NCBI GenBank assembly: GCA_036405135.1
Contig: DASWYF010000010.1
Span: 62,001 to 126,000 of the forward strand
Origin: Verrucomicrobiia bacterium
Lineage (GTDB): Bacteria; Verrucomicrobiota; Verrucomicrobiia; Limisphaerales; JAEYXS01
Direction: 5' to 3'
Length of the DNA stretch: 64,000 nt
Shown: one piece after another, positions 1 through 64,000 of the stretch
How positions within the stretch are numbered: position 1 is the first letter of the stretch
Layout of the letters: each line of letters starts with the position of its first letter
Notes under the pieces: generated by a model
The model's input: only the letters and a program-made list of their open reading frames with translations
What the model was told of the DNA's origin: nothing
Databases searched by the model: none
Made by a program: the position numbers and the translations under genes

Positions 1-800
1 TTCGCGTAATCTTCCACGCAATGGATGGTCATGCGATCAAGGAATTCGAGGGTGCAGGGAATGATCTTCGCGGCGATGATGGCGGAGACGGCTTCGGCGG
101 CCTGGTCCATGCGCGCGAAGGTGGCGACCATCGTTTTCTTCGTCTGCGGTTTCGGGATGAGGCGCAGCAGGACTTTCGTGATGACGCCGAGCGTGCCTTC
201 CGAGCCGATGAAGAGATCGCGCAACGAATAACCGGCGACGTCTTTCACACACTTGTTGCCGGTCCAGAGGATTTCGCCATCGGGTAAAACGACTTCGAGA
301 CCCATGACGTAGTTGCGCGTGACGCCGTATTTCAAACCGCGCAACCCGCCGGAGTTTTCAGCAACATTGCCGCCGATGGTGGAGATGCGCATGGAGCCGG
401 GATCGGGCGGGTAAAAGAGGCCGACCTTCTCGGCGGCTTCAGCAACCTTCACGGTGGTGATGCCGGGCTCGACGAGGATGGTGAGATTGGCTTCGTCCAC
501 TTCGAGAATCTTATCCATGCGCACGGTACACATGACGATGCACTCGGGCGAAGGGAGGCTGCCGCCGCTGAGGCCGGTGCCGGAACCGCGGGTGACGACG
601 GGGAGACGTTTGGTGTTCGCGTATTTCAGCAGGGCGACGATGTGGTCGGTGCTCTCCACGAAGGCGACGCAGCCGGGCATCTGAAGCATGGCGGCGGTGC
701 CATCGAAGGCGTAAGGGATGAGGTCTTCCTTCTTGGTCAGGACGTTCTGCGGACCGACGATGGCCTGCAAGGCGTGCAGATGTTCAGCGGAGAGCGACAT
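1..800 (-). CDS. glcD: FAD-linked oxidase, glycolate oxidase GlcD-like (N-terminal part; cut by window edge)
   Basis: Reading from the ATG at 800 toward the left edge gives about 266 open codons without a stop, so the gene continues outside the window; full GlcD proteins are about 460-500 residues. Residues 71-80 (RGSGTGLSGG) form the PP-loop of the FAD_binding_4 (VAO/PCMH) fold. Further on come STIGGNIAENSGG and the YSLRDLFIGSEGTLG stretch typical of GlcD and D-lactate dehydrogenases. The family oxidises 2-hydroxy acids such as glycolate or D-lactate with FAD and passes electrons to the respiratory chain. Substrate cannot be decided from this half. No GlcE or GlcF partner is visible because the downstream side lies beyond the edge. 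The family call is secure; the glycolate assignment is inference. Confidence 0.85.
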   Translation of the reverse strand, partial: MSLSAEHLHALQAIVGPQNVLTKKEDLIPYAFDGTAAMLQMPGCVAFVESTDHIVALLKYANTKRLPVVTRGSGTGLSGGSLPSPECIVMCTVRMDKILEVDEANLTILVEPGITTVKVAEAAEKVGLFYPPDPGSMRISTIGGNVAENSGGLRGLKYGVTRNYVMGLEVVLPDGEILWTGNKCVKDVAGYSLRDLFIGSEGTLGVITKVLLRLIPKPQTKKTMVATFARMDQAAEAVSAIIAAKIIPCTLEFLDRMTIHCVEDYA

Positions 801-830
801 AGATTGCTGCCGCAAAGGATGAAGTATGAA

Positions 831-1304
831 TTATGAAGTATGAAGAGGAAATTTTAGGATATTCCCAACGTGTATTTCACCTTCCGTGAGGATCTGGGCG
901 CGTAAGCCGCCTTTGTGGACGAGGCCGCGGAGGACTTCGGGATGCGTTTGTTTGGCGAGGTAGTTGCAGGGTTCGCAGAGGCGGAGGCCGCGCAGTTTCA
1001 CGGAGCCGACCATGAACTCTTGGCCAACGAGGGTGTTTAAATCCATGCCAGTAGTGACGAGATTGCGGCGGGCATCGCGGGAGGTGAAGGGGATGCCGGT
1101 AGTGGAGGCGAAGGCTTCGATGTGTTCCTGCTGGATGAGGGTGATCTCGAAATCAGGCTTTTGTGGATGTGGGGAGAAGGTGCCGTTGCCGACGTAATAG
1201 CGATCGCCAACCAAGCCGCGACCGGGGATGACTCGCACTGAGTCGCTCGGCGTCATGGGAGCGTCAGGTGCGGAGGCGATGAGGATTTCGACGATGTGGG
1301 GCAT
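831..1304 (-). CDS. MOSC domain-containing protein
   Basis: This is a 157-residue single-domain MOSC protein (molybdenum cofactor sulfurase C-terminal domain). Seen: an N-terminal strand MPHIVEILIA, a glycine-rich GLVGDRYYVGNGTF segment, ITLIQQEHIEAF, the RRNLVTTGMDL motif, and LRLCEPCNYL, which carries the conserved MOSC cysteine. MOSC proteins bind Mo-cofactor or transfer sulfur to metal centres; stand-alone short members mostly have unknown substrates. It lies 30 bp from the GlcD-like start on the same strand and could be co-transcribed with it. No molybdenum cofactor genes are nearby, so its partner is unknown. The domain call is firm, the role is not. Confidence 0.85.
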   Translation of the reverse strand: MPHIVEILIASAPDAPMTPSDSVRVIPGRGLVGDRYYVGNGTFSPHPQKPDFEITLIQQEHIEAFASTTGIPFTSRDARRNLVTTGMDLNTLVGQEFMVGSVKLRGLRLCEPCNYLAKQTHPEVLRGLVHKGGLRAQILTEGEIHVGNILKFPLHTS

Positions 1305-1365
1305 TTGTTAGCCACAGATGAAACACAGATCACACGGATAGGGAAGGATGAAGGGGAAGCTGCTA

Positions 1366-2079
1366 TCAGGGATGGAAGGCGGGTTGGGTGAAGATGGCGC
1401 GGGGGTAGCTGATGAGGGCGAGGACGAGCAGACCAGCATGAACAGCCAGGCCGTGCAGGCCCAAGGCATCGGCGCTTTGAGTGTGGAAGAGAAACGCGGA
1501 GGCGTCGATTAAGCCGTGCAACAGGGCGAGCCAGCCGAGGCCGATGCCGCGCAGACGTAGATTGGCTAGGATGATGCCGGTGAGGAGGATCATCAGGCAG
1601 TGGGAGAAGGGCTGGGCTTGCAGGTGGAAAAGCGCGAACAGGAAACTGCTTATCAGAATGCTACCCACATAACCCAATTGCTGGTGCAGGGTGGTGAGCA
1701 AGGGGCCGCGAAAGGCGTATTCCTCAAAGAGTCCAACAATCATGCTGGTGATGAAGCCGACGGCGATCATCCAAGGGACAAAGGAGTCGCCTTTGCTGCC
1801 GCTGAAATAGAAAGTCCAGAGGGCGAGGGGAGCGATGCTCCAGAGGATGGTACGGCCCAAGCCTTTCAATGGGAAATCCATGCGGGCGACGCGCCAAGTG
1901 CGGTTCAGGTAGAGGAGTGCGACCAGAGCGAGCAGGCGAGGGATGCATACGATGGCATCACGCAAGAACCAGCTTTCCTGGGTGGTGACGGGAAAAAGTT
2001 CGTAGATGGCGGAGCGGACGAGCATGTAGGCAGCGATCACCACGAGGGAGCCGATGAGTGGTGAGGGTGGCCAAGGCAT
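1366..2079 (-). CDS. CPBP family intramembrane metalloprotease
   Basis: This 237-residue polytopic membrane protein (about six to seven hydrophobic segments) carries all three motifs of the CPBP/Abi family of membrane-embedded glutamic/metal proteases. These are EEYAFRG at 119-125, FH at 151-152 and the second histidine at H188 in LLHGLIDA. Family members include type II CAAX prenyl endopeptidases and bacteriocin self-immunity proteins, and most bacterial ones have no known substrate. No bacteriocin or prenylation gene is nearby. Length and topology are normal for the family. It is followed downstream by the MOSC gene on the same strand. Confidence 0.85.
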   Translation of the reverse strand: MPWPPSPLIGSLVVIAAYMLVRSAIYELFPVTTQESWFLRDAIVCIPRLLALVALLYLNRTWRVARMDFPLKGLGRTILWSIAPLALWTFYFSGSKGDSFVPWMIAVGFITSMIVGLFEEYAFRGPLLTTLHQQLGYVGSILISSFLFALFHLQAQPFSHCLMILLTGIILANLRLRGIGLGWLALLHGLIDASAFLFHTQSADALGLHGLAVHAGLLVLALISYPRAIFTQPAFHP

Positions 2080-2134
2080 GGTGTCTCGTTAGGTTTGCCG
2101 ACGGGAGGGAGATTAGGGGAAGTGGGGGAGAATT

Positions 2135-2719
2135 TCAAATTTTCGTAAACCGCTCTAAATTGAGGGTGAACGGATCTGTGCCGCCGAAGGTGATATGCGG
2201 GTGTTTTTTCTGAAGTGCATTCCGCAGTTTTTCCATCAAGGCCTCACAATCGGTGGATGATAAAGGGCGGTCTTCCGCCAATTTGCGGCAATAGGAGAAG
2301 AAGCCCCCGCCTTTGAGTCTGTAGGCCAGCATGGGGTAACCATCCAGATTGATCCTGCCGATCCATGAAATTTCCGTCCATGGACGAAATTTTTTACCAT
2401 AGGTGATGCCAGTGTCCGTGATCTCCAAGAGCAGGCGTTTTTGGATGATCCAACGACTCAGAAAAAACGTTCCATTACAAAAGAGAACTGTGGCGAGGAC
2501 CCCCAAGAAAGCGATGCTCAAGGCCAGGTTGGAAGACCAAGTCCGTTCGGTCACTATCTGGTAGATAAGGTATGTCAAAAAGATGCTGAAGCCGGTCAGA
2601 AAAAGACCACCAATCAGAATTTCTTTTCTGAGATAGGAATACGATCCTGTATAGAAGAGCCCGACTGGCATGTTATATTTTCTGCCTCCTCCGAACTTTT
2701 TTCTCTTTTGGTTATTCAT
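2135..2719 (-). CDS. Hypothetical membrane protein (two N-terminal TM segments)
   Basis: No family is recognised. I place the start at the methionine opening MNNQKRKKF (194 residues). A longer reading to 2782 is possible but would overlap the upstream gene by 52 bp and adds an uncharged-helix-poor tail with no features. Two hydrophobic segments (about residues 30-50 and 58-80 of the short form) precede a soluble C-terminal region of about 110 residues, containing EITDTGITYGKKFRPWTEI. That pattern resembles bacterial-PH-like or DUF-type 'membrane anchor plus small beta domain' proteins, but I cannot name one. It is the last gene of a tight four-gene minus-strand cassette (4283 to 2135). No clear Shine-Dalgarno precedes either start. 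Confidence 0.6.
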   Translation of the reverse strand: MNNQKRKKFGGGRKYNMPVGLFYTGSYSYLRKEILIGGLFLTGFSIFLTYLIYQIVTERTWSSNLALSIAFLGVLATVLFCNGTFFLSRWIIQKRLLLEITDTGITYGKKFRPWTEISWIGRINLDGYPMLAYRLKGGGFFSYCRKLAEDRPLSSTDCEALMEKLRNALQKKHPHITFGGTDPFTLNLERFTKI

Positions 2720-2730
2720 GGGCAATTTAG

Positions 2731-3426
2731 CTAAAGCAGCACGCCGTAAAAGTGGATGTGACCGTTGGTTTTGTTGATCCAAAGGGTGCCATGAGTGCCG
2801 TTCCAGACATCATAAAGTTCGACCGGATCGGGGGCAAACCAGTCGGGAGTCATTTTACTCGTATGCTTGTCCCTGAAGCTACGGGATTTTGCCGGTGGTT
2901 CCAGTTTCAGGCCACGACTCTGCAGGAATTCATCACGCCAAGCCGCCGTGGCGCGGATCTCGAAGAACCACATGTATTCATAGGTGAAGTGGTTGGAGCG
3001 CCAATATTTGGAGTTCACCACGGTGACAGCGGGTGAGGCGTTGGTGCGGAAGGCGCGCTCCCAATTCTTGGGATCGTTCTCCCATGTGCCCGCTTCTCCG
3101 TTAGCCCCAGCAGCCATGATTTGTACGGATGGTATCTGAGTGATCAGGAGAATCTGGATGGCGAGCAAGACCAACGTGATGCCGCTGAACAGAAGGGTTT
3201 TAAAGTGTCGTTGATTTTGATCTATCGTGTGAAGAATCAAGCCGAGGATTGCATTCAGAAGCGCCGCTGCTGCCACGGGTGCAATGAGGATCAGGGAACC
3301 GAGATTGGCCCAGCCCTGATCTCCGCCGGAGAATAAGCGTCGCAGCCAGAGACAGGTGAGGAGAATGCCCAGCGCGAGCAGCACGATAGAGCAGCGGTAG
3401 GGGAGTTTGGAGAAGGTCTGGCGCAT
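2731..3426 (-). CDS. Hypothetical membrane protein with C-terminal soluble domain
   Basis: This 231-residue protein has three predicted transmembrane helices in its first 115 residues (around 12-30, 42-66 and 78-102). A soluble region of about 115 residues rich in Trp, Tyr and Asn follows (EYMWFFEIRATAAW, LYDVWNGTHGTLWINKTNG). The topology suggests an extracytoplasmic or cytoplasmic domain tethered by a three-helix anchor. No family recognised. It follows the 94-residue gene by only 3 bp and runs to within 12 bp of the next gene, so these are almost certainly co-transcribed. The function of the cassette is unknown. Confidence 0.6.
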   Translation of the reverse strand: MRQTFSKLPYRCSIVLLALGILLTCLWLRRLFSGGDQGWANLGSLILIAPVAAAALLNAILGLILHTIDQNQRHFKTLLFSGITLVLLAIQILLITQIPSVQIMAAGANGEAGTWENDPKNWERAFRTNASPAVTVVNSKYWRSNHFTYEYMWFFEIRATAAWRDEFLQSRGLKLEPPAKSRSFRDKHTSKMTPDWFAPDPVELYDVWNGTHGTLWINKTNGHIHFYGVLL

Positions 3427-3429
3427 GGT

Positions 3430-3714
3430 TTACGTTTCCTTGTTTGTAGACCGGTGCTTTCGGGTGGGATACCCAAGGCGTTTCCATTCGCGGAAACTGC
3501 GGAGCAAATCTTTCCGGATAAGAACAATCCCGAGAAGTCCAATCACTGGAATGAAAAGGAACGGGTTCTCCATTCCTTTGGCACCTTTGGAGCTTCGTAT
3601 CTCGGTGATGTATAATCTAGAGTCGATGATCATCACGATGCCGGGCAATAGGAAGAAGGCGAATAAAGCAAGCAGGGCCAGGTTTTTCAGGAAATCTTTG
3701 AAGGAGGGGCTCAT
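3430..3714 (-). CDS. Hypothetical small membrane protein (94 aa)
   Basis: Two hydrophobic segments are visible, LALLALFAFFLLPGIVMII (about 11-29) and FLFIPVIGLLGIVLI (about 52-66). The C-terminal tail is strongly basic (RKDLLRSFREWKRLG). The start overlaps the end of the four-helix-bundle gene by 4 bp in the ATGA arrangement, which indicates translational coupling. No family recognised. The size and topology would fit a small accessory subunit of the membrane proteins encoded just downstream. That it is real rests on the tight spacing and coherent hydrophobic pattern, not on homology. Confidence 0.55.
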   Translation of the reverse strand: MSPSFKDFLKNLALLALFAFFLLPGIVMIIDSRLYITEIRSSKGAKGMENPFLFIPVIGLLGIVLIRKDLLRSFREWKRLGYPTRKHRSTNKET

Positions 3715-4283
3715 GCCGGTTTATTCCGATAGTTGAGCCGGACTTTGGTCATGCGTTCCCGGAGACCGCCTTGCTTCACGAAATCTTTTTCCAGACGGCG
3801 GATTTGCTGGTCGAGGAGGTAATTGGTCTGGTGGATGATACAGAGGGCGATATTAGCGATAACCTCAAGAGGGCGGGTTTCGCAGAATTCGCGATAGGCT
3901 GTATAGGTGGTATTGGGTTTATTTCCAAGTTTACGAACGTAAAGGGATTCCTTGGAGTTCTTCTCCCAGTGCCTGAGGTCGCGGACCCGGAGATAGTCTT
4001 CATAGTCCAGCAAGAGTTCTTCGAGGCTGGAACGGGCGACATTGATGAGCTTGAGTTCCGTTTCTTTGGAGGTGCCGGAGGCGTGGGTGCCTTCGGCAAT
4101 GTTCTGTTTTCCAGAACGAGCGGCTTGGATACTCTGGTCTATGGTTCGGTCACCTTTGCTCAGAAAGCGTTGGCAAAAGCGAAAAGTGATGTCATAGGCG
4201 ATCTCAGCTTTTTGGTAGGAAAGTAAAGTGCGGTAATGGCCATGCGCAGGGATGAAGGTGTGGTCTTCAGGAGTGGCGGTCAT
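3711..4283 (-). CDS. Four-helix-bundle suffix-domain protein (S23-like)
   Basis: This 190-residue protein contains the four-helix-bundle fold related to the 23S rRNA intervening-sequence protein. The diagnostic stretch starts at RTLLSYQKAEIAYDITFRF, continues through SIQAARSGKQNIAEG, and ends with TSKETELKLINVARSSLEEL. The extra C-terminal part places it in the 'four helix bundle suffix domain' subfamily. Family members form pentameric helical bundles; their biochemical role is unknown. Here it leads a cassette of membrane proteins and overlaps the next gene by 4 bp. About 65-100 bp upstream of the start is a degenerate period-9 tandem repeat (4347-4382). It is not in an rRNA gene, so any rRNA role is unlikely. 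Confidence 0.8.
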   Translation of the reverse strand: MTATPEDHTFIPAHGHYRTLLSYQKAEIAYDITFRFCQRFLSKGDRTIDQSIQAARSGKQNIAEGTHASGTSKETELKLINVARSSLEELLLDYEDYLRVRDLRHWEKNSKESLYVRKLGNKPNTTYTAYREFCETRPLEVIANIALCIIHQTNYLLDQQIRRLEKDFVKQGGLRERMTKVRLNYRNKPA

Positions 4284-4706
4284 GGGTGATGGGGTTGTCT
4301 CTTGAGGAAAAGAATAGTAAGCGGGATATGGAGGACAAGGAAATGGGTCTTATAGGTCCTATGGGACTTATGGGGCGTATTTGAAGCGGGTGAAGACATT
4401 TTAGGGTTTTTAGGTGAAGGAAAAAATGAAGTTTAAGTTGGGTGGCGCTTCTTAAGTGGCTGACGATAAGAGGGTTCCGGGGTTGAATGAAAAGTTGTTC
4501 ACACTATTCACATGGACAGCCAATGTCCTACCCCCTTGGGTAAATTATGAATTATGAAGGATGAATTATGAAGTGGCCGGAGACGAAAACAGATGGTTTA
4601 CAGGGGCTGTGGATGGGGATAGTTTTAGTTACACATACCCAAGCTATTTAGCGCGAAACCTGTCTGGCCTGAACAACGTCTGACATAGGAAGAACAATTT
4701 TTAAGG
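4284..4706. other. Spacer of 423 bp between divergent genes
   Basis: No credible gene is seen. The stretch separates the minus-strand four-helix-bundle cassette from the plus-strand DUF1501 operon and should hold both promoters. It contains the period-9 tandem repeat at 4347-4382 and a degenerate ATGAATT/ATGAAGG run at 4541-4572. No convincing -35/-10 pair could be chosen by eye. Confidence 0.6.
4347..4382. repeat. Degenerate 9-bp tandem repeat
   Basis: Four consecutive 9-mers are visible: GTCTTATAG, GTCCTATGG, GACTTATGG, GGCGTATTT. They share the pattern G-x-C-x-TAT-x-x. The run lies in the 5' region of the four-helix-bundle gene, whose start is at 4283 on the minus strand. The last unit is the most diverged. 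Confidence 0.5.
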
Positions 4707-4712
4707 ATGCAT

Positions 4713-6140
4713 ATGAAGCCAACTGCCAAGTATCTCGCGGAGCACACCGCCCGTCCTGAGGATTTCATCGTGAACCGGCGCCAGTTCCTGAACCGGTTCG
4801 GCATGGGCATGGGTGTCTTAGGGCTCGCGGGGTTGATGGCGGATGATCTTCTTCTGGGGAGATCCATGCAGGCGGCCAACATATCGCCGCTCGCGCCGAA
4901 GGCTCCGCCGTTGCCGGCGAAGGCGAAGGCGGTGGTGCATATCTTCGCGCAAGGTGCGCCGTCGCACGTGGATACGTGGGATCCGAAACCGGCGCTCACG
5001 GCGAATGACGGCAAGGATCTGCCAGGGCTCAATGGCGTGGGTCTGGCGTCGCCGTTCAAGTTCGAGAAGAAGGGCAAATCGGGCATCGAGGTGAGCGAGG
5101 TGTTTCCGAACATCGGCGAGCATGTGGACAGCATGGCGGTGATCCGCTCGATGTGGACGAATATTCCTTCACACGAGGTGGCAACGGTGATGATGAATAC
5201 GGGGTCGCTGCGTCTCCCGAAACCGAGCATGGGTTCGTGGGTGCTCTATGGGTTGGGCAGTGTGAACCAGAACATGCCGGGCTACATCTCGTTGCGTCCG
5301 GGTGGTGTGCCGCCGGGTGGCACGCAGAATTGGCAGTCTTCCTTCCTGCCGGGCGTGTTCCAAGGGACGAGCATCAATACTTCTTCGCAACGCGTGGAAG
5401 ATCTCATCGAGAACATCAAGAACCAGTATGCTTCTCAGACCGAACAGCGGCGGCAACTCGATCTCATCCATAAGCTGAATTACATGCACAGCCAGAATCT
5501 CCAGAAGGACATCCAACTGGAGGCGCGGCTGGAGGCGTATGAGATGGCGTTCAAGATGCAGACGGAGGCGACGGATGCTTTCGACATCTCGAAGGAGCCG
5601 CAGAACATCCGCGACATGTATGGCAACACGGCGCAGGGGCGGCAGATGCTCATCGCGCGCCGGTTGATCGAACGCGGTGTGCGTTTCGTGCAGGCATGGC
5701 AGGGCGGCTGGGATCATCATCAGGATTTGGCGGATCGCCTGGCAGCGAAGGCGCGTGAGGTGGATCAGCCGGTGGGCGCTTTCTTAAAGGATATGAAGCA
5801 GCGCGGATTGCTGGACAGCACGTTGGTGGTGTGGGGCGGTGAGTTTGGTCGCACGGTGACGCGGGATCGTAATGGCAATGCGGATCCGGGGCGCGATCAT
5901 AACAGTCGTGCTTTCAGCACTTGGCTCGCAGGTGGTGGTGTGAAGGGCGGCACGATCTATGGTGCGACGGATGAATTCGGTGCGCGCGCGGTGGAGAACA
6001 AGGTGCATATCCATGATCTGCACGCGACGATCCTCGGTCTCTTGGGCTTCGATCACGAGAAGCTGACGTATCGCTACAATGGCCGCGATTTCCGCCTGAC
6101 GGACAACTTCGGCGTGCCGGTGAAGGGGATCATGGCGTGA
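4713..6140 (+). CDS. DUF1501 domain-containing protein, TAT-exported
   Basis: This protein of about 475 residues belongs to DUF1501, a sulfatase/alkaline-phosphatase-like superfamily abundant in Planctomycetes and Verrucomicrobia. The N-terminus carries a twin-arginine signal (NRRQFLNRFGMGMGVLGLAG). Typical DUF1501 features follow: FAQGAPSHVDTWDPKP, VIRSMWTNIPSHE, LRPGGVPPGGTQNW, WDHHQDL and the C-terminal WGGEFGRT and GRDHNS motifs. A methionine at 4707 is in frame, but I prefer 4713 because AAGGA at 4703-4707 then sits 5 nt upstream. It overlaps the PSD1 gene by 4 bp (GTGA), the classic two-gene unit of these phyla. Role is presumed periplasmic and linked to polysaccharide use, but the reaction is unproven. 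Confidence 0.9.
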   Translation: MKPTAKYLAEHTARPEDFIVNRRQFLNRFGMGMGVLGLAGLMADDLLLGRSMQAANISPLAPKAPPLPAKAKAVVHIFAQGAPSHVDTWDPKPALTANDGKDLPGLNGVGLASPFKFEKKGKSGIEVSEVFPNIGEHVDSMAVIRSMWTNIPSHEVATVMMNTGSLRLPKPSMGSWVLYGLGSVNQNMPGYISLRPGGVPPGGTQNWQSSFLPGVFQGTSINTSSQRVEDLIENIKNQYASQTEQRRQLDLIHKLNYMHSQNLQKDIQLEARLEAYEMAFKMQTEATDAFDISKEPQNIRDMYGNTAQGRQMLIARRLIERGVRFVQAWQGGWDHHQDLADRLAAKAREVDQPVGAFLKDMKQRGLLDSTLVVWGGEFGRTVTRDRNGNADPGRDHNSRAFSTWLAGGGVKGGTIYGATDEFGARAVENKVHIHDLHATILGLLGFDHEKLTYRYNGRDFRLTDNFGVPVKGIMA

Positions 6141-9076
6141 GTGAACCAAAGGCGCGTATGAAACATTTTTCCAAGAGAGCGCGGTGGGCAGTCATGGCAC
6201 TCGGTGCCTTGATGCTGGTGCCGTCGTTGCCCGCGAATGACGTGATCAAGCAGCAGCTTGAGTTTTACAACACGAAGATCGCGCCGGTATTGGCGGACAA
6301 ATGTTACAAGTGTCACAGCGGCTCTGAGGACAAGGTGAAGGGCGGTCTCACTCTGGATACGAAGGAGGGGATGTTGCGCGGTGGTGATACGGGGCCGGCC
6401 GTAGTGCCGAACAATGTGGAGAAGAGTTTGCTCATCCGGGCGATCGCCTATGCGGATGATGATCTGCAGATGCCACCGAAGGAAAAGCTGCCGAGCAGTG
6501 TGATCACGGATTTTGTGGTGTGGATCAAAATGGGTGCGCCGGTGCCGCAAAGTGACGGGGCCAAAACGGCGAAGGGCTACAAGAATGCAGCGGCGGCGAA
6601 TCATTGGGCATTCAAGCCGGTGGTCAAGCCGAGCGTGCCGACGGTGAATGCACAGCAGTGGGTGAAGAATGATATAGATAATTTCATCCTCGCCAAGCTG
6701 GAGGCGAAGAACATGTATCCGAACAAGCTCGCGGATAAGCGGACGCTCATTCGCCGTGCGACGTTTGACCTAACAGGTTTGCCGCCGACGCCAGAGGAAG
6801 TGAAGATGTTCCTTGAAGATAATTCTTCCAATGCATATGAGAAACTCATCGACCGTTTGCTGGCGTCTCCGCAATACGGTGAGCGTTGGGGACGCTATTG
6901 GCTCGACGTGGCGCGTTATGCGGATACGAAAGGCGAAGTGAACGGGCAACGGGAGGATTTTCATTATCCATATGCATACACGTATCGGGATTACGTGATC
7001 AAAGCGTTCAATGACGACAAGCCGTATGACCAGTTCATCATGGAGCAGCTCGCGGCGGACCGGATGAACTTGAAAGACAAGTCATCGCTGGCAGCGCTGG
7101 GTTTCATCACGTTGGGCAATCGCTTCGACAATCAACAGAACGAGATCATCAATGACCGCATCGATACGGTGACGAAAGGATTTCAAGCGCTGACGGTGGC
7201 ATGCTCGCGCTGTCATGATCATATGTTTGATCCGTTGCCGACGGAGGATTACTACGCGTTGCACGGCATCTTCCAGAGTTCCACGGAGCCGAGAGAGAAA
7301 CCTCTGCTGGCAGATGTGAATGAGAAGACGCCGGAGTATCAGGCGTATACGTTGCAACGCGCGAAGCTGGAGAATGATCTGCTGGAGTTTTACCGGACAG
7401 ATGTGGAGGAGTTCGTCGGCGGTCTGCGCAAGAACGCGGGCATGTATCTGGCGATCATCGAAGAGGTGAAAGGCAAACCGCAAAGTGAACTGGGCCAGCT
7501 CGTCCGCAAGTATAAGCTGAACCAGGAGGCAGCGCGGTTGTGGCAGGGAATCGTGAACCGTTCGCGGCGTGGCAATGATCCGGTGATGGGGCCGTATCAT
7601 GAATTCGCACGGCTTGCGGAAAAAGATTTTGCGGTGAAGGCAAAAGAGATTTCCACGCGCATCGCGGCGAATGCGGACAAGCGCAAACCGGTCAATCCAT
7701 TCATTGCGAATCAATTTCGTGGGGTGTATCCAACCTCGATGGCGCAGGTGGCGGGGATTTATGGTCGTGCATTCACGACGGTGGAAGCGCGCTGGCAGGA
7801 AGTGACGGCACGTAATCCAAAGGCGAAGGCGTTGCCGGATGTGAATCAGGAAGCAGTGCGTATGGCGGTGATCCCGGGAGGGCGAAATAACGAAGACCCG
7901 ATCGATGCGCTGCGGCGTGCGTTGCCGAGAAATTTGCAAGGCCGCGAAACGCGGTTACGTTCGGCGATCTCGCAATTGGAAGGCACGCATCCGGGCGCTC
8001 CGGCGCGCGCGATGGCGATCAATGACAGCGAGAGTCCGAAGGATTCGTATGTATTCATCCGTGGTGAGGCGGGGAGTCGCGGGCCAGTGGTGCCCCGACG
8101 TTTCCTGGAGATTTTCAGTGAGGGCAAACAACCGTTCCGCGATGGCAGCGGGAGGTTGGAATTAGCGAAGGCAATCGCGTCGAAGGACAATCCTTTGACG
8201 GCGCGAGTGATGGTGAATCGCATCTGGATGCATCACTTCGGCGATGGGTTTGTGCTGACGCCGGATGATTTCGGCACGCAAAGCACGCCACCGAGCCATC
8301 CGGAATTACTGGATTACCTGGCAAATGACTTCATGGCGAACGGGTGGTCCGTGAAGGCGATGCATAAGAAGATAATGATGTCCTACACGTATCAGCAGAG
8401 CAGCGAGAACAATGCGCAGTTCGCGCAGACCGATCCGTATAACCGGTTGCTCTGGCGCGCGAACATCCGGCGGTTGGAGTTCGAGGCGTTGCGTGATTCG
8501 TTGCTGGCGATGGGTGACAAGCTGGACAAGTCGATGGGCGGCAAGCCGGTGAACTTGATGAGCGAGCCTTACTCCACGCGCCGCACGGTGTATGGATATA
8601 TTGATCGCGCGCGGTTGCCGGAAGTGATGAACAATTTTGATTTCGCGAACCCGGACATCACCACGGGCAAGCGTTATGAGACGATCGTGCCGCAGCAATC
8701 GCTCTTCATGATGAACAGCCCGCTGGTAGTCGAGCAGGCGCGTAATCTGACGGAGCGGAAAGACTTCAAGGCGTTGGATGAAGATGATGATCGCATCAAA
8801 CTGTTGTATGAATTGATCTTCCAGCGCTTGCCGTCAGAGACGGAGATCAAGCTGGGGATGGCGTTTCTGAACAGCACGCCGGCGACGGATGTGGTGCCGG
8901 TGGTGGCAAAGGTGCAGGAAGTGGCGCAGGCGAATCCCAAGGGCAAAGGTAAAGGCAAGGCGAAGGGCGGGGATCGTCAGGCACCGGCAGCGAAAGCAGC
9001 GCCGAAGACTTTGGGTGCATGGGACAAGTATGCACACGCGCTGTTGCAGACGAATGAGGCGACGTTTGTGAACTGA
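6137..9076 (+). CDS. PSD1 / DUF1549 / DUF1553 cytochrome c-type protein
   Basis: This 979-residue exported protein has a signal peptide (about 12-35) and then a Planctomycete cytochrome C (PSD1) domain with heme motif CYKCH at 56-60. DUF1549 follows (PNKLADKRTLIRRATFDLTG onward), with a second CxxCH, CSRCH near 356-360 in the conserved ACSRCHDHMFDPLPTEDYY block. DUF1553 is C-terminal (ARVMVNRIWMHHFG, PQQSLFMMNSP). The GTG start overlaps the DUF1501 stop by 4 bp; an ATG seven codons in is the alternative. Near the C-terminus a Gly/Lys/Ala-rich linker (PKGKGKGKAKGG) interrupts the domain before the last helix ending in NEATFVN. The pair is thought to work in the periplasm on glycans. Domain calls are firm, activity unknown. 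Confidence 0.9.
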   Translation: MSEPKARMKHFSKRARWAVMALGALMLVPSLPANDVIKQQLEFYNTKIAPVLADKCYKCHSGSEDKVKGGLTLDTKEGMLRGGDTGPAVVPNNVEKSLLIRAIAYADDDLQMPPKEKLPSSVITDFVVWIKMGAPVPQSDGAKTAKGYKNAAAANHWAFKPVVKPSVPTVNAQQWVKNDIDNFILAKLEAKNMYPNKLADKRTLIRRATFDLTGLPPTPEEVKMFLEDNSSNAYEKLIDRLLASPQYGERWGRYWLDVARYADTKGEVNGQREDFHYPYAYTYRDYVIKAFNDDKPYDQFIMEQLAADRMNLKDKSSLAALGFITLGNRFDNQQNEIINDRIDTVTKGFQALTVACSRCHDHMFDPLPTEDYYALHGIFQSSTEPREKPLLADVNEKTPEYQAYTLQRAKLENDLLEFYRTDVEEFVGGLRKNAGMYLAIIEEVKGKPQSELGQLVRKYKLNQEAARLWQGIVNRSRRGNDPVMGPYHEFARLAEKDFAVKAKEISTRIAANADKRKPVNPFIANQFRGVYPTSMAQVAGIYGRAFTTVEARWQEVTARNPKAKALPDVNQEAVRMAVIPGGRNNEDPIDALRRALPRNLQGRETRLRSAISQLEGTHPGAPARAMAINDSESPKDSYVFIRGEAGSRGPVVPRRFLEIFSEGKQPFRDGSGRLELAKAIASKDNPLTARVMVNRIWMHHFGDGFVLTPDDFGTQSTPPSHPELLDYLANDFMANGWSVKAMHKKIMMSYTYQQSSENNAQFAQTDPYNRLLWRANIRRLEFEALRDSLLAMGDKLDKSMGGKPVNLMSEPYSTRRTVYGYIDRARLPEVMNNFDFANPDITTGKRYETIVPQQSLFMMNSPLVVEQARNLTERKDFKALDEDDDRIKLLYELIFQRLPSETEIKLGMAFLNSTPATDVVPVVAKVQEVAQANPKGKGKGKAKGGDRQAPAAKAAPKTLGAWDKYAHALLQTNEATFVN

Positions 9077-9098
9077 AGTTGTCGTAATGTTTAAAACA

Positions 9099-9126
9099 GA
9101 AAGACCGGCTTAGGCCGGTCTTTTGC
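9099..9126 (+). terminator. Rho-independent terminator after the PSD1 gene
   Basis: The stem AAAGACCGGC / GCCGGTCTTT closes on a TTA-type loop and is followed by T residues (TTTTGC). It lies 23 bp after the stop at 9076 and ends the DUF1501-PSD1 operon. The A-rich 5' flank could also serve the converging carbonic anhydrase gene. Confidence 0.85.
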
Positions 9127-9147
9127 TTTCTATGATTCGAAAGAAAA

Positions 9148-9729
9148 TCACGTTGATAAAGGTTCGCCGACGTTAATTCCATTCTTCAGGCAGTAAGCGG
9201 AGTTCCATACGTATTTCTCAGCCCAATATTTCAGACCGGCGCGTTCTTCGTTGGTCAGAGGGCGTTTCACTTTTCCTGGTGAGCCGACGACCATGGATCC
9301 AGGCGGGATCACGGTGCCTTGGGTGATAAGGGCATTCGCGCCGATAATGGATTGTTCGCCGATCACTGCGCCATCGAGGATTGTTGTGCCCATGCCGATA
9401 AGGCATTCATCACCGACGGTGCAGGCGTGTACGATGGCGGAATGGCCCACGGTGACATAGTTACCGATGATGCACGGGAAATCATCCGCGAGGTGGAGGA
9501 CGGCGTTATCTTGGATATTCGAGTGATGGCCGATTTCAATGCGGTTGATATCGCCCCGAACGGTGGCGTTATACCACACACTGGAATTATCACCGAGCGT
9601 GACATCGCCGAGCACCACCGCGCTCTTCGCAATATACACATCTTTTCCCAAGCGCGGCTGCTTGCGCAAAAAAGTATCGAGCTGTCCGTTCAGTTTTTCC
9701 ATGTATTCGTGCAAGTATGGGCCGTGCAT
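9148..9729 (-). CDS. Gamma-class carbonic anhydrase family protein (left-handed beta-helix)
   Basis: This 193-residue hexapeptide-repeat protein is of the gamma-CA/PaaY/YrdA group. Imperfect [LIV]-G-x4 turns run from about residue 27 to 150. The three metal-ligand histidines of the family are present at H79 (AVLH), H96 (VGHSA) and H101 (VHAC). The conserved R58-G59-D60 and Q73-D74-N75 (QDNAVLH) also match. The family is trimeric and cytoplasmic and binds Zn or Fe; many members show little carbonic anhydrase activity. An internal methionine at residue 10 is a possible alternative start. The gene stands alone between a converging operon and a minus-strand terminator. Confidence 0.88.
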   Translation of the reverse strand: MHGPYLHEYMEKLNGQLDTFLRKQPRLGKDVYIAKSAVVLGDVTLGDNSSVWYNATVRGDINRIEIGHHSNIQDNAVLHLADDFPCIIGNYVTVGHSAIVHACTVGDECLIGMGTTILDGAVIGEQSIIGANALITQGTVIPPGSMVVGSPGKVKRPLTNEERAGLKYWAEKYVWNSAYCLKNGINVGEPLST

Positions 9730-9745
9730 TTTTCACGCCAACAAA

Positions 9746-9778
9746 ATAAAAAACCTGTCCGGTGGTAGCCGGGCAGGT
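9746..9778 (-). terminator. Rho-independent terminator of the Pro/Val-repeat protein gene
   Basis: On the minus strand ACCTGCCCGG / CCGGACAGGT pair (one G-U) around a six-base loop, followed by TTTTTTATTTTG. It lies about 40 bp past the stop at 9819. Confidence 0.85.
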
Positions 9779-9818
9779 GGCTGATATTTATTTTCGGTTC
9801 CTCCCGGGAACTGAAAGG

Positions 9819-10214
9819 TTACCAGCAAACGCGATGACGCGGGCGATGGCCGAAGCTGTAGTGGTAGCTCACCACCGGAGGCGGCGCGTGGTAAACATGT
9901 GCGGGACGCACGATCACCGGAGCGGGTGCGTACACCACCGGAGCCGGAGCGTAAACAACGGGTGCAGGTTGCACGATGGGCTGTGCATAGACCACCGTGG
10001 GTTGCTGCACTACTACCGGTGCGGGTTGATAGACGACCGGAGCCGGTTGATACACTACAGGAGCGGGCTCAAAAGATTTTGCGATCACGGCGCCCGCGAT
10101 GACACCCGTCAGCACCTTGCCTGCGACCGCCCATTCGCGGTCACCGGCGTGAGATTGCTGTGCGCCTGCGACCATCAGGCCGCAAATTGCAAGGGCGGTT
10201 ACGATTTTTTTCAT
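9819..10214 (-). CDS. Small exported protein with tandem PAPVVYxP repeats
   Basis: This 131-residue protein begins with a clear Sec signal peptide (MKKIVTALAICGLMVAGAQQ, cleavage after SHA). A glycine/alanine hydrophobic stretch (VLTGVIAGAVIAKSF) follows, then eight or so copies of a PAPVVYQ/PAPVVYA unit (about 51-108). The end is His/Tyr/Arg-rich (YHYSFGHRPRHRVCW). No enzyme domain is seen. Such Pro/Val repeats occur in envelope-associated proteins of Verrucomicrobia, but no function is known. It has its own terminator and is divergent from the MBL-fold gene, with about 105 bp between their starts. Confidence 0.7.
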   Translation of the reverse strand: MKKIVTALAICGLMVAGAQQSHAGDREWAVAGKVLTGVIAGAVIAKSFEPAPVVYQPAPVVYQPAPVVVQQPTVVYAQPIVQPAPVVYAPAPVVYAPAPVIVRPAHVYHAPPPVVSYHYSFGHRPRHRVCW

Positions 10215-10319
10215 ACGATTGCCTTTTTGCTTCTGTCGGCTTTTTGTGCCAACATTAATACAGACGTCGAAGATTTCTTTTTATTCGAGCGGCTATGGAT
10301 TACCTTGATCACGAGAGAT

Positions 10320-11264
10320 ATGAGTGACGGAAACGGCCAGCATAATAAGGTGCACGAGCCATATCGTCCTACGCGACGCATTCCGCGTTCGTTGAAGGAC
10401 CTGACTCCGGGCAATCATTTCAATCCCCGCACATTTTTTCATGAGATGGTGTGGAAGGCTCTGCTCACGCCACGCTCAGGTGGGCACCGAAAGCCCGAGT
10501 TCCCTACATTGAAGAATGGAGAGGTCGCGCTCACTTGGATCGGCCACGCATCGTTCCTCGTGCAATTCAACGATCTCAATGCGCTTGTTGATCCGAATTT
10601 CGCGAACTGGATTTTTCTCCTCAAACGACTGAAGCATGCGGGTGTGAAGATCGAGGACTTGCCGCCGATCGATCTCGTATTGCTGACGCACGCACACTTC
10701 GATCACTTCCATCGTCCGTCACTCAAGAAGTTGCCGCATCCGAAAATGGCGGTGATGCCGTGGGGCATGGCACCGCTGGCGAAGGGATTGGGTTTCGGGA
10801 GTGTGGTGGAATTGAAATGGTGGGAGAGTTATCAGAAAGGTGACTGGAAAGTGACGCTGGTGCCGAGCAAGCATTGGGGCGCGCGCACACTTCACGATCA
10901 TCATCGCGGCTACGGTGGATTTATTTTGGAACATCAGGGGCGCAAAGTGTATCACGCAGGAGACAGCGCCTACTTCGAGGGCTTCCGTGAGATCGGTGAG
11001 CGATGCACGCCGGAGATCGCGTTGCTGCCCATCGGTGCGTACTACCCGGATTCATTCCGGAAAACGCACATGGGACCGGATGATGCGGTGCAAGTCTTCC
11101 TGGATCTGAAAGCGAAATGGCTGGTGCCGATGCACTATGGCACGTTCAAACTTTCCTTTGAGGATATGAACGAGCCGCCGCGCTGGATGAAAGAGCTCTG
11201 CAATCAGAGGGGCTTGAATGATCACCTCAGATTTTTGGAAGAGGGATATCCGGCGGTGTTTTGA
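10320..11264 (+). CDS. MBL-fold metallo-hydrolase, NAPE-PLD/UlaG-like
   Basis: This 314-residue beta-lactamase-fold hydrolase carries the signature THAHFDHFH (about 121-129), giving the HxHxDH metal site. GHASFLVQFNDLNALVDPNF, SKHWGART, HAGDSAYF and a terminal MHYGTFKLSFE complete the fold. This order matches the NAPE-PLD / UlaG-like branch, which hydrolyses phosphodiesters or lactones. The open frame extends upstream to 9762, but that part crosses the divergent promoter and the neighbouring gene. The ATG at 10320 behind GAGAG is the sensible start and gives the family length. Substrate unknown. Confidence 0.85.
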   Translation: MSDGNGQHNKVHEPYRPTRRIPRSLKDLTPGNHFNPRTFFHEMVWKALLTPRSGGHRKPEFPTLKNGEVALTWIGHASFLVQFNDLNALVDPNFANWIFLLKRLKHAGVKIEDLPPIDLVLLTHAHFDHFHRPSLKKLPHPKMAVMPWGMAPLAKGLGFGSVVELKWWESYQKGDWKVTLVPSKHWGARTLHDHHRGYGGFILEHQGRKVYHAGDSAYFEGFREIGERCTPEIALLPIGAYYPDSFRKTHMGPDDAVQVFLDLKAKWLVPMHYGTFKLSFEDMNEPPRWMKELCNQRGLNDHLRFLEEGYPAVF

Positions 11265-11316
11265 TCTGCGGAACTTGCCGATCTGAAAAGTTAGTTCCGC
11301 CTCCTGACCTCGGCGG

Positions 11317-12126
11317 CTACTTTTTCCGTAGCACAAAGCTGTAATACTGCATCTTTCCGGTCGCGAAATTGCGATAAACCAAAGAGCCCTTGGTTCCCGC
11401 AAAATCTTGGAATGGTTTTAACAGCCACTTCGGGATCAGTTTTTGGATGAGCGTTTGTTTGCGAGTGTCATCACGATCCAAGGCGGCGAGCACATTGGGC
11501 GTGATGTTTGTTTCTCGCACGATCTCCAAACCCGAGTTCCGTAACTGCGTGCGCCAGTTGCCGAGTTCTACGGCATCGCGAAAATCGGCGTAAAGGAAAT
11601 GGCCGCCAGGTTTAAGGACGCGATGGACTTCACTCACGAATTTAGGAAAATCAGGATAACAATGGGAGGATTCGACGTTGATGACGGCGTCGAAGGTCGT
11701 ATCTGCGCACGGTAGCTTCTCAGCGTCTCCTTGCTGAAAGGTCAGGCCATGGATGGATGCATAACGGTCACGGCAGAGTGCGACGGCTTTATCTGAATAA
11801 TCCACGCCGGTGTAATTCGCGATTCCGAGGGATTGCTTTAGGAACGCTGCGCCGCCACCTCGTCCACTGCCGACTTCGAGAGCCTGTTTGCCTGCGAGTT
11901 CTGCTCCGCTGGCTACGTGGTAATAAAGTTGCAAGCACCAGCGTTCGGATTCGAGTCCGCTTGGTATTTCGGTTGTTTCTGCTTTGGGCAATCCAGCGTA
12001 GCCATAATTCATACAGGTCCATTCCGTGACCTGCTGGTAGCCCGCCAGGTAATCATACCATTTCCGCCACAGGCCTTTTTTGACCGTGGCGAAACTCAGC
12101 AGGAAGGCGAAGAAACGAGTCAGCAC
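11317..12126 (-). CDS. SAM-dependent methyltransferase, fatty-acid/phthiotriol methyltransferase-like
   Basis: This 269-residue class I methyltransferase has SAM motif I at about 82-93 (EVGSGRGGGAAF), the acidic ribose-binding D in YTGVDYSD, motif II QQGDAEKLP and the VLKPGGHFLYADF post-motif. The triple-glycine motif I and the WTCMNYGYA N-terminal region resemble mycobacterial phthiotriol dimycocerosate methyltransferases and other lipid O-methyltransferases. No lipid biosynthesis genes adjoin it, so the substrate is unknown. It converges on the MBL-fold gene with about 50 bp between stops. Confidence 0.75.
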   Translation of the reverse strand: MLTRFFAFLLSFATVKKGLWRKWYDYLAGYQQVTEWTCMNYGYAGLPKAETTEIPSGLESERWCLQLYYHVASGAELAGKQALEVGSGRGGGAAFLKQSLGIANYTGVDYSDKAVALCRDRYASIHGLTFQQGDAEKLPCADTTFDAVINVESSHCYPDFPKFVSEVHRVLKPGGHFLYADFRDAVELGNWRTQLRNSGLEIVRETNITPNVLAALDRDDTRKQTLIQKLIPKWLLKPFQDFAGTKGSLVYRNFATGKMQYYSFVLRKK

Positions 12127-12175
12127 GCGGGAGTTGTTTCATGGCATGGAGGCGAGGGCAAACTTTTTGGTGGGG

Positions 12176-12324
12176 TGCGACTCTCCGTGTCGCAGCGACA
12201 GCCATAAGCAAAGATAGTCCGGTTTCGCAAGAAATCAGGCACGCGAAATGATTTCCATTATCGCTCGCGTTCAATTTCGGAAACCGCTTGCAGCATTTCA
12301 CGTTGCTGCGACTCGGAGAGTCGC
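12176..12324. repeat. Inverted pair of TCTCCG-loop palindromes
   Basis: 12176-12194 reads TGCGAC-tctccgt-GTCGCA. 12308-12324 reads GCGACTCGGAGAGTCGC, the same palindrome inverted. They sit about 115 bp apart in the 263 bp spacer before the sulfatase gene. A related palindrome with other stem bases occurs at 22296-22313 and 33116-33132. Confidence 0.6.
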
Positions 12325-12389
12325 GCTCGTAACCTTACTTCCCATTTGCGCCATGTGGCTTTTCCGGCTATTACTAGGCTATTCCTCTT

Positions 12390-13898
12390 ATGAATCTCTT
12401 GAGCACATTATCTCGCCGGACAGCTTTGGTCGCGTTGATCGCCTCAGCTTTCGTTTTTGGTTTGAAGAATCAAAGTTACGCCGCCACCAAGAAACATCCG
12501 AATGTCGTTTTCGTGCTTACGGATGATCAGCGGTGGGATACCATCAGCATCTCGGGCAAGAGTACACACCTGAAGACGCCGAATATAGATCGGCTGGGGC
12601 AGGAAGGCGTGTATTTTAAGAATGCGTTCTGCACCACCTCGCTTTGCTCACCGAGCCGTGCATCCATCTTGAGCGGTGTGTATGCGCACGCACATGGGGT
12701 GGTGAATAATTTCACGGAGTATCCGGCGGATATGGTGAGTTTTCCGCGTCGCCTGCATGATGCGGGGTATGAGACGGCCTACATCGGCAAGTGGCACATG
12801 GGTGAGGACAATGATGAGAAGCGGCCGGGCTTTGATTACTTTGCCACTCATAAAGGACAGGGGAAGTATTTCGATACGGAATTCAATGTGGATGGCACAC
12901 GCAAGGTGCTGCCGGGCTATTACACGCATGTAGTGACGGACTTGGCGCTCAACTGGTTGAAGGATCGGAAAGATAAACCGTTTCTGCTGATGCTCGGTCA
13001 CAAAGCACCGCACAGTTTTTATTTTCCCGAAGCGAAATACAGCAACAGTTTCAACCATGTGCGCATCCCTTACCCGGATACGGCATTTCATTTGGAGAAC
13101 AAGCCGACGTGGGTGAAGCAGCGCATCAGCACTTGGCACGGCATCTACGGGCCGCTCTTTGAATGGCGGAAGAATTTCCCAGACAGTTCGCCGGAAGGTG
13201 TGGCGGCGTTTGAGAACATGACGCGTGCGTATTGGGGCACGATCCTTTCTGTGGATGACAGCGTGGGCCAGCTTTATCAACAGCTCAAAGAGATGGGTGA
13301 GTTGGATAACACTCTCTTCATCTTCACAGGCGATAATGGACTGCTCAACGGCGAGCATGGCATGGTGGACAAGCGTACAGCGCATGAGCCAAGCATCCGT
13401 GTGCCGTTGGTGGTGCGCTATCCCGGTTTGACGAAGACGCCGAAGGTGATCGAGCAGCAGGTGCTCACGTTGGATTTCGCGCCGTCCATTTTGGATATCT
13501 GCGGGGTGGAAGGGATCAATGGCATCCATGGCAAATCTTGGAAACCATTGGTGAAAGGTAATGCGAAAGATTGGCGCACGGCGTGGTATTACGAATACAA
13601 CTACGAGAAGCAGTTTCCATATACGCCGAACGTGCGTGCCATCCGCACGGATAACTGGAAGTACATCCGGTATCCGCATGGCGATGGCAGCCCGGACAAG
13701 CACAAGGAAGAACTCTACGACTTGAAATCAGATCCCGATGAAGCGGTGAATCTCATTCACGAAGGGTTGTTCAGACGCAAGGTGCTGGAACTGCGTGCGG
13801 AACTGGACAAGCTGATCCAATCAGCGGGCGCGAATCCGGATCGGATGCCGATGGATGAAGGCATCAAGGGCGAGTTGCCGGATCAGAAGATCAGGTAA
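12390..13898 (+). CDS. Secreted sulfatase (arylsulfatase / N-sulfoglucosamine or iduronate sulfatase-like)
   Basis: This 502-residue protein starts with a signal peptide (about 1-31) and then the sulfatase fold. The first metal-binding pair is D45-D46 (VLTDDQRWD). The formylglycine motif C86-S-P-S-R is followed by ASILSG, GKWHMG gives catalytic Lys/His, and FTGDNG gives later metal ligands. The C-terminal [12 protein letters not shown] and [11 protein letters not shown] motifs (DUF4976) are present. The enzyme would hydrolyse sulfate esters of polysaccharides in the periplasm after maturation by an anaerobic- or FGE-type activator not in this window. It is monocistronic with a strong terminator. 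Confidence 0.92.
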
Positions 13899-13914
13899 CA
13901 TCGGCTCGTTAAAA

Positions 13915-13962
13915 TGTTAAAACCGTTGAATCGACTCACGATTCAACGGTTTAACTTTTTTA
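13915..13962 (+). terminator. Rho-independent terminator after the sulfatase gene
   Basis: A 14-bp stem (AAACCGTTGAATCG with CGATTCAACGGTTT), a short ACTCA-type loop and CTTTTTTA. A bidirectional role is possible because the 5' flank is A-rich and the phosphatase gene converges on it. Confidence 0.9.
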
Positions 13963-13978
13963 AAATTTCAACCGGGAT

Positions 13979-14791
13979 TTAATCCGCCTCGATTTGCTTC
14001 CTCAGCTTGCCGTTGCTGACGACGATTTCGTAGCCGTGCTGGTCATCAACTGGTTGACGCCAGAATTCACCACCGGCGCATTCCACGATGAGTCCGCCCG
14101 CAGCAATGTCCCAGAGGCGCACGCCGTATTCCTTATAAGCATCCATGCGGCCGTTGGAAACGTAGGTCATGGAAAGCGCGGCAGCGCCCATGATGCGGAT
14201 CTTACGGACGCGAGAAACGAGCTTATTAAAAACGGGGAGCATCTTCGCGAGCGTGCTCTCGTATTTCGCAAAGCCCATGGCGACGATGCTTTCTTTGAGC
14301 TTGGTGCGTTCACTGACGGAAACTTTTTTGCCGTTAAGCTGCGTTTGCTGGCCTTTGATGGCGGTCCAGAGATCGTTGGTGAAGGGATCGAATACCACGC
14401 CCACAATCGTGGTGTAGCCATCGGGGTAACCACTTTGTTTGCGTTCCTTGGCTGTCTCACCGCGTTTTTGCAAAGCGATGGAAACGCAGGCGTGTGGCAG
14501 GCCGTAGGTGAAATTCACGGTGCCATCGATCGGGTCCACGACCCAGCGATATTCGGCATTGATGTCGCCCAAGGTGCCTTCCTCACCCAAGATGGCGATA
14601 GAGGGGAAAGCTTGCTGCAGTGTCTTCTCGATGAGCTTCTGGCAGCGCACGTCCAACTCCAGCTTGATATCGTGCTGGGTGGCTTCGTTGATGACTTTCT
14701 TGGAGCCAAGGTTTTTGCGCATCAAAGCTCCGGCGGCGTGGGAGGCGATGACGGCGGTTTTCAGGGCACGTTTCAGTTCAGACGGCTTCAT
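13979..14791 (-). CDS. Inositol monophosphatase family protein
   Basis: This 270-residue Mg-dependent phosphatase shows the family's metal-site motifs: GEEG at 69-72, DPIDGT at 86-91 continuing into VNFTYGLP, and WDIAAGGLIVECAGG near 228. Family members dephosphorylate inositol-1-phosphate, related sugar phosphates or 3'-phosphoadenosine phosphate (SuhB/CysQ), and motifs alone do not decide which. Some verrucomicrobial relatives may act in extracytoplasmic sugar metabolism, but no signal peptide is present. It starts 24 bp after the Kef-type antiporter stop on the same strand, so the two are probably one transcript. Confidence 0.85.
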   Translation of the reverse strand: MKPSELKRALKTAVIASHAAGALMRKNLGSKKVINEATQHDIKLELDVRCQKLIEKTLQQAFPSIAILGEEGTLGDINAEYRWVVDPIDGTVNFTYGLPHACVSIALQKRGETAKERKQSGYPDGYTTIVGVVFDPFTNDLWTAIKGQQTQLNGKKVSVSERTKLKESIVAMGFAKYESTLAKMLPVFNKLVSRVRKIRIMGAAALSMTYVSNGRMDAYKEYGVRLWDIAAGGLIVECAGGEFWRQPVDDQHGYEIVVSNGKLRKQIEAD

Positions 14792-14815
14792 GGGAAAAGG
14801 GGGCAGGGGATCAAA

Positions 14816-16534
14816 TCAAGGGATGACTTCGTCGCGTTTCTTGACGAAGGCTTCCTGGTCGGCACGTTTTTCATCCAGCAGGTCTTTGCCAGCGGCATCG
14901 ATGATTTCGAGCAATTCGGCGGCTTCGGTTAGGCGGGGCACGCTGACATAGCTCGCGCCTGAGGAGTAGAGCGCCGGGAGATCGGCGAAGTACTCGGCGT
15001 GCATGATGATCTTCGCGTTCGGATTGATCTCGCGGAGCATGCGCACGAGCTTCTGGTTCGTGGTGCCTTTCAGGATGCTGTTCGGCAGGGTGCAGACGAT
15101 GATCTCGGCGGTGTCCACACCGGAGTGCAGCAAGGTATCGCGCTGGCTGATGTCACCATAGATGACGCGGACATTGCGCTTCTTCAAGCCTTCGGTCACT
15201 TGCGGATTGAAGTCGATGACGGCGAGATCGCGAACCAGGTCAGGTTGCTTACGGCGAATGTCATCCAAGAGCGAGCTGGCAGACCAGGAGAAGCCGAGCA
15301 GGAAGACCTTGGGATGGCCGCCGTGCAGGTTCAGCGTGGAGCCTTCTTCGTTCAGGTCATCAATATTCACATCACTGAGCAAGGTGCTTAGGCGGCGGAT
15401 GACGACTTCAGCGTTTGAGATGAGGTAGGTGGAGAAGATGGCCATGATCACGAAGGCGTAGCTGACGATGCCCGCGGTGACTTCAGTGATATGCTTGTAT
15501 TGCAGGCCCAAGGCGACGATGACGAGGGAGAATTCGCTGACTTGAGCGAGGTTGATGGAGGTCAGCAAACTCGCGCGATGGCCGCAATGCATCTTCAACA
15601 TGGGGATGAAGACGGTGATAAAACGGCCCACAAACAGGATCGAGCAGAAGATGAGGGCGCCGCGCAGGATCTCGAAGGTGGGCATCGGGATCGCCATGCC
15701 CAGCGCCACGAAAAAGAGGGTGACGAAGAAATCGCGCAGGCTGGTGACCTTGGCGGAGACATCCAAAGTGTAGGGGAACGTCGAGAGCGCGACACCGGCG
15801 ACCAAGGCACCCATTTCAGCAGACAGGCCGAGGTTGCTGGCCATCCACGAAACCCAGAAGCACCAGCCAATGGCACCAACCAGCACCAATTCCGGCAAAC
15901 GTGCGATGCTGCGGAAAAGCGGCGGCAGGAAGAAGCGGCTGATGAGGAATGCGGCACCGATCAGGAACGCGGCCTTACCCAAGGAGAGGGCGAAAACGCT
16001 GAGTTGCGGGTCGTCCAAGTTCGGCTGGATGGAGAGCAGGACGATGGCGACCAAGTCTTGCAAGACGAGTATGCCTAGGGTGAGGCGACCGGCGAAGGTA
16101 TCGAGCTCGCGCTTATCGTAGAGGATCTTGACGATGATAACGGTGCTGCTGAGGACGCTCGCCACGATTAGGTAGGCGATGCTCAGAGAGTTATCCATCG
16201 AGGTGCGCAGGAGCCAGAAGAAGATGGCTGAAAACGCAAAGCCACCGAATATCTGTGAAATAGCCGTGAAGGTGATGAGTTTACCTGCGCCCAAGATCTT
16301 CTTCAGATCGATCTCCAGACCGATCATGAAGAGCAGCAGAATAAGTCCAAGATCGGAGATGGTCTTGATGGACTCCGCCGAGCTGACCATGCCCAAACCC
16401 AATTTACCAATGACGACGCCCGCCAGCAGATACATGAGTATCAGCGGCTGCCGCAGCAACTGGCCGACGATGCCGAACAGCCATGCGGCCACGATGCATA
16501 TCGCCATGTCGTTTAGGACACTGTGGTGTTCCAC
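14816..16534 (-). CDS. Kef-type cation:proton antiporter with C-terminal TrkA-N-like domain
   Basis: This 572-residue protein has about twelve TM helices (CPA2 family; LILLLFMIGLEIDLKKI is the typical helix-5 motif). After residue 400 there is a Rossmann-like TrkA-N domain (HPKVFLLGF onward, DFNPQVTEGL, VRVIYGDISQRDTL). It should exchange K+ or Na+ for H+ across the inner membrane. The canonical GxGxxG nucleotide loop is replaced by G-F-S-W-S-A-S in LLGFSWSASSLL, so NAD(H)/nucleotide sensing may be altered or lost. The acidic D after strand 2 and the GD motif are kept. It leads a two-gene unit with the phosphatase. Confidence 0.88.
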   Translation of the reverse strand: MEHHSVLNDMAICIVAAWLFGIVGQLLRQPLILMYLLAGVVIGKLGLGMVSSAESIKTISDLGLILLLFMIGLEIDLKKILGAGKLITFTAISQIFGGFAFSAIFFWLLRTSMDNSLSIAYLIVASVLSSTVIIVKILYDKRELDTFAGRLTLGILVLQDLVAIVLLSIQPNLDDPQLSVFALSLGKAAFLIGAAFLISRFFLPPLFRSIARLPELVLVGAIGWCFWVSWMASNLGLSAEMGALVAGVALSTFPYTLDVSAKVTSLRDFFVTLFFVALGMAIPMPTFEILRGALIFCSILFVGRFITVFIPMLKMHCGHRASLLTSINLAQVSEFSLVIVALGLQYKHITEVTAGIVSYAFVIMAIFSTYLISNAEVVIRRLSTLLSDVNIDDLNEEGSTLNLHGGHPKVFLLGFSWSASSLLDDIRRKQPDLVRDLAVIDFNPQVTEGLKKRNVRVIYGDISQRDTLLHSGVDTAEIIVCTLPNSILKGTTNQKLVRMLREINPNAKIIMHAEYFADLPALYSSGASYVSVPRLTEAAELLEIIDAAGKDLLDEKRADQEAFVKKRDEVIP

Positions 16535-16663
16535 GCGCGATGAGTTTATGGACCTGCGGGGTCAGAGCAAAATAAATCTGCGTGAAAAAACGGAGATGTT
16601 TGACACGGGAGGCATGGAATGGGACAGGGGATGCGGTGAAGTTGTCCTGAGAAGGGGTGCTTT

Positions 16664-16698
16664 CGGAAACAAAACAGGCCGGAACTTGCGTTCCGGCC
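16664..16698 (-). terminator. Rho-independent terminator of valS
   Basis: GGCCGGAAC-TTGC-GTTCCGGCC is a perfect 9-bp stem at 16677-16698. On the minus strand it is followed by TGTTTTGTTTCC. It lies 26 bp past the valS stop. Confidence 0.88.
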
Positions 16699-16723
16699 CG
16701 TGCGAAATGATGTAGTTCGTGCT

Positions 16724-19579
<2,856 letters not shown>

Positions 19580-19595
19580 ATCAACTTTTTAAAAT

Positions 19596-19895
19596 CTATA
19601 ACCGGTCGATCCAGTAATCCGGTTTTCGTTTTCCATGTGCCACTGTATAAATAACTATTTTATCAGCTTCCTCGCGATAGACGATGTGATAGGGAAACCC
19701 CTCAACTCTCATCTTGCGCGTTTTCCTGCGATGCGGCGTGCCCCATTCAGGATTCTGCCGGATACGGCTTTCACTTAGCGCCACCGCCACCAAGAACCTT
19801 TCTCCGACATCCAGTTCCCGCTCTGCATACCAGAGATAAGCCTCCACTACCTCAAGCCGCGCGACGCTGAGAAACTCGACGGACTTTGCTTTCAT
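19596..19895 (-). CDS. RelE/ParE-family toxin
   Basis: This 99-residue protein has the ParE-type layout. The N-terminal helix is VEFLSVARLEVVEAYLWYAE, the middle is ERFLVAVALSESRIRQNPEWG, and the C-terminal sheet is MRVEGFPYHIVYREEADKI followed by VYTVAHGKRKPDYW. The PYHIVY and HGKRKPDYW motifs are characteristic. ParE proteins poison gyrase and RelE proteins cut mRNA; this group has not been assigned. It overlaps the antitoxin by 44 bp, an unusually long overlap that enforces co-translation. Its stop is 16 bp before valS. Confidence 0.85.
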   Translation of the reverse strand: MKAKSVEFLSVARLEVVEAYLWYAERELDVGERFLVAVALSESRIRQNPEWGTPHRRKTRKMRVEGFPYHIVYREEADKIVIYTVAHGKRKPDYWIDRL

Positions 19896-20124
19896 TCAAT
19901 TTGCGCCGTGCTTCGGCATAAACTTCTTCTGACGGGATAGTCTTGGCCTTGCCTGCTTCATAAGCATCCAAGCGACGGTCGATTTCTTTTTCCCAAGCCT
20001 CTTCAATCTCCTTGGTCGCGTAACCGCCGGCACTAATGATCAGCTCCTCCGCTAACTCGATCCGCTGCTTCGGCGTCAGCTTTTTCACCAGTTCATCCCG
20101 CGTCTTCTTCAAGGTCGCTGTCAT
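19852..20124 (-). CDS. Addiction module antitoxin (PF09720-type)
   Basis: This 90-residue antitoxin of the 'putative addiction module component' family has the diagnostic pattern of L(T)PKQRIELAEELI in the N-terminal half and EIDRRLDAYEAGKAKTIP followed by SEEVYAEARRKL at the end. These small helical proteins bind and neutralise a RelE/ParE toxin encoded directly downstream, as here. It begins 42 bp below the cimA stop on the same strand. Autoregulation by the complex is usual in such modules, but no operator can be pointed to here. Confidence 0.85.
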   Translation of the reverse strand: MTATLKKTRDELVKKLTPKQRIELAEELIISAGGYATKEIEEAWEKEIDRRLDAYEAGKAKTIPSEEVYAEARRKLNESKVRRVSQRRAA

Positions 20125-20166
20125 ATCTCAACGATGCCAGTTTTCTGTCCTCTTCGCAAATCCCAG

Positions 20167-21726
20167 TTACTTCTTCATCAGCGCATACTCCATGCTATCC
20201 ACCAGCGCCTGCACGGACGCCTCGATGATGTTATCGTGCACGCCTACCGTGCCCCATTCATTCTTGCTGTCCGTGCTGATGATCAGCACGCGCGTCTTCG
20301 CGGCCGTGCCCGTCGCACTATCGATGATGCGCACCTTGTAATCCGTCAGCGCCACCTTCTTCAATTTCGGGAAGAAACTCGTCAACGCCGCGCGCAAGGC
20401 GCTGTCCAGCGCATTCACCGGACCATCACCCTCAGCAACGGTATGCGCGAACTTCTCGCCCACCTTCACCTTCACCGTCGCCTGACAGACCGAATTCTCC
20501 CCGTCACGACGCATCGAGACGTGATACCCATCCACCTTGAACGGCAGCTCCTGGTGACTCAGCAAACGCCGGATCAGCAACGCCAGCGAACCCTCCGCCG
20601 CCTCGTACTCGTAGCCGATGTTCTCCAGCTCCTTGATCTTCGCCGTGATCGTCTTCAGCTCCGGCGTCTCCGCCGTGATCTTGAAGCCCAGCTCCTGCGC
20701 CTTCACGAGGATGTTCGTGCGGCCCGACATATCGCTCACCAGCACGCGCCGATGATTCCCCACCGCCTCCGGATTGATATGCTCGTAGCTCCGCGCCACG
20801 CGCTCGATCGCGTGTACATGGATGCCGCCCTTATGCGCGAACGCCGTCTGGCCCACCCACGGCTGCCGCGGATCATGCCGCATATTCGCGATCTCATTCA
20901 CGAACTCCGAAAGCTCCTTCAATTTCGGCAATGACTTCGCCGGCACACCCGTGCGCTTCATCTTGAACTCCACCAGCGGAATCACACTGATCAAATCACA
21001 ATTCCCCGTGCGCTCACCGTAACCATTGATCGTCCCTTGGATGTGGCTCGCACCTGCCTCGAGAGCCGCAATGCCATTCGCCACGCCCAGCCCGCAATCA
21101 TTGTGCGTGTGGATACCGATACGCGCATTCAACTTCCCGCGTGCGAAAGAAGTGATCGCCGTGATCTCACTCGGCAGACAACCACCATTCGTCTCGCACA
21201 GACAGATCACATCCGCGCCTGCCTTCTCCGCTGCTTGCCACGTCGCCAGCGCATACTCCGCGTTAAACTTATACCCGTCGAAACTGTGCTCGGCATCATA
21301 CACCACGATCTTCCCATGATCCTTCAAGAAACGGATCGTGTCGCCGATCATCGCCAGATTCTCCTCCGGCTTCACGCGCAACACCTCATTCACATGAAAG
21401 AGCGAGGTCTTCCCCACGATTGTGATCACCGGCGAACCGGAATCCAGCAGCATGCGGATCTGGTCATCGTCCTCCACCGCCACACCCTTTTTACGCGTGA
21501 ACCCAAACGACGCGATCTTCGCATTCTTCCACTTGCGCTTTTTGGCTTGTTGGAAGAACTCCATGTCCTTGGGATTCGACCCCGGCCAGCCGCCCTCAAT
21601 ATAATGCACGCCGAAAGCATCGAGCCTCTCCGCGATGCGGAGCTTGTCCGCCAGCGAGAAATTGATTCCTTCGCCCTGCGAACCATCCCGCAGAGTCGTA
21701 TCGTAGATTTCGACGTTACTTTTCAT
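20167..21726 (-). CDS. cimA: (R)-citramalate synthase
   Basis: This 519-residue member of the HMGL/LeuA family begins with the catalytic DTTLRDGSQGEG at 9-20. The TIM-barrel motifs IGIHTHNDCGLGVANG and GTINGYGERTGNCDL give the metal-binding histidines. The C-terminal LeuA dimer/regulatory domain starts near residue 390. The absence of leuA-type GFHHPKA signatures and the VEIYDTTLRDGSQGEGINF start match CimA (acetyl-CoA + pyruvate to citramalate, a threonine-independent route to isoleucine). A threonine dehydratase is also encoded at 39859, so both routes to 2-oxobutyrate may exist. The following genes are a toxin-antitoxin pair and valS. Confidence 0.9.
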   Translation of the reverse strand: MKSNVEIYDTTLRDGSQGEGINFSLADKLRIAERLDAFGVHYIEGGWPGSNPKDMEFFQQAKKRKWKNAKIASFGFTRKKGVAVEDDDQIRMLLDSGSPVITIVGKTSLFHVNEVLRVKPEENLAMIGDTIRFLKDHGKIVVYDAEHSFDGYKFNAEYALATWQAAEKAGADVICLCETNGGCLPSEITAITSFARGKLNARIGIHTHNDCGLGVANGIAALEAGASHIQGTINGYGERTGNCDLISVIPLVEFKMKRTGVPAKSLPKLKELSEFVNEIANMRHDPRQPWVGQTAFAHKGGIHVHAIERVARSYEHINPEAVGNHRRVLVSDMSGRTNILVKAQELGFKITAETPELKTITAKIKELENIGYEYEAAEGSLALLIRRLLSHQELPFKVDGYHVSMRRDGENSVCQATVKVKVGEKFAHTVAEGDGPVNALDSALRAALTSFFPKLKKVALTDYKVRIIDSATGTAAKTRVLIISTDSKNEWGTVGVHDNIIEASVQALVDSMEYALMKK

Positions 21727-21827
21727 TGCTGCAAATAGTTTGGCGGAACAGAACTACCCCGCCAAACGGAACGGACTTTCTAAGATATTGGGGCCGTGGA
21801 TGCAACCTTTCGTAGCCGCCAGTAATG

Positions 21828-21977
21828 GTAGGGCGACGCTGTCCTCAGCGCGCCGTCCTTCCTAGCGAAGCCTAACCAGCCCCCATTTTGGAGTGCAAAG
21901 GCTCGACTCAGCTTTCCGCCCGAGGCGGCTTGACGCCTCGAATCCCCATCCCGGTAGGGCGAGAGTCCTCTCGAGCC
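21828..21977 (+). repeat. Two GTAG-headed REP hairpins
   Basis: 21828-21854: GTAG, then GGCGACGCTG, loop TCCT, CAGCGCGCC. 21954-21977: GTAG, then GGCGAGAG, a short loop, CTCTCGAGCC. Both share the GTAG head and GGC...GCC hairpin ends with the REP sequences flanking the transposase at 34058-34525. Between them CGAGGCG/CGCCTCG forms another stem (21921-21940). Confidence 0.6.
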
Positions 21978-22295
21978 CAAACTTTCTCCCTTCCTGTGTC
22001 CTATCCGTCCCATAAGCCCTATTCTCCTTCCTTAAATGCCCGCAGGTGCAACCCGCTTCTTCATTCATTTCCGAGGGATATCGCCGGTAATAAGAAACCA
22101 CCGCGTCACCACTCCTTTTTTAACTGGTATTCCGCACCCGCAGAATCAGCCATTGATAGAAATACCATTCTCACCGCAATCTGCAATAGTATTTTTCAAA
22201 CAAAAATCATAATTAACGCAATAAATTCACAATCAACAACTTCTGAAAGAAGATTTTTCGCCGTCTAACTCATAATCCCAGCGATAAACTGGAGC

Positions 22296-22477
22296 GCCGA
22301 TCTCCGAATCGGCATCCCCCGTAGCGCACGCATCCTGCGTGCGGGTTATCGCAGCATCTTGCTGCGATAGTTTCCCTTGTAGCACAGACTCACAGTCTGC
22401 TGCCTGTCCCGCGACTGCGGGATGTCTCCGACTGGTTAGTCGGCAGATCACCCAAAAGCAGAGGAGCGCTGAGCTCC
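22296..22477. repeat. Array of seven consecutive short palindromes with different stems
   Basis: Perfect or near-perfect hairpins, each of 5-10 bp stem with a 3-6 nt loop, follow one another. They lie at 22296-22313 (GCCGAT/ATCGGC), 22325-22343 (CGCACGCA/TGCGTGCG), 22347-22369 (TATCGCAGCA/TGCTGCGATA), 22385-22399 (CAGACT/AGTCTG), 22407-22422 (TCCCGC/GCGGGA), 22428-22443 (CCGACT/AGTCGG) and 22463-22477 (GGAGC/GCTCC). GTAG precedes the second and fourth. Confidence 0.75.
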
Positions 22478-22502
22478 GGCCCGGCGAGTCCCTTACGTAA
22501 TT

Positions 22503-22765
22503 GGCCCAAAGGGCCAAAAGATTCCAGCCCAAGGCAACGGTCGCGCTGATGCGGCCGTTGCCTTGGGGTCAATGCGTGAAATAACCGTGCCCTGACAGGG
22601 CACCAGACCTCTGACGACCTTACAGCCGCAACCATTTCACCTGCCTCCCCCTATCCCGGAGGGATACCAGCCTGTAGCCGGTAGGTAAGCGAGGCACGAG
22701 CGACACCACCGGTTACGAATTCCCAAAAAGACCAGCACCCCGGCAGCGGGTGCCAGCGCATATTC
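22503..22765. repeat. Composite palindromic repeat block
   Basis: It contains GGCCC AAA GGGCC at 22503-22515, a 12-bp perfect stem CCAAGGCAACGG / CCGTTGCCTTGG (22529-22540 with 22555-22566), GTGCCCTGACAGGGCAC, TATCCCGGAGGGATA and a GCACCC/GGGTGC stem near the right end. The combination (a GGTGGTGTCGCTCGTGCC-type stretch followed by TATCCCTCCGGGATA on the minus strand) resembles interspersed repeats I associate with planctomycete and verrucomicrobial genomes; this is from memory. Confidence 0.6.
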
Positions 22766-22814
22766 TTGTGGGGATTAACATTTTTAAACAATCGGTACAA
22801 TCGGCCCGAAAAAC

Positions 22815-23741
22815 TCACTGAGGCAATTCGAACTGGATATAAAAATTGGTGCGTTGATTCAGACGATCCGAGGAAATAGAGATTAAGCTGGGAAATTCAC
22901 GGCGAGAAAAATTGGTGGATACAATTAGAGGATGAGCAAGAAAGCTGTCGCCTTGATGTATGATGCTGTCCGCAGTTAAGCTCCAAGATACAGTATTGTC
23001 ATCATTTTTTATCTTATCACCATCAAGAAGAAATCCTCCAGGTTGGATGCCCCAATGGTTAGCAATTAAGTTTGTCAACAAATCTGAAGATTTGACCTTA
23101 ATGTTAACTCCTAAACGCTCTGCCGCTTTAAAACCAACATTCCTAATCGAGAGCTGTATTATTCTGTTGGTATCAATCTTACAAAGCATTCCGTTTGTTG
23201 CCAGTGCTCCATTGATGTAGAGGCTGAATGCTGGCGCCTTCAACTGCTCTTTCACCATATCCAGAAACACGTCCATGCGTTGAGTTAGAGGAGTGTTTGT
23301 TACATGGCTTTGAGCTAGGTTCACCCAAGGGGCCAATGAGTTTTCTGTATTCTTGAGCTGAATTAAATAGGTATCTCTCTCTTGTCTCAAAATAATCTGA
23401 TTTTTGATACTCTCGTCCAGCTTTCCCCTCAGCTCAGATGAGGTGGAAGATTCTGTCTCAATTTTTCCCCCATAGTATTTTCCAGCTACAAGTATGCCGC
23501 CATAGGTCAGCAACAATGAAATCACACACACGGAAAGCCACCCTCTTTTTAGTAATAGCAAATCAGGTTTGAAGAATTTCAAAAAAGCTTTTGTCCAAGA
23601 CATGTCCTCCAATGCCAAGTCCTTTCCTAAAGTGAACAATCTTGCCCTGAAGGAATACCTCGACTTTCTTATCTTTTTTGAAGTGCTGGCAACTGCTTGC
23701 TTCTTACTCTCATTGGGAATCGTTGACACTTGGTCACTCAT
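22815..23741 (-). CDS. Hypothetical single-pass membrane protein
   Basis: No family recognised. I place the start at the methionine of MSDQVSTIPNESKK (308 residues). A further 58 codons are open upstream but have no features. A basic cytoplasmic N-terminus (KKIRKSRYSFRARLF) precedes one TM helix, about 75-96 (LSVCVISLLLTYGGILVAG). A probable coiled-coil segment (SELRGKLDESIKNQIILRQE) and a C-terminal beta-rich domain of about 150 residues follow. The A+T content is higher than that of its neighbours and it sits between repeat blocks, which hints at an acquired gene, though this is only an impression by eye. Confidence 0.6.
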   Translation of the reverse strand: MSDQVSTIPNESKKQAVASTSKKIRKSRYSFRARLFTLGKDLALEDMSWTKAFLKFFKPDLLLLKRGWLSVCVISLLLTYGGILVAGKYYGGKIETESSTSSELRGKLDESIKNQIILRQERDTYLIQLKNTENSLAPWVNLAQSHVTNTPLTQRMDVFLDMVKEQLKAPAFSLYINGALATNGMLCKIDTNRIIQLSIRNVGFKAAERLGVNIKVKSSDLLTNLIANHWGIQPGGFLLDGDKIKNDDNTVSWSLTADSIIHQGDSFLAHPLIVSTNFSRREFPSLISISSDRLNQRTNFYIQFELPQ

Positions 23742-23920
23742 GGCAATCAAATAATCGCACGCAGCATGACGAATGAAAGCGCAAACTCGGCTCTTGGTGT
23801 GCCACAATTTTAAAGCATCCAACTTTTCCGCATGGAAAAATTCAGCTATCTTGTGGTTGTTAGCTCTACCCAATCCCCCTTGAGCCTCTCCATCCCTCCC
23901 ACACACTCTCCTCAATCAAC

Positions 23921-24043
23921 ATGCTGCTGCTGACCCTTTCACCTCATTTCACCTCCGCCGCGATGAAACCCTACGTGGAGAGCCACAAGATCGCGGGCAT
24001 CATCGGCATTATCGCGGACAAAACCGGCAAGGGTGTGTCCTGA
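23921..24043 (+). pseudogene. Possible remnant of a serine hydrolase (beta-lactamase family) N-terminus
   Basis: A 40-codon frame begins with MLLLTLSPHFTSAA, like the end of a signal peptide. It then reads MKPYVESHKIAGIIGIIADK, the typical first strand of class C beta-lactamase-like serine hydrolases (a '...V.....IAG....VA..G' pattern), and stops after TGKGVS. The SxxK motif and everything downstream are missing; the sulfatase gene begins converging at 24054. I read it as the decayed N-terminus of a lost gene. Too short to be sure. Confidence 0.4.
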
Positions 24044-24053
24044 TGTTTGCTCA

Positions 24054-25481
24054 TCACTTCCTACCCGGTGCCCACAACGCCTCCACCATCTGATGATTCA
24101 GCCCGTCCAATTCCCGCTGCAACCGTTTTGAAACCGCCTCATCCTTTACCGGTTTCGTTTCCGCCGGATCTTCCCGCAAGTTGAACAACTGAAACTCCGG
24201 CACCAGTTTTCCGCCTTCAAGCTGCTTGACCAGCTTCCAATCCCCTGAACGCACCGCGATGTTTGCCCCATACCGCCAGAACAACACTTCATGCGGTGCA
24301 CCTTGCTTCTCCCCGCGCAAGAACGGCAACAAATTCACCCCATCCAATTTATTTCCCCCCGAAGGCGCAACCTGTGCAGCCGCGAGCGAGGTCGGCAAAA
24401 TATCCAACGCGATCACCGGCTGCTCATACAACTTGCCCGCCGGAATCTTCCCTTTCCACTGAGCCAGAAACGGCACGCGGATGCCGCCCTCGAAAAGCTG
24501 CCCCTTGCCCCCGCGCAACGGTGCATTGCTTGAGGTCAGTTCCTGCGTCGGTCCGCCGTTATCGCTCAAGAAAAAGATCAGCGTGTCCTCCTCCAGCTTC
24601 AACTCGCGCACCTTCGCCAGCACCGCCCCCACACTGTCGTCCAGCGACGACAGCATCGCCGCGAAGATGCGCCGTTGCGGATCGGCGATGTGCGTGAAGC
24701 GGTCCGGGTACTTCGGCATCGCCTGCATCGGGCTATGCACCGCGTTATACGACACATAGAGAAAAAACGGCTGCTTCTCATTCCGCGTGATGAAACCCAC
24801 CGCCTCCCGCGTGAATGCATCTGTCAGATACTCCGTCTCCGTAACTTCCACCGTGCCGCGCAGCAACGGATTGTTCTCATCATACGGCGGTTCATTCCCG
24901 CCCGTGTGATTGGACCAGATCACCGGTCCATTCGTGAACCTCGTCCCACCCGCCACCGAATTTGTCCTCAAGAACGACATCACGCCATTGAACGGCGGCG
25001 GCACAAAGAAATGCCCCTCATGCAAGAAGCCGTAGAATTCATCAAATCCTCGTTTCTGCGGATGAAATTTTCCAGCCGTACCCAGATGCCACTTGCCCAC
25101 CAAACCCGTACGATACCCCGCTGCCTTCAGATGCTCCGTCATGGTCCCCTCCGTCAGCGGCAACCCGATGCTTTCATCCAGATTGCTCTTCCCCACCACA
25201 TTCAGCTCATGCCCGAACCGTGTCTGATACCGCCCCGTCATCAACCCCGCCCGTGAAGGACAACAAAACGGTGAACTCACATACCCCTGCGTGAACCGCA
25301 CCCCATTCCGCGCCAGTGAATCGATGTGTGGCGTGGGAATATCCTTCGCCATCCCCTGACACCCCAATTCTCCATACCCCAGATCATCCGCCAGCAACAC
25401 GATGATATTCGGCTTCCTTTCCGCTGCGTCCATCGATGACAGCATCAGCATCAGTGCTAAAAGTGGGGCGAGGGATTTCAC
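24054..25481 (-). CDS. Secreted sulfatase (arylsulfatase A-like)
   Basis: This 475-residue protein has a Sec signal peptide (about 1-19), then the sulfatase core. Metal-binding D32-D33 lies in LLADDLGYGELG, the formylglycine motif C73-C-P-S-R-AGLMTGRY follows, and LVGKWHLG holds the catalytic Lys and His. FFLSDNGGP gives the later Asp/Asn ligands, and a short DUF4976-like C-terminus reads LFNLREDPAETKPV. The MTGRYQTRFGHELN stretch is typical of the arylsulfatase A/GALNS group, implying a sulfated sugar substrate in the periplasm. It differs clearly in sequence from the sulfatase at 12390 and is not a recent duplicate. No activating enzyme is nearby. Confidence 0.93.
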   Translation of the reverse strand: MKSLAPLLALMLMLSSMDAAERKPNIIVLLADDLGYGELGCQGMAKDIPTPHIDSLARNGVRFTQGYVSSPFCCPSRAGLMTGRYQTRFGHELNVVGKSNLDESIGLPLTEGTMTEHLKAAGYRTGLVGKWHLGTAGKFHPQKRGFDEFYGFLHEGHFFVPPPFNGVMSFLRTNSVAGGTRFTNGPVIWSNHTGGNEPPYDENNPLLRGTVEVTETEYLTDAFTREAVGFITRNEKQPFFLYVSYNAVHSPMQAMPKYPDRFTHIADPQRRIFAAMLSSLDDSVGAVLAKVRELKLEEDTLIFFLSDNGGPTQELTSSNAPLRGGKGQLFEGGIRVPFLAQWKGKIPAGKLYEQPVIALDILPTSLAAAQVAPSGGNKLDGVNLLPFLRGEKQGAPHEVLFWRYGANIAVRSGDWKLVKQLEGGKLVPEFQLFNLREDPAETKPVKDEAVSKRLQRELDGLNHQMVEALWAPGRK

Positions 25482-25686
25482 ACACCTGAGTTACTCCAAG
25501 CCGGTCACCATCGCAAGCGTGCGTAGAATGGTCACATCCTCGCGGTGTCGGGCGGTGGAGGCGGTTCTATAGACCTATTTGGGGAAATGAAGGGCCAGAT
25601 TTGCGATCATTTAAGGGCTGGGAATGGCCAGATTTTGCTCAAGTGTCATGGTTGCGTCATAAGAAGGTGTTGAAAGGTGTTTTGTC

Positions 25687-25714
25687 TATACAGACGTCTT
25701 TTTCCGGCCGATAT
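25687..25714 (+). promoter_or_regulatory. Candidate sigma-28 (FliA-type) promoter of the chemoreceptor gene
   Basis: GCCGATAT at 25707-25714 matches 7 of 8 bases of the FliA -10 consensus (GCCGATAA). Upstream, TATACAGA (25687-25694) is a weak -35 match at 12-bp spacing. It lies 30 bp before the ATG of a methyl-accepting chemotaxis protein, the expected regulon. The -35 is poor, so this is tentative. Confidence 0.4.
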
Positions 25715-25744
25715 GGTTCTCAGTAAATAACAAAAATCAAATTT

Positions 25745-27286
25745 ATGAATAGTCATTGGACATTGAAAAAACGGGTCATGTTCGGCTTCGGGGTGGTTCT
25801 CCTCCTGATGCTGCTGCAAACTGCGGGTAATCTTTATTCGATTCTGAGCGCCAAACGTTCGGCTGACTTTTTGGCTGGTGACGCCGTGCCTGGCATGGAG
25901 GCCATCGATAAAATCAAGGTGTGCGCTGAGCAGATACACTCCAAGTTGGGTTGGGGGTTTCTCTCCACCAGTTCGGAAGACACCCGGCAGCTCGAGGCAG
26001 AGATTGCCCGGCTCCGAAAGAAATATGCCGAGCTTGAGCACGCCTATGACATCACCATCACCATGGCCATCGATCATCAAAAATTTGACGAGCTTAAGAA
26101 GGACGCCCAGAACTATTTCGCACAGGTGGATAAAGTGTTGGCGCTTCAGAAAGCTGGCAAAACACAGGAGGCCCGCGAGTTATCCAATGGAGACATGAGC
26201 AAGGCTTTTGAAAACTATTCCACCCACGTTGATTGGTTAATGGACTGGAACGCAGAAAATGGGCACAGAGGAAGCAAGGAGAGCATCACCCATGCTGCCT
26301 TCAGCCTGAAGCTTGTGATAATCGGCTCCTTCCTGGTTCTTACGCTGGGTGTCTTGTGTGCTGTGCTGATCGTGCGTTCTCTCTCCAAACTCCTCAGCCA
26401 GATCATGGAATCCCTCACCGCCGGTGCCGCGCAGGTGGCCCAGACCGCCGACCACCTCTCCAGCTCCAGCCAGTCCGTCGCTGAGGGCGCCAGCGAACAG
26501 GCCGCCAGCTTGGAAGAGACCAGTGCCAGCCTTGAGGAGATGTCGTCCATCACCCGCAAAAACGCCGATCACGCCCGCTCGGCCAAGGAACTCGCCGGCA
26601 AAACCCGCGAGGCGGCTGATGCCGGTTCCCACAGCATGATAGAACTCAATTCCGCCATGGCTGAGATCCAGCAGGCCAGCGACAGCATCGCCGCCATCAT
26701 CAAGACCATCGATGAGATCGCCTTCCAGACGAACATCCTGGCCTTGAATGCTGCGGTGGAAGCCGCCCGGGCGGGTGAGGCGGGGATGGGATTCTCCGTG
26801 GTGGCTGAAGAAGTCCGTAACCTCGCCCAACGCAGCGCCCTCGCCGCCAAGGAAACGGGGAGTAAGATTGAGAACGCCATCCGGAAGAGCCGTACCGGGG
26901 TCGAGATCAGCGCGAAGGTGACGGGCAGCCTTCAGGAGATCCAAAGCAAGGTCCGCGAGGTGGACCAGCTAGTGGCGGAGATCGCCACCGCCTCCCATGA
27001 GCAAAGCACGGGAATCAGCCAGGTAAACGAGGCGGTCATGCTGATGGACAAGGTCACGCAAAATAACGCCGCCAGTGCAGAAGAAGGCGCCAGTGCCGCC
27101 GAAGAACTCCATGCCCAGGCAGATACGCTCAAGACTTCCGTCCAACAATTGGAAGCTTTGGTCAACGGTGTTCAAAGCAAAGTGCCCCGGGATATGGCTG
27201 TGCCGACCGTCAAGTCTTCAAGGCCGGCAGCTCATACGTGGAACGGAGCGCATCGCGGCAGCGACGTGCAGTTGATCCGCGCGTAA
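25745..27286 (+). CDS. Methyl-accepting chemotaxis protein
   Basis: This 513-residue chemoreceptor has TM1 at about 10-32 ([18 protein letters not shown]) and a periplasmic four-helix-bundle (4HB_MCP-like) sensor to about residue 185. TM2 is at about 190-215 ([20 protein letters not shown]), with little recognisable HAMP after it. A long cytoplasmic coiled coil follows. The highly conserved hairpin tip [20 protein letters not shown] then [20 protein letters not shown] is intact, so it can bind CheA/CheW. Glu/Gln-rich methylation-type helices ([20 protein letters not shown]) flank it. No che genes are in the window. It has its own terminator and a FliA-like promoter. The ligand is unknown. Confidence 0.93.
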
Positions 27287-27327
27287 GCTGCTTTCAGCTC
27301 CAACTCATCTGAAGGAGAAATCCTGTC

Positions 27328-27360
27328 GGGGGCCGATCTTAGGGGTCGGCCCCTTTTTTG
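27328..27360 (+). terminator. Rho-independent terminator after the chemoreceptor gene
   Basis: GGGGCCGA and TCGGCCCC form an 8-bp stem with a loop of about nine bases, followed by TTTTTTG. It ends 74 bp after the stop. Confidence 0.88.
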
Positions 27361-27400
27361 TCCGGCCAGCACGCCTTCACCAAATTTCTTGGGTAAAATC

Positions 27401-27428
27401 TTGACCCCCCGTCCTCGCGACCTAGCAT
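27401..27428 (+). promoter_or_regulatory. Candidate sigma-70-type promoter of carA
   Basis: TTGACC (27401-27406), a 16-bp spacer and TAGCAT (27423-27428) lie about 35 bp before the carA ATG. Match to consensus is moderate. Confidence 0.4.
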
Positions 27429-27464
27429 CTCGCAACATTTGCGGTTGCGTTGTAGGTTCCCAGT

Positions 27465-28625
27465 ATGAAAGCGATTCTCGCCTTAGAAGATGGAAGTGTG
27501 TTTGAGGGGCAGGGCTTTGGTGCCCGCGCGACCTCATGTGGTGAGGTGTGTTTCAACACCTCCATGACCGGTTATCAGGAGATCCTGACCGACCCGTCCT
27601 ATAAGGGCCAGATCGTCACGATGACCTATCCGCTCATCGGCAACTACGGTGTGAACACGCAGGACGTAGAATCTTGGCAGCCGCACGTGGCCGGTTTCGT
27701 CATCCGCGAGCTTTCCCCCATCGTCAGCAACTGGCGCGCGGACCTTTCCCTCGCCGAATACCTCGAAAAGAACGGTATTCCGGGCATCCAAGGTGTCGAT
27801 ACCCGCGCTTTGACCAAGAAACTCCGCGTGCGCGGTGCCTTGAACGGCGTGATCTCTACTGAAGGTTTGACCCCGGCGGAAGCCGTGGCCAAGGCGAAGA
27901 CCTGGCCGGGCCTCGTAGGTGTGGACTACGTGAAAGAAGTCACGCACAAGGAACCGTTCCTGTGGGATAAGGACGACAAGGACAGCGCCGAATTCCGCAT
28001 CCTCCGTGGCACTGAGACGGGCGATCCGCGCAACCTGCGCAAGCCCTTGCCTGCGGCGGACATCCCCATCGTCGCCTACGATTTCGGCATGAAGTACAAC
28101 ATCCTGCGCCAGCTCCGCCAGAGCGGGTTCAAGGTGCAGGTCGTTCCCGCCACGACACCCGCCGCGGAAGCGCTGAAGTACAAGCCCGCCGGCATTTTCC
28201 TCTCCAACGGCCCCGGCGATCCGGCAGCCCTTGGTTACGCCGTGCAAGCTGCCTCGGACCTCGTGAAATCAGGTCTGCCCGTGTTCGGCATTTGCCTCGG
28301 CCATCAGATCTTGGGTCAAGCCTTGGGTGGCAAGACCTTCAAGCTCAAGTTCGGTCATCGCGGCGGCAATCAGCCGGTGAAAGATCTCGAGACGGGCAAA
28401 GTGGAGATCACCTCGCAGAACCACGGTTTTGCTGTGGATCCCGCGTCTTTGCCATCCGATGTGGCGGTGAACCGCATCAATTTGAACGATCAGACCGTGG
28501 AAGGTATGCGCCACAAGACGAAACCCGTTTTCTGCGTGCAATATCACCCGGAAGCATCGCCTGGACCACACGATTCCTCGCCACTTTTCAACGAATTTCG
28601 CCAGCTTGTGTCCAAGCACAGTTAG
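27465..28625 (+). CDS. carA: Carbamoyl-phosphate synthase small (glutaminase) subunit
   Basis: This 386-residue protein is CarA. The N-terminal domain begins [20 protein letters not shown] and includes [18 protein letters not shown]. The class I glutamine amidotransferase domain carries the nucleophile in [17 protein letters not shown] and the His/Glu pair in [14 protein letters not shown]. It supplies ammonia to CarB for carbamoyl phosphate in arginine and pyrimidine synthesis. Length is normal. carB is not adjacent; the next gene is an FHA protein behind its own promoter-like sequence, so carA seems to be expressed alone here. Confidence 0.96.
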
Positions 28626-28710
28626 GCAACATGTGCTCAGGGCGAGTACGTATTTTCTGAAATTTGGCGCAACTTTATGTGCCGGATGGACATACAAGTG
28701 GTAAAACGGT

Positions 28711-28739
28711 TTGACTTGAGTCGCTCAATGTCAATAATG
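28711..28739 (+). promoter_or_regulatory. Candidate sigma-70-type promoter of the FHA gene
   Basis: TTGACT (28711-28716), a spacer of about 17 bp and AATAATG-type -10 bases (28733-28739) lie about 20 bp before the ATG at 28760. The predicted 5' UTR is short and shows no Shine-Dalgarno. Confidence 0.45.
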
Positions 28740-28759
28740 CAGCCACAAACGTTCCACTT

Positions 28760-29272
28760 ATGCCCAGACTTGTTGTTCTAAGCGAAGGTTACACAGGCCG
28801 GACATACGAGCTGACCGTGGAGAAAACCACGATCGGTCGCGTGGACGATAATTCTTTCTCGATCCCTGATGGCTCCATGTCCAGCCATCACTGCGAGATT
28901 CATCTCAAAGGGAACGACGTCGTGGTGAAAGACCTGAACTCCACCAACGGCACGTTTGTGGCGGGAGAACAAGTCACCGATACGGCTCCGCTCAAACCGG
29001 GACAAATTTTGCGACTCGGCTCCATCGAGATCCGTTTGGAAGATGGCGCCACACAGCCACCGCCGAAAGCCATTGATCGCACTCAAGTGATCAAGCAGGG
29101 CATCAAGGCTGGCGATCTGGAGAAGAAGAGCACGGAGTTCAAGGCAGACACATCTCACTTCAAGCCCAAGTCAAACAAGGTCGCCAAAGTCTTCATCGTC
29201 ATCGGCGTGATTCTGTTCCTCGTGATCGTCGGCGCACTCATCGCCGCATTCATGGGCGGCCGCGGCAAGTAA
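28760..29272 (+). CDS. FHA domain protein with C-terminal membrane anchor
   Basis: This 170-residue protein has an FHA phosphothreonine-binding domain over residues about 1-95. All core motifs are present: TIGRVDDNSFSIPD, SMSSHHCEIH and LNSTNGTFVAGEQV. A charged linker follows, then one TM helix near the C-terminus (VFIVIGVILFLVIVGALIAAFM) with a short GGRGK tail. This gives a C-tail-anchored cytoplasmic phosphopeptide reader. Such proteins normally pair with Ser/Thr kinases or secretion systems; neither is in the window, so its partner is unknown. Confidence 0.88.
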   Translation: MPRLVVLSEGYTGRTYELTVEKTTIGRVDDNSFSIPDGSMSSHHCEIHLKGNDVVVKDLNSTNGTFVAGEQVTDTAPLKPGQILRLGSIEIRLEDGATQPPPKAIDRTQVIKQGIKAGDLEKKSTEFKADTSHFKPKSNKVAKVFIVIGVILFLVIVGALIAAFMGGRGK

Positions 29273-29282
29273 CCGTCAAACG

Positions 29283-29486
29283 GTTTCGAGTTTCTTGTTG
29301 TTAGTTTCGGGTCGTGTTTCACGCACGCTCGTCCCATGCATCTCCAAGTGCTTTTCGTCAATCCAGAGAATAGAATGGAATGCCGACACCTCCGATAAGG
29401 AAGTGATCGGGATCACCATCAGCGCGAAACCCTCTATCGCATCCAAACGCAAACAACTCGAAACTCAAAACAAGAAACCCGAAACT
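29283..29486. repeat. Spacer with inverted TTTCGAGTTTC arms
   Basis: The left arm, GTTTCGAGTTTCTTGTTGTT plus TTTCGGGT at 29283-29312, and the right arm at about 29453-29486 (AACTCGAAACTCAAAACAAG, then AAACCCGAAACTC) are inverted. They enclose about 140 bp with no gene. A similar arm pair occurs at 39561-39640. Confidence 0.5.
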
Positions 29487-30494
29487 CTATTTCTCTCGCA
29501 ACCACCGCGCCACATCCCGCGCCGCATACGTGATGATGATATCCGCACCCGCGCGCTTCATTCCCAGCAACGTTTCCAGCGTCACGGCTTTTTCATCGAT
29601 CCAGCCATTCGCCGCGGCGGCTTTGATCATTGAGTATTCCGCGCTCACGTTGTAAGCGGCGGTGGGATAGTTGAACGTCGTCTTCACGCGCTGGATGATG
29701 TCCAGATACGCGAGCGCCGGTTTCACCATCACGATGTCCGCGCCTTCGGCGATATCCAGCGCCACTTCGCGCAACGCCTCATCACTATTGCCCGCGTCCA
29801 TCTGATAACTGCGGCGATCCCCGAACTTCGGCGCCGACTCTGCGGCTTCACGGAAAGGTCCGTAGTAAGCTGAAGAATACTTCGCCGCGTAAGACATGAT
29901 GGGCGTGTCCGTGAAACCGCCCTTGTCGAGAGCTGCACGAATGGCCGCCACGCGACCATCCATCATATCGCTCGGCGCGATGATGTCCGCCCCCGCCTCA
30001 GCATGGCTCGCGGCTGTGCGCGCGATGAGCTTCAGCGAAGGATCATTCAGGATGCACGCGCCATTCTCATGCTGATGCACGATGCCGCAGTGCCCATGGC
30101 TCATGTATTCGCAAAGGCACACATCCGTCACGACGAGCAAATCCGGCAGCTCTTTCTTCAGCGCACGAACAGCCTGTTGCACGATGCCATTCTTCGCATA
30201 CGCACCGGAGGCCTTCGTATCCTTTGCATCGGGAATGCCGAAGAGCAGAACCGCAGGCACGCCATCTGCATAAGCGGCGGCGGCTTCCTTCACCAGTTCA
30301 TCCACGGAAAGCTGGAACACGCCGGGCATGGAGCCGATGGGCTGGCGCACCTTTTTGCCGCTGCGCGCGAAGAGCGGGAGAATGAGCTGGTCCGCACTCA
30401 ACCACGTCTCCCGGACGAGACGGCGCAGGGCAGGAGACTGACGCAAACGACGCGGGCGCAAGGCCGGAAAAGCAGGTGCAGGGGCGTTGTGCAT
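29487..30494 (-). CDS. hemB: Delta-aminolevulinic acid dehydratase (porphobilinogen synthase)
   Basis: This 335-residue enzyme condenses two 5-aminolevulinate molecules in heme synthesis. Seen: the [19 protein letters not shown]-terminal arm, the metal-site loop [14 protein letters not shown] (Cys/His pattern of Zn-dependent forms), the active-site lysine region [17 protein letters not shown] and the Schiff-base lysine in [11 protein letters not shown]. Length and motif order are normal. It is 10 bp downstream of the Dabb-domain gene's stop on the same strand, so they may be co-transcribed. The heme supply fits the heme-rich respiratory operon at 45-57 kb, but that link is only functional. 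Confidence 0.96.
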
Positions 30495-30504
30495 GGGGCA
30501 AAAA

Positions 30505-30894
30505 TTATTCAGTCCAGAAATCGATCACGAACACATCATCCACGATTTCTTTCACAATGGTGACAAACTTCTGGTGTTCCGGATGCGGCAGATAGGCTTC
30601 GCGATCCTTCTCCGTCTTGAACGTGACGATGTAGCAATGTGTGAACCCTTTGTTCAATCCTTCCGGGCTGTTGTTCACGCCCGCTTCATAACCCGCGATG
30701 CCTGGGATCTTTTCCTTCAGCGCGGCGAATTCCTTGTTCAGCTTCTCGATCTGCGCCTTGGTGGCGGCTTCCTTGAATTTGAAGCAGACGACGTGCTGGA
30801 GCTTCTTGGTGGCCTTGGCTTTATCCGCGGCAAAAGAAGGCGTGGCCAGGACGAGGCCGAGCATGAGCGTCAGGGCGAGAGCGAACGTTTTCAT
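30505..30894 (-). CDS. Exported Dabb (stress-responsive A/B barrel) domain protein
   Basis: I choose the ATG at 30894 (129 residues) because it opens a clean signal peptide ([17 protein letters not shown], cleavage near SFA). The open frame runs further upstream only through repeat sequence. The mature part is one Dabb domain: [58 protein letters not shown] and [20 protein letters not shown]. Dabb proteins form dimeric alpha/beta barrels; some act in plant stress and polyketide cyclisation, while bacterial secreted ones are common in Verrucomicrobia and uncharacterised. It is upstream of hemB on the same strand. Confidence 0.85.
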
Positions 30895-30941
30895 GCGCAG
30901 TATCTTCCATAGAATGAGGCGAACTGCAAGCTCGCGGCAAT

Positions 30942-31107
30942 GTGCTGCCGGATTCCAGCCGGCAGTAAGGGGTCTGGAATAGTGACAGATGGTTGGTCGA
31001 ATCGGAAACTGGCTGTCTTTATTCCGCCAGGCAGCAGTGCTTGATAAAACGAGAGTAGACGGGCTTATTCGGACGCGCTTGTCCCGCCGGCTGGAATCCG
31101 GCAGCAC
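30942..31107. repeat. 166-bp element with perfect 22-bp terminal inverted repeats
   Basis: GTGCTGCCGGATTCCAGCCG (then GC) at 30942-30963 recurs exactly inverted at 31086-31107. Each arm is itself palindromic (CTGCCGG...CCGGC). The enclosed part has no gene. The element lies between the Dabb-domain gene start and the stop of the 31114 gene. Confidence 0.7.
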
Positions 31108-31113
31108 AGGCTC

Positions 31114-31527
31114 CTACAGTGTCTCTTCTCCCGTCGTCGGATAAAGCGTCATATCGATCGCAATGCCTAATTGCCCTGCCAGTAACAGCAACTCCGCTGG
31201 CAAAGAATCCGTCTGCGTCACCGCGCCTTTACGACGCTCATATGGAAAATCCAAACACAGCTTGGTGACTCCGGGATAAGCGGACAACCGTGCCAGTTCC
31301 AATTCATTCTCTTTCAGGAACTCGATGGCATCCGCGATTTGAGGTTTGAGAACGCCCCACGTCTCGCTGACTTCCATGGTGAAGCCGCTGCGAGGATACT
31401 TTCTTTCAGGATGTTTGGTGAGCGGGCTCTCACCGCGATGATAAACTTGGTCCGGCAGAAGTGAACTGCTGATGAGAAATGCATCCACATCAAATTCTTC
31501 GCCCTGAGCTACTAAGATGCATCCCAT
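31114..31527 (-). CDS. Hypothetical protein, resembles DUF4279
   Basis: This 137-residue protein has a short strand ILVAQGEEFDVDAFL, then LLPDQVYHRGE. A helix-rich middle (LKPQIADAIEFLKENELELA) follows, and it ends with LPAELLLLAGQLGIAIDMTL YP. That layout looks like DUF4279 proteins, whose C-terminus is typically 'l..ell..la.LG..iDid.Y', but the match is from memory and weak. No promoter or Shine-Dalgarno stands out. Its stop lies 7 bp from the inverted-repeat element at 30942-31107, so the element's insertion may have replaced its original C-terminus or terminator. Confidence 0.5.
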   Translation of the reverse strand: MGCILVAQGEEFDVDAFLISSSLLPDQVYHRGESPLTKHPERKYPRSGFTMEVSETWGVLKPQIADAIEFLKENELELARLSAYPGVTKLCLDFPYERRKGAVTQTDSLPAELLLLAGQLGIAIDMTLYPTTGEETL

Positions 31528-31628
31528 GAAGATGTTCTAAGTGGACATGCCTTGATCTGACGAGTGATTTTTCTTCTGCATTTCATGCTGCCACCAGTTG
31601 GGGACACCCAAATAACCCGCCAGCGGGC

Positions 31629-31657
31629 TTGACGCATTCCGCTTACGCACCTATTTT
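31629..31657 (+). promoter_or_regulatory. Sigma-70-type promoter of tig
   Basis: TTGACG (31629-31634), a 17-bp spacer and TATTTT (31652-31657) give good spacing and a strong -35. The predicted start of transcription is about 75 nt before the GTG at 31740. Confidence 0.55.
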
Positions 31658-31739
31658 GCTCGCCCTTATGGCTTGAGCGACCGGTCATGTTGGCCGGGCG
31701 CATGGATTAGCCTTGTTTACCGACGGAAAGGACATTGTT

Positions 31740-33050
31740 GTGAATGTAACGGTTGAGACTTTGGCCCCGTGCAAGAAGTTGCTGCGCGTGGAAGTGGACG
31801 TGCAGACGGTGGATGCTGCTTTTGACAGCGTCACAAAAGAATTTCAGCGCTTCGCGCAGCTCCCTGGCTTCCGCCCGGGCAAGGCTCCACGCGACATGAT
31901 CGTGAAGAGCTTCTCCGGCCGTATCGAGGAAGAAGTGAAGAAGAAGCTCATCCCTGACTCCTACCGCAAGGCTTTGGAGCAGGAAAAGATCAAGCCCGTC
32001 GTCTATCCCGACATCGAGGAGATCCAGTTCGGCAAGGGCCAGTCCCTGCAGTTCGCCGCCACGATCGAGACTGAGCCGGAATTCGAACTCCCGGAATACA
32101 AGGGCCTCGAGATCAAGCGCGAGAAGGCCACGGTGACCGAAGCCGATGTGGAACGCGCCCTGAACACGCTCCGTGACCAACGCGCCGTCTATAATGACGT
32201 GGAGCGCGAAGTGAAGTCCGGCGACTACGTCGTCGTGAACTACACGGGCACCAGCGAAGGCAAGCCGCTCACGGACATCGCTCCCACGGCGCGCGGCCTG
32301 ACGAAGCAGGAAAATTTCTGGATGCACATCGCCAAAGACCAGTTCATCCCGGGCTTCACCGAGCAATTGGTGGGTGCCAAGAAGGGTGAGACGGTCAAGG
32401 TGAGCGTCGATTTCCCGGCGGACTTCGTGTCCCAGCCGCTCGCCGGCAAGAAGGGTGATTACGAAGTCACCATCGTGCAGGTGAAGGACAAGACGGTGCC
32501 TGCCTTGGATGACGAATTCGCGAAGTCTTGGGGTGCTGAAGATCTCAGCAAGCTCAACGAAGGCGTGAAGGGCGATCTCCAGAACGAACTGGACGCGAAA
32601 CAGAACCGCTCCTTGAAGGACCAGCTCGTGCAGGCCCTCCTCGGCAAGGTCAGCTATGAACTGCCGGAGACGGTCGTGAACAGCGAGACGCGCAACATCA
32701 TCTACAACGTGGTGAACGAGAACCAGCGTCGTGGTGTGGACCGTGAGACGATCGAATCCAGCAAGGACCAGATCTTCGCCACGGCGAACAACTCGGCCAA
32801 GGAACGCGTGAAGGCGATGTTCCTCTTCCACCGCATCGCGGAGAAGGAAGGCATCAAGGTAGAGCAGCAGGAAGTGGCGCAGCAGGTCATGGCCATGGCT
32901 GAGCAATACCAGATGAAGCCCGAGAAACTCGTGAAGGAACTGGAGAAGAACAACGGCTTCCAGGAGATCCACGAGCGCATCCTCGCCGCGAAGGTGCTGG
33001 ACTACCTCCAGCTCAACGCGAAGATCGAAGAAGTGGCCGCCGCTTCGTAA
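31740..33050 (+). CDS. tig: Trigger factor (peptidyl-prolyl isomerase chaperone)
   Basis: The ribosome-associated chaperone has a ribosome-binding N-terminal domain (FQRFAQLPGFRPGKAPRDMI is the tail-loop signature). A central FKBP-type PPIase domain follows (GDYVVVNYTGTSEGKPL to YEVTIVQVKD), then a long helical C-terminal domain. I choose GTG at 31740 (436 residues) because GGAAAGGAC lies 7 nt upstream; an in-frame TTG at 31713 has no such signal. The FKBP loop LTDIAPTARGLTKQENFWMH is longer than in E. coli, a variation also seen in other phyla. The usual clpP-clpX partners do not follow; tig is monocistronic with a strong terminator. Confidence 0.95.
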   Translation: MNVTVETLAPCKKLLRVEVDVQTVDAAFDSVTKEFQRFAQLPGFRPGKAPRDMIVKSFSGRIEEEVKKKLIPDSYRKALEQEKIKPVVYPDIEEIQFGKGQSLQFAATIETEPEFELPEYKGLEIKREKATVTEADVERALNTLRDQRAVYNDVEREVKSGDYVVVNYTGTSEGKPLTDIAPTARGLTKQENFWMHIAKDQFIPGFTEQLVGAKKGETVKVSVDFPADFVSQPLAGKKGDYEVTIVQVKDKTVPALDDEFAKSWGAEDLSKLNEGVKGDLQNELDAKQNRSLKDQLVQALLGKVSYELPETVVNSETRNIIYNVVNENQRRGVDRETIESSKDQIFATANNSAKERVKAMFLFHRIAEKEGIKVEQQEVAQQVMAMAEQYQMKPEKLVKELEKNNGFQEIHERILAAKVLDYLQLNAKIEEVAAAS

Positions 33051-33072
33051 TCGGTCTTAAATAGAATATCCG

Positions 33073-33105
33073 AAAGCCCCGGACAGAAATGTCCGGGGCT
33101 TTTTG
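33073..33105 (+). terminator. Rho-independent terminator of tig
   Basis: AAAGCCCCGGACA-GAAA-TGTCCGGGGCTTT: a 13-bp perfect stem with a GAAA tetraloop and TTTTTG tail, 22 bp after the stop. Confidence 0.95.
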
Positions 33106-33110
33106 TTTTT

Positions 33111-33376
33111 GGAGCGCGGGTCTCCGACCCGCAGCAATGTCCATAAGCAAAGGCAGTGTGAGAATGCTTGCGGCGAACATCCCAAACTCCCCGTGCCGGC
33201 AGGCACGAAAGATTCTTAGCGGCGGCTTTTAAGCCGCCGTTGCGACGTCTGGAAACAGCGTCGCGTTAGCGACGCAAGATTCATCTCCTCTTCGGTCACT
33301 ACGTGACCGTATTTTAAAAAACGTTAAACAGCGGCTTGAAAAGCCGCTGCTAAGAATCTTTTGGCCCTATGGGCCA
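33111..33376. repeat. Cluster of seven palindromes, partly shared with 42970-43062
   Basis: Hairpins: 33116-33132 (GCGGGT/ACCCGC), 33192-33207 (CGTGCC/GGCACG), 33221-33238 (GGCGGCTT/AAGCCGCC), 33258-33275 (GCGTCGC/GCGACGC), 33293-33309 (CGGTCAC/GTGACCG), 33329-33349 (CAGCGGCTT/AAGCCGCTG) and 33363-33375 (GGCCC/GGGCC). The linker AAAGATTCTTAGC joins hairpins two and three, and its reverse GCTAAGAATCTTT joins six and seven. No gene lies in this 430 bp spacer. Confidence 0.75.
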
Positions 33377-33483
33377 GAACAAATGTGTGGTTTGTGCGCA
33401 TTCCGTTTCTCCCCTCCATTTGTAATACCCAAAACCACCTTCCTGAATAATGGTGTCTCTCGAAGAGTAAAAAGAGAGGAACC

Positions 33484-33861
33484 ATGAACACGACGATCAA
33501 AGACTTCACCGAAGCGCAGAAGCACGCGCTGCTCGATCTCACCATGCTGGCGATGTATGCGGACGGTCATCTCGCCTCAGCAGAAGACGCACGCGTGCAT
33601 CGTTTGCTGGAGAACTTGGGTTACGTGAGTGAGTATGATCGCAACACGCAATATGACGCCTCGATCGCACGCGTAAGCCGTCATGCGCTGACAGCGGTGG
33701 GAGCGAAAGAACATGCCATCTCCCTTGCGCAAACTTTCACTACACCACAACAACGGTTGAAGGTGCATGAACTGCTGAATGACCTCACCTCCAGCGACAG
33801 TAAGGTGTCGTTGCAGGAAGGTGAGTTTCTATCCGTGGTGCGCGAGGCGCTGAAGGCGTAA
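33484..33861 (+). CDS. TerB-like (tellurite-resistance) helical domain protein
   Basis: This 125-residue all-helical protein has the TerB/DjlA pattern: an opening helix (ALLDLTMLAMYADGHLASAE) ending in an acidic DGxL-type turn, RVHRLLENLGYVSEYD, then a second acidic turn near the end (NDLTSSDSKVSLQEGEFLSV). This acidic-turn pairing is typical of TerB, which may bind metal. A good Shine-Dalgarno (AGAGGA) precedes the ATG. No ter genes are nearby. It is an isolated gene between two repeat blocks. The domain assignment is by pattern, moderately sure. Confidence 0.6.
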   Translation: MNTTIKDFTEAQKHALLDLTMLAMYADGHLASAEDARVHRLLENLGYVSEYDRNTQYDASIARVSRHALTAVGAKEHAISLAQTFTTPQQRLKVHELLNDLTSSDSKVSLQEGEFLSVVREALKA

Positions 33862-33866
33862 ACAAG

Positions 33867-34054
33867 GTAGGGCTGGCTGTCCTCAGCCGGCCGCTGACGA
33901 AGCCGAGGGCATTCAACTGCTTCTGACTAGATGACGTCAGAAGATGTAAACGTTCCAAGAAAAAGAACATTCTTAAGCTCTCGTCGTCACTACGCCCTTG
34001 GATCGAGAATCTCGCTGGCTCCGTCAGCGGCCCGCTGAGGACAGCCGGCCCTAC
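33867..34054. repeat. REP pair (BIME-like), copy 1, downstream of the transposase gene
   Basis: A GTAG-headed REP hairpin (GGCTGGCTG, loop TCCT, CAGCCGGCC) at 33867-33892 faces its inverted partner at 34029-34054, with about 136 bp between. The unit shares most of its sequence with copy 2 at 34575-34761. Its right end is 3 bp from the transposase stop codon. Confidence 0.8.
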
Positions 34055-34057
34055 CAT

Positions 34058-34525
34058 CTATTGCAGATTCGGTGATAAACGGTCATTCGGACGGTATATC
34101 CACGGCCAATCCTCCGCTCGTTCACACAATTCCCGACGGATTGGATTCATTAGGATGTAACTGATTTTCTCCAGTTCCTCCTTTTGATTCCTCAATCGAT
34201 GGTCGAAATAGTCTCGTTGCCATTCGACACCTTCTGTCCGCGCTAGATACTTTTTCCACTCCTTCACGGTCGGATCCAGATTTGAATTATCAGGGAAAGC
34301 GATCACCGCATGCAGATGGTCCGGCATCAGTAACATAATCCGACAATGCCACATCAGATTTTCATGATAGTGAGCTGCTGCCGCCAAAATGGCATCTCCT
34401 ATCCCAGTCTGGCAAAGTTGATTCCGCCATCGAACTTCACAATTTATGGTGATGAAAAAGAAACTGCCACCCTCCACCCAAGCAGGCACCTCATGAGGAA
34501 GACGTTTGCGCTTCGGCAAATCCAT
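34058..34525 (-). CDS. REP-associated tyrosine transposase (RAYT, Y1/HUH family)
   Basis: This 155-residue Y1_Tnp protein has the two-histidine metal motif H70-L-H72 in LLMPDHLHAVI and a candidate catalytic tyrosine at Y123 in ISYILMNPIRREL. The FFFITINCEV start and the C-terminal AEDWPW motif are typical of RAYTs (TnpA_REP). These single-strand nucleases recognise REP hairpins with a GTAG-type head and are usually single-copy domesticated elements. It is flanked by two near-identical REP pairs carrying the GTAG head, the expected arrangement. It looks intact: length, motifs and frame are all normal. Confidence 0.9.
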   Translation of the reverse strand: MDLPKRKRLPHEVPAWVEGGSFFFITINCEVRWRNQLCQTGIGDAILAAAAHYHENLMWHCRIMLLMPDHLHAVIAFPDNSNLDPTVKEWKKYLARTEGVEWQRDYFDHRLRNQKEELEKISYILMNPIRRELCERAEDWPWIYRPNDRLSPNLQ

Positions 34526-34574
34526 ATGTCTAAACGGTAATACTCACTGTGCAGCATGGAAAGCCCAAGGTAGG

Positions 34575-34761
34575 TAGGGCACCGCTGTCCTCAGCGGGCC
34601 GCGACGGAGCCGAGGGCGTTCGATGGCTTGTGACTAGGTGGTCTCAGAAAGATGTAACCGTTCCAAGGAAGAAACATTTTAAAGCCCTTGTCGTCACTGC
34701 GCCTTCGGTTTGAGTATCTCGCTGGCTTCGGCGGCGGCCGGCTGAGGACAGCCAGCCCTAC
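34575..34761. repeat. REP pair (BIME-like), copy 2, upstream of the transposase gene
   Basis: GTAG plus GGCACCGCTG, loop TCCT, CAGCGGGCC at 34575-34601 faces an inverted REP at 34736-34761. Length 187 bp against 188 bp for copy 1, with the same internal landmarks (for example a TCGTCACT box and an ATCTCGCTGGC box). Confidence 0.8.
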
Positions 34762-34766
34762 CTATC

Positions 34767-35510
34767 TCACGCCTGCAACGACGCCAGCACTTCTGGATCA
34801 CGCACATCCACCCAGCGGCCTGCGATCTGCAATCCGGCGAGCTTTTGTTTCGCGGTGAGCATGGCGGTGAGAGCGTCGGTGAGTTCGTATTCGCCGCGCG
34901 GAGATTTCTCCAGCTTGGCGGTGAAGTCGAAGACGGACGGTTCGAAGATATAAATGCCCGCGTTATACCACGCAGTATCACCGGCTTTCAGATAACCTTG
35001 CTGGCGCAGTTCGGTGAGTTGCGCTTGCGAGGGTTTTTCGACGAGGTGGTTCAGGCAGAAGGCTTCATCGAAGAAGAAGAGGCCGCCCTTGGTCACATCT
35101 TCGCTGCCGGTGACGGTGACGAGGCCGGAGAACTTGCCGCTGTTGAAACGCTTGAGCATGTCCGCATACGTCTCCGGTTTCACAAGGATATCGCCATAGG
35201 TGAGGAGGAAGGTTTCGCTGCCTACGAATTCCTTGGCGAGTTCCGGTGCCTTGCCGGTGCCGTCTTGCACGACTTGGCGCGCGTAAGAAATCTTCGCACT
35301 CCATTTTGAGCCGTCGCCGAAATAGCCTTCCACCACTTCCGCGTGCCAGCCGGTGATGATGCAGAACTCGCGCACGCCCACGCTGAGCAGGCCTTCCACG
35401 ATGTGTTCGAGGATGGGCTTGCCTTGGACCTTGAGCATGGGCTTCGGGATCTCAGCGGTGAGATCTTTCATGCGAGTGCCTTTACCGGCGGCGAGGATGA
35501 CGGCTTTCAT
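34767..35510 (-). CDS. NDP-sugar pyrophosphorylase-like nucleotidyltransferase
   Basis: This 247-residue protein of the NTP_transferase family begins with the nucleotide-binding signature ILAAGKGTRMKDLTAEIPKP, then MLKVQGKPILEHIVEGL. LLTYGDILV holds the metal-binding aspartate region, and LVEKPSQ and YNAGIYIFEP are typical of sugar-1-phosphate transferases. It would make an NDP-sugar from NTP and a hexose-1-phosphate. Specificity (glucose, mannose or other) cannot be told. The core length is that of a minimal enzyme without a left-handed beta-helix tail. It starts 79 bp past the apgM stop, with a terminator between. Confidence 0.85.
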   Translation of the reverse strand: MKAVILAAGKGTRMKDLTAEIPKPMLKVQGKPILEHIVEGLLSVGVREFCIITGWHAEVVEGYFGDGSKWSAKISYARQVVQDGTGKAPELAKEFVGSETFLLTYGDILVKPETYADMLKRFNSGKFSGLVTVTGSEDVTKGGLFFFDEAFCLNHLVEKPSQAQLTELRQQGYLKAGDTAWYNAGIYIFEPSVFDFTAKLEKSPRGEYELTDALTAMLTAKQKLAGLQIAGRWVDVRDPEVLASLQA

Positions 35511-35531
35511 GTGAGTGCAGAATTAAGAATG

Positions 35532-35570
35532 AAGAAGGCCGAAAAAGAAAATCTTAATCGGCCTTCTTTT
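35532..35570 (-). terminator. Rho-independent terminator of apgM
   Basis: On the minus strand AAGAAGGCCGA pairs with TCGGCCTTCTT across a loop of about 15 bases. It lies directly past the apgM stop. The T-run is interrupted (TTCATTCTTAATT), so efficiency is uncertain. Confidence 0.65.
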
Positions 35571-35588
35571 ATGAATTTCTAAGATCGA

Positions 35589-36815
35589 TTACGCGCCGAA
35601 CTTATCGAACATCTTGGCGTTCGCCTGCATGTAGCGCATGAGGTATTTCGCCTCGAACACGCCGAGGGAGCCCATGTTCGCGCCCGTCTCGCTGAAGCGT
35701 TCCAGCTTGTCGGAGCCGCTGCACTCGGAGTGGAGCAGCACCGGCTGCGGATGCCAGGAGTGGGACTTCATGGAGCACGGCGTGGAGTGATCGCCCGTGA
35801 TGACGATGACATCCGGCTTCTTCTCCATGAGGATCGGCAGCGCGGCATCGAAATCTTCGATGGCCTTCTTCTTCGCATCGAACTTGCCGTCTTCACCGGC
35901 CTTGTCCGTGTATTTGTAGTGGATGAAGAAGAAGTCGTAGTTGTCGTATTCTTTCTTATACGTCTCGAACTGCTCGGTGATGGTCTGGGCGCCTTCGAGC
36001 TTCGTCATGCCGACGAGCTGGGCGAGGCCCTTGTACATCGGATACACGGCGATGCAGACGGGCTTGAGCTTGTAACGCTCTTCGAAGAGGGGGATGGCCG
36101 GTTGATGGGCGATGCCGCGCATCAGGAAGCCGTTGGCCGGGCTCTTCTTCGCGAGCACGGGCAGCGCGGCCTTGTAAAATTCAGCGATGAGCTTCGCGGC
36201 CTTCTTCTGCTTGGCAGACTTGGCATCGCGCGGCTTGGCCGTCGGGATGGGCAGACCTTCGCGGTTCGGATCGGCATCCGTGAGCGGTCCTTCGAGACCT
36301 TTGCCGCGGAAGATGACGACGAAGCGATGTTCCTTGCCCGCTTTGATGATGACTTCCGTGTCACCGATCTTTTTCACCTTCTTGGCGAGGAGCGCGCAGA
36401 GTTCTTCGCATGTCTCAGTCGGGATACGACCAGCGCGGCGATCCGTCACGATGCCCTTGGCATCCAGCGTGCAGAAGTTCGCGCGGGCGCAAACATCACC
36501 GGCCTTCAATTCCACACCGAGGCCGAGAGCTTCGATGACGCCACGACCGACTTGGTATTCCAGCGGATCATAGCCGAACAGCGCGAGGTGACCCGGGCCG
36601 GAGCCAGGCGTGATGCCGGGAGCCACGGGGGTCATGCGGCCTTGAGCCACGCCAGCCGCGACGAGCTTGTCGAGGTTCGGCGTTTTGGCGGCTTCGAGAG
36701 GGGTGAGCTCCCCTTGGGGCATGGTGGCGATGTCACCCAAGCCGTCCAACACGATGAGGGCGAGCTTGGTTTTTGTTTTGATGGTCAGTTCCGAATAAAG
36801 TGCGTCGAGGTTCAT
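35589..36815 (-). CDS. apgM: 2,3-bisphosphoglycerate-independent phosphoglycerate mutase, archaeal (ApgM) type
   Basis: This 408-residue alkaline-phosphatase-superfamily enzyme interconverts 3- and 2-phosphoglycerate. Seen: metal ligand region LIVLDGLGDIA, the LTPLEAAKTPNLDKLVAAG helix, the catalytic serine in TPGSGPGHLALFGYDP, FIHYKYTDKAGEDGKF and the terminal metal site VITGDHSTPCSMKSHSW. The short length (about 400 rather than 510) and YDPLEYQVGRGVIEALG identify the archaeal-type branch, which also occurs in several bacterial phyla. It is monocistronic with its own terminator. Function is well supported. Confidence 0.93.
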   Translation of the reverse strand: MNLDALYSELTIKTKTKLALIVLDGLGDIATMPQGELTPLEAAKTPNLDKLVAAGVAQGRMTPVAPGITPGSGPGHLALFGYDPLEYQVGRGVIEALGLGVELKAGDVCARANFCTLDAKGIVTDRRAGRIPTETCEELCALLAKKVKKIGDTEVIIKAGKEHRFVVIFRGKGLEGPLTDADPNREGLPIPTAKPRDAKSAKQKKAAKLIAEFYKAALPVLAKKSPANGFLMRGIAHQPAIPLFEERYKLKPVCIAVYPMYKGLAQLVGMTKLEGAQTITEQFETYKKEYDNYDFFFIHYKYTDKAGEDGKFDAKKKAIEDFDAALPILMEKKPDVIVITGDHSTPCSMKSHSWHPQPVLLHSECSGSDKLERFSETGANMGSLGVFEAKYLMRYMQANAKMFDKFGA

Positions 36816-37144
36816 GGTCCTAATTCAATTTCAACTGTTTCAAAAAGCATATCAGGCCATTGACGGGCCGACAGGCGCGGGTGATATTGCGGGCGTAGGG
36901 AGGAGTGGTCAACGGTGAATCGTTTGGCCACAGATGTCTCAATTTGTCTCACTATTAGACGTATGTGCATATTACAAGAATCGCTCTCAAGAATGACAAA
37001 AAATGTCTACGAATTGCAGGTTTGTAAGAGCTTTGTAAAGAGCCGGTTACAGGAAATTGTGTCCAAGAATCACACTTGGCAAGGGACACGCTGCTCTGAA
37101 GCCTAAAATCAGTGCTGAAAAGCTGTTTTTGAAGGATAATACGA
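36816..37144. other. 329-bp spacer between divergent apgM and histidine kinase genes
   Basis: No gene is seen. It must hold both promoters; it is A+T-rich in the half nearer the kinase, but no pair of -35/-10 boxes is convincing. AAGGAT at 37132-37137 serves as Shine-Dalgarno for the TTG start at 37145. Confidence 0.5.
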
Positions 37145-38578
37145 TTGGATAGCCAGCTACATATTCTGTTAGTAGAGGATGACCAGAACGACGTAATGCT
37201 TATCGATATGCATTTGCGTCGCAGCGGAATGAATTTCCTGCTGCATCATGTGCGTCGGCGGGAGGATTTTATCCGTGCCCTGCAAACTCTGCGTTATGAC
37301 GTCATCCTTTGTGACTTTACTTTGCCGGGATTGACGGGGCTGGATGCTCTCGAAACAGCGCAGCAACTCGCGCAAGGCACGCCCTGCTTGATCGTCACCG
37401 GTTCCATCAATGAAGAGACGGCTGTGGAGTGCATGAAGGCGGGGGCATCTGATTATGTGTTGAAGAATCACATCGGGCGGCTGCCGCAAGCGATTCTGAC
37501 CACGTTGCAGCGGCACAAGGCAGAATTGGAACGCGAAAAAGCGGTAGAAGCAGTGCGGGAGAGCGAGAAGCGTTTCCGGATGCTGGCTGATTCTGCGCCG
37601 ACGCTTATCTGGATGGCGGGCAGCGTGGGCGAGTTCATCTATTTCAATCAGCCGTGGCTGGATTTCACGGGCAAGACTTTGGAGAGCCAGTTGGGCGATG
37701 GCTGGCTTTCCTGCGTTCATCCGGATGATGCGCAGAAGGCGATGATGCAGTATCTGAATGCCTTCCATGACGCGAAGCCGTTCGACTTGGAGTATCGCCT
37801 GAAGCGCAAGGACGGGGTGTATCGGTGGTTCTTGAATCGCGGACAGCCACGTCTCGTCGGTGATAACAAGCTCGTGGGGTACATCGGTTCGTGCATCGAT
37901 ATCACAGAGCGCAAGGAAGCGGAGCAGCGCCTGAGCGATTCATTGCATGAGAAGGAAGTGTTGCTGCAGGAAGTGCATCATCGCGTGAAGAACAACATGC
38001 AGGTGATCAGCAGCCTCTTCAGCCTGGCGGCCTCGCAGCAATCGAATCCGGTGGTGAGCGCGATGTTGCGGGAGAATCAGAACCGGGTGCAATCGATGGC
38101 GCTGGTGCATGAGAAGTTCTATCGGAAGACGGATCTGGCCAAGGTGGATTTCCAAGATTATCTGCACGATCTGGTGACGCATCTGTTCCGGTCATTTGGG
38201 GCGGTGGGCCGTGTGCATTATGTTTTGCAGACGGAGCCGGTGCAGCTCACGGTGGACAGCGCGATCCCCTGCGGATTGATCGCAAACGAGCTTTTGAGCA
38301 ATGCGTTGAAACATGCGTTTCCGCAAGGGCGGCAGGGCACGGTGACGGTGCAGCTCGGGACGAACGGCGATGGCGTCGCCCAGATGTGCATCAGTGATGA
38401 CGGACTGGGACTGCCTTCGGAATTTGACACCAAGCGCGGCAATACATTGGGGCTGCAACTGGTGCGGACTTTGACCGATCAACTTGGCGGGCAGATCGAG
38501 GTGCTGCGCCAGCCTAACACATCTTTTAGAATCAATTTCCCGTCTCCGGCGGCAAACAACCGGAGCAGTATCGTATGA
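37145..38578 (+). CDS. Sensor histidine kinase, REC-PAS-HisKA_2-HATPase
   Basis: This 477-residue cytoplasmic kinase has no TM segment. An N-terminal receiver domain carries phospho-acceptor D57 (VILCDFTLPGLTG). A PAS domain follows at about 145-255 (RFRMLADSAPTLIWMAG to GYIGSCIDITERKEAE). The HisKA_2 dimerisation domain has the phospho-histidine near 278 in EVHHRVKNNMQVISSLF, and a HATPase domain carries ANELLSNALKHAFP and CISDDGLGLP. The start is TTG with AAGGAT upstream. The stop overlaps the next gene by 4 bp (ATGA). With the downstream receiver-PAS protein it forms a two-gene signalling unit; the REC-first order suggests it is itself a relay target. Signal unknown. Confidence 0.9.
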   Translation: MDSQLHILLVEDDQNDVMLIDMHLRRSGMNFLLHHVRRREDFIRALQTLRYDVILCDFTLPGLTGLDALETAQQLAQGTPCLIVTGSINEETAVECMKAGASDYVLKNHIGRLPQAILTTLQRHKAELEREKAVEAVRESEKRFRMLADSAPTLIWMAGSVGEFIYFNQPWLDFTGKTLESQLGDGWLSCVHPDDAQKAMMQYLNAFHDAKPFDLEYRLKRKDGVYRWFLNRGQPRLVGDNKLVGYIGSCIDITERKEAEQRLSDSLHEKEVLLQEVHHRVKNNMQVISSLFSLAASQQSNPVVSAMLRENQNRVQSMALVHEKFYRKTDLAKVDFQDYLHDLVTHLFRSFGAVGRVHYVLQTEPVQLTVDSAIPCGLIANELLSNALKHAFPQGRQGTVTVQLGTNGDGVAQMCISDDGLGLPSEFDTKRGNTLGLQLVRTLTDQLGGQIEVLRQPNTSFRINFPSPAANNRSSIV

Positions 38579-39561
38579 AAGAGTCTCCTTCCATCATGGT
38601 CGTTGAAGACGAAGGCATCGTCGCGCGCGATCTCAGCCAGCGGCTGACCCATCTGGGTTACCGCGTCCCCGCCATCTCGATGACGGGCGAAGACGCGCTC
38701 AAGCAGGCCGAGGCCATCCATCCCGACCTCGTGCTCATGGATATCAATTTGCGCGGTGGCATCGATGGCGTTGAGACCGCCACCCGCTTGCGCCAGAAGC
38801 ACAACGTGCCGGTGATCTATCTCACGGCGTATTCGGATTCATCGACTCTGGATCGCGCGAAGCAGACGGAGCCATACGGTTATCTGCTGAAACCATTTGT
38901 GGAACCGGAGCTGCATGCGGCCATCGAGGTGGCGCTCTTCAAACACCAGCGCGAACTGCAGAGCGAAACCAATGGGCCTCGTGCCGACAAGACCATGGAT
39001 GCTGCGCCGGATGGCGTTCTCCTGCTCGACATGGAAGGCAAGATCACCGAGGCAAACTCAGCAGCGGAAAATATCCTTGGTGCAACGTCAAAAGATCTGA
39101 AAGGGAAGATTTTTTTGGAAAAGGTCGTATCCTTCGAATGGCATACCTGGTTTGGTCATGAAATGGAAGAATTCGCCGCAGGCAGGAAATCGCAAGGCGA
39201 TACGTGGATGGAGATCCATGCGTTGCGGCATGATGCCACGACGTTCCCCGCTGAAGTCACCATGAGTCTCGTGGAGGCCAAGGGGCAAAGGTGGATGGTG
39301 ATCTTCATGCGTGATATCTCTCGCCGACGCCGTTTCGAGCAGGAGGTGGACAAGCTCATCCGCAGCCTCCAAAGCTCGCTGGCGAACATGAAGACCTTGC
39401 GCGGCATGATCACGATCTGCACCACGTGCAAAAAGATCCGCGATGACCGCGGTGATTGGAGCACGATCGAGCGTTACCTGATGTCCCGCACACCCGCGAC
39501 GTTCTCGCACAGTTACTGCCCGGATTGCCTGGCACAGGTGCGGAGAAGTCTGGGGTTATAA
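38575..39561 (+). CDS. Response regulator with PAS domain and C-terminal four-cysteine motif
   Basis: This 328-residue protein has a receiver domain with D56 (LVLMDINLRGGIDGVETA) and the conserved lysine in YGYLLKPF. A PAS domain (MDAAPDGVLLLDMEGKITEA to FMRDISRRRRFEQE), a coiled helix, and a C-terminal tail follow: ITICTTCKKIRDDRGDW, then SHSYCPDCLAQV. The tail has two CxxC pairs that could bind a metal; the 'CxxCKKIRDDxGxW' tail is known from other receiver-PAS proteins, without a function I can state. There is no DNA-binding output domain, so it probably acts through protein interaction. It is translationally coupled to the kinase. Confidence 0.88.
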   Translation: MKESPSIMVVEDEGIVARDLSQRLTHLGYRVPAISMTGEDALKQAEAIHPDLVLMDINLRGGIDGVETATRLRQKHNVPVIYLTAYSDSSTLDRAKQTEPYGYLLKPFVEPELHAAIEVALFKHQRELQSETNGPRADKTMDAAPDGVLLLDMEGKITEANSAAENILGATSKDLKGKIFLEKVVSFEWHTWFGHEMEEFAAGRKSQGDTWMEIHALRHDATTFPAEVTMSLVEAKGQRWMVIFMRDISRRRRFEQEVDKLIRSLQSSLANMKTLRGMITICTTCKKIRDDRGDWSTIERYLMSRTPATFSHSYCPDCLAQVRRSLGL

Positions 39562-39640
39562 GTTTCGAGTTTCTGGTTTCGAGTTGGAGTGAGCGGACGC
39601 CGCTAAATAACTCGAAACTAGAAACCAGAAACTAGAAACC
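39561..39640. repeat. Inverted TTTCGAGTTTC-type arms
   Basis: 39561-39585 carries AGTTTCGAGTTTC then TGGTTTCGAGTT, and 39609-39640 carries AACTCGAAACTAGAAACC then AGAAACTAGAAACC. The arms are inverted and about 24 bp apart. Related arms occur at 29283-29486. Confidence 0.55.
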
Positions 39641-39655
39641 AAAATTTCCCCATCC

Positions 39656-39684
39656 TTGACAAAAGACCGTTTTCTGCGAATTTT
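39656..39684 (+). promoter_or_regulatory. Sigma-70-type promoter of the dehydratase leader
   Basis: A perfect TTGACA -35 (39656-39661), a 17-bp spacer and an AATTTT -10 (39679-39684). Transcription would begin about 5-7 nt before the leader ATG at 39697, leaving almost no 5' UTR. Confidence 0.5.
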
Positions 39685-39696
39685 CCGCCGTTAGTA

Positions 39697-39771
39697 ATGC
39701 GTTCTAACTCTGCCAATATTATTATGATCGCCGGGATCATGATTATTGCCTCCTCCTCGGGGCAAGGGTAG
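39697..39771 (+). CDS. Isoleucine-rich leader peptide (24 aa)
   Basis: The frame reads MRSNSANIIMIAGIMIIASS then SGQG and a TAG stop. Six of 24 codons are isoleucine and three methionine, concentrated between codons 8 and 17. It lies between a promoter-like sequence and a terminator (39803-39835) in front of the threonine dehydratase, the first committed enzyme of isoleucine synthesis. This matches ilv leader peptides of enteric bacteria in logic, not in sequence. Stalling at Ile codons (39718-39747) would leave 39755-39762 free to pair with the 5' arm of the terminator. No Shine-Dalgarno is visible, which fits near-leaderless initiation. Confidence 0.7.
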   Translation: MRSNSANIIMIAGIMIIASSSGQG

Positions 39772-39836
39772 AGACGCGCATACATAAATAAGATTTCACC
39801 CTAAGCCCTGAGAGAATCCTCTCAGGGCTTTTTTGT
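39751..39836 (+). promoter_or_regulatory. Transcription attenuator: antiterminator/terminator pair before the threonine dehydratase
   Basis: The terminator is AAGCCCTGAGAG-AATC-CTCTCAGGGCTT followed by TTTTTG (39803-39836). The competing arm CTCGGGGC inside the last codons of the leader peptide can pair with GCCCTGAG of the terminator's 5' half, giving eight contiguous pairs with one G-U. A ribosome at the stop codon (39769-39771) would cover the competing arm and let the terminator form; a ribosome stalled at the Ile codons would not. Confidence 0.7.
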
Positions 39837-39858
39837 TTTCCGAAATCCAAAAAATCCC

Positions 39859-40860
39859 ATGAAAACTCCCATAGCCCAAAACGTATCGCTCTCTGATGTC
39901 ATAGCCGCCCAAGCTCGCATCGGTGGGGCGATTGTGCGGACGCCGTGCGAACGGTCCATGGGCTTGAGCGAGCTGACGGGCAGCGAGGTGTGGTGCAAAA
40001 GGGAATACCGGCAACGCACGGGGAGCTTCAAGGAACGTGGGGCGCGGAGTGCGCTAAGCCTGTTGCCGCGTCATAAGGCGAGGCGGGGAGTGATCGCGGC
40101 GTCTGCAGGGAATCATGCGCTTGGTCTCGCATGGCATGGGAAGCAGCTCGGCATACCCGTGACGGTGGTGGTGCCGCGCAATGCCTCGCAATTGAAGGTA
40201 GCGAAGTGTCGGCAGCTCGGCGCGCATGTGGTGCTGCATGGCGCGACGTTTGATGAGACGCGGGCGTATGCGCTGGAGCTTTCGGAGGAGTGGGGACTCG
40301 CATATCTGCCGCCGTTCGATGATGTGAACGTGATCGCCGGGCAGGGAACGCTGGCGCTGGAGTTGCTGGAGCAAGTGCCGGAGTTTGATGCGGTGCTCGT
40401 GCCAGTAGGTGGTGGCGGATTGCTGGCGGGGGTGGTGACGGTGTTGCGATCTTTGCGACCCGGCGTGCAAGTGATCGGTGTGGAACCGGAGAACGCGGCG
40501 TGTTTCACCAGTGCATTGCAACATGGCGGGCCAGTGAAGGTGAAGACGAGTCCGACGCTGGCGGATGGGCTGGCAGTGGCCGAGGCGGGTCGGGTGACGT
40601 ATGCGAATGCGGCACCGTGGGTGGATGATGTGGTGACAGTGAGTGAAGCGGAGCTGGGCGAGGCGATAGCTGTTCTCTCGCGTGAAGAAGGCGCGGTGGT
40701 GGAAGGAGCAGGAGCGGCGGGACTGGCGGCGTTGCTCAGTGGTAAGGTGCCGTCACTGAGTGGGAAGCGGGTGGTGTTGCCACTGACTGGGGGAAATATC
40801 GATGCTCAGGTGCATGCAAGGGTGGTGACACAATATCAGAACGAGAAAGCGGCGGCTTGA
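39859..40860 (+). CDS. ilvA: Threonine dehydratase (threonine ammonia-lyase), short catabolic-type length
   Basis: This 333-residue PLP fold-type II enzyme has the Schiff-base lysine K58 in TGSFKERGARSAL, ASAGNHALGLAW for the substrate loop, the phosphate-binding VGGGGLLAGV near 183-190, and a C-terminal LPLTGGNID. It would deaminate threonine (or serine) to 2-oxobutyrate. It lacks the C-terminal ACT-like regulatory domain of classical IlvA, so allosteric isoleucine inhibition of that type is not expected. The Ile-rich leader and attenuator upstream argue for a biosynthetic role despite the short form. The gene symbol is by function; catabolic TdcB-like or serine racemase-like activity remains possible. 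Confidence 0.85.
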   Translation: MKTPIAQNVSLSDVIAAQARIGGAIVRTPCERSMGLSELTGSEVWCKREYRQRTGSFKERGARSALSLLPRHKARRGVIAASAGNHALGLAWHGKQLGIPVTVVVPRNASQLKVAKCRQLGAHVVLHGATFDETRAYALELSEEWGLAYLPPFDDVNVIAGQGTLALELLEQVPEFDAVLVPVGGGGLLAGVVTVLRSLRPGVQVIGVEPENAACFTSALQHGGPVKVKTSPTLADGLAVAEAGRVTYANAAPWVDDVVTVSEAELGEAIAVLSREEGAVVEGAGAAGLAALLSGKVPSLSGKRVVLPLTGGNIDAQVHARVVTQYQNEKAAA

Positions 40861-40915
40861 GTGAGTGGCTAATTCTGGCTAGACTGGCTAGAATTTGTAT
40901 GCGAGAGTGCGAGAG

Positions 40916-41167
40916 ATGAAAACGTGGCAGATTCAGCATGCGAGGAACAATCTGTGTCGCATCGTGAAAGCAGCCCAACAGGGGCATGCGCAGGAATTGA
41001 CGCGGCATGGGGAGGCGGTGGCGGTGGTGATCTCGATGAAGGATTATCGGAATCTGGCAGGCAAGAAAAAGGGCACGATGGCTGGGCTCATCAAGCGGTC
41101 GAAGGGATTGAATGTGGAGCTGGATATCAAGCGGTCCAAAAAGGCGGCGCGTGAGATCGAGTTATGA
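40916..41167 (+). CDS. Phd/YefM-type antitoxin
   Basis: This 83-residue antitoxin starts at the ATG at 40916 behind GAGAG, giving the classic MKTWQIQHARNNLCRIVKAA start. HGEAVAVVISMKDYRNL, the Phd beta-hairpin and helix, follows. A frame-compatible methionine seven codons upstream is less likely. The positively charged C-terminal half (KGTMAGLIKRSKGLNVELDI) would wrap the toxin. It overlaps the PIN-domain toxin by 4 bp (ATGA) and lies 55 bp after the dehydratase stop. Phd-fold antitoxins usually repress their own operon. Confidence 0.88.
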   Translation: MKTWQIQHARNNLCRIVKAAQQGHAQELTRHGEAVAVVISMKDYRNLAGKKKGTMAGLIKRSKGLNVELDIKRSKKAAREIEL

Positions 41168-41583
41168 ACGGGTTCTTGCTGGATACGCAGGTGATCAGCG
41201 AATTGATCCGGCCGCAGCCAGAGGCAACCGTTGTTGCCTGGTTGGAGGCGCAGGAATCGGACCGACTGTTTTTATCGGTTTTCAGCATTGGTGAGATTGA
41301 GAAGGGGATCGCGCGGGTGACGGATGCGCGGCGGCGGGCGAAGTTGCGGAAGTGGCTGGATGAGGATGTCAGCGCCACGTTTGCGGGGCAGGTATTGCCG
41401 GTGGATGAGGCAGTGTCGATCACTTGGGGCAAGGCATTGGCGCAGGTAAACCGGCCATTGCCAGCGATCGATTCGCTGATTGCCGCGACGGCGCTGCATC
41501 ATGGGCTGACGATGGTGACGCGGAATGAGGCGGATATGGAGTTGCCGAAGCTGGTGGTGTTCAATCCCTGGGAGATGAATTAA
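41164..41583 (+). CDS. VapC-family PIN-domain toxin
   Basis: This 139-residue PIN ribonuclease has the acidic active-site residues in FLLDTQVISEL (D7), FSIGEIEKGIA (Glu) and PAIDSLIAATAL (Asp). The last acidic position is in VTRNEADMELPKL, and the protein ends in a VVFNPWE tail typical of the FitB/VapC branch. It should cleave RNA and be held in check by the Phd-type protein encoded 4 bp upstream. The pairing of Phd-fold antitoxin with VapC toxin is common. The end of the gene converges on and overlaps the next minus-strand gene by 4 bp. Confidence 0.9.
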   Translation: MNGFLLDTQVISELIRPQPEATVVAWLEAQESDRLFLSVFSIGEIEKGIARVTDARRRAKLRKWLDEDVSATFAGQVLPVDEAVSITWGKALAQVNRPLPAIDSLIAATALHHGLTMVTRNEADMELPKLVVFNPWEMN

Positions 41584-42224
41584 CCGTTTCTATTATCATC
41601 AGATGAGGTGGATAAAGTTGTATCTAATATCTTAAACCGGTTTTTTCCATATCCATCATACGAGTCGTAGGGAATAAGCACGTTTCTAAACCAGCAGGTA
41701 GCTTGTTCGGCATACTGATTACGCCACCCTTGAATGCGGTCACTATAGGAAGGGATTGTGTGAAAGACAAATTCACCTACGGACATGAGCAGCCAGGCTT
41801 CAAAGCTGATTTCATCCTTGTAGTGGCGGAATTGGTAGGCGCAACGCTCTCTGAAATCGAGATGATCAGCGCTGGTCCAGTCGCAATATTCGATAGTCTG
41901 AAGATCACCCTGCATATTGGCACATGCCGCAGTCAGATTGGGATCAGGCACAGGCGGATCGAAGTGTAGGCAATACTCCAGATATCTGGCTACGCAATGA
42001 TCTGGGTCGTGAAAAACAATCGCAGGATGTTCACCTGAGCCACCGCCCAAGACTAGAACGCCGGCACACACATTATCGGTCATGATAAGGTGCTTAGGCA
42101 GGCGATGACCATCTTGAGGATTGCGATGAACCAAGGAAGTGGGGTTGATGCCGAGTGGTTGATAAAGCGGTAATCCCAAGAAGCTGCCGATGCGGAGATG
42201 CTCAATTGTATCAATGGCGCTCAT
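41580..42224 (-). CDS. Hypothetical protein (214 aa)
   Basis: No family recognised. It is a soluble, globular protein with no signal peptide. The middle contains VLVLGGGSGEHPAIVFHDPD and AYQFRHYKDEISFEAWLLMS, and the composition is normal with many His, Trp and Tyr. The start at 42224 has no upstream rival. Its stop overlaps the VapC stop by 4 bp in convergent orientation. Whether it belongs with the neighbouring transglutaminase-like gene (start 645 bp away, same strand) is unclear, since they are 69 bp apart and could be one transcript. Confidence 0.6.
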   Translation of the reverse strand: MSAIDTIEHLRIGSFLGLPLYQPLGINPTSLVHRNPQDGHRLPKHLIMTDNVCAGVLVLGGGSGEHPAIVFHDPDHCVARYLEYCLHFDPPVPDPNLTAACANMQGDLQTIEYCDWTSADHLDFRERCAYQFRHYKDEISFEAWLLMSVGEFVFHTIPSYSDRIQGWRNQYAEQATCWFRNVLIPYDSYDGYGKNRFKILDTTLSTSSDDNRNG

Positions 42225-42293
42225 GGTGATGAGCTAAACAGGTGGTGATACAAATGTAAATGCATCGAGTTTATGCCAGATGGATTGTGCTCA

Positions 42294-42869
42294 TCATTTC
42301 TGAATATCCGGCAGGCAATCGTACACTTCATCTGCCGTCTGGCAGCGGGTGAGCAATTCTACGATTTCAGGAAGAGGATCGGCGTAGTGGCCCGGCAGAT
42401 CGCGTTCGCCGGAGAGTGTGGGAGGGAAGGCGAGTTGTTCTGCCGGTGGATTAAATGCTGCGTTCACACCGGGTTTGTTGCCGCGGGCGTCGAGGCGATA
42501 CCAGCCGTGCTGGCGCAGGTGCACGGCGTTCAGTCCGTGGAGAGTGAAGCGAAGATCGGTGTCGGAAACTTGTAGGCGCTGATAGCACAGGGCGGCGGGA
42601 ATGCCGTTTGCGCGAAGCAAGGCGGCGAGCAAGTGTGATTTAGCGTAGCAATAGCCGGTACGGTGTTGCAGGACTTCGGAGGCGGTGAAGGTCACGACGG
42701 GGATGCGAAAGTCACGGCTGTGACGGACTTCATCACGGACCCAGAGGAAGCAATTCCTCGTGATGGCTTCGTCATCGCCATGGCAGTCTTGAGCGAGTGC
42801 GTGGGCTTGGGCGAGGACGGCGGGGTGTTGCCAATCGATGGCGTGGGTGGAGTGAAGGAATTCGTTCAT
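42294..42869 (-). CDS. Transglutaminase-like domain protein
   Basis: This 191-residue protein has the Cys-His-Asp triad of the transglutaminase superfamily: C74 in RTGYCYAKSHLLAALLRANG, H117 in HGLNAVHLRQHGW, D127 in RLDARGN. The N-terminus DEAITRNCFLWVRDEVRHS is the usual lead helix. Such small cytoplasmic members are thought to act as cysteine peptidases or amidases. No signal peptide and no neighbouring enzyme that hints at the substrate. Length is normal for the stand-alone form. The 5' spacer (42870-43126) is repeat-filled. Confidence 0.85.
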   Translation of the reverse strand: MNEFLHSTHAIDWQHPAVLAQAHALAQDCHGDDEAITRNCFLWVRDEVRHSRDFRIPVVTFTASEVLQHRTGYCYAKSHLLAALLRANGIPAALCYQRLQVSDTDLRFTLHGLNAVHLRQHGWYRLDARGNKPGVNAAFNPPAEQLAFPPTLSGERDLPGHYADPLPEIVELLTRCQTADEVYDCLPDIQK

Positions 42870-42969
42870 TGCGGCGGTTTGCAGGCTTGCATGGGCTCAT
42901 TTAAGGGCCAAAGCATTTGTTTGCAAGCGGGTTGCATTTGGATGTGTTGTGGATGGAGTTGCGTGCGAC

Positions 42970-43062
42970 AGCAATCTTGCGTCGCTGACGCGACGCTGTC
43001 TGTTTATGCCATTACGGCGGTTTGAAAGCCGCCGCTAAGAATCTTTCGTGCCTGATGGCACG
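42970..43062. repeat. Composite palindromic repeat related to 33192-33375
   Basis: Three hairpins, GCGTCGC/GCGACGC (42979-42996), GGCGGTTT/AAAGCCGCC (43016-43033) and CGTGCC/GGCACG (43047-43062). The last two are joined by the linker GCTAAGAATCTTT. The parts match the 33192-33275 segment in reverse orientation. Confidence 0.7.
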
Positions 43063-43126
43063 GGAACAGGCGGGTGAATTTTTGGTAGAATGGGAGCATG
43101 ACTGTCGGAATTCCGTCTAATGCTGC

Positions 43127-43780
43127 ATGAAGAGACCTGTTTTGATTTTCACTGTATGGTTGGGTTTGGGGGTTGTGTTGGCGTTGTTATCCGGAACGGC
43201 GAGGGGTGCGGAGGAGCTGAAGCTGATCGAGGCGAAGTTCATCATGCGCGGTTACTGTTACGCGGGGAGCAAGATGGACACGAAAGCACCGGGCGGATTC
43301 GGGCCTTCGGATAATATGCCGAAGAAATTGGAGACGGCGAAGTTCAAGGCAGAGGAGGGGAAGTTGAGTTTGATCGCGTTGACGGCGGAGACGGTTCCGT
43401 TCGTGAAAGATTATCGCGGGTTTCGTTTGGTGCTGATGAATCGGACGAAAGCGGAGATGACGTTTGATGCGTCGGATTCGCGGCTATCGATCATCCAGGA
43501 GGCTCAGGATGCACAAGGGAAGTGGCAACCGATCGAGTATCTGCCGATGAGTTGGTGCGGGAACAGCCGGCATCGGGTGTTTTTACCGAAGGGCGAGTAT
43601 TGGGAGTTCGTTGCGCCAGTCCATTCCGGTCCGATGAAGACGAAGCTGCGCTTCATGTTGAAGCAAGATCAGACGACGACGATCTATTCCAATGAGTTCG
43701 AAGGGAGCATTGATCCGCAGCAGTTCACGACGAAGCAGGGGCATACGCCAAAGGGGATCATGGATCCGTATTTTGAGTGA
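43127..43780 (+). CDS. Hypothetical exported protein (217 aa)
   Basis: A Sec signal peptide (about 1-27, MKRPVLIFTVWLGLGVVLAL to ARGAEE) precedes a beta-rich soluble domain. Visible parts are LIEAKFIMRGYCYAGSKMD, GFRLVLMNRTKAEMTFDASD and LPKGEYWEFVAPVHSG. A two-cysteine pattern (one in GYCYAGS, one in SWCGNSRH) could form a disulfide. No family recognised; the IgG-like 'modifier of transport' pattern is only an impression. It is monocistronic and convergent with the next two minus-strand genes. No Shine-Dalgarno is evident before the ATG. Confidence 0.6.
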   Translation: MKRPVLIFTVWLGLGVVLALLSGTARGAEELKLIEAKFIMRGYCYAGSKMDTKAPGGFGPSDNMPKKLETAKFKAEEGKLSLIALTAETVPFVKDYRGFRLVLMNRTKAEMTFDASDSRLSIIQEAQDAQGKWQPIEYLPMSWCGNSRHRVFLPKGEYWEFVAPVHSGPMKTKLRFMLKQDQTTTIYSNEFEGSIDPQQFTTKQGHTPKGIMDPYFE

Positions 43781-43832
43781 TAAAGAAATGACGGATGATG
43801 AAGCTAGAATGACCAAGGAATGAGTAAGGTGC

Positions 43833-44288
43833 CTATTGAGGGCGTTCGAAAAATGGTGTGGTCCAGATGCGTTGTTGCCACTGGGGCCAGACTGTTTTTA
43901 TTTCATTCAGCAACCATTCGCCGCCGACGGTGATGGAGCTTTCGTGGGAGGCGTAGATGATCCAGTCGAGATTTTTGTCCGACCAGAAACCTTCCAGCCC
44001 ATTGTAGTGAGGTTCAAAGGAGGAAACGCTGAGTTCGTAACTTTCACCGCCTTCGCGATGTTCGTAGAGGTGAGTCACGCCGTGAGCTGTGAGGATGCGG
44101 CGCAATGATTCCTCACCGAGTTCGTGGGCAAAGTAATGGTCTTGAAAACATTCGGCGTGTGCGGGGCGATCGCCTGAGAGCGGCCACCAGCAGTGTTCAC
44201 GGATACTCCAAGTGGAGCAGAGATGTTGGTAGAGGCGTGCTGCTTCGTCTTTTTCGAGACGGCGGAAATGTGCGTCTGGAGAATTCAT
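43833..44288 (-). CDS. Hypothetical protein (151 aa)
   Basis: The start is at MNSPDAHFRRLEKDEAARLY because the ATG immediately follows the upstream gene's TAA with one base between, giving translational coupling; a longer frame exists but runs into that gene. The protein is soluble and rich in Trp and Glu (SIREHCWWPLSGDRPAH, YNGLEGFWSDKNLDWIIY, SSITVGGEWLLNEIKTVW). No domain recognised. Small soluble proteins of this style in paired genes are often immunity-like or regulatory, but nothing shown here proves that. Confidence 0.55.
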   Translation of the reverse strand: MNSPDAHFRRLEKDEAARLYQHLCSTWSIREHCWWPLSGDRPAHAECFQDHYFAHELGEESLRRILTAHGVTHLYEHREGGESYELSVSSFEPHYNGLEGFWSDKNLDWIIYASHESSITVGGEWLLNEIKTVWPQWQQRIWTTPFFERPQ

Positions 44289-44289
44289 G

Positions 44290-44760
44290 TTAGACGCCGA
44301 ATGCGAGATGAAATCCAAGGCTGGCTTCCTGCGCGGCGAGGAGGATTTTTTCCAACTGTTCGAGATCGTATCGCATGCCTTCGGTGAGGTCATTTTCAGT
44401 CTCTTCCTTGCGACCGAAGCCGAGATCGGGTTCGAGGGGGACTTTTGCGCCCTTACGGATTTTCGCCAGAATGCTTTGGACGGCGGCGAGTCCGACGGTG
44501 GCATCGTGCCACTGCTCGCTGCCGAGTTCGGAAATAAAGGGAGTCAGGGGTGAGAGCAGGGTTTTGGCGTCGGGTGATTCGGATGGTGGAGGGGTTGACT
44601 TGGCTCCACCAAAATCCACGGCGATGATCTTGGAATCTCCTGAGGGCGGGGAATCATTGCCCATGGAATCGCTGCAGTAAGCGATGGCTAGGGATTTGCC
44701 TTCCATGCGGGCGCTGACGGCGATGTCCACCTCGAGAATGCAGTGAATGGCGATGCTCAT
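44290..44760 (-). CDS. Hypothetical protein (156 aa), coupled to the next gene
   Basis: I choose the ATG at 44760 (MSIAIHCILEVDIAVSARME). It opens a protein with a beta-strand-like N-terminus, a Ser/Pro/Asp linker (NDSPPSGDSKIIAVDFGGAK), and a helical C-terminus (TENDLTEGMRYDLEQLEKIL). No family recognised; a longer frame to 44838 looks like untranslated sequence. The following gene starts 1 bp after its stop, so the two are made together. No neighbouring gene suggests a function. Confidence 0.55.
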   Translation of the reverse strand: MSIAIHCILEVDIAVSARMEGKSLAIAYCSDSMGNDSPPSGDSKIIAVDFGGAKSTPPPSESPDAKTLLSPLTPFISELGSEQWHDATVGLAAVQSILAKIRKGAKVPLEPDLGFGRKEETENDLTEGMRYDLEQLEKILLAAQEASLGFHLAFGV

Positions 44761-45391
44761 AGTTTTGCTGTGTGACCCTATCTTTGGAAAGTTGGTGTCC
44801 TTGGCTGAGGATTCTCGTCCGTTAGTGAGGCGGGTCAAGTCTGGGAAAGTGGGGCAATTTTAGCCATGGATCCAGCACAGACGAAATACGGATGGGAAGG
44901 TGAGGTTTAGGTCCGTTTCTTTGCTTCGGCAGCGATGAGGGGAGTAATGAGAGCGAGTCTCATGGGAATATGTTTTGACAATCTGGCGCACTATCGCAGA
45001 ATCCGTCTCCCGTTGCGCGGGAATCCAGTCCGCGCCGCCACCACGCTGGCTTTTCCGGTGATCTTGGTTTCTACCAGGACGTTTTACCCGGGTTCGCGAT
45101 CGTGGATTTTTAATTTGGCGGCGAAAGATTGGAAAACTGGGCTGCGGGCCTTGATAAGGTCTAATGACGCTTATTAAGGAAACCTAAATCATGCGCCGTA
45201 AGCGGAGTTTGCTTGCGGAAGTTTAGGGAAAGCCTAATAAAAAACGCGACGCACGAACAGTGCGTCTTATTTTGCTGGGTAAAAAGCATAAGTAGTTTGG
45301 TTGTTGTTAAGCTGGTTTGCGGTTGAGATTAACGAAAATGATGCTGATGTGGCGAGGAAAGCTGCTGAAAGCTCAGAAAAGTTAAGCCCAA
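44761..45391. other. 631-bp leader region upstream of the act operon
   Basis: No credible gene, apart from an 11-codon frame at 45191-45226. A TTGATA (45151-45156) and TATTAA (45172-45177) pair has a short 15-bp spacer, so it is a poor promoter candidate. The hairpin at 45248-45266 (GACGCAC/GTGCGTC) is followed by TTATTTTG. An 80-codon frame at 44935-45177 has no start signal and I do not count it. Confidence 0.5.
45248..45274 (+). terminator. Possible terminator or leader hairpin before actA
   Basis: GACGCAC-GAACA-GTGCGTC then TTATTTTGC. The T tract is broken, so this may be a weak terminator or a stabilising leader hairpin. It lies 118 bp before the actA ATG. Confidence 0.4.
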
Positions 45392-46060
45392 ATGTCAGAC
45401 ATTTTTCCTAAATGGACCAATAAGTTGCCGCTACTCATCGTAGTGGGTGCTTCCTTGGTCGGCACGGCGGTCACCGCCGGTGTGTGGTATTACTTCACAC
45501 CGAAATACACGCGCGTCGGTTATCAGCCGAAGCAGCCGGTGGCCTTTTCACATAAGATTCACGCCGACCAGTTGGGTCTGGACTGCCGCTACTGCCATAA
45601 TGGCGTGGAGAAGTCCTGGTATTCCAATGTGCCTGCCGCAAGCACGTGCATGAACTGCCACAACCAAGTGCTGAAGGATGATCCGAAGCTGCAAGTGGTG
45701 CGTGACAGCTATAACGAGAACAAGCCTATCCCGTGGGTGCAGATCCATAAGGTGCCGGATTACGTTTATTTCAACCACTCGGTGCACGTAAATCGTGGTG
45801 TGAGTTGCGTAGAGTGCCATGGTCAAGTGAACCAGATGGAGGAGGTTTATCACTCCAAGTCGTTGAGCATGTCCTTCTGCTTGGACTGCCATCGCAATCC
45901 GGAAAAGGCGATCCGTCCGTTGGATAAGATCACTGATTTGAACTTCAAGTGGAGCGAAGACCCGAAGGTGAATGCTGAGAAGCAGAAGGCGTTCGGTCTC
46001 GAAATGGTCCACAAGATGAACGTGCAGTCGTCTCAAAGCTGCTCGACCTGCCATCGATGA
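45392..46060 (+). CDS. actA: Alternative Complex III subunit A, pentaheme cytochrome c
   Basis: This 222-residue protein has one N-terminal TM helix (LLIVVGASLVGTAVTAGVWY) and five CxxCH heme-binding motifs (CRYCH, CMNCH, CVECH, CLDCH, CSTCH, the last at the C-terminus). Five hemes c is the ActA hallmark. The protein would sit in the periplasm and receive electrons from ActB toward the periplasmic acceptor. It is the first gene of a ten-gene run in which neighbours touch or overlap, here by 4 bp with actB (ATGA). ACIII replaces the bc1 complex as quinol:electron-acceptor oxidoreductase in many Verrucomicrobia, Bacteroidetes and Chloroflexi. Confidence 0.95.
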   Translation: MSDIFPKWTNKLPLLIVVGASLVGTAVTAGVWYYFTPKYTRVGYQPKQPVAFSHKIHADQLGLDCRYCHNGVEKSWYSNVPAASTCMNCHNQVLKDDPKLQVVRDSYNENKPIPWVQIHKVPDYVYFNHSVHVNRGVSCVECHGQVNQMEEVYHSKSLSMSFCLDCHRNPEKAIRPLDKITDLNFKWSEDPKVNAEKQKAFGLEMVHKMNVQSSQSCSTCHR

Positions 46061-49000
46061 AAACAATTCCCCCTTCCCAAACGGAACCGAAGTCTGGCCA
46101 GCAATACTGGCGCAGTTTGGACCAGTTGCAGGATACTGCGGAGTTCCGTCAGTGGCTCGAGCGCGAGTTCCCTGAAGGCGCGAGCGAGTTCACGGACCCA
46201 GTTTCCCGCCGTAATTTCGTCAAGATCATGTCCGCCTCGTTCCTGCTCGCAGGCGTGGGGTTGACGGGTTGCCGTCGTCCGGAAGAGCACATCCTGCCGT
46301 TCTCGAAGATGCCGGAGGATTACGTGCACGGTGTGGCGCAGTATTACGCTTCGGCGTTCCCGACTCGTGGCACGGCCATCCCGCTGGTGGTGAAGGCGCA
46401 TGAAGGCCGCCCGGTGAAGGTGGAAGGCAACAGCCAGTTGCCTGGCAGTAAGGGTGGTACGGATCAATTCGCGCAGGCTTCCTTGCTGGATCTGTATGAT
46501 GTGGACCGCGCGAAGCGTTTCACGAAAGACGGCGCTGGCATTGATCGCAATGCAGCTCTGGATGCTTTAAGCAAGCTCGGTGCGGATGCCGTGGCGAACA
46601 AGGGTGCCGGTCTGGCGTTCCTGTTGCAGCGTAGCAGCTCACCTTCCCGCAATCGCGTGCAGAAGGCGATCGCGGCCAAGTTGACGGCGGCGAAGTGGTT
46701 CATTTACGAACCCGTTGATTTCGACATCCATCGTCAGGCGGCCTCGGCAGTGTTCGGCAAGGAAGTGAAGCCGAATTACAACCTCGGCGAAGCCAAGCGC
46801 ATCCTCTCCCTCGACGCTGATTTCATCGGCAACGAAGAGGGTGGTTATTCGCAGATTCACGGCTTTGCGAAGGGCCGCAAGACGCGCACGAACAAGGACG
46901 ACATGAACCGCCTCTATGCGGTTGAAGCGTTGTTCACGTTGACGGGTGCGAATGCGGATCACCGCTTGCGCGTTGCTTCGAGCGCCGTTCTGCCGATCGC
47001 GGCGAAGGTCGCGTTGGCGATTCTCGGCGGCAAGAGTGGTTTCAATACAGTCACCCAAGCCTTGGAGCCGATCGCGGCGCAGGCGAAGGTGGACGAGAAG
47101 TGGATCACGGAATGCGCGAAGGATCTCGTGTCCAGCGGCAAGAACAGCGTGGTGCTCGCGGGTTATCAGCAGCCGCTGGAAGTTCACCTTATCGCGCATG
47201 TGCTCAATGCCGCGCTCGGTTCGGCGGGCACGGTGGTCAGCTACCTCCCGGCGGATGAGCCGGTGCGGGGCACGATCCAAGAACTCGCTGCCGCGTTGAA
47301 CGCGGGCGAAGTCACTACCCTCGCCATCCTCGGTGGCAATCCGGTTTACAATGCTCCCGCAGATCTGAACTGGTCGGCTGCGCAAGCCAAGGCCACGACG
47401 GTCATCCGCTTGGGCTACACGGAAGACGAATCTTTCGTGAAGAAGGGCTGGCACTTGCCGCTCGCTCATTACTTGGAATCTTGGGGTGATGCCCGCACGT
47501 CCGATGGCACGTTGGTGCCCGTGCAGCCGCTCATCCAACCGTTGTTCAACGGTATCACGGAACTCGAAGTGCTCGCCCGCCTCGGTGGTTTGGCCAAGAC
47601 GAGCGCCTACGAAATCGTTCGTGAGACCTTCAATGGCCTCAGCAACGGTGGCGAGAATGCCTGGCGCAAGTTCCTGCATGACGGTTTCCTGGCGGACAGC
47701 GCAGCGAAGGCAGTTTCGGTAAGCGTGAGCCTCGGCAATACCGGTGATGCGTTGAAGAACGCGAAGGTGCTTCCGGCTCCTAGCCAGAACGCGCTCGAAG
47801 TGGTGTTCCACCGCAGCTACAGCGTGGATGATGGTCGCTTCGCGAATAACGGCTGGATGCAAGAGACGCCGAACCCGATCACGAAAGTGACTTGGGACAA
47901 CGTCGTGATCGTCAGCCCGGATACGGCCAAGGCCTTGGGTGTCGGTCGCTTCAACGACAAGAATGCGTTGGGTCTCGGCGGCTGGGTCAGCGGCGAGAAG
48001 GAAATTTCCCAGACTCCGACAGCAGAGCGCGGCAAGTTCTACAATCAAGTCGTCGATGTGACGGTTGGTGGTAAGACAGTTAGCGGTCCGATCTGGATCG
48101 TGCCGGGCATGGCGGACAACGTCATCGCTCTGGAACTCGGCTATGGCCGTCCGGACGCGGGTCGTATCGCCAAGTCCCAGAAGGCTCCGGCCGGTTTCAA
48201 TGTCTATCCGATTCGTACGACGAATGCGTTGCACATCGCTTCGGGTGCGAAACTGACGGCGAATACCACGGCTGAACCATACGAAGTGGCCTGCACACAG
48301 GAACATGGCGTGATGGAAGGCCGCTCGATCATCCGCGAGGCGAACTTGGAGCAATACAAGAAGCAGCCCGATTTCGCGAAGTTGATGAACCTGCATCCAG
48401 CTCCGGTCACTCCGGCGTTGCAGGCCAAGGGCGTGAAAGAGGCGCCTTCGATGTATCCGAATCCGCTGGATCAGTGGAAGGACAAGGCGGTCCATCAGTG
48501 GGGCATGGCCATCGACCTCAGCGCGTGCGTGGGTTGCACAGCGTGCTTGGTCGCGTGCCAGAGCGAGAACAACGTCCCGATCGTCGGCAAGGACCAAGTC
48601 CGCCGCGGTCGCGAGATGAGCTGGCTCCGTTTGGACCGTTATTTTGCCGGCGATGTGCTGAATCCGCAGATCGCCTTCCAGCCGATGCTGTGCCAGCACT
48701 GCGAGGCTGCACCGTGCGAAAACGTTTGCCCGGTGAATGCGACCGCGCACGACGAAGAAGGCCTGAACGTCATGGCCTACAACCGTTGTGTCGGTACGCG
48801 CTACTGCTCGAACAACTGCCCATATAAGGTCCGCCGCTTCAACTACCTCGACTACAACAAGCGTGGTCTGATGGATCTCGTCGGACCGCACTACCGCACG
48901 CCGATGCTGGCGGAAGTCGAAGGCGAATGGGCGATGACCCGCTGGTGGAAGAGCCCAGAAAAAGGCTGGCGTTCCGACGAAGAGTGGGAGCTGCTCAAGC

Positions 49001-49482
49001 TCGCGAAGAATCCGGATGTCAGCGTGCGTATGCGCGGCGTCATGGAGAAGTGCTCCTTCTGCGTGCAACGCATCGAAGGCGCGAAGATCGCCCAGAAGGT
49101 CAAGGCGCGTGACACGGATGCCGTGGCTGTGCCCGATGGCACCATCAAGACCGCTTGCCAACAGGCTTGCCCGGCGGATGCGATCGCGTTCGGTAACATC
49201 AAAGACCCGAACAGCGAAGTGTCCAAGTGGAAAGCTCTGGACCGCGATTACTCGGTGCTGGACTTCTTGCTCACCAAGCCCCGCACGACTTATCTGGCGC
49301 GCTTGCGCAATCCGAACCCGGCTTTGCTGGGTAAGGAAGAGAAAGATCAATATCCGGGCACCTCGCAAGAGTGGCTCAACAAACACAACAGTTTTGAACA
49401 TCACGGTCCGGCTGCTCATGGAGCGCATGGCCACGATGACCACGGCCACAAGGCCGAAGAGTCCAAGAAAGGAACGCACTAA
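46057..49482 (+). CDS. actB: Alternative Complex III subunit B, iron-sulfur/molybdopterin-like fusion
   Basis: This 1141-residue protein starts with a TAT-type region [20 protein letters not shown] (50-69) ending in LTGC, which may be lipid-modified. The next 700 residues follow the molybdopterin oxidoreductase fold without an obvious cofactor cysteine. After about residue 820 come ferredoxin-like cysteine clusters: [49 protein letters not shown] and CQQACPADA. These fit three [4Fe-4S] plus one [3Fe-4S] cluster, as in the ACIII structures. A His/Asp tail ([14 protein letters not shown]) ends it. Electrons would run from quinol through the clusters to ActA. It overlaps actA by 4 bp and actC by 1 bp. 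Confidence 0.95.
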
Positions 49483-50912
49483 TGTCAGAAGCAGCCGCGA
49501 TTCCAGCTAATTTCAAGGTCCAAGCTCCCCCCGTGGAGCTGGAGCGCGAAGAGTTAGTAACAAGGCAGCGCGACATCGGTTGGATATCCGACCGGGTCGC
49601 CTCCGTCATCGAAGGCAAAACACCCCTCTGGTGGTGGGCCATGATGGTGCCGAGCCTCATCCTCTACGGATGCTTGGGCGCGATGATCTTTTACCAGATC
49701 TCCGTCGGCGTCGGTGTGTGGGGTAACAGCCACCCGGTCATGTGGGGCTGGGACATCATCAACTTCGTGTGGTGGATCGGTATCGGTCACGCCGGTACGT
49801 TGATCTCCGCGATTCTCTTCCTGCTCCGGCAGAAGTGGCGTACTTCCATCAACCGTGCGTCCGAGGCGATGACGATCTTTGCCGTGATGTGCGCCGGTAT
49901 TTATCCGGCCTTGCACGTTGGTCGTATCTGGTTTGACTGGTTCCTGTTCCCGATTCCGAACTCGAATGACATCTGGCCGCAGTTCCGCTCGCCGCTGATG
50001 TGGGACGTGTTCGCCGTCTCGACCTACTTCACGGTCTCCGTGTTGTTCTGGTTCATGGGTTTGATTCCTGACCTCGCGGTCATGCGTGATCGTGCGAAGA
50101 CCAAGCTCCGCAAGTTCGCTTACGGCGTGTTCTCCTTCGGTTGGACGGGTTCCAACCGTCACTGGAGCAACTACGAAAAAGCGTATCTGTTGCTGGCCGG
50201 TCTCTCGACACCGCTGGTGCTTTCCGTGCACTCCATCGTGTCATTGGACTTCGCCGTCTCCCAGCTTCCGGGCTGGCACACGACGATCTTCCCGCCATAC
50301 TTCGTGGCTGGTGCCGTGTTCTCCGGCTTCGGCATGGTGCTGACGTTGCTCGTCCCGCTCCGCACATTGTGCAAGCTGGAAGACATCATCACGATGCGTC
50401 ACATCGATCTGATGTGCAAAGTCATCTTGGCGACGGGTTCCATCGTGGGTTACGCCTACATCATGGAGCTGTTCATCGCCTGGTATAGCGGCAGCCCATA
50501 TGAACGCTATGCGTTCCTGAACCGTATCTCTGGTCCTTACTACTGGGGTTACCTCTGGATGTTCCTGCCGAACGTGATCATCCCGCAATTGTTCTGGTTC
50601 AAATGGTTCCGGAGCAACTTGATGGTCATCTTCATCCTGTCACTCATCGTGAACATCGGCATGTGGTTCGAGCGTTTCGTCATCATCGTGACCTCTCTGC
50701 ACCGCGATTTCCTCCCGGCGAACTGGGGTTGGTATTCACCTACGTGGGTGGACATCCTGATGTATCTCGGCACATTCGGTCAGTTCTTTACCCTGTTCCT
50801 GCTGTTCATGCGCTTCATCCCGATGATCGCCATTGGTGAAGTGAAAGCCATAACGCCGCAGGCCGATCCGCATCACCCGCTCGGTGGTGCCAAAGTTGGA
50901 GGACATCACTAA
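49482..50912 (+). CDS. actC: Alternative Complex III subunit C, NrfD/PsrC-type membrane protein
   Basis: This 476-residue integral membrane protein of the NrfD family has about ten TM helices; [20 protein letters not shown] is the typical second-helix motif. [20 protein letters not shown] and [20 protein letters not shown] also match ActC. It is one of the two quinol-binding membrane subunits of ACIII. Start (49482) shares a base with the actB stop (TAATG) and its stop shares a base with actD. C-terminal [13 protein letters not shown] is His-rich. Strong match by topology and context. Confidence 0.95.
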
Positions 50913-51448
50913 TGTCAGCGAGCAAGCCATACGGCCTCTTGGCCGAATTTGACAAACCCGCCGATGTCATGCACGCGGCCGAATTGGTCCGCGATGCCGG
51001 TTACAAGGTCTGGGACGTGCACACGCCGTATCCCATCCACGGCATGGATGACGCCATGGGGTTGAAGAACTCCAAGGTCGGCTGGTTCTCCTTCATCGGC
51101 GGTATCACTGGTTACACCAGCGGAATGCTGCTCATCTGGTGGACGAACGCCGTGGACTACAAGATCATGATCGGCGGCAAGCCGATGTTCAGCCCGTTCG
51201 GCGCATTCCCGCCGTCCTACGAGTTGACGATTCTCTTCGGCGCATTCGGTGCGCTGTTCGGCATGCTGTTCCTGAACCGCCTGCCGCGTTTGCATCACCC
51301 GCTCCTGAAGCACGACCGCTTCAAGCTGGCGACTCATGACAAATATTTCATCGTGATCGAGACTGCCGATCCGAAGTATTCACCGAAAGAAACCCGCGAG
51401 TTGCTGGAAAAGGCCGGCAGCACACGCATCGAACTCGTGGAGGAATAA
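50912..51448 (+). CDS. actD: Alternative Complex III subunit D (DUF3341)
   Basis: This 178-residue protein has the DUF3341 signature GLLAEFDKPADVMHAAELVR, then DAGYKVWDVHTPYPIHGMDD. Two TM helices follow (FSFIGGITGYTSGMLLIWW; YELTILFGAFGALFGMLFLN), and a soluble tail ends YFIVIETADPKYSPKETREL. DUF3341 is ActD in ACIII operons, a small membrane subunit without cofactors. It is placed exactly as expected between actC and actE, with a 1-bp overlap upstream and a 3-bp gap downstream. Confidence 0.95.
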   Translation: MSASKPYGLLAEFDKPADVMHAAELVRDAGYKVWDVHTPYPIHGMDDAMGLKNSKVGWFSFIGGITGYTSGMLLIWWTNAVDYKIMIGGKPMFSPFGAFPPSYELTILFGAFGALFGMLFLNRLPRLHHPLLKHDRFKLATHDKYFIVIETADPKYSPKETRELLEKAGSTRIELVEE

Positions 51449-51451
51449 GGA

Positions 51452-52066
51452 ATGAAATACTTTTTTGGTTTTCTGGTTTTGGCCGTGGTGTCCGTCCTGC
51501 TGATCGCAGGCCGGCGCGGCGACCATTCCTCCAAGCCCCCGATTGAGGTCATCCCGGACATGGATCGCCAGCCCAAGCTGCGTCCCCAGGCCGGTAATAA
51601 TTTCTTCGGTGACGGCAAGAGTTCCCAGGTGAAGGTGGAAGGCACGATCGCCCGTGGTTCTCATTATGAGGACAACGCGGTGAACACGGGCAAGATCACC
51701 GGCACCACGAACTGGGTGGAATTGATCCCGGTGCAAGTCACGGCGCAACTCATGGCCCGCGGTCATGAACGCTATGACATCAACTGCGCCCCTTGTCACG
51801 GCAAGGTGGGCGATGGCAAAGGCATCACGACCAAGTATGCGATGGTGGCCGTGGCGAACTTCCACGACCAGCGCCTGATCGAGATGACGGATGGTGAGAT
51901 CTTCAACACCATCACTCACGGCAAGAACCTGATGGGACCGTACGGTGCGAACATCGATATCGAAGATCGCTGGGCGATCATCGCCTATCTCCGCACCTTG
52001 CAACGCAGTCGCCTCGCAACCATTGATGACGTTCCGGCAGCGGCCCGTTCATCCTTGAACAAATAA
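51452..52066 (+). CDS. actE: Alternative Complex III subunit E, monoheme cytochrome c
   Basis: This 204-residue cytochrome c has an N-terminal hydrophobic anchor (YFFGFLVLAVVSVLLIAG) and one heme site, CAPCH in YDINCAPCHGKVGDGKG. A methionine ligand candidate is in GKNLMGPYG. The PDMDRQPKLRPQAGN segment is typical of ActE. It should pass electrons between ActA and the final acceptor. Start lies 3 bp after actD and the stop 4 bp before actF. Monoheme content and length agree with ActE of other phyla. Confidence 0.92.
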   Translation: MKYFFGFLVLAVVSVLLIAGRRGDHSSKPPIEVIPDMDRQPKLRPQAGNNFFGDGKSSQVKVEGTIARGSHYEDNAVNTGKITGTTNWVELIPVQVTAQLMARGHERYDINCAPCHGKVGDGKGITTKYAMVAVANFHDQRLIEMTDGEIFNTITHGKNLMGPYGANIDIEDRWAIIAYLRTLQRSRLATIDDVPAAARSSLNK

Positions 52067-52070
52067 ATCT

Positions 52071-53333
52071 ATGGCTTCGCACACGACATCACATACCGAA
52101 GCCCCACTGGACCTGTCCAAGTGGCGCAAAGTGCCGGGCAAGCTGATCATCGCCGGTGCCATCCTGTCCTTGGTTGGCCTCGTCGCCATCTCGCCCTCCG
52201 GCGAGGAGAAGGTTTCTCTGGTCAAGCAGTTCGGCTTCTCCTACCTCACGGCTTATATCTTCTGCCTGAGCTTCGCGATCGGCGGTCTCTTGCTGACCAT
52301 CCTGCATCACCTGTTTGATGCAAGCTGGTCTGTGCCGACCCGCCGTATCACGGAAGCGTTGTCCAGTCTCTCGGTGCCGATGGCCATCGCCTTCGCGCCC
52401 ATCTTGGTTCTCTCGTTGATGGAGAGCACCACGTTGTATTCATGGATGACTCATGCTGGTGAACACAGCCATGCTGTCCATGCGAAGAGCCCGCTGATGA
52501 CCAAGGCCGGTTTCGTGATCGTGAGCTTGGTCGCGTTGGGTTCTTGGGTGCTGTTCTCCAATCGCCTCCGTTACTGGTCCTTGAAACAGGATGAGACGGG
52601 TTCCTTTGAATGCACGAAGGGGATGCGCAAGTGGGCCTGCGGCGGTGTGTGGGTGTATGCCATCACGGTGACGCTTGCCATCATCATGTGGGTGAAAGCG
52701 CTCCATGTGGAGTTCTTCTCCACGATGTTCGGTGTGCAATACTTCGCGGGCACGACTTGGGTGACCATTGGCACGACCTACCTGATTGCGCTGATCTTGA
52801 AGCGCCAAGGACCGCTGCAAGGTTTCGCCAAGGACAAGACGTTCTACTTCTTGGGCACACTGCTGTTCGCCTTCACGGTGTTCTGGGCATATGTCACGTT
52901 CTCCCAATATTTCATCATCTGGAACGCCAACGTGCCGGAAGAAACGTTCTTCTACGTCTGGCGTGAGCAGGGTTCCTGGTTCGGTCTGGGTGTGTTGCTG
53001 ATCTTCGGCCACTTCTTCATCCCGTTCCTCGCGCTCTTGCGTATCGACCTCAAGTTGAAGGTCTGGTGGATGGCACCAATCATCGCTTGGGCTTGGTTGA
53101 TGCACTACTTGGATGTGACCTTCCACATCATGCCGGTTCTCCGTCCGTTCGGCTTCATGCCGCAATTGCTGGATGTGGGCCTGCTCCTGCTGATGGTGGG
53201 TGTCTTGGTCAACTATTTCATCAAGTCGCTGAACGCGCACCCGGTGATCCCGCAGAAGGATCCGCGCATGGCCGAGGCGCTGGATATGTATGTGCCGCCT
53301 GCTTCATCCAAGCTGGCCGGTGCGAAACACTAA
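52071..53333 (+). CDS. actF: Alternative Complex III subunit F, second NrfD-like membrane subunit
   Basis: This 420-residue, about ten-TM protein is the second quinol-binding membrane subunit of ACIII. Segments such as GQTTS-free N-terminus, KQFGFSYLTAYIFCLSFAIG, LRIDLKLKVWWMAPIIAW and the YLDVTFHIMPVLRP motif match ActF. It is not a copy of ActC in sequence, though both share the NrfD fold. It closes the six-gene act set, 4 bp after actE; the next gene follows 18 bp later. The His/Met-rich end (KLAGAKH) is unremarkable. Confidence 0.93.
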   Translation: MASHTTSHTEAPLDLSKWRKVPGKLIIAGAILSLVGLVAISPSGEEKVSLVKQFGFSYLTAYIFCLSFAIGGLLLTILHHLFDASWSVPTRRITEALSSLSVPMAIAFAPILVLSLMESTTLYSWMTHAGEHSHAVHAKSPLMTKAGFVIVSLVALGSWVLFSNRLRYWSLKQDETGSFECTKGMRKWACGGVWVYAITVTLAIIMWVKALHVEFFSTMFGVQYFAGTTWVTIGTTYLIALILKRQGPLQGFAKDKTFYFLGTLLFAFTVFWAYVTFSQYFIIWNANVPEETFFYVWREQGSWFGLGVLLIFGHFFIPFLALLRIDLKLKVWWMAPIIAWAWLMHYLDVTFHIMPVLRPFGFMPQLLDVGLLLLMVGVLVNYFIKSLNAHPVIPQKDPRMAEALDMYVPPASSKLAGAKH

Positions 53334-53351
53334 TTTAGAACCGAAGAGCCT

Positions 53352-53738
53352 ATGAGCAAATCATCCAGCTGCTGCGGTTGCATCAGTCCGAAATGTATCG
53401 CCTGGTTTGTCGGCATCGCCGGCACGTTCCTCATCACCTACGGTTTCGTAAAGGTGATGCAGAACTACCATAAGGCGCCTGACCTTACCGGTGCCCGTGC
53501 CACCGAGCGCGCCAAGAACCTGAAAGACTTGCGTGCCGAGGAAAACAAGGTTCTCACCGAATACGCCTGGCAGAACAAAGACAAAGGTTTTGTTCGCGTC
53601 CCTGTGACCCGTGCCATCGAACTGACCTTGGCCGAGTATCAAGATCCGAAAGCTCTTCGTGCTGAAATGATCAAGCGCGTTCACAAGTTGAACGAAGAGC
53701 CGCCCAAAGCGCCGGAAAAGCCGAGCGCTTTCGAGTAA
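53352..53738 (+). CDS. Small membrane protein of the act/cco-like operon (unrecognised)
   Basis: This 128-residue protein starts MSKSSSCCGCISPKCIAWFV, with four cysteines before and at the edge of one TM helix (IAWFVGIAGTFLITYGFVKV). A charged helical domain follows (ATERAKNLKDLRAEENKVLT) and the tail is Pro-rich. I do not recognise a family. Position between actF and the ccoN-like gene (18 bp and 20 bp gaps) says it belongs to the complex, perhaps as a small single-pass subunit or assembly factor. The cysteine cluster could bind metal, or could be a lipid or palmitoyl-like anchor; neither is shown. Confidence 0.7.
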   Translation: MSKSSSCCGCISPKCIAWFVGIAGTFLITYGFVKVMQNYHKAPDLTGARATERAKNLKDLRAEENKVLTEYAWQNKDKGFVRVPVTRAIELTLAEYQDPKALRAEMIKRVHKLNEEPPKAPEKPSAFE

Positions 53739-53758
53739 CAATTCTTTGAGCAGACGAA

Positions 53759-55210
53759 ATGAGTTCGGCTCCCCATACAACTGAAGCGGTCTGCACGCCT
53801 GAGGTGACTCCGGCACAGATTGATGCTTCATGCCGTGTCCCGCTGTTGCTGATTTTCGTCAGCTCGGCGGCGTGGCTGGTCATCAGTTCAATCTTGGGCC
53901 TGATCGCCTCGGTCAAGATGCACAGCCCCACGTTGCTGGCGGACTGCCGCTTCTTCACTTTCGGTCATGTGCAAGCCGCAGCGTTTAATACGCTGCTCTA
54001 CGGTTTCATCGCCCAAGCGGCGATTGGTGTCATGCTCTGGCTCATAGCCCGGTTGGGGCGCACTACACTCGTTGGCGGTGGATTCGCTGCTGTCGGTGCC
54101 ATCTTCTGGAACCTCGGGGTCACCCTCGGTCTGATCGGTATCATGATCGGTGACGGTTCTGGTTATGAATGGTTTGAGTTTCCGAAGTATGCAGCGGGAG
54201 TCTTGCTGGGTGCTTACTTCCTGATGGGGTTGGTCGGTGGCTTCACCTTCGCCAGCCGGAAGAACGAGGAGATGTATCCTTCCCAATGGTTCTTGCTGGC
54301 CGCGTTGTTCTGGTTCCCATGGACCTATGCTACAGCGGTTGCCTTGATTCATTGGTCCCCGGTTGCGGGCGTGATGCAGTCCATCGTGCACCAATGGTTT
54401 GCCCATAACTTCGTAACGGTCTGGTTGGGCAGCATCGGTATCGCCACCGCGTTCTATTTTGTTCCCAAAATTTCCGGCAAGCCGCTGGCCAGCTACAGCT
54501 ATGCACTGGTCACGTTCTGGTTCTTGCTGATCTTTGGCGGAATGGGCGGCATGCACCACGGCATGCCGGTTCCGGCATGGTTGCCTTCGCTCAGCACGGT
54601 GATGGCGTTTTTGCTCATTGGTCCGGTGCTGGCGTTCATTCTGAATTTGCAAAAGACGTTGTTCGATGGAGACGGTGGGTTACCCAAGAGCATTGTTCTT
54701 AATTTTATCATCGGCGGTTCCGTCGCTTTGTTGGCAGGCTCTTTGATGAAGGCTGTCGGCTCGATTCCTTACATCAACGACTACACCTATTTCACTTACT
54801 TCACTACGGCACAAAGCAAGTTGTTCTTGTTGGGCTTTGCCTCGTTGATCCTGCTCGGTGCGGTTTATCACATCGTCCCCCAAGTGACTGGTATGGAATG
54901 GCCTTTCGAAGGTGCGATCAAGGCTCACTTCTACCTTGCTGTGGCAGGCACCCTCTTCATCGTGGTGCCGCTGGCCATCGGTGGTGTCATGCAAGGCGGG
55001 AAACTGGCTTCGACCGCCAACTTTGGCGACGTGACCAAGGCAGCCATGATGGCCTTCCGCCCCAGCACACTAGGAGACTTGCTCTGGCTCTTCGGCAGCA
55101 TGGCGCTGTTGGCAAATATCAAACTTCTCATCTTCCGTATGGTGAAGGCGAATGTCGTCTGCTGTGTCTGCGACTCCAAGACGGCCAAGACCCGGGAGGC
55201 CACAGTATGA
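53759..55210 (+). CDS. CcoN-like (cbb3-type oxidase subunit I) protein lacking heme-ligand histidines
   Basis: This 483-residue, about twelve-TM protein is recognisable as a cbb3 oxidase subunit I by AHNFVTVWLGSIGIATAFYF, MHHGMPVPAWL and AVYHIVPQVTG. By eye alignment to remembered CcoN, the CuB histidines are present (H216, H266, H267), but three heme-iron histidines are not. The helix II site is A75 within FGHVQAAAFN, and the helix X pair is Q352 and K354 within TTAQSKLFLLG. The helix VII cross-linked Tyr position is G260. The gene is intact and codon use matches its neighbours, so decay is unlikely. It overlaps the next gene by 4 bp. Whether it binds heme at all is open; it may be a structural or copper-only relative. 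Confidence 0.85.
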   Translation: MSSAPHTTEAVCTPEVTPAQIDASCRVPLLLIFVSSAAWLVISSILGLIASVKMHSPTLLADCRFFTFGHVQAAAFNTLLYGFIAQAAIGVMLWLIARLGRTTLVGGGFAAVGAIFWNLGVTLGLIGIMIGDGSGYEWFEFPKYAAGVLLGAYFLMGLVGGFTFASRKNEEMYPSQWFLLAALFWFPWTYATAVALIHWSPVAGVMQSIVHQWFAHNFVTVWLGSIGIATAFYFVPKISGKPLASYSYALVTFWFLLIFGGMGGMHHGMPVPAWLPSLSTVMAFLLIGPVLAFILNLQKTLFDGDGGLPKSIVLNFIIGGSVALLAGSLMKAVGSIPYINDYTYFTYFTTAQSKLFLLGFASLILLGAVYHIVPQVTGMEWPFEGAIKAHFYLAVAGTLFIVVPLAIGGVMQGGKLASTANFGDVTKAAMMAFRPSTLGDLLWLFGSMALLANIKLLIFRMVKANVVCCVCDSKTAKTREATV

Positions 55211-56112
55211 ATCAAGGTCCTCTAGTTTTCCTGGGCATATTCGTGACCTTGGTCACTTCCTGGTTCGGCATGATTTTTGTGCCGCAAGCGCAGGTCGGCA
55301 ATCTCCAGCCGGTGAAGGCCGAAGTGAGCGGAGGCCTCTATCCGGCGGCGAAGTCCGGTATGGCACAACAAGGCGCGGAAGTCTATCGCCAGCAAGGTTG
55401 CTACTACTGCCATAGCCAGCAGATTCGCCAGAGCGGTGTTCATTTCGATGTCATCCTCATTAAGGCGGGTAGCAATACCAATGACCTCATCAAGGCCATT
55501 GCCAAGCACAACGGCCAGTTCGGCGAGGCTGCCTTGCGTAAACTGATCCAGGGCACACCCGTGGAAGTCCTGTCCGGTGTGACCTTGGAAGAAGCTGAGA
55601 AGCTCAATAACGAGATCGGTGCCATCAAAGTGACAGACGACAGCAATCCGCAGAGCACTTACCGCGCCGTGGCACAGGGTGCTGATTTCGACCGCGAATG
55701 GGGTGCCCGCCGCACGGTTGCTCCAGACTATCTCTTCGAACGCACACCGATGCTTGGCGAACTGCGCGTAGGCCCTGATCTGACCAATATCGGTTCGCGC
55801 CAGACCAACGCCGTTTGGCATCTCACCCATCTATACAATCCCAAGCTGGTTGCTGAAGGTTCCAAGATGCCGCCTTACAAGTTCCTGTTCGAGAAACGAA
55901 AGAAAGGTCATGTCGCATCACCGGACGCGCTGACATTGCCAGACATAGAACCTGACATGGAAGTGGTGCCGACCCAAGACTCAAAAGTTTTGGTAGCCTA
56001 TCTCCTGAGCCTGAAAACCACGACGCCAATCTTTGAGACTCCGATGCCGCCAGTGATCAAGAAGGAGCAGCCCGCGACGAATGACACGGCCAAAGCTGCA
56101 ACTGCGCCATGA
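55207..56112 (+). CDS. CcoO-like monoheme cytochrome c subunit
   Basis: This 301-residue protein has a short N-terminal TM (VFLGIFVTLVTSWFGMIFVP) and one heme site CYYCH in RQQGCYYCHSQQIRQ. EWGARRTVAPDYLFE, VGPDLTNIG and a candidate axial Met in GSKMPPYKFLFEKR match the CcoO (cbb3 subunit II) pattern. I set the start at the ATG overlapping the ccoN-like stop (ATGA); the frame is open further upstream but without signal. An insertion of roughly 80 residues between the heme site and REWGARRT is longer than in usual CcoO. It forms a coupled trio with the ccoN-like and cytochrome genes. Confidence 0.85.
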   Translation: MNQGPLVFLGIFVTLVTSWFGMIFVPQAQVGNLQPVKAEVSGGLYPAAKSGMAQQGAEVYRQQGCYYCHSQQIRQSGVHFDVILIKAGSNTNDLIKAIAKHNGQFGEAALRKLIQGTPVEVLSGVTLEEAEKLNNEIGAIKVTDDSNPQSTYRAVAQGADFDREWGARRTVAPDYLFERTPMLGELRVGPDLTNIGSRQTNAVWHLTHLYNPKLVAEGSKMPPYKFLFEKRKKGHVASPDALTLPDIEPDMEVVPTQDSKVLVAYLLSLKTTTPIFETPMPPVIKKEQPATNDTAKAATAP

Positions 56113-56723
56113 GTAATTCCAAGAACAATAAGAATGGTGGCGCTCCCGTTGAGGGACCGGAACCAACCGTCAAACACGGACACTCTCCCCTGTGGGTGTT
56201 TGTGACGGCTGGTTTGTTGCTCTACTCAGGTATGGGTTTCCTGGCCGACCGCGCCGGTGGTTTCAATAATCAAGTTTACGAGCCATATCCCTCGCTTGCT
56301 TATGTGAAACGTGCTCATCCCCCGCAAGGTGATGACCCCGTGGCCCGTGGTAAGAAAGTCTTTGAAGCCCGTGGTTGCGGTGGTTGCCATGGCGCCGAAG
56401 GTGGTGGCACACCGGGTGTTAACCCGCCCTTGGCTGGTTCTGAATGGGTGTTGGCCGAAGGCCCGAACCGACTGGTTCGCATCGTTCTCAACGGTCTTAA
56501 TGGGCCTATCACGGTCAAAGGCCAGGCCTACAACGGCCAGATGCCTGCGATGGGTGATGGCCTGACGGATCGTGAGATTGCTGATCTGCTCAGCTTCCTC
56601 CGCAAGTCATGGGGCAATAATGCCTCCGTCGTGACCGAAGCCCAAGTGAAGCCCGTCGCCTCCGAAGTCCGCGGCAAGCCGCAATGGAAGCCCGCTGATC
56701 TCCTGGCGCTGCCGGATAAATAA
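56109..56723 (+). CDS. CcoP-like membrane-anchored monoheme cytochrome c
   Basis: This 204-residue protein has an N-terminal TM helix (PLWVFVTAGLLLYSGMGFLA) and one cytochrome c domain with CGGCH in ARGCGGCHGAEGGG. A methionine ligand candidate is in GQMPAMGDGLTDREIADLLS, as in CcoP and other class I cytochromes. True CcoP has two hemes, and this protein has one. It overlaps the ccoO-like gene by 4 bp and is the last gene of the operon, followed by a terminator. It probably transfers electrons from the act complex or a soluble cytochrome to the oxidase-like pair. Confidence 0.85.
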   Translation: MSNSKNNKNGGAPVEGPEPTVKHGHSPLWVFVTAGLLLYSGMGFLADRAGGFNNQVYEPYPSLAYVKRAHPPQGDDPVARGKKVFEARGCGGCHGAEGGGTPGVNPPLAGSEWVLAEGPNRLVRIVLNGLNGPITVKGQAYNGQMPAMGDGLTDREIADLLSFLRKSWGNNASVVTEAQVKPVASEVRGKPQWKPADLLALPDK

Positions 56724-56742
56724 ACGGTTACCATTTCTTTTC

Positions 56743-56779
56743 AAAACCTGCCGCGGCGCGTTGCTCCGGCAGGTTTTTT
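56743..56779 (+). terminator. Rho-independent terminator of the act/cco-like operon
   Basis: AAAACCTGCCG and CGGCAGGTTTT form a stem with a loop of about 12 bases and continue into TTTTTTA. The element overlaps the end of the convergent queG gene and may act in both directions. Confidence 0.88.
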
Positions 56780-57830
56780 ATTGCCCGTTTTTCGCTGCCA
56801 TTTTGGCGATGCGTTCTTCGATTTGGCGGATCGCCCATTCTGCATGTTCTGCGATCAACGGTTCGGCATCACCACGGGCTTGTTTCAAAGCAGGCAATGC
56901 TTCCACTCCCGCAGTATTCCCCAAAGCCACGCAAACATTTCGGAGCAAACCCCGGCGTTTGGTGCGCAATACCGGTGTTCCGGCAAAGCGCTGTTTGAAG
57001 CCAGCCGCATCCAATCGTAACAGCTCCAGCAGATCAGGGGCGCTCATATCCTCACGCCGATGCGGGCGGAGCAGCGAGGCCTCTTTGGCAAAGCGGTTCC
57101 AAGGGCAGACCGCCAAACACTCATCGCAGCCGTAGATGCGGTTGCCGATCAGCGGTCGTAACTCTACCGGGATGGAACCTTTTAACTCGATGGTGAGATA
57201 GGAAATGCAACGTCGTGCATCCAATTGAAAAGGAGCGGGCAGGGCGTTGGTCGGACAGGCATCCAAGCAACGATGACAGGTGCCGCAACGGTTCAATTCA
57301 CCTGTATCTGGCTCCAATTCCAAGGTGGTGATGATCTCCGAGAGGAAGAACCAGTTGCCTAAATGACGGCTGATAAGATTCGTATGCTTGCCAGCGAAGC
57401 CGATGCCAGCCCGTTGCGCCAGATCACGCTCCAGCAAGGGCCCCGTATCCACATACCAAAGCGAGTGTGTGCCTTCACCGCCTTGCGCGTCGATGAAATC
57501 CGATAGCTGTTTGAGCGGCCCAGCCAGCACATCGTGATAATCCGTGTGCCGGGCATAGCGCGCCATCACCCCTTTGCCTTCATATGCTTCACCTTTCCAT
57601 GCCTCGGCATGATAGCTGATCGCCAGGCAAATCATCGAACGTGCTCCGGGCAGGACTTGTTGAGGATCAGTGCGCTTGTAGGCATTGCGCTGGAGCCAGC
57701 CCATTTCGCCATGTTTTCCTTCCGCCAGCCATTCGTTCAGATGTGGACCGCTGGCCGGTGGGTTGGCGCTGGTGAAGCGGCAGAGGTCAAAGCCCAGTTC
57801 TAGGGCGCGTTGGCGGATGGCTTCCTTCAC
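56778..57830 (-). CDS. queG: Epoxyqueuosine reductase
   Basis: This 350-residue cobalamin- and Fe-S-dependent reductase performs the last step of queuosine tRNA modification. Two ferredoxin-like motifs are CGTCHRCLDACPT and CDECLAVCPWN. The preceding DTGPLLERDLAQRAGIGFAG and GKHTNLIS are the QueG signature. The C-terminal region (VALGNTAGVEALPALKQARG) is HEAT-like, seen in longer QueG proteins. It overlaps aroK by 4 bp (its start at 57830, aroK stop at 57827), and its 3' end touches the terminator of the act operon. Confidence 0.94.
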   Translation of the reverse strand: MKEAIRQRALELGFDLCRFTSANPPASGPHLNEWLAEGKHGEMGWLQRNAYKRTDPQQVLPGARSMICLAISYHAEAWKGEAYEGKGVMARYARHTDYHDVLAGPLKQLSDFIDAQGGEGTHSLWYVDTGPLLERDLAQRAGIGFAGKHTNLISRHLGNWFFLSEIITTLELEPDTGELNRCGTCHRCLDACPTNALPAPFQLDARRCISYLTIELKGSIPVELRPLIGNRIYGCDECLAVCPWNRFAKEASLLRPHRREDMSAPDLLELLRLDAAGFKQRFAGTPVLRTKRRGLLRNVCVALGNTAGVEALPALKQARGDAEPLIAEHAEWAIRQIEERIAKMAAKNGQ

Positions 57831-58375
57831 TGGCTTTTGCCAAAATCACGCTGAGCGAGGTGGAACTGATGGCAAATCTGTTGGGCTACTTCCCGGACCG
57901 AGCGGAATTCCGTGCTCACCAAGACATCCGCTTTGCGATAGTGCGGCTCCCGTTCACCGAGCAGGCGTTCGATCTTGGCCTGCGGATCGGGATCGTGGAG
58001 CAGGGGGCGGTGCGCCTGGTTCTTTACCCGCCTCCAGATGGTCTCCGGGGCTGCCCAGAGGCAAACGACGAGGGAATGGGCCTTAAGAGCCTCCATATTG
58101 GCGTGATTGCACACCAATCCGCCACCTGTGGCGATGACCACGGATGACATCTCCCCCAGCTTGGCGACCGTTTCCCGCTCATATTGGCGGAAGGCCGGTT
58201 CGCCTTCCTCGGCGAAGATCCGGGGGATGGGTTTGTTCACCTGATGCTCGATCATGGCGTCCGTATCCAAGAAATGGAAACGCAGGATAGCGGCGACTTG
58301 CTGGCCCACCGTCGATTTGCCGGTGCCCATAAAGCCTACCAAGGTTATGTTCCGCAATTCCCGTCCGAGACTCAT
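57827..58375 (-). CDS. aroK: Shikimate kinase
   Basis: This 182-residue P-loop kinase phosphorylates shikimate in aromatic amino acid synthesis. Walker A is GFMGTGKST (about 14-22), FLDTDAMIEHQ holds the shikimate Asp, FAEEGEPAFRQYERE the Arg, and IATGGGLV the Gly-rich substrate loop. RRVKNQAHRPLL is the lid. Length is normal. It is translationally coupled with queG, an unrelated function, so the pairing is probably just convenience. The start ATG at 58375 is unrivalled. Confidence 0.94.
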   Translation of the reverse strand: MSLGRELRNITLVGFMGTGKSTVGQQVAAILRFHFLDTDAMIEHQVNKPIPRIFAEEGEPAFRQYERETVAKLGEMSSVVIATGGGLVCNHANMEALKAHSLVVCLWAAPETIWRRVKNQAHRPLLHDPDPQAKIERLLGEREPHYRKADVLVSTEFRSVREVAQQICHQFHLAQRDFGKSQ

Positions 58376-58491
58376 TACTGGGTGAATACCCTATCCTAGG
58401 GACAGAGGCACGCCGATTCTCTGGAAATCAATAGGTAGTCATTTGGTGAAAATTTATTTTCAAATCGCCCTTTTCCAGTTAATCCTGACGT

Positions 58492-60270
58492 GTGCCTGAT
58501 CGTGCCATCAAGGGAGAACGTACGTTCCGGGGGATTCCGGTTTCTGCCGGAGTCGTCCGCGGAAAAGTTCTCGTCATCACGACCAGTCGTGACACGGTCC
58601 CGCGTCGCTCCATTTCTGAGGCCAATATCCCGGATGAATTGCAGCGTCTGGAACAGGCGCTCATCCTGACCCGTCAGGAAATCATGGGTGTGCAGCAGAA
58701 GGTGGCGGATAATCTCGGGGCCACGGATGCCAATATCTTCGATGCACATCTGCTTGTCCTCGAGGACCCTACCTTGCTGGATGAGACCACGCGCATGATG
58801 CGTGAACAGCTCGTGAGTGTGGACTTCGCCTACCAGCAAGTCGCCGAAAAATACGCCGCATCCTTGGAGAGCATTGAGGATGATTATCTCCGTGAGCGGG
58901 CTGCCGACCTGCGCGATGTCAAAACGCGCGTGCTGAACAATCTCATCGGTCGCGCACCGGAAGACCTGCTCGGTCATCTGAACGAGCCGTGCATCATCAT
59001 CGCGCATGACCTGACGCCCTCGACTACGGCGCAGCTTAATAAGAAATTTGTCATCGGTTTCGCCACGGAGATCGGCAGCAAGACCTCGCACACGGCCATC
59101 ATGGCGCGGTCACTCCAGATACCCGCCATCGTCGGTCTGCCTGAGATCACGAACGATCTCATCAACGGTGAATACGTTTTGCTAGATGGCTACAACGGCG
59201 TCGTTGTCCTGAATCCCACGGAGCAGACGCTGTTCGAATACGGCCAGCTCGTCCGCAAGCAGTTGTCCCTGCAGGACGAACTCATCGAGCTGCGTGATAA
59301 ACCGGCCATCACCCTGGATGGTCGCAAGGTCATCCTTTCCGCGAACTTGGAAACACCCGAGGACGTGGATAATGTGAAGCTCAGCGGTGCCGAAGGCGTG
59401 GGGCTTTACCGCACGGAATACCTTTTCATCAATCGCGATGCGCTGCCTTCGGAAGAGGACCAGTATGCTGCTTATCATAAAGTGGCGACGGCTTTGAAGG
59501 GCCAGCCAGTGGTCATCCGTACCTTGGATTTGGGCGGAGATAAGTTCCTCTCAAGCCTGCAAATCCCCACGGAGATGAATCCTTTCCTCGGATGGCGTGC
59601 CATCCGTTTCTGCCTGCAAGAGCTTGATGTGTTCCGTGTGCAGCTCCGCGCCATCTTGCGCGCCAGTGCTGTGGGCAATGTGAAGATCATGTACCCCATG
59701 ATCTCGGGTGTGGAAGAGCTCAGACAGGCGAATGCGCTGCTGGAAGAATGCAAGGATCAGTTGCGCGCTGAAGGCAAGGCATTCGATGACAAGCTCGAGA
59801 TCGGTGCGATGATCGAGATTCCGTCAGCAGCACTCGCAGCGGATTCATTGGCGAAGCGCGTCCAGTTCTTCAGCTTGGGCACGAACGATCTCATCCAGTA
59901 TTCCCTCGCGGTGGACCGGATGAACGAGAAGATCGCGCATCTCTACGAGCCCTCGCATCCCGCCATCCTGCGCCTTATCCAGATGACTGTGGAAGCGGCG
60001 CATCGCAAAGGGCTGTGGGTGGGCGTCTGCGGAGAGATGGCCGGTGATCCCGCGCTCGTGCCGCTGCTGCTGGGCTTGGGTGTCGATGAATTGAGTGCGG
60101 CTGCGCCCTTGGTGCCGCAGATCAAGAAGCTCATCCGCCAGATCAAACAGAGCGAAGCCGAAGAATTGGTGAGGAAAGCTTTCGAGTGTGATTCCGGTGC
60201 GGAAATCCACGCTCTCTCTCTGCAACTTGCACGAAAAGTTGCACCAACGCTTTTTAGTGCTACAAAGTAA
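58492..60270 (+). CDS. ptsI: Phosphoenolpyruvate-protein phosphotransferase (PTS enzyme I)
   Basis: This 592-residue enzyme I has the N-terminal HPr-binding helical region (RLEQALILTRQEIMGVQQKV), the phospho-histidine in GSKTSHTAIMARSLQIPAIV (near 200), and the PEP-binding TIM-barrel motifs YRTEYLFINR, FLGWRAIRFCL, FFSLGTNDLIQYSLAVDR and VGVCGEMAGDP. The GTG start has no evident Shine-Dalgarno. HPr and EII genes are not in the window, so it may serve a regulatory PTS. It is followed 6 bp later by a nucleotidyltransferase, probably co-transcribed. Confidence 0.95.
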   Translation: MPDRAIKGERTFRGIPVSAGVVRGKVLVITTSRDTVPRRSISEANIPDELQRLEQALILTRQEIMGVQQKVADNLGATDANIFDAHLLVLEDPTLLDETTRMMREQLVSVDFAYQQVAEKYAASLESIEDDYLRERAADLRDVKTRVLNNLIGRAPEDLLGHLNEPCIIIAHDLTPSTTAQLNKKFVIGFATEIGSKTSHTAIMARSLQIPAIVGLPEITNDLINGEYVLLDGYNGVVVLNPTEQTLFEYGQLVRKQLSLQDELIELRDKPAITLDGRKVILSANLETPEDVDNVKLSGAEGVGLYRTEYLFINRDALPSEEDQYAAYHKVATALKGQPVVIRTLDLGGDKFLSSLQIPTEMNPFLGWRAIRFCLQELDVFRVQLRAILRASAVGNVKIMYPMISGVEELRQANALLEECKDQLRAEGKAFDDKLEIGAMIEIPSAALAADSLAKRVQFFSLGTNDLIQYSLAVDRMNEKIAHLYEPSHPAILRLIQMTVEAAHRKGLWVGVCGEMAGDPALVPLLLGLGVDELSAAAPLVPQIKKLIRQIKQSEAEELVRKAFECDSGAEIHALSLQLARKVAPTLFSATK

Positions 60271-60276
60271 CCCCAG

Positions 60277-61020
60277 ATGAAAGTGCTGATCCTTGCGGCT
60301 GGTTATGCCACCCGCCTTTACCCGTTGACTCTGACTCAACCGAAACCGCTGCTGCCAGTGGCTGGCAAGCCCATGATCGATTACGTGATGGATAACCTCG
60401 CGGCCATCCCCGAGGTCGATCACGTGTATGTCGTAACGAACGCCAAGTTCGCCGGGCATTTCCAGAAATGGGCGGACAGCTATGTGTCCAACTCCAAGTT
60501 CAAGTTCACCATCGTGAACGATGGCTCCACGGATGACTCCAACAAGCTCGGCGCCATCGGTGACCTGCACCTCGTGCTGACGAAGGAGAAGATCAATGAC
60601 GATCTGATCGTCGTGGCCGGCGATAATCTTTTCAGCGAGAAGCTCGGCGAGTTCGGCAAGTATTGCGTGGAGAAGAAAGCTCCGGTGCTTGGCCTCTACG
60701 ACGTCGGCAGCTTGGATCAGGCGAAGAAGTATGGTGTCGTGAGCGTGGACAATGACGGCAAGCTCGCCAAGTTCGTCGAGAAGCCCGCGCAGCCGGAGAG
60801 CACGCTCATCGGCATCGCGCTCTACTACTATCCGAAAGCTACGTTGCCGCTGGTGGATAAATACATCAAAGACGGTAACAACCCCGACCAGCCGGGCCGC
60901 CTCGTGCAATGGCTCTACCCGCAGCAACCAGTCTACACATGGACGGTGCCGGGCATCTGGTACGACATCGGTTCCAAGGAAACGCTGGAAGAAGCGAACC
61001 GGATTTTTGCGAAGAAGTAA
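60277..61020 (+). CDS. Sugar nucleotidyltransferase (glucose-1-phosphate thymidylyltransferase-like)
   Basis: This 247-residue protein has the signature ILAAGYATRLYPLTLTQPKP, then LLPVAGKPMIDYVMDNL. VVAGDNLF holds the metal aspartate, and FVEKPAQPESTLIGIALYYY the sugar-binding region. It belongs to the RmlA/RfbA-like family of sugar-1-phosphate transferases. The length fits an enzyme without extra domains. The pairing with ptsI (6 bp) is not a usual one. It differs in sequence from the 34767 gene, so the genome has at least two such enzymes. Product unknown. Confidence 0.85.
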   Translation: MKVLILAAGYATRLYPLTLTQPKPLLPVAGKPMIDYVMDNLAAIPEVDHVYVVTNAKFAGHFQKWADSYVSNSKFKFTIVNDGSTDDSNKLGAIGDLHLVLTKEKINDDLIVVAGDNLFSEKLGEFGKYCVEKKAPVLGLYDVGSLDQAKKYGVVSVDNDGKLAKFVEKPAQPESTLIGIALYYYPKATLPLVDKYIKDGNNPDQPGRLVQWLYPQQPVYTWTVPGIWYDIGSKETLEEANRIFAKK

Positions 61021-61037
61021 TCCGACAATTCTTTAAA

Positions 61038-61078
61038 ACAAAAGGCCGAAGGAATTTTCCTTCGGCCTTTTTGTTTTA
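61038..61078 (+). terminator. Rho-independent terminator after the nucleotidyltransferase gene
   Basis: AAAGGCCGAAGG and CCTTCGGCCTTT form a 12-bp stem with an AATTTT-type loop and a TTTTTG tail. Confidence 0.93.
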
Positions 61079-61086
61079 ATTAAGAA

Positions 61087-62034
61087 TTACCTCAGCCCGC
61101 GCGCTTTCACATCGATCGCATAGAGCGATTTCTTAGCCGTGATGAAAAGCGTCTTCATTCCGGAACCGCCGAAGCCGACATTTGCCGGGCCTTCCGGTGT
61201 CAGAATCTTGCCAATGAGTGTGCCATCCGGCTCGAAGATATGCACGCCATCGCCAGCGCTGGACCAGATGCGACCTTTGCTGTCACAGCGGATGCCATCG
61301 GGCACGCCCTTGTCGATCTTGCAGAAGACTTTGCCATTGGAGACCGTGCCGTCCTTGTTCACATCGAACACACGGATGTGTTTTGGTGCGCCGGAATCTG
61401 CCACGTAGAGCTTCTTTTCATTCGGTGAGAAGCAGATGCCGTTGGGCTTATCGAAGTCCGTGATGACCGCTGTGAGCGTTTTCTTCTTCGGGTCGTAGCG
61501 ATAGACGTAATTGCCCGGTTGCTGTTTGTCGCCCTTGTTTGTCAGACCATAATCCGGATCAGTGAACCAGATGGAGCCATCCGATTTCACTACCGGATCG
61601 TTCGGCGAGTTCAGTTTCTTGCCGTTATAAGAATCTACGATCGTTTTGACCGTGCCGTTCTTTTCCGTCACTGATACGCGGCGTCCGGCGTGTTCAGCGC
61701 TGATGAGGCGGCCTTGGCGATCGATGGTGTTACCATTCGCATTCTGGCTGTTATCGCGATAGATGGTGACACCTTCCTTCTCCGTCCATTTCTTCAAATG
61801 GTTGGCCGGGATGTCGCTGAAAATAAGATAACCACCGCCCAATCCACTGAACCATTGCGGACCTTCGGTGAAATTCATACCCGTGCCCAAACGCTTGAGG
61901 ACGGAGTTGGTATTCACCGCTTTGGTGAACGCGACTTGATTGATGATCTGGAACTCAAAAGGTGCATTTTCTGCACCCTGAACGGCATGGACCATGAACA
62001 GGCCCAGCACTGTGGTTAACAGTGTTCTCTTCAT
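61087..62034 (-). CDS. Secreted SMP-30/gluconolactonase-like beta-propeller
   Basis: This 315-residue protein starts at the ATG opening MKRTLLTTVLGLFMVHAVQG, a signal peptide; the frame further up is not coding. A six-bladed beta-propeller of the SMP-30/gluconolactonase/LRE family follows: MNFTEGPQWFS, NGNTIDRQGRLISAEHAGRR, LNSPNDPVVKSDGSIWFTDP, KPNGICFSPNEKKLYVADSG and VPDGIRCDSKGRIWSS. These are the metal-binding acidic and Asn positions of gluconolactonases. It may hydrolyse sugar lactones outside the cytoplasm. It is monocistronic and convergent with the nucleotidyltransferase. Confidence 0.88.
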   Translation of the reverse strand: MKRTLLTTVLGLFMVHAVQGAENAPFEFQIINQVAFTKAVNTNSVLKRLGTGMNFTEGPQWFSGLGGGYLIFSDIPANHLKKWTEKEGVTIYRDNSQNANGNTIDRQGRLISAEHAGRRVSVTEKNGTVKTIVDSYNGKKLNSPNDPVVKSDGSIWFTDPDYGLTNKGDKQQPGNYVYRYDPKKKTLTAVITDFDKPNGICFSPNEKKLYVADSGAPKHIRVFDVNKDGTVSNGKVFCKIDKGVPDGIRCDSKGRIWSSAGDGVHIFEPDGTLIGKILTPEGPANVGFGGSGMKTLFITAKKSLYAIDVKARGLR

Positions 62035-62115
62035 AGGCGATATGACTGTGTGTGATGTGTGTGCTTTGGCTGACATGGTTGTTAGCAAAAATTGCTGTCG
62101 CCGTCACGAGAAAGA

Positions 62116-62153
62116 AAAAGCCCGCTGAAGATTTTTTCTTCAACGGGCTTTTG
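62116..62153 (-). terminator. Rho-independent terminator of lysA
   Basis: On the minus strand AAAAGCCCGTTGAAGA pairs with TCTTCAGCGGGCTTTT with one G-U, followed by TTTCTTTC. It lies about 20 bp past the lysA stop. Confidence 0.9.
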
Positions 62154-62173
62154 GTTGGTTGGACTTGTAGAAA

Positions 62174-63472
62174 TTACTTCAACCACTTCGGCACGGATTC
62201 ATCCGCCAGAATGTCTTTCACTTCCTGGCGTTTGCGCACGACGGCGCTTTCCTTGCCATTCACGAGTATTTCCGCAGTCATCGGTCGCGTGTTGTAGTTC
62301 GAGGCCATCACGAAGCCATACGCACCGGCCGAGAGCAGGGCGAGCTTGTCGCCTTCACCGACCTTTGGCAGCGGGCGATCCTTGGCGAAGTAATCGCCGG
62401 ACTCGCAGATCGGTCCCACGATGTCAGAGGAGATGAGCGCACCGCCTTTTTGCTCCAGTGGAACGATCTCATGATAGCTGTCATAGAAAGCAGGGCGGAT
62501 GAGATCGTTCATCGCGGCGTCCACGATGACGAAGTTCTTTTTGCCCGTGCGCTTCACATATTCCACCTGCGTCACGAGGATGCCGGCGTTGCCCACGAGG
62601 AAGCGGCCCGGTTCCATGAGGATGCGCAAGCCCAGCGGCTCGAGCAATGGCTTGAGCGTGGCGGCGTAACTGGCGGGCGTAAGAATCTTTTTCGCCTTGG
62701 GCTGCTGCCACCATTCTTCCGAAGCACTGGCGAGAGCAGGATTGTAGATGATGCCCAGACCGCCCCCGATGCTGAAGAACTCGAAATTGTGTTTCTTCGC
62801 GAGCTTCGCGACGAGCGGCACCATCTTCTCGACGGCGAGCTTGAACGGCTTTACTTCCGTGAGCTGCGAGCCGATGTGGATCTGGATGCCGCGCAGCCAG
62901 AGGTTCTTCAATTTGCTGGCGCGTTTATAAACGCCTTCAATCTCTTCGATGGCGATGCCGAATTTGTTTTCGTACGTGCCCGTGGTGATCTTGGCATGCG
63001 TGCCAGCATCCACGTTCGGATTCACGCGCACGGCGATGGGCGCGATCTTCTTCACGCGACCGGCCACCTTGTTGATGCGGATGAGTTCCGCCTCGCTCTC
63101 GACGTTGAAGGAGTAGATGCCTTTTTTCAGGGCGAACTCAATTTCAGCTTCCGTCTTGCCGACACCGGCGAAGACGCATTTGCCCGGCTCGCCGCCGGCG
63201 GCGATGACGCGTTGCAACTCACCGGCACTGACGATATCGAAACCGCTGCCTTCATTGGCGAGCGCGCGGATGACGGCGATATTGGAGTTCGATTTGACCG
63301 CGAAACAGATCAGGTGATCGAGCGGATCGAGCGCGGCATCGAGCTTGTTGAAATGGTCTGTGATGGTGTTTTGGGAATAGACGTAAAGCGGCGTACCGTG
63401 TTCCTGGGCGAGCTTGTCGACCGGAACACCTTCGCAATACAGCTTCTTACCGACGTAACGAAAGTCATGCAT
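62174..63472 (-). CDS. lysA: Diaminopimelate decarboxylase
   Basis: This 432-residue PLP fold-type III enzyme decarboxylates meso-diaminopimelate to lysine. PLP lysine K60 is in LICFAVKSNSN, and the SAGELQRVIAAG helix and GSGFDIVSAG turn follow. HIGSQ with its His, GGGLGI for the phosphate, and EPGRFLVGNAG come next, and the CESGD and GAYGFVM motifs of the C-terminal domain end the catalytic set. An insertion YNPALASASEEWWQQPKA lies after the GGG loop. Length is normal. It is flanked by terminators on both sides, so it is monocistronic. No dapF follows. Confidence 0.95.
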   Translation of the reverse strand: MHDFRYVGKKLYCEGVPVDKLAQEHGTPLYVYSQNTITDHFNKLDAALDPLDHLICFAVKSNSNIAVIRALANEGSGFDIVSAGELQRVIAAGGEPGKCVFAGVGKTEAEIEFALKKGIYSFNVESEAELIRINKVAGRVKKIAPIAVRVNPNVDAGTHAKITTGTYENKFGIAIEEIEGVYKRASKLKNLWLRGIQIHIGSQLTEVKPFKLAVEKMVPLVAKLAKKHNFEFFSIGGGLGIIYNPALASASEEWWQQPKAKKILTPASYAATLKPLLEPLGLRILMEPGRFLVGNAGILVTQVEYVKRTGKKNFVIVDAAMNDLIRPAFYDSYHEIVPLEQKGGALISSDIVGPICESGDYFAKDRPLPKVGEGDKLALLSAGAYGFVMASNYNTRPMTAEILVNGKESAVVRKRQEVKDILADESVPKWLK

Positions 63473-63504
63473 GGGCGGTAGTTATGCCATAGGCTGGGCG
63501 CTTG

Positions 63505-63542
63505 AAAATAAAAAACCCGCCGGAGGGTATCCGGCGGGTCCC
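63505..63542 (-). terminator. Rho-independent terminator of the right-edge gene
   Basis: ACCCGCCGGA / TCCGGCGGGT is a perfect 10-bp stem at about 63515-63540 with a GGGTA loop. On the minus strand it is followed by TTTTTTATTTTC. It ends the Lys/Ala-rich gene. Confidence 0.92.
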
Positions 63543-63557
63543 TGAATTTTACGGAAA

Positions 63558-64000
63558 TTATTCCGCGATGATCTTGGCGCGGCGCTCGTGGTATTCCTTG
63601 GGCGTGATCTTGTCCGCCTTATAGAGGTCGAGCAATTCCTTGAGCTTGGCTTCCTTGCCGGTGGCGGCAGTCGGCTTCTCAGCGGTGACCTTCTTGTCTG
63701 CCTTCTTCTCAGGCTTGGCCGGTTCTGTCTTCGCTGGAGCTGCGTCCTTCTTCATGGCCGTCTTCTTGGCTTCCTCGGCCTGCTTCTTGGCAGCGGCTTC
63801 CGCTTCCTTCTTGGCTTTGGCATCAGCCTTGGCCTTGGCTTCAGCGGCATCCTTGGCAGCTTCGTCAGCGGCCTTCTTAGCCTTGGCCTCTTCCTTGGCT
63901 TTAGCTTCCGCAGCCTTCTTGGCGTCGTTGTCCGTGTTCTTCACGGAGGCAGCAGGAGCGGATTCCATCGCTTTGGCGGCTTTCTTGTCCGCTTCCTTCT
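63558..64000 (-). CDS. Lys/Ala/Glu-rich TolA-like protein with SHOCT-like C-terminus (cut by window edge)
   Basis: The open frame continues to the right edge in phase (KEADKKAAKA precedes the methionine at 63968), so the N-terminus is outside the window. What is visible is a low-complexity repeat of AKAKEEAKAKKAADEAAK type, like the rod part of TolA, giving a long charged helix. It ends with a Thr/Lys/Pro linker and KLKELLDLYKADKITPKEYH, then ERRAKIIAE. That end matches the SHOCT pattern ('LkeLy..g.IT.eEfe..Kakl'). Such proteins may be periplasm-spanning or cytoplasmic scaffolds. Low complexity makes homology calls unsafe; only the C-terminus is informative. Confidence 0.65.
   Translation of the reverse strand, partial: KEADKKAAKAMESAPAASVKNTDNDAKKAAEAKAKEEAKAKKAADEAAKDAAEAKAKADAKAKKEAEAAAKKQAEEAKKTAMKKDAAPAKTEPAKPEKKADKKVTAEKPTAATGKEAKLKELLDLYKADKITPKEYHERRAKIIAE

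Follow-up and report, generated by a model that had tools for sequence, protein, structure and literature searches.

The closest described relatives of the system considered here are the enteric ilvGMEDA, ilvBN, trp and his attenuators, which combine an amino-acid-rich leader, protector, antiterminator and terminator hairpins, and a downstream gene. A 2013 survey suggested that amino-acid attenuators are perhaps of gammaproteobacterial origin, and the Rfam attenuators of that time sensed only his, leu, thr and trp (PMC3766115). The Corynebacterium ilvBNC attenuator, or ilvB-II motif, likewise joins a BCAA-rich uORF to a three-hairpin switch (PMC10272879, PMC11857589), and its leader peptide in C. 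glutamicum is said, as PMC10272879 cites Morbach 2000, to need no ribosome binding site for its formation. BCAA-rich uORFs have also been predicted outside enterics for the ilvB-OMG and Leptospira ilvB motifs (PMC10272879). In Sinorhizobium meliloti, the leader ORF of the trpLE(G) attenuator lies at the RNA 5' end and is leaderless (PMC7298713). The ilvB leader peptide of Streptomyces coelicolor is attenuator-like, yet changes to its regulatory codons were without effect (PMC1262725).

The locus studied here lies upstream of ilvA in a Verrucomicrobiia genome, within a stretch of 64,000 nucleotides (hereafter the window; Table 1). It is very probably a ribosome-mediated transcription attenuator that senses isoleucine via charged tRNA-Ile and controls ilvA. 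Judged by sequence, it would qualify as a trp/ilv-type attenuator: a short ORF is enriched in codons for the amino acid of the downstream pathway, a protector (1:2) hairpin is present although its register shifts between lineages, an intrinsic terminator separates leader ORF and gene, and the pairing and geometry are those of an antiterminator that excludes the terminator, being free when a ribosome stalls and covered when it reaches the stop. Unlike the enteric attenuators, only Ile codons are enriched, the target is ilvA or cimA, the 5' segment of the antiterminator precedes the leader stop, no Shine-Dalgarno site is seen for the leader ORF, and the peptide is unrelated. The Corynebacterium attenuator differs in controlling ilvB through Leu/Val codons in Actinobacteria, the ilvB-OMG and Leptospira motifs in their target (ilvB), sequence and lineages, and S. 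meliloti trpLE(G) in its Trp codons, its phylum and its demonstrated trans-acting products.

Table 1 Features of the ilvA leader and of the ilvA and cimA genes in the window.
Feature	Position	Strand	Basis
-35 box TTGACA	39656..39661	+	read directly in sequence
candidate -10 box AATTTT, weak	39679..39684	+	deduced from 17-nt spacing; fails consensus scan
leader ORF MRSNSANIIMIAGIMIIASSSGQG, 24 codons, stop TAG 39769-39771	39697..39771	+	direct reading; similar leaders in 54 other inspected loci
hairpin within Ile codons, 39721-39729 with 39735-39743	39721..39743	+	window fold; recoding test
protector (1:2) hairpin TTGCCTC/GGGGCAA, 39746-39752/39759-39765	39746..39765	+	fold and recoding test
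antiterminator 5' segment, CTCGGGGC (39756-39763) and AGGGT (39765-39769)	39756..39769	+	within last leader codons
antiterminator 3' segment, ACCCT (39798-39802) and GCCCTGAG (39805-39812)	39798..39812	+	overlaps terminator 5' arm
intrinsic terminator, 12-bp stem 39803-39814/39819-39830, T-run 39829-39834	39803..39834	+	fold; pair conservation
ilvA, 333 aa, limited to the catalytic domain of threonine ammonia-lyase; ACT domain absent	39859..40860	+	PF00291 287 bits
cimA	20167-21726	-	685 bits

The perfect TTGACA box and the 24-codon frame with six Ile codons (at 39718, 39721, 39727, 39736, 39742 and 39745) are present as the initial annotation of this DNA had described them. No -10 box before the window leader passes the consensus scan, AATTTT being the best candidate, and this weakness counts against the attenuator reading. 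A TTGAC motif lies 36-41 nt ahead of the leader ATG in all 15 ilvA orthologues. With the usual 17-nt spacer and start site, this spacing would place the RNA 5' end about 0-6 nt before the ATG. Judged by this spacing, leader translation may begin at the RNA 5' end itself or a few bases away, which would make the leader RNA near-leaderless.

An Ile-rich short ORF arose by chance in 136 of 20,000 random spacers; it is the conservation among orthologues that decides against chance. Ile makes up 18.8, 18.5 and 23.2% of codons in three leader sets, as against 1-7% for Val and 3-6% for Leu. Across 55 leaders the Ile codons are ATT (170), ATC (94) and ATA (0); the corresponding counts in seven window genes are 13, 81 and 5. 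One orthologue departs from the pattern: its leader (L009, MFNAALFNLLIMGPHLGQG, about 1458-1517) holds four Leu codons and one Ile. This possibly reflects a change of the sensed amino acid, and together with the Streptomyces precedent (PMC1262725) it counts against the attenuator reading.

The leader region folds 5.7 sd below shuffled sequences (z -5.7). The initial annotation had proposed a two-segment design; we find three hairpins instead, since the protector had gone unlisted, and in the window leader this hairpin competes with the antiterminator helix. The eight-pair alternative helix that had been proposed is present, with CTCGGGGC pairing to GCCCTGAG through one G-U, and is longer than stated, as AGGGT also pairs with ACCCT. 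The strong terminator, previously drawn to 39836, has its 12-bp stem and a T-run that ends two positions earlier. The hairpin within the Ile codons is possibly a pause hairpin; summed over 15 leaders, its stability beats 984 of 1000 synonymous recodings, which supports it weakly. A suspected long-range helix between GCGTC in the early leader and GACGC after the stop was set aside, as it is not conserved in all leaders. Directly after the leader stop, the motif (G)ACGCGC (39772-39779 in the window, and in relatives) is strongly conserved in the order.

Modelling a ribosome on each of the six Ile codons in turn gave the antiterminator as the most favourable fold (-18.8 to -25.9 kcal/mol) as long as the terminator 3' arm had not been made; with the ribosome at the stop, the antiterminator cannot form and only the terminator remains. 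The complete leader, folded at equilibrium, always forms the terminator, and the ribosome-free prefix prefers the antiterminator. The switch would therefore depend on co-transcriptional timing, which counts against the attenuator reading, and the protector would have to act by forming first. We propose that RNA polymerase would start the RNA on the leader AUG or a few bases ahead of it, and that a ribosome would start there without a Shine-Dalgarno site, as the promoter spacing suggests. If isoleucine is short, the ribosome would stall on one of the six Ile codons and leave the G-rich segment in the last codons free; this segment could then pair with the terminator 5' arm once made, a pairing that is computed and conserved, and read-through into ilvA would presumably follow. 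If isoleucine is plentiful, the ribosome would reach the stop and cover the G-rich segment, the terminator would form and transcription would stop close to 39834. With no ribosome on the RNA, that segment may be held by a small hairpin between it and the end of the Ile codons. A classical race of this type is described in PMC1183508. Sequence, pairing, conservation and codon enrichment are observed here; promoter use, the start site, translation and the direction of the response are what we infer.

Selection on the RNA itself was assessed by synonymous recoding, in which the codons of 15 leaders were swapped for synonyms drawn from local codon usage in 1000 trials, related sequences being counted as independent. 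The antiterminators summed to -310.7 kcal/mol against -225.5 (sd 12.3) after recoding, and the protectors to -152.0 against -92.4 (sd 9.1); for neither helix was any of the 1000 recoded sets as stable. Covariation was measured on 26 aligned leaders that span several families and orders, with counts not corrected for relatedness. The antiterminator retains its pairing in 93.2% of cells, and covariation is 0.265 compared with at most 0.118 when the partner is slid; pair 73-137 occurs as G-U, A-U and G-C, and pair 71-139 as U-A, C-G and U-G. The terminator also covaries, with 99% of its pairs kept and 17 double-changed cells. Orthologous spacers thus conserve both the Ile enrichment and the pairing, and the concern raised by the initial annotation that either might be missing falls away. 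Its proposal of ilv-type attenuation logic in a Verrucomicrobiota gene gains support from the conserved Ile enrichment, pairing and layout, and is probably correct.

A search at protein level through 320 genomes from the order (146 at first) returned 15 IlvA proteins of one clade, counting the window's own, with identities of at least 59%. A leader precedes each of these 15 ilvA genes (for example MLNFALPMMIPAIIISPSLGQG and MRNITVQPIMIMAIIIGSFSGQG) with a shared layout of TTGAC box, 19-24-codon ORF, Ile run, G-rich last codons, terminator with T-run, and gene. No leader was found before the next ilvA clades (42-57% identity) or other PLP paralogues. A covariance model built from the 15 leaders and run on the 320 genomes recovered these 15 and two more. 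One (L075, 1648-1979), from a third genome of the genus, is intact, and the ilvA start after it lacks about 40 codons and has a frame shift, through either assembly error or decay. The other (L073, 1621-1990) precedes a frame with only a remnant of the IlvA ACT domain, the catalytic domain missing, which would reflect decay or misassembly.

On 384 genomes of the class, the same model found leaders before ilvA in other families and, in two, before cimA (TIGR00977 citramalate synthase, 620-626 bits against a cut-off of 450). Citramalate synthase is the other entry to 2-oxobutyrate besides ilvA. The leader had initially been tied to the dehydratase gene; it is not confined there. A second covariance model, run on 387 genomes of the phylum and 150 of one family, found many more. 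Among the 55 leaders inspected, a set that takes 30 fetched matches from one search with the second model, 38 precede ilvA (one a remnant) and 17 cimA, and the strong matches inspected lie only before these two genes. Matches with weak E-values were read as ordinary gene-end terminators, the others being weaker ilvB cases. The latter are four loci of another family (L118-L120 and L123, near 1450-1640; model E 2.7e-5 to 6e-4), where Ile/Val-rich frames such as VSIIIAIIICVIIITPPGMA and a terminator precede a gene that we take, by reading of its sequence, to be ilvB, acetolactate synthase. These ilvB-type leaders may be separate from those of ilvA and cimA.

Nearly all genomes have a single model match. 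In family f72, each of the 22 genomes that were cross-checked has cimA; the leader is on ilvA where an ilvA of the leader clade exists (8/8) and on cimA where it is absent (14/14), the latter genomes either lacking any ilvA match or having just longer paralogues that resemble those of the leaderless clade. Because the genomes were picked by their hits and are related, this correspondence appears as a pattern, not a test. In a tree of 67 IlvA sequences, the 35 leader-bearing proteins form one clade (support 98/94) and the label needs one change, which would fit one origin on ilvA and vertical descent. It is conceivable, though we hold this tentatively and at slightly less than even confidence, that each genome has a single Ile attenuator, old in the phylum, on either ilvA or cimA, and that ribosomes load on a leaderless 5' end, initiation itself thereby helping to keep ribosome and polymerase in step.

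The best NCBIfam matches of the window IlvA are threonine ammonia-lyases, with scores below cut-offs because the C-terminal part is missing. The C-terminal ACT domain is absent from IlvA of the window and of f72 (loci concerned, besides the window: L008, L101, L103 and L104), and other leader-bearing orthologues keep it. With the domain lost, allosteric control by Ile may have been lost from these enzymes while attenuation remains. No leader was found before the window genome's own cimA; an inverted repeat (TTTGGCGG/CCGCCAAA, about 21739-21766) lies just upstream of its start. Palindromic repeats of GTTTCNNGTTTC-like units occur at 39554-39640 and 29283-29485, with 7 matches in the window where 0.01 would be expected, and also upstream of the L008 leader. 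Downstream of ilvA (40918-41583) are a frame that looks like an antitoxin and a VapC-like toxin with a PIN domain.

Other explanations were weighed against attenuation. A strong terminator here would set free a distinct transcript of roughly 140 nt, and this terminated RNA could mainly be a small RNA or small mRNA acting in trans, with control of ilvA secondary, as precedented by rnTrpL/peTrpL of S. meliloti (PMC7298713). We consider this improbable, since the peptide is poorly conserved outside the Ile run and the final G, and a trans role needs no fixed neighbour, yet the element stays beside ilvA or cimA. A riboswitch or T-box that senses isoleucine or tRNA-Ile directly, the reading frame being incidental, could also account for a terminator and rival helices upstream of a biosynthetic gene. 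That is very unlikely: no Rfam family, T-box included, matches at gathering score, and conservation tracks the start, Ile run and stop of the frame, while the RNA outside it largely varies.

Least credible of all is an ordinary terminator of the upstream gene next to a chance Ile-rich frame. The weak model matches in these genomes are indeed gene-end terminators, but here a promoter box separates the leader from the upstream gene, and several families and orders share the conserved frame, Ile run and alternative pairing. Attenuation by a translating ribosome thus remains our preferred reading. The Rfam leader families (his, leu, thr, trp and others) give no match at gathering score, only sub-threshold chance matches. 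The open literature searched holds no description of this device, and older work (Vitreschak 2004, Lopatovskaya and co-workers) might predict it. Set against that literature, novelty lies in the phylum, in a sensor for Ile alone and in the ilvA/cimA target pair; the proposed near-leaderless start, which has precedents elsewhere, also marks the device as a variant.

An Ile attenuator in several lineages of another phylum would mean that attenuation logic is wider than thought. Its place on the committed step, before either of two non-homologous entry enzymes, suggests that regulation follows the pathway step and not one gene. At about 140 nt, the element may also offer a compact model for attenuation in which the leader peptide is possibly leaderless.

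Follow-up and report, generated by a model that had tools for sequence, protein, structure and literature searches.

The window analysed here, a stretch of 64,000 nucleotides from a Verrucomicrobiia bacterium, carries an alternative complex III (ACIII) operon in which actABCDEF is followed by a gene for a small protein, s128, and then by three genes resembling those of cbb3 oxidases: a CcoN-like gene (N), an O-like gene, and a P-like gene. The genes are listed below in operon order, with the evidence for each assignment.

45392..46060, + strand: ActA, five-heme c-type cytochrome of ACIII with five CxxCH motifs (Pfam c7/c3-type and NCBIfam QrcA-like matches; same slot in orthologous operons)
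46057..49482, + strand: ActB, molybdoenzyme-like plus Fe-S domain of ACIII (QrcC/QrcB/DsrO-like matches, TAT-variant domain)
49482..50912, + strand: ActC, NrfD-like membrane subunit (PF03916, 73 bits)
50912..51448, + strand: ActD (PF11821, 219 bits)
51452..52066, + strand: ActE, monoheme cytochrome c (PF13442; motif CAPCH)
52071..53333, + strand: ActF, second large membrane subunit (position and conservation between ActE and s128; no Pfam match)
53352..53738, + strand: s128, small protein of the ACIII/NOP operon with a single TM segment (conserved slot; no Pfam or NCBIfam match)
53759..55210, + strand: N, CcoN-like subunit without heme ligands (PF00115, TIGR00780, CcoN alignments, AF2 model)
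55207..56112, + strand: O-like, FixO/CcoO-like monoheme cytochrome c with CYYCH and the axial-Met motif GSKMPPY (PF02433, 72 bits; sequence)
56109..56723, + strand: P-like, membrane-anchored cytochrome c resembling CcoP, with a single heme motif, CGGCH (PF00034/PF13442; weak TIGR00782)

The six act genes lie in the order of an ACIII cluster, ActA to ActE being recognized by profiles and ActF by its position and conservation. Despite its lack of profile matches, s128 bears a motif, Y[AG]WxDQxKGxVRLPIxRAMEL, that is conserved across ACIII operons. Both partners of N have the c-type heme motifs of CcoO and CcoP, but the P-like protein carries one motif instead of two. In the window, s128 and N have no FixS-like ORF between them; the sole FixS match of this genome lies in a canonical ccoNO cluster, which retains all ligands, is situated on the same contig as N, and is preceded, in its own reading direction, by the FixS gene and a gene for a metal-transport ATPase (FixI-like). 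This cluster (L002) provides the second, canonical ccoN whose presence the initial annotation had considered, and an aa3-type coxA is located on another contig of the same genome.

N is an intact ORF with an ATG start that encodes 483 amino acids. Its PF00115 match, 142 bits against a cut-off of 34.8, places it in the heme-copper oxidase superfamily; its score with the ccoN model TIGR00780, 108 bits, is far below the equivalog cut-off of 583, a threshold that the tested ACIII-linked proteins of intact type do not reach either (235-254 bits). The solved CcoN chains 9g6b and 3mk7 match the protein along its length with E ~1e-29 (E-values are approximate here, as are dS values and loss counts). 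The AF2 model (pLDDT 95.5, pTM 0.93) has the 12-helix fold of C-family subunit I, and its best structural matches are CcoN chains of cbb3 oxidases (Foldseek TM 0.85-0.86; TM 0.86 for 3mk7 CcoN), on which 442-448 residues superpose with an rmsd of 1.9-2.1 A and Z of 48-50 (VIA). In the structural ranking cbb3 CcoN comes first, cNOR second, and A-type oxidases third, the NOR chains fitting less well than cbb3 (Z 42-44 vs 48-50). The heme b and b3 histidines expected of a NorB, at positions common to CcoN, are replaced by A75, Q352, and K354.

What distinguishes N from working CcoN proteins is the state of its ligand positions, which were all assigned by CcoN alignment:

53981..53983, + strand: A75, replacing H60, the heme b ligand in helix II
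54404..54406, + strand: H216, CuB ligand position H207, kept
54536..54538, + strand: G260, in place of the cross-linked Tyr Y251
54554..54559, + strand: H266-H267, CuB ligand positions H257 and H258, kept
54812..54814, + strand: Q352, replacing H347, which ligates heme b3
54818..54820, + strand: K354, replacing H349, the other ligand of heme b

In helix II, FGRLRPLHTN of CcoN corresponds to FGHVQAAAFN (H60 to A75); WWYGHN corresponds to QWFAHN (H207 to H216); in helix VII, VYIWAGPHH corresponds to FGGMGGMHH (Y251 to G260, H257/H258 to H266/H267); and in helix X, IGHVHAG corresponds to TAQSKLF (H347/H349 to Q352/K354). Alignments with solved CcoN proteins are gap-free around every ligand site, and the same assignments are obtained with the canonical CcoN encoded by the same genome. 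N has therefore lost both histidines of the low-spin heme b pair (H60, H349), as well as the heme b3 histidine (H347) and the cross-linked Tyr that the C-family has in helix VII, while it keeps the three CuB histidines, which are not conserved outside the genus of the window. The residue assignment of the initial annotation is thus confirmed in full. Its proposed refutation, that other histidines could occupy the heme sites, was pursued in the alignment and in the AF2 superposition, and none takes over: H70 aligns with the Arg of FGR, H211 lies where active members have Asn, and H371 comes after the conserved Y370, at a position where the family consensus is not His. Gap-free alignments, model superposition, and non-conservation together exclude relocated ligands. 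Two siblings from the same genus, with 70% identity, display the same ligand loss, so that a sequencing error is excluded; assembly error and pseudogene status are likewise excluded by these siblings, by open frames, and by the dN/dS values reported below.

Orthologues of N were found in ~60 of 289 genomes of the phylum, all belonging to the same class (Verrucomicrobiia) and mostly showing 31-40% identity, and in 51 of the 57 relatives sampled from the order. Wherever an orthologous locus was fully read, its operon contains ActA-F, in some cases s128, and then N, O, and P. With the addition of named public contigs, which carry the labels of Verrucomicrobia or unclassified MAGs and in one instance 'Omnitrophota', the sequence set comprised 61 intact and 93 degenerate distinct N sequences. 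Once aligned with canonical CcoN, these fall into two groups: those that keep all seven residues (HHYHHHH) and those that have lost subsets of them, which vary by lineage. Relatives in other ACIII operons thus also lack such residues, in differing subsets, a point that the initial annotation had asked about. Homologues that keep the HxH pair, which it regarded as potential counterevidence, are indeed found at this operon slot; all seven residues are retained in them, however, and they appear to represent the active ancestral state; they therefore strengthen the case for a loss. The loss is graded, as exemplified by HHCSHHH (L202) and by HNSQRYH (family f6), in which both heme b ligands are present and the b3/CuB site is gone.

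The distribution of other oxidases accompanies these two states. In two genomes that are 99 and 98% complete (G001 and G146; 1.7 and 1.3 Mb), no PF00115 protein was found other than the intact ACIII-linked N, and because of this the intact form is, judging from gene content, very likely their oxidase. All genomes with a degenerate N encode one or more additional PF00115 proteins, and an A-type coxA lies downstream of the operon at almost all of the loci read in families f3, f4, and f8; the catalytic site would seem, from these gene inventories, to have been lost only in organisms having another oxidase. Both states occur together in one draft genome (G329), which has an intact N at L132/L107 and a degenerate N, of pattern ASAARRQ, in a second ACIII operon (L138).

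How often did this loss occur? We addressed the question with a backbone tree of ActB+ActC, which is independent of N and takes as outgroup L077, an ACIII locus with canonical ccoNO beside it and no degenerate N. Assuming that ligands are not regained, ~10 loss events are needed on this tree, in which some deeper nodes are weakly supported. The clearest separate loss is that of L050, which is nested among intact members in the ActB+ActC tree as well as in that of N. In the tree of N itself most degenerate forms cluster, with weak support and long branches, and for this reason the count was not taken from it. Transfer of part of the operon would reduce the count below ~10, and the N tree allows fewer losses if such transfer happened.

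The loss of ligands goes together with the loss of a maturation gene. In intact operons, s128 and N are separated by an additional small ORF that matches FixS/CcoS (Pfam PF03597), in some intact genomes above the cut-off and in others below it, always at the operon position. By profile search, a CcoS/FixS-like gene immediately precedes N in 16 of 16 intact operons vs none of 51 degenerate ones, and a second, partly overlapping set gave 41 of 41 vs 0 of 35. Ligand state and CcoS presence are concordant in all 64 operons placed on the tree, and the independent pairs agree in eight of eight cases (sign test p = 0.0078). The CcoS profile was made from three intact operons that fit a strict motif; independent support for it comes from 18 intact genomes, where the Pfam FixS model matches at this place in the operon, in some cases below the gathering score. 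CcoN is reported to depend on CcoS for its heme b, heme b3, and CuB, and in Rhodobacter devoid of CcoS the CcoNOQP complex is still assembled, in inactive form (PMC8267372), thereby offering an experimental precedent for a cofactor-free CcoN that carries cytochrome partners.

Away from the missing ligands, much has been kept in the degenerate operons. The CxxCH motif is retained in degenerate operons by O in 50 of 50 and by P in 50 of 50 cases (37/37 and 33/33 in a second set). The axial-Met motif of O is present in most degenerate operons and absent in about a dozen, in which the heme of O may be altered. In the O-like proteins of family f3 (L051, L054, L057, L060, L065, L082), GSxMPxY is replaced by a Cys motif, for example TSxCPSY. 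For degenerate N, dN/dS ranges from 0.10 to 0.19 in pairs with unsaturated dS (0.19-0.75), while pairs of intact N show ~0.05-0.07, but at higher dS than the degenerate pairs; the P-like value for the pair L051/L057 was ignored, as it involved a mis-paired gene. Relative to ActB, degenerate N diverges ~2.6x faster than intact N (2.01 vs 0.76). Among the columns that are invariant in intact N, those within four residues of a ligand have a mean identity of 36% in degenerate N, with 2 of 28 at 80% or above, whereas those elsewhere have 62%, with 44 of 131 reaching this level. Degenerate N is therefore under relaxed but real constraint, which is concentrated outside the active site. The slot of s128 is occupied, in families f3 and f10 (L051, L054, L057, L060, L065, L069, L221), by a protein of 250-310 residues, apparently composed of the s128 TM segment and a cytochrome c domain with one CxxCH, amounting to the gain of a heme motif where N has lost its own.

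What, then, would a CcoN-like protein without heme ligands do in an ACIII operon? The most probable explanation is that a cbb3-like (C-family) oxidase subunit has been turned, repeatedly, into a heme-free scaffold holding two c-type cytochromes on ACIII. The ancestor would have been the catalytic subunit of a C-family oxidase encoded with ACIII in ancestral Verrucomicrobiia; once the heme b and heme b3 ligands had disappeared along with the cross-linked Tyr, N could presumably no longer reduce O2, and it would have been kept as a membrane scaffold anchoring the O and P cytochromes. Electrons would then pass from menaquinol to ActC/ActB, the hemes of ActA/ActE, and those of O/P, to be delivered to an A-type oxidase or a soluble carrier, with the module of degenerate N, O, and P acting as an adaptor that lengthens the heme wire of ACIII. 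There is a precedent for the last step, since supercomplexes are known in which aa3/caa3 oxidases receive electrons straight from ACIII (PMC5928083, PMC8552683). We infer the absence of heme from ligand loss and the loss of the operon CcoS, on which grounds the initial annotation's proposal of a heme-free member of the oxidase family is upheld, even if the CcoS of the canonical cluster may insert cofactors in trans in the genome of the window. Its other proposal, a structural connection between ACIII and another acceptor, finds the most support as a function; the module is presumed to sit on ACIII, to conduct electrons, and to form part of a supercomplex.

Other explanations have to be weighed against this scaffold role. 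It is unlikely that degenerate N works as a heme-free subunit for ion translocation or quinone binding, giving ACIII a proton path or a quinone site. The membrane helices are conserved together with some polar residues (E140, K237, Q207, Q412), and in helix X many degenerate sequences of several clades have Gln instead of one or both histidines, but no conserved residues of a proton path or quinone site were identified, and the positions kept are mostly Gly, Pro, and aromatic, as packing predicts. The Gln substitutions, 34 at the b3 position and 44 at the second heme b position among the 93 sequences, may reflect chance codon neighbourhood or selection.

The copper-only variant raised by the initial annotation fares less well than its heme-free one, and we consider it quite unlikely. 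According to this explanation, H216, H266, and H267 bind copper without heme in the genus of the window, for redox or copper-handling chemistry, while the relatives are pure scaffolds. The window and both siblings do keep the three histidines at ~70% overall identity, and CcoS and a metal-transport ATPase are encoded in the canonical cbb3 cluster of the same genome. Yet none of the other sequences among the 93 degenerate ones keeps all three, the cross-linked Tyr is missing in 93 of 93, and three histidines retained by three close relatives count as one event, indistinguishable from slow decay.

Decay as such, with N a remnant kept temporarily since O and P need it for translation or assembly, is very unlikely: the acceleration relative to ActB fits it, but frames are open in the degenerate orthologues read across many families, dN/dS is low, and no degenerate operon was seen with O and P but without N, in a search that began from N. 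The initial judgement that the gene is unlikely to be dying has accordingly gained weight, with ~90 degenerate relatives open-framed in the same slot and the heme motifs of O and P kept. Equally improbable is a low-spin heme held by substitute ligands and carrying electrons, since the window N has neither heme b ligand nor a shifted histidine to replace them and CcoS is missing from the operon, although the f6 members that keep both heme b ligands indicate that heme-b-only forms may exist.

Returning to the scaffold interpretation, a comparison with known systems is instructive. N resembles the CcoN of cbb3 oxidases (3mk7, 8smr, 9g6b) in fold, in its ccoO/ccoP-like partner genes, and in the CuB histidine positions; unlike CcoN, it is devoid of heme b and b3 ligands, the cross-linked Tyr, and an operon CcoS, it is set in an ACIII operon, and its P-like partner has a single heme motif. 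It shares operon slot and gene order with the C-family oxidase reported beside ACIII in Opitutaceae and verrucomicrobial methanotrophs (PMC8498564), a description that the intact members fit. In the ACIII-aa3/caa3 supercomplexes of Flavobacterium johnsoniae and Rhodothermus marinus (PMC5928083, PMC8552683), oxidase genes likewise follow the ACIII cluster and electrons travel via c hemes without a soluble carrier; the descriptions of these systems mention no CcoNOP-like module placed between ACIII and oxidase.

In the review and the genome papers, the ACIII-linked C-family enzyme is regarded as a functional cbb3 oxidase, whereas the window N and the Methylacidiphilum members lack the heme ligands. 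In Methylacidiphilum kamchatkense Kam1, the ACIII-adjacent genes were called cbb3 oxidase and linked to high O2 affinity (PMC6688271), an assignment repeated in later papers (PMC10205796, PMC11102522). In the Kam1 genome (G152, pmoA present), the ACIII-linked N (L219) has the pattern SESSHFV and is followed by coxA, coxC-like, and coxB-like genes. Nearly all CcoN ligands are lost in the methanotroph loci (L219, L072, L084, L085, L070; patterns SESSHFV and ADAAHQT), and neither G152 nor four related methanotroph genomes yielded another ccoN. For these reasons the published assignment of a cbb3 oxidase next to ACIII in Methylacidiphilum looks wrong on the sequences at hand. One of these loci (L085, in G072) contains a ~7 kb cluster resembling the genes of N2O reductase (nos) inside the ACIII operon, between ActF and s128/N; such a nos-like cluster has been reported for M. 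caldifontis IT6 (PMC11102522). In the mostly open-access literature that we searched, no relevant paper turned up on heme-copper oxidase subunits lacking ligands, or on the ligand loss seen here, although an earlier report may exist.

In evolutionary perspective, these operons constitute a natural experiment that has been repeated: an oxidase core loses its cofactors and its maturation gene, while the subunit and its cytochrome partners stay. A structural role in the ACIII supercomplex would therefore be separable from catalysis. In genome annotation, the label ccoNOP at such loci should not count as a sign of microaerobic cbb3 respiration until the ligands have been checked.
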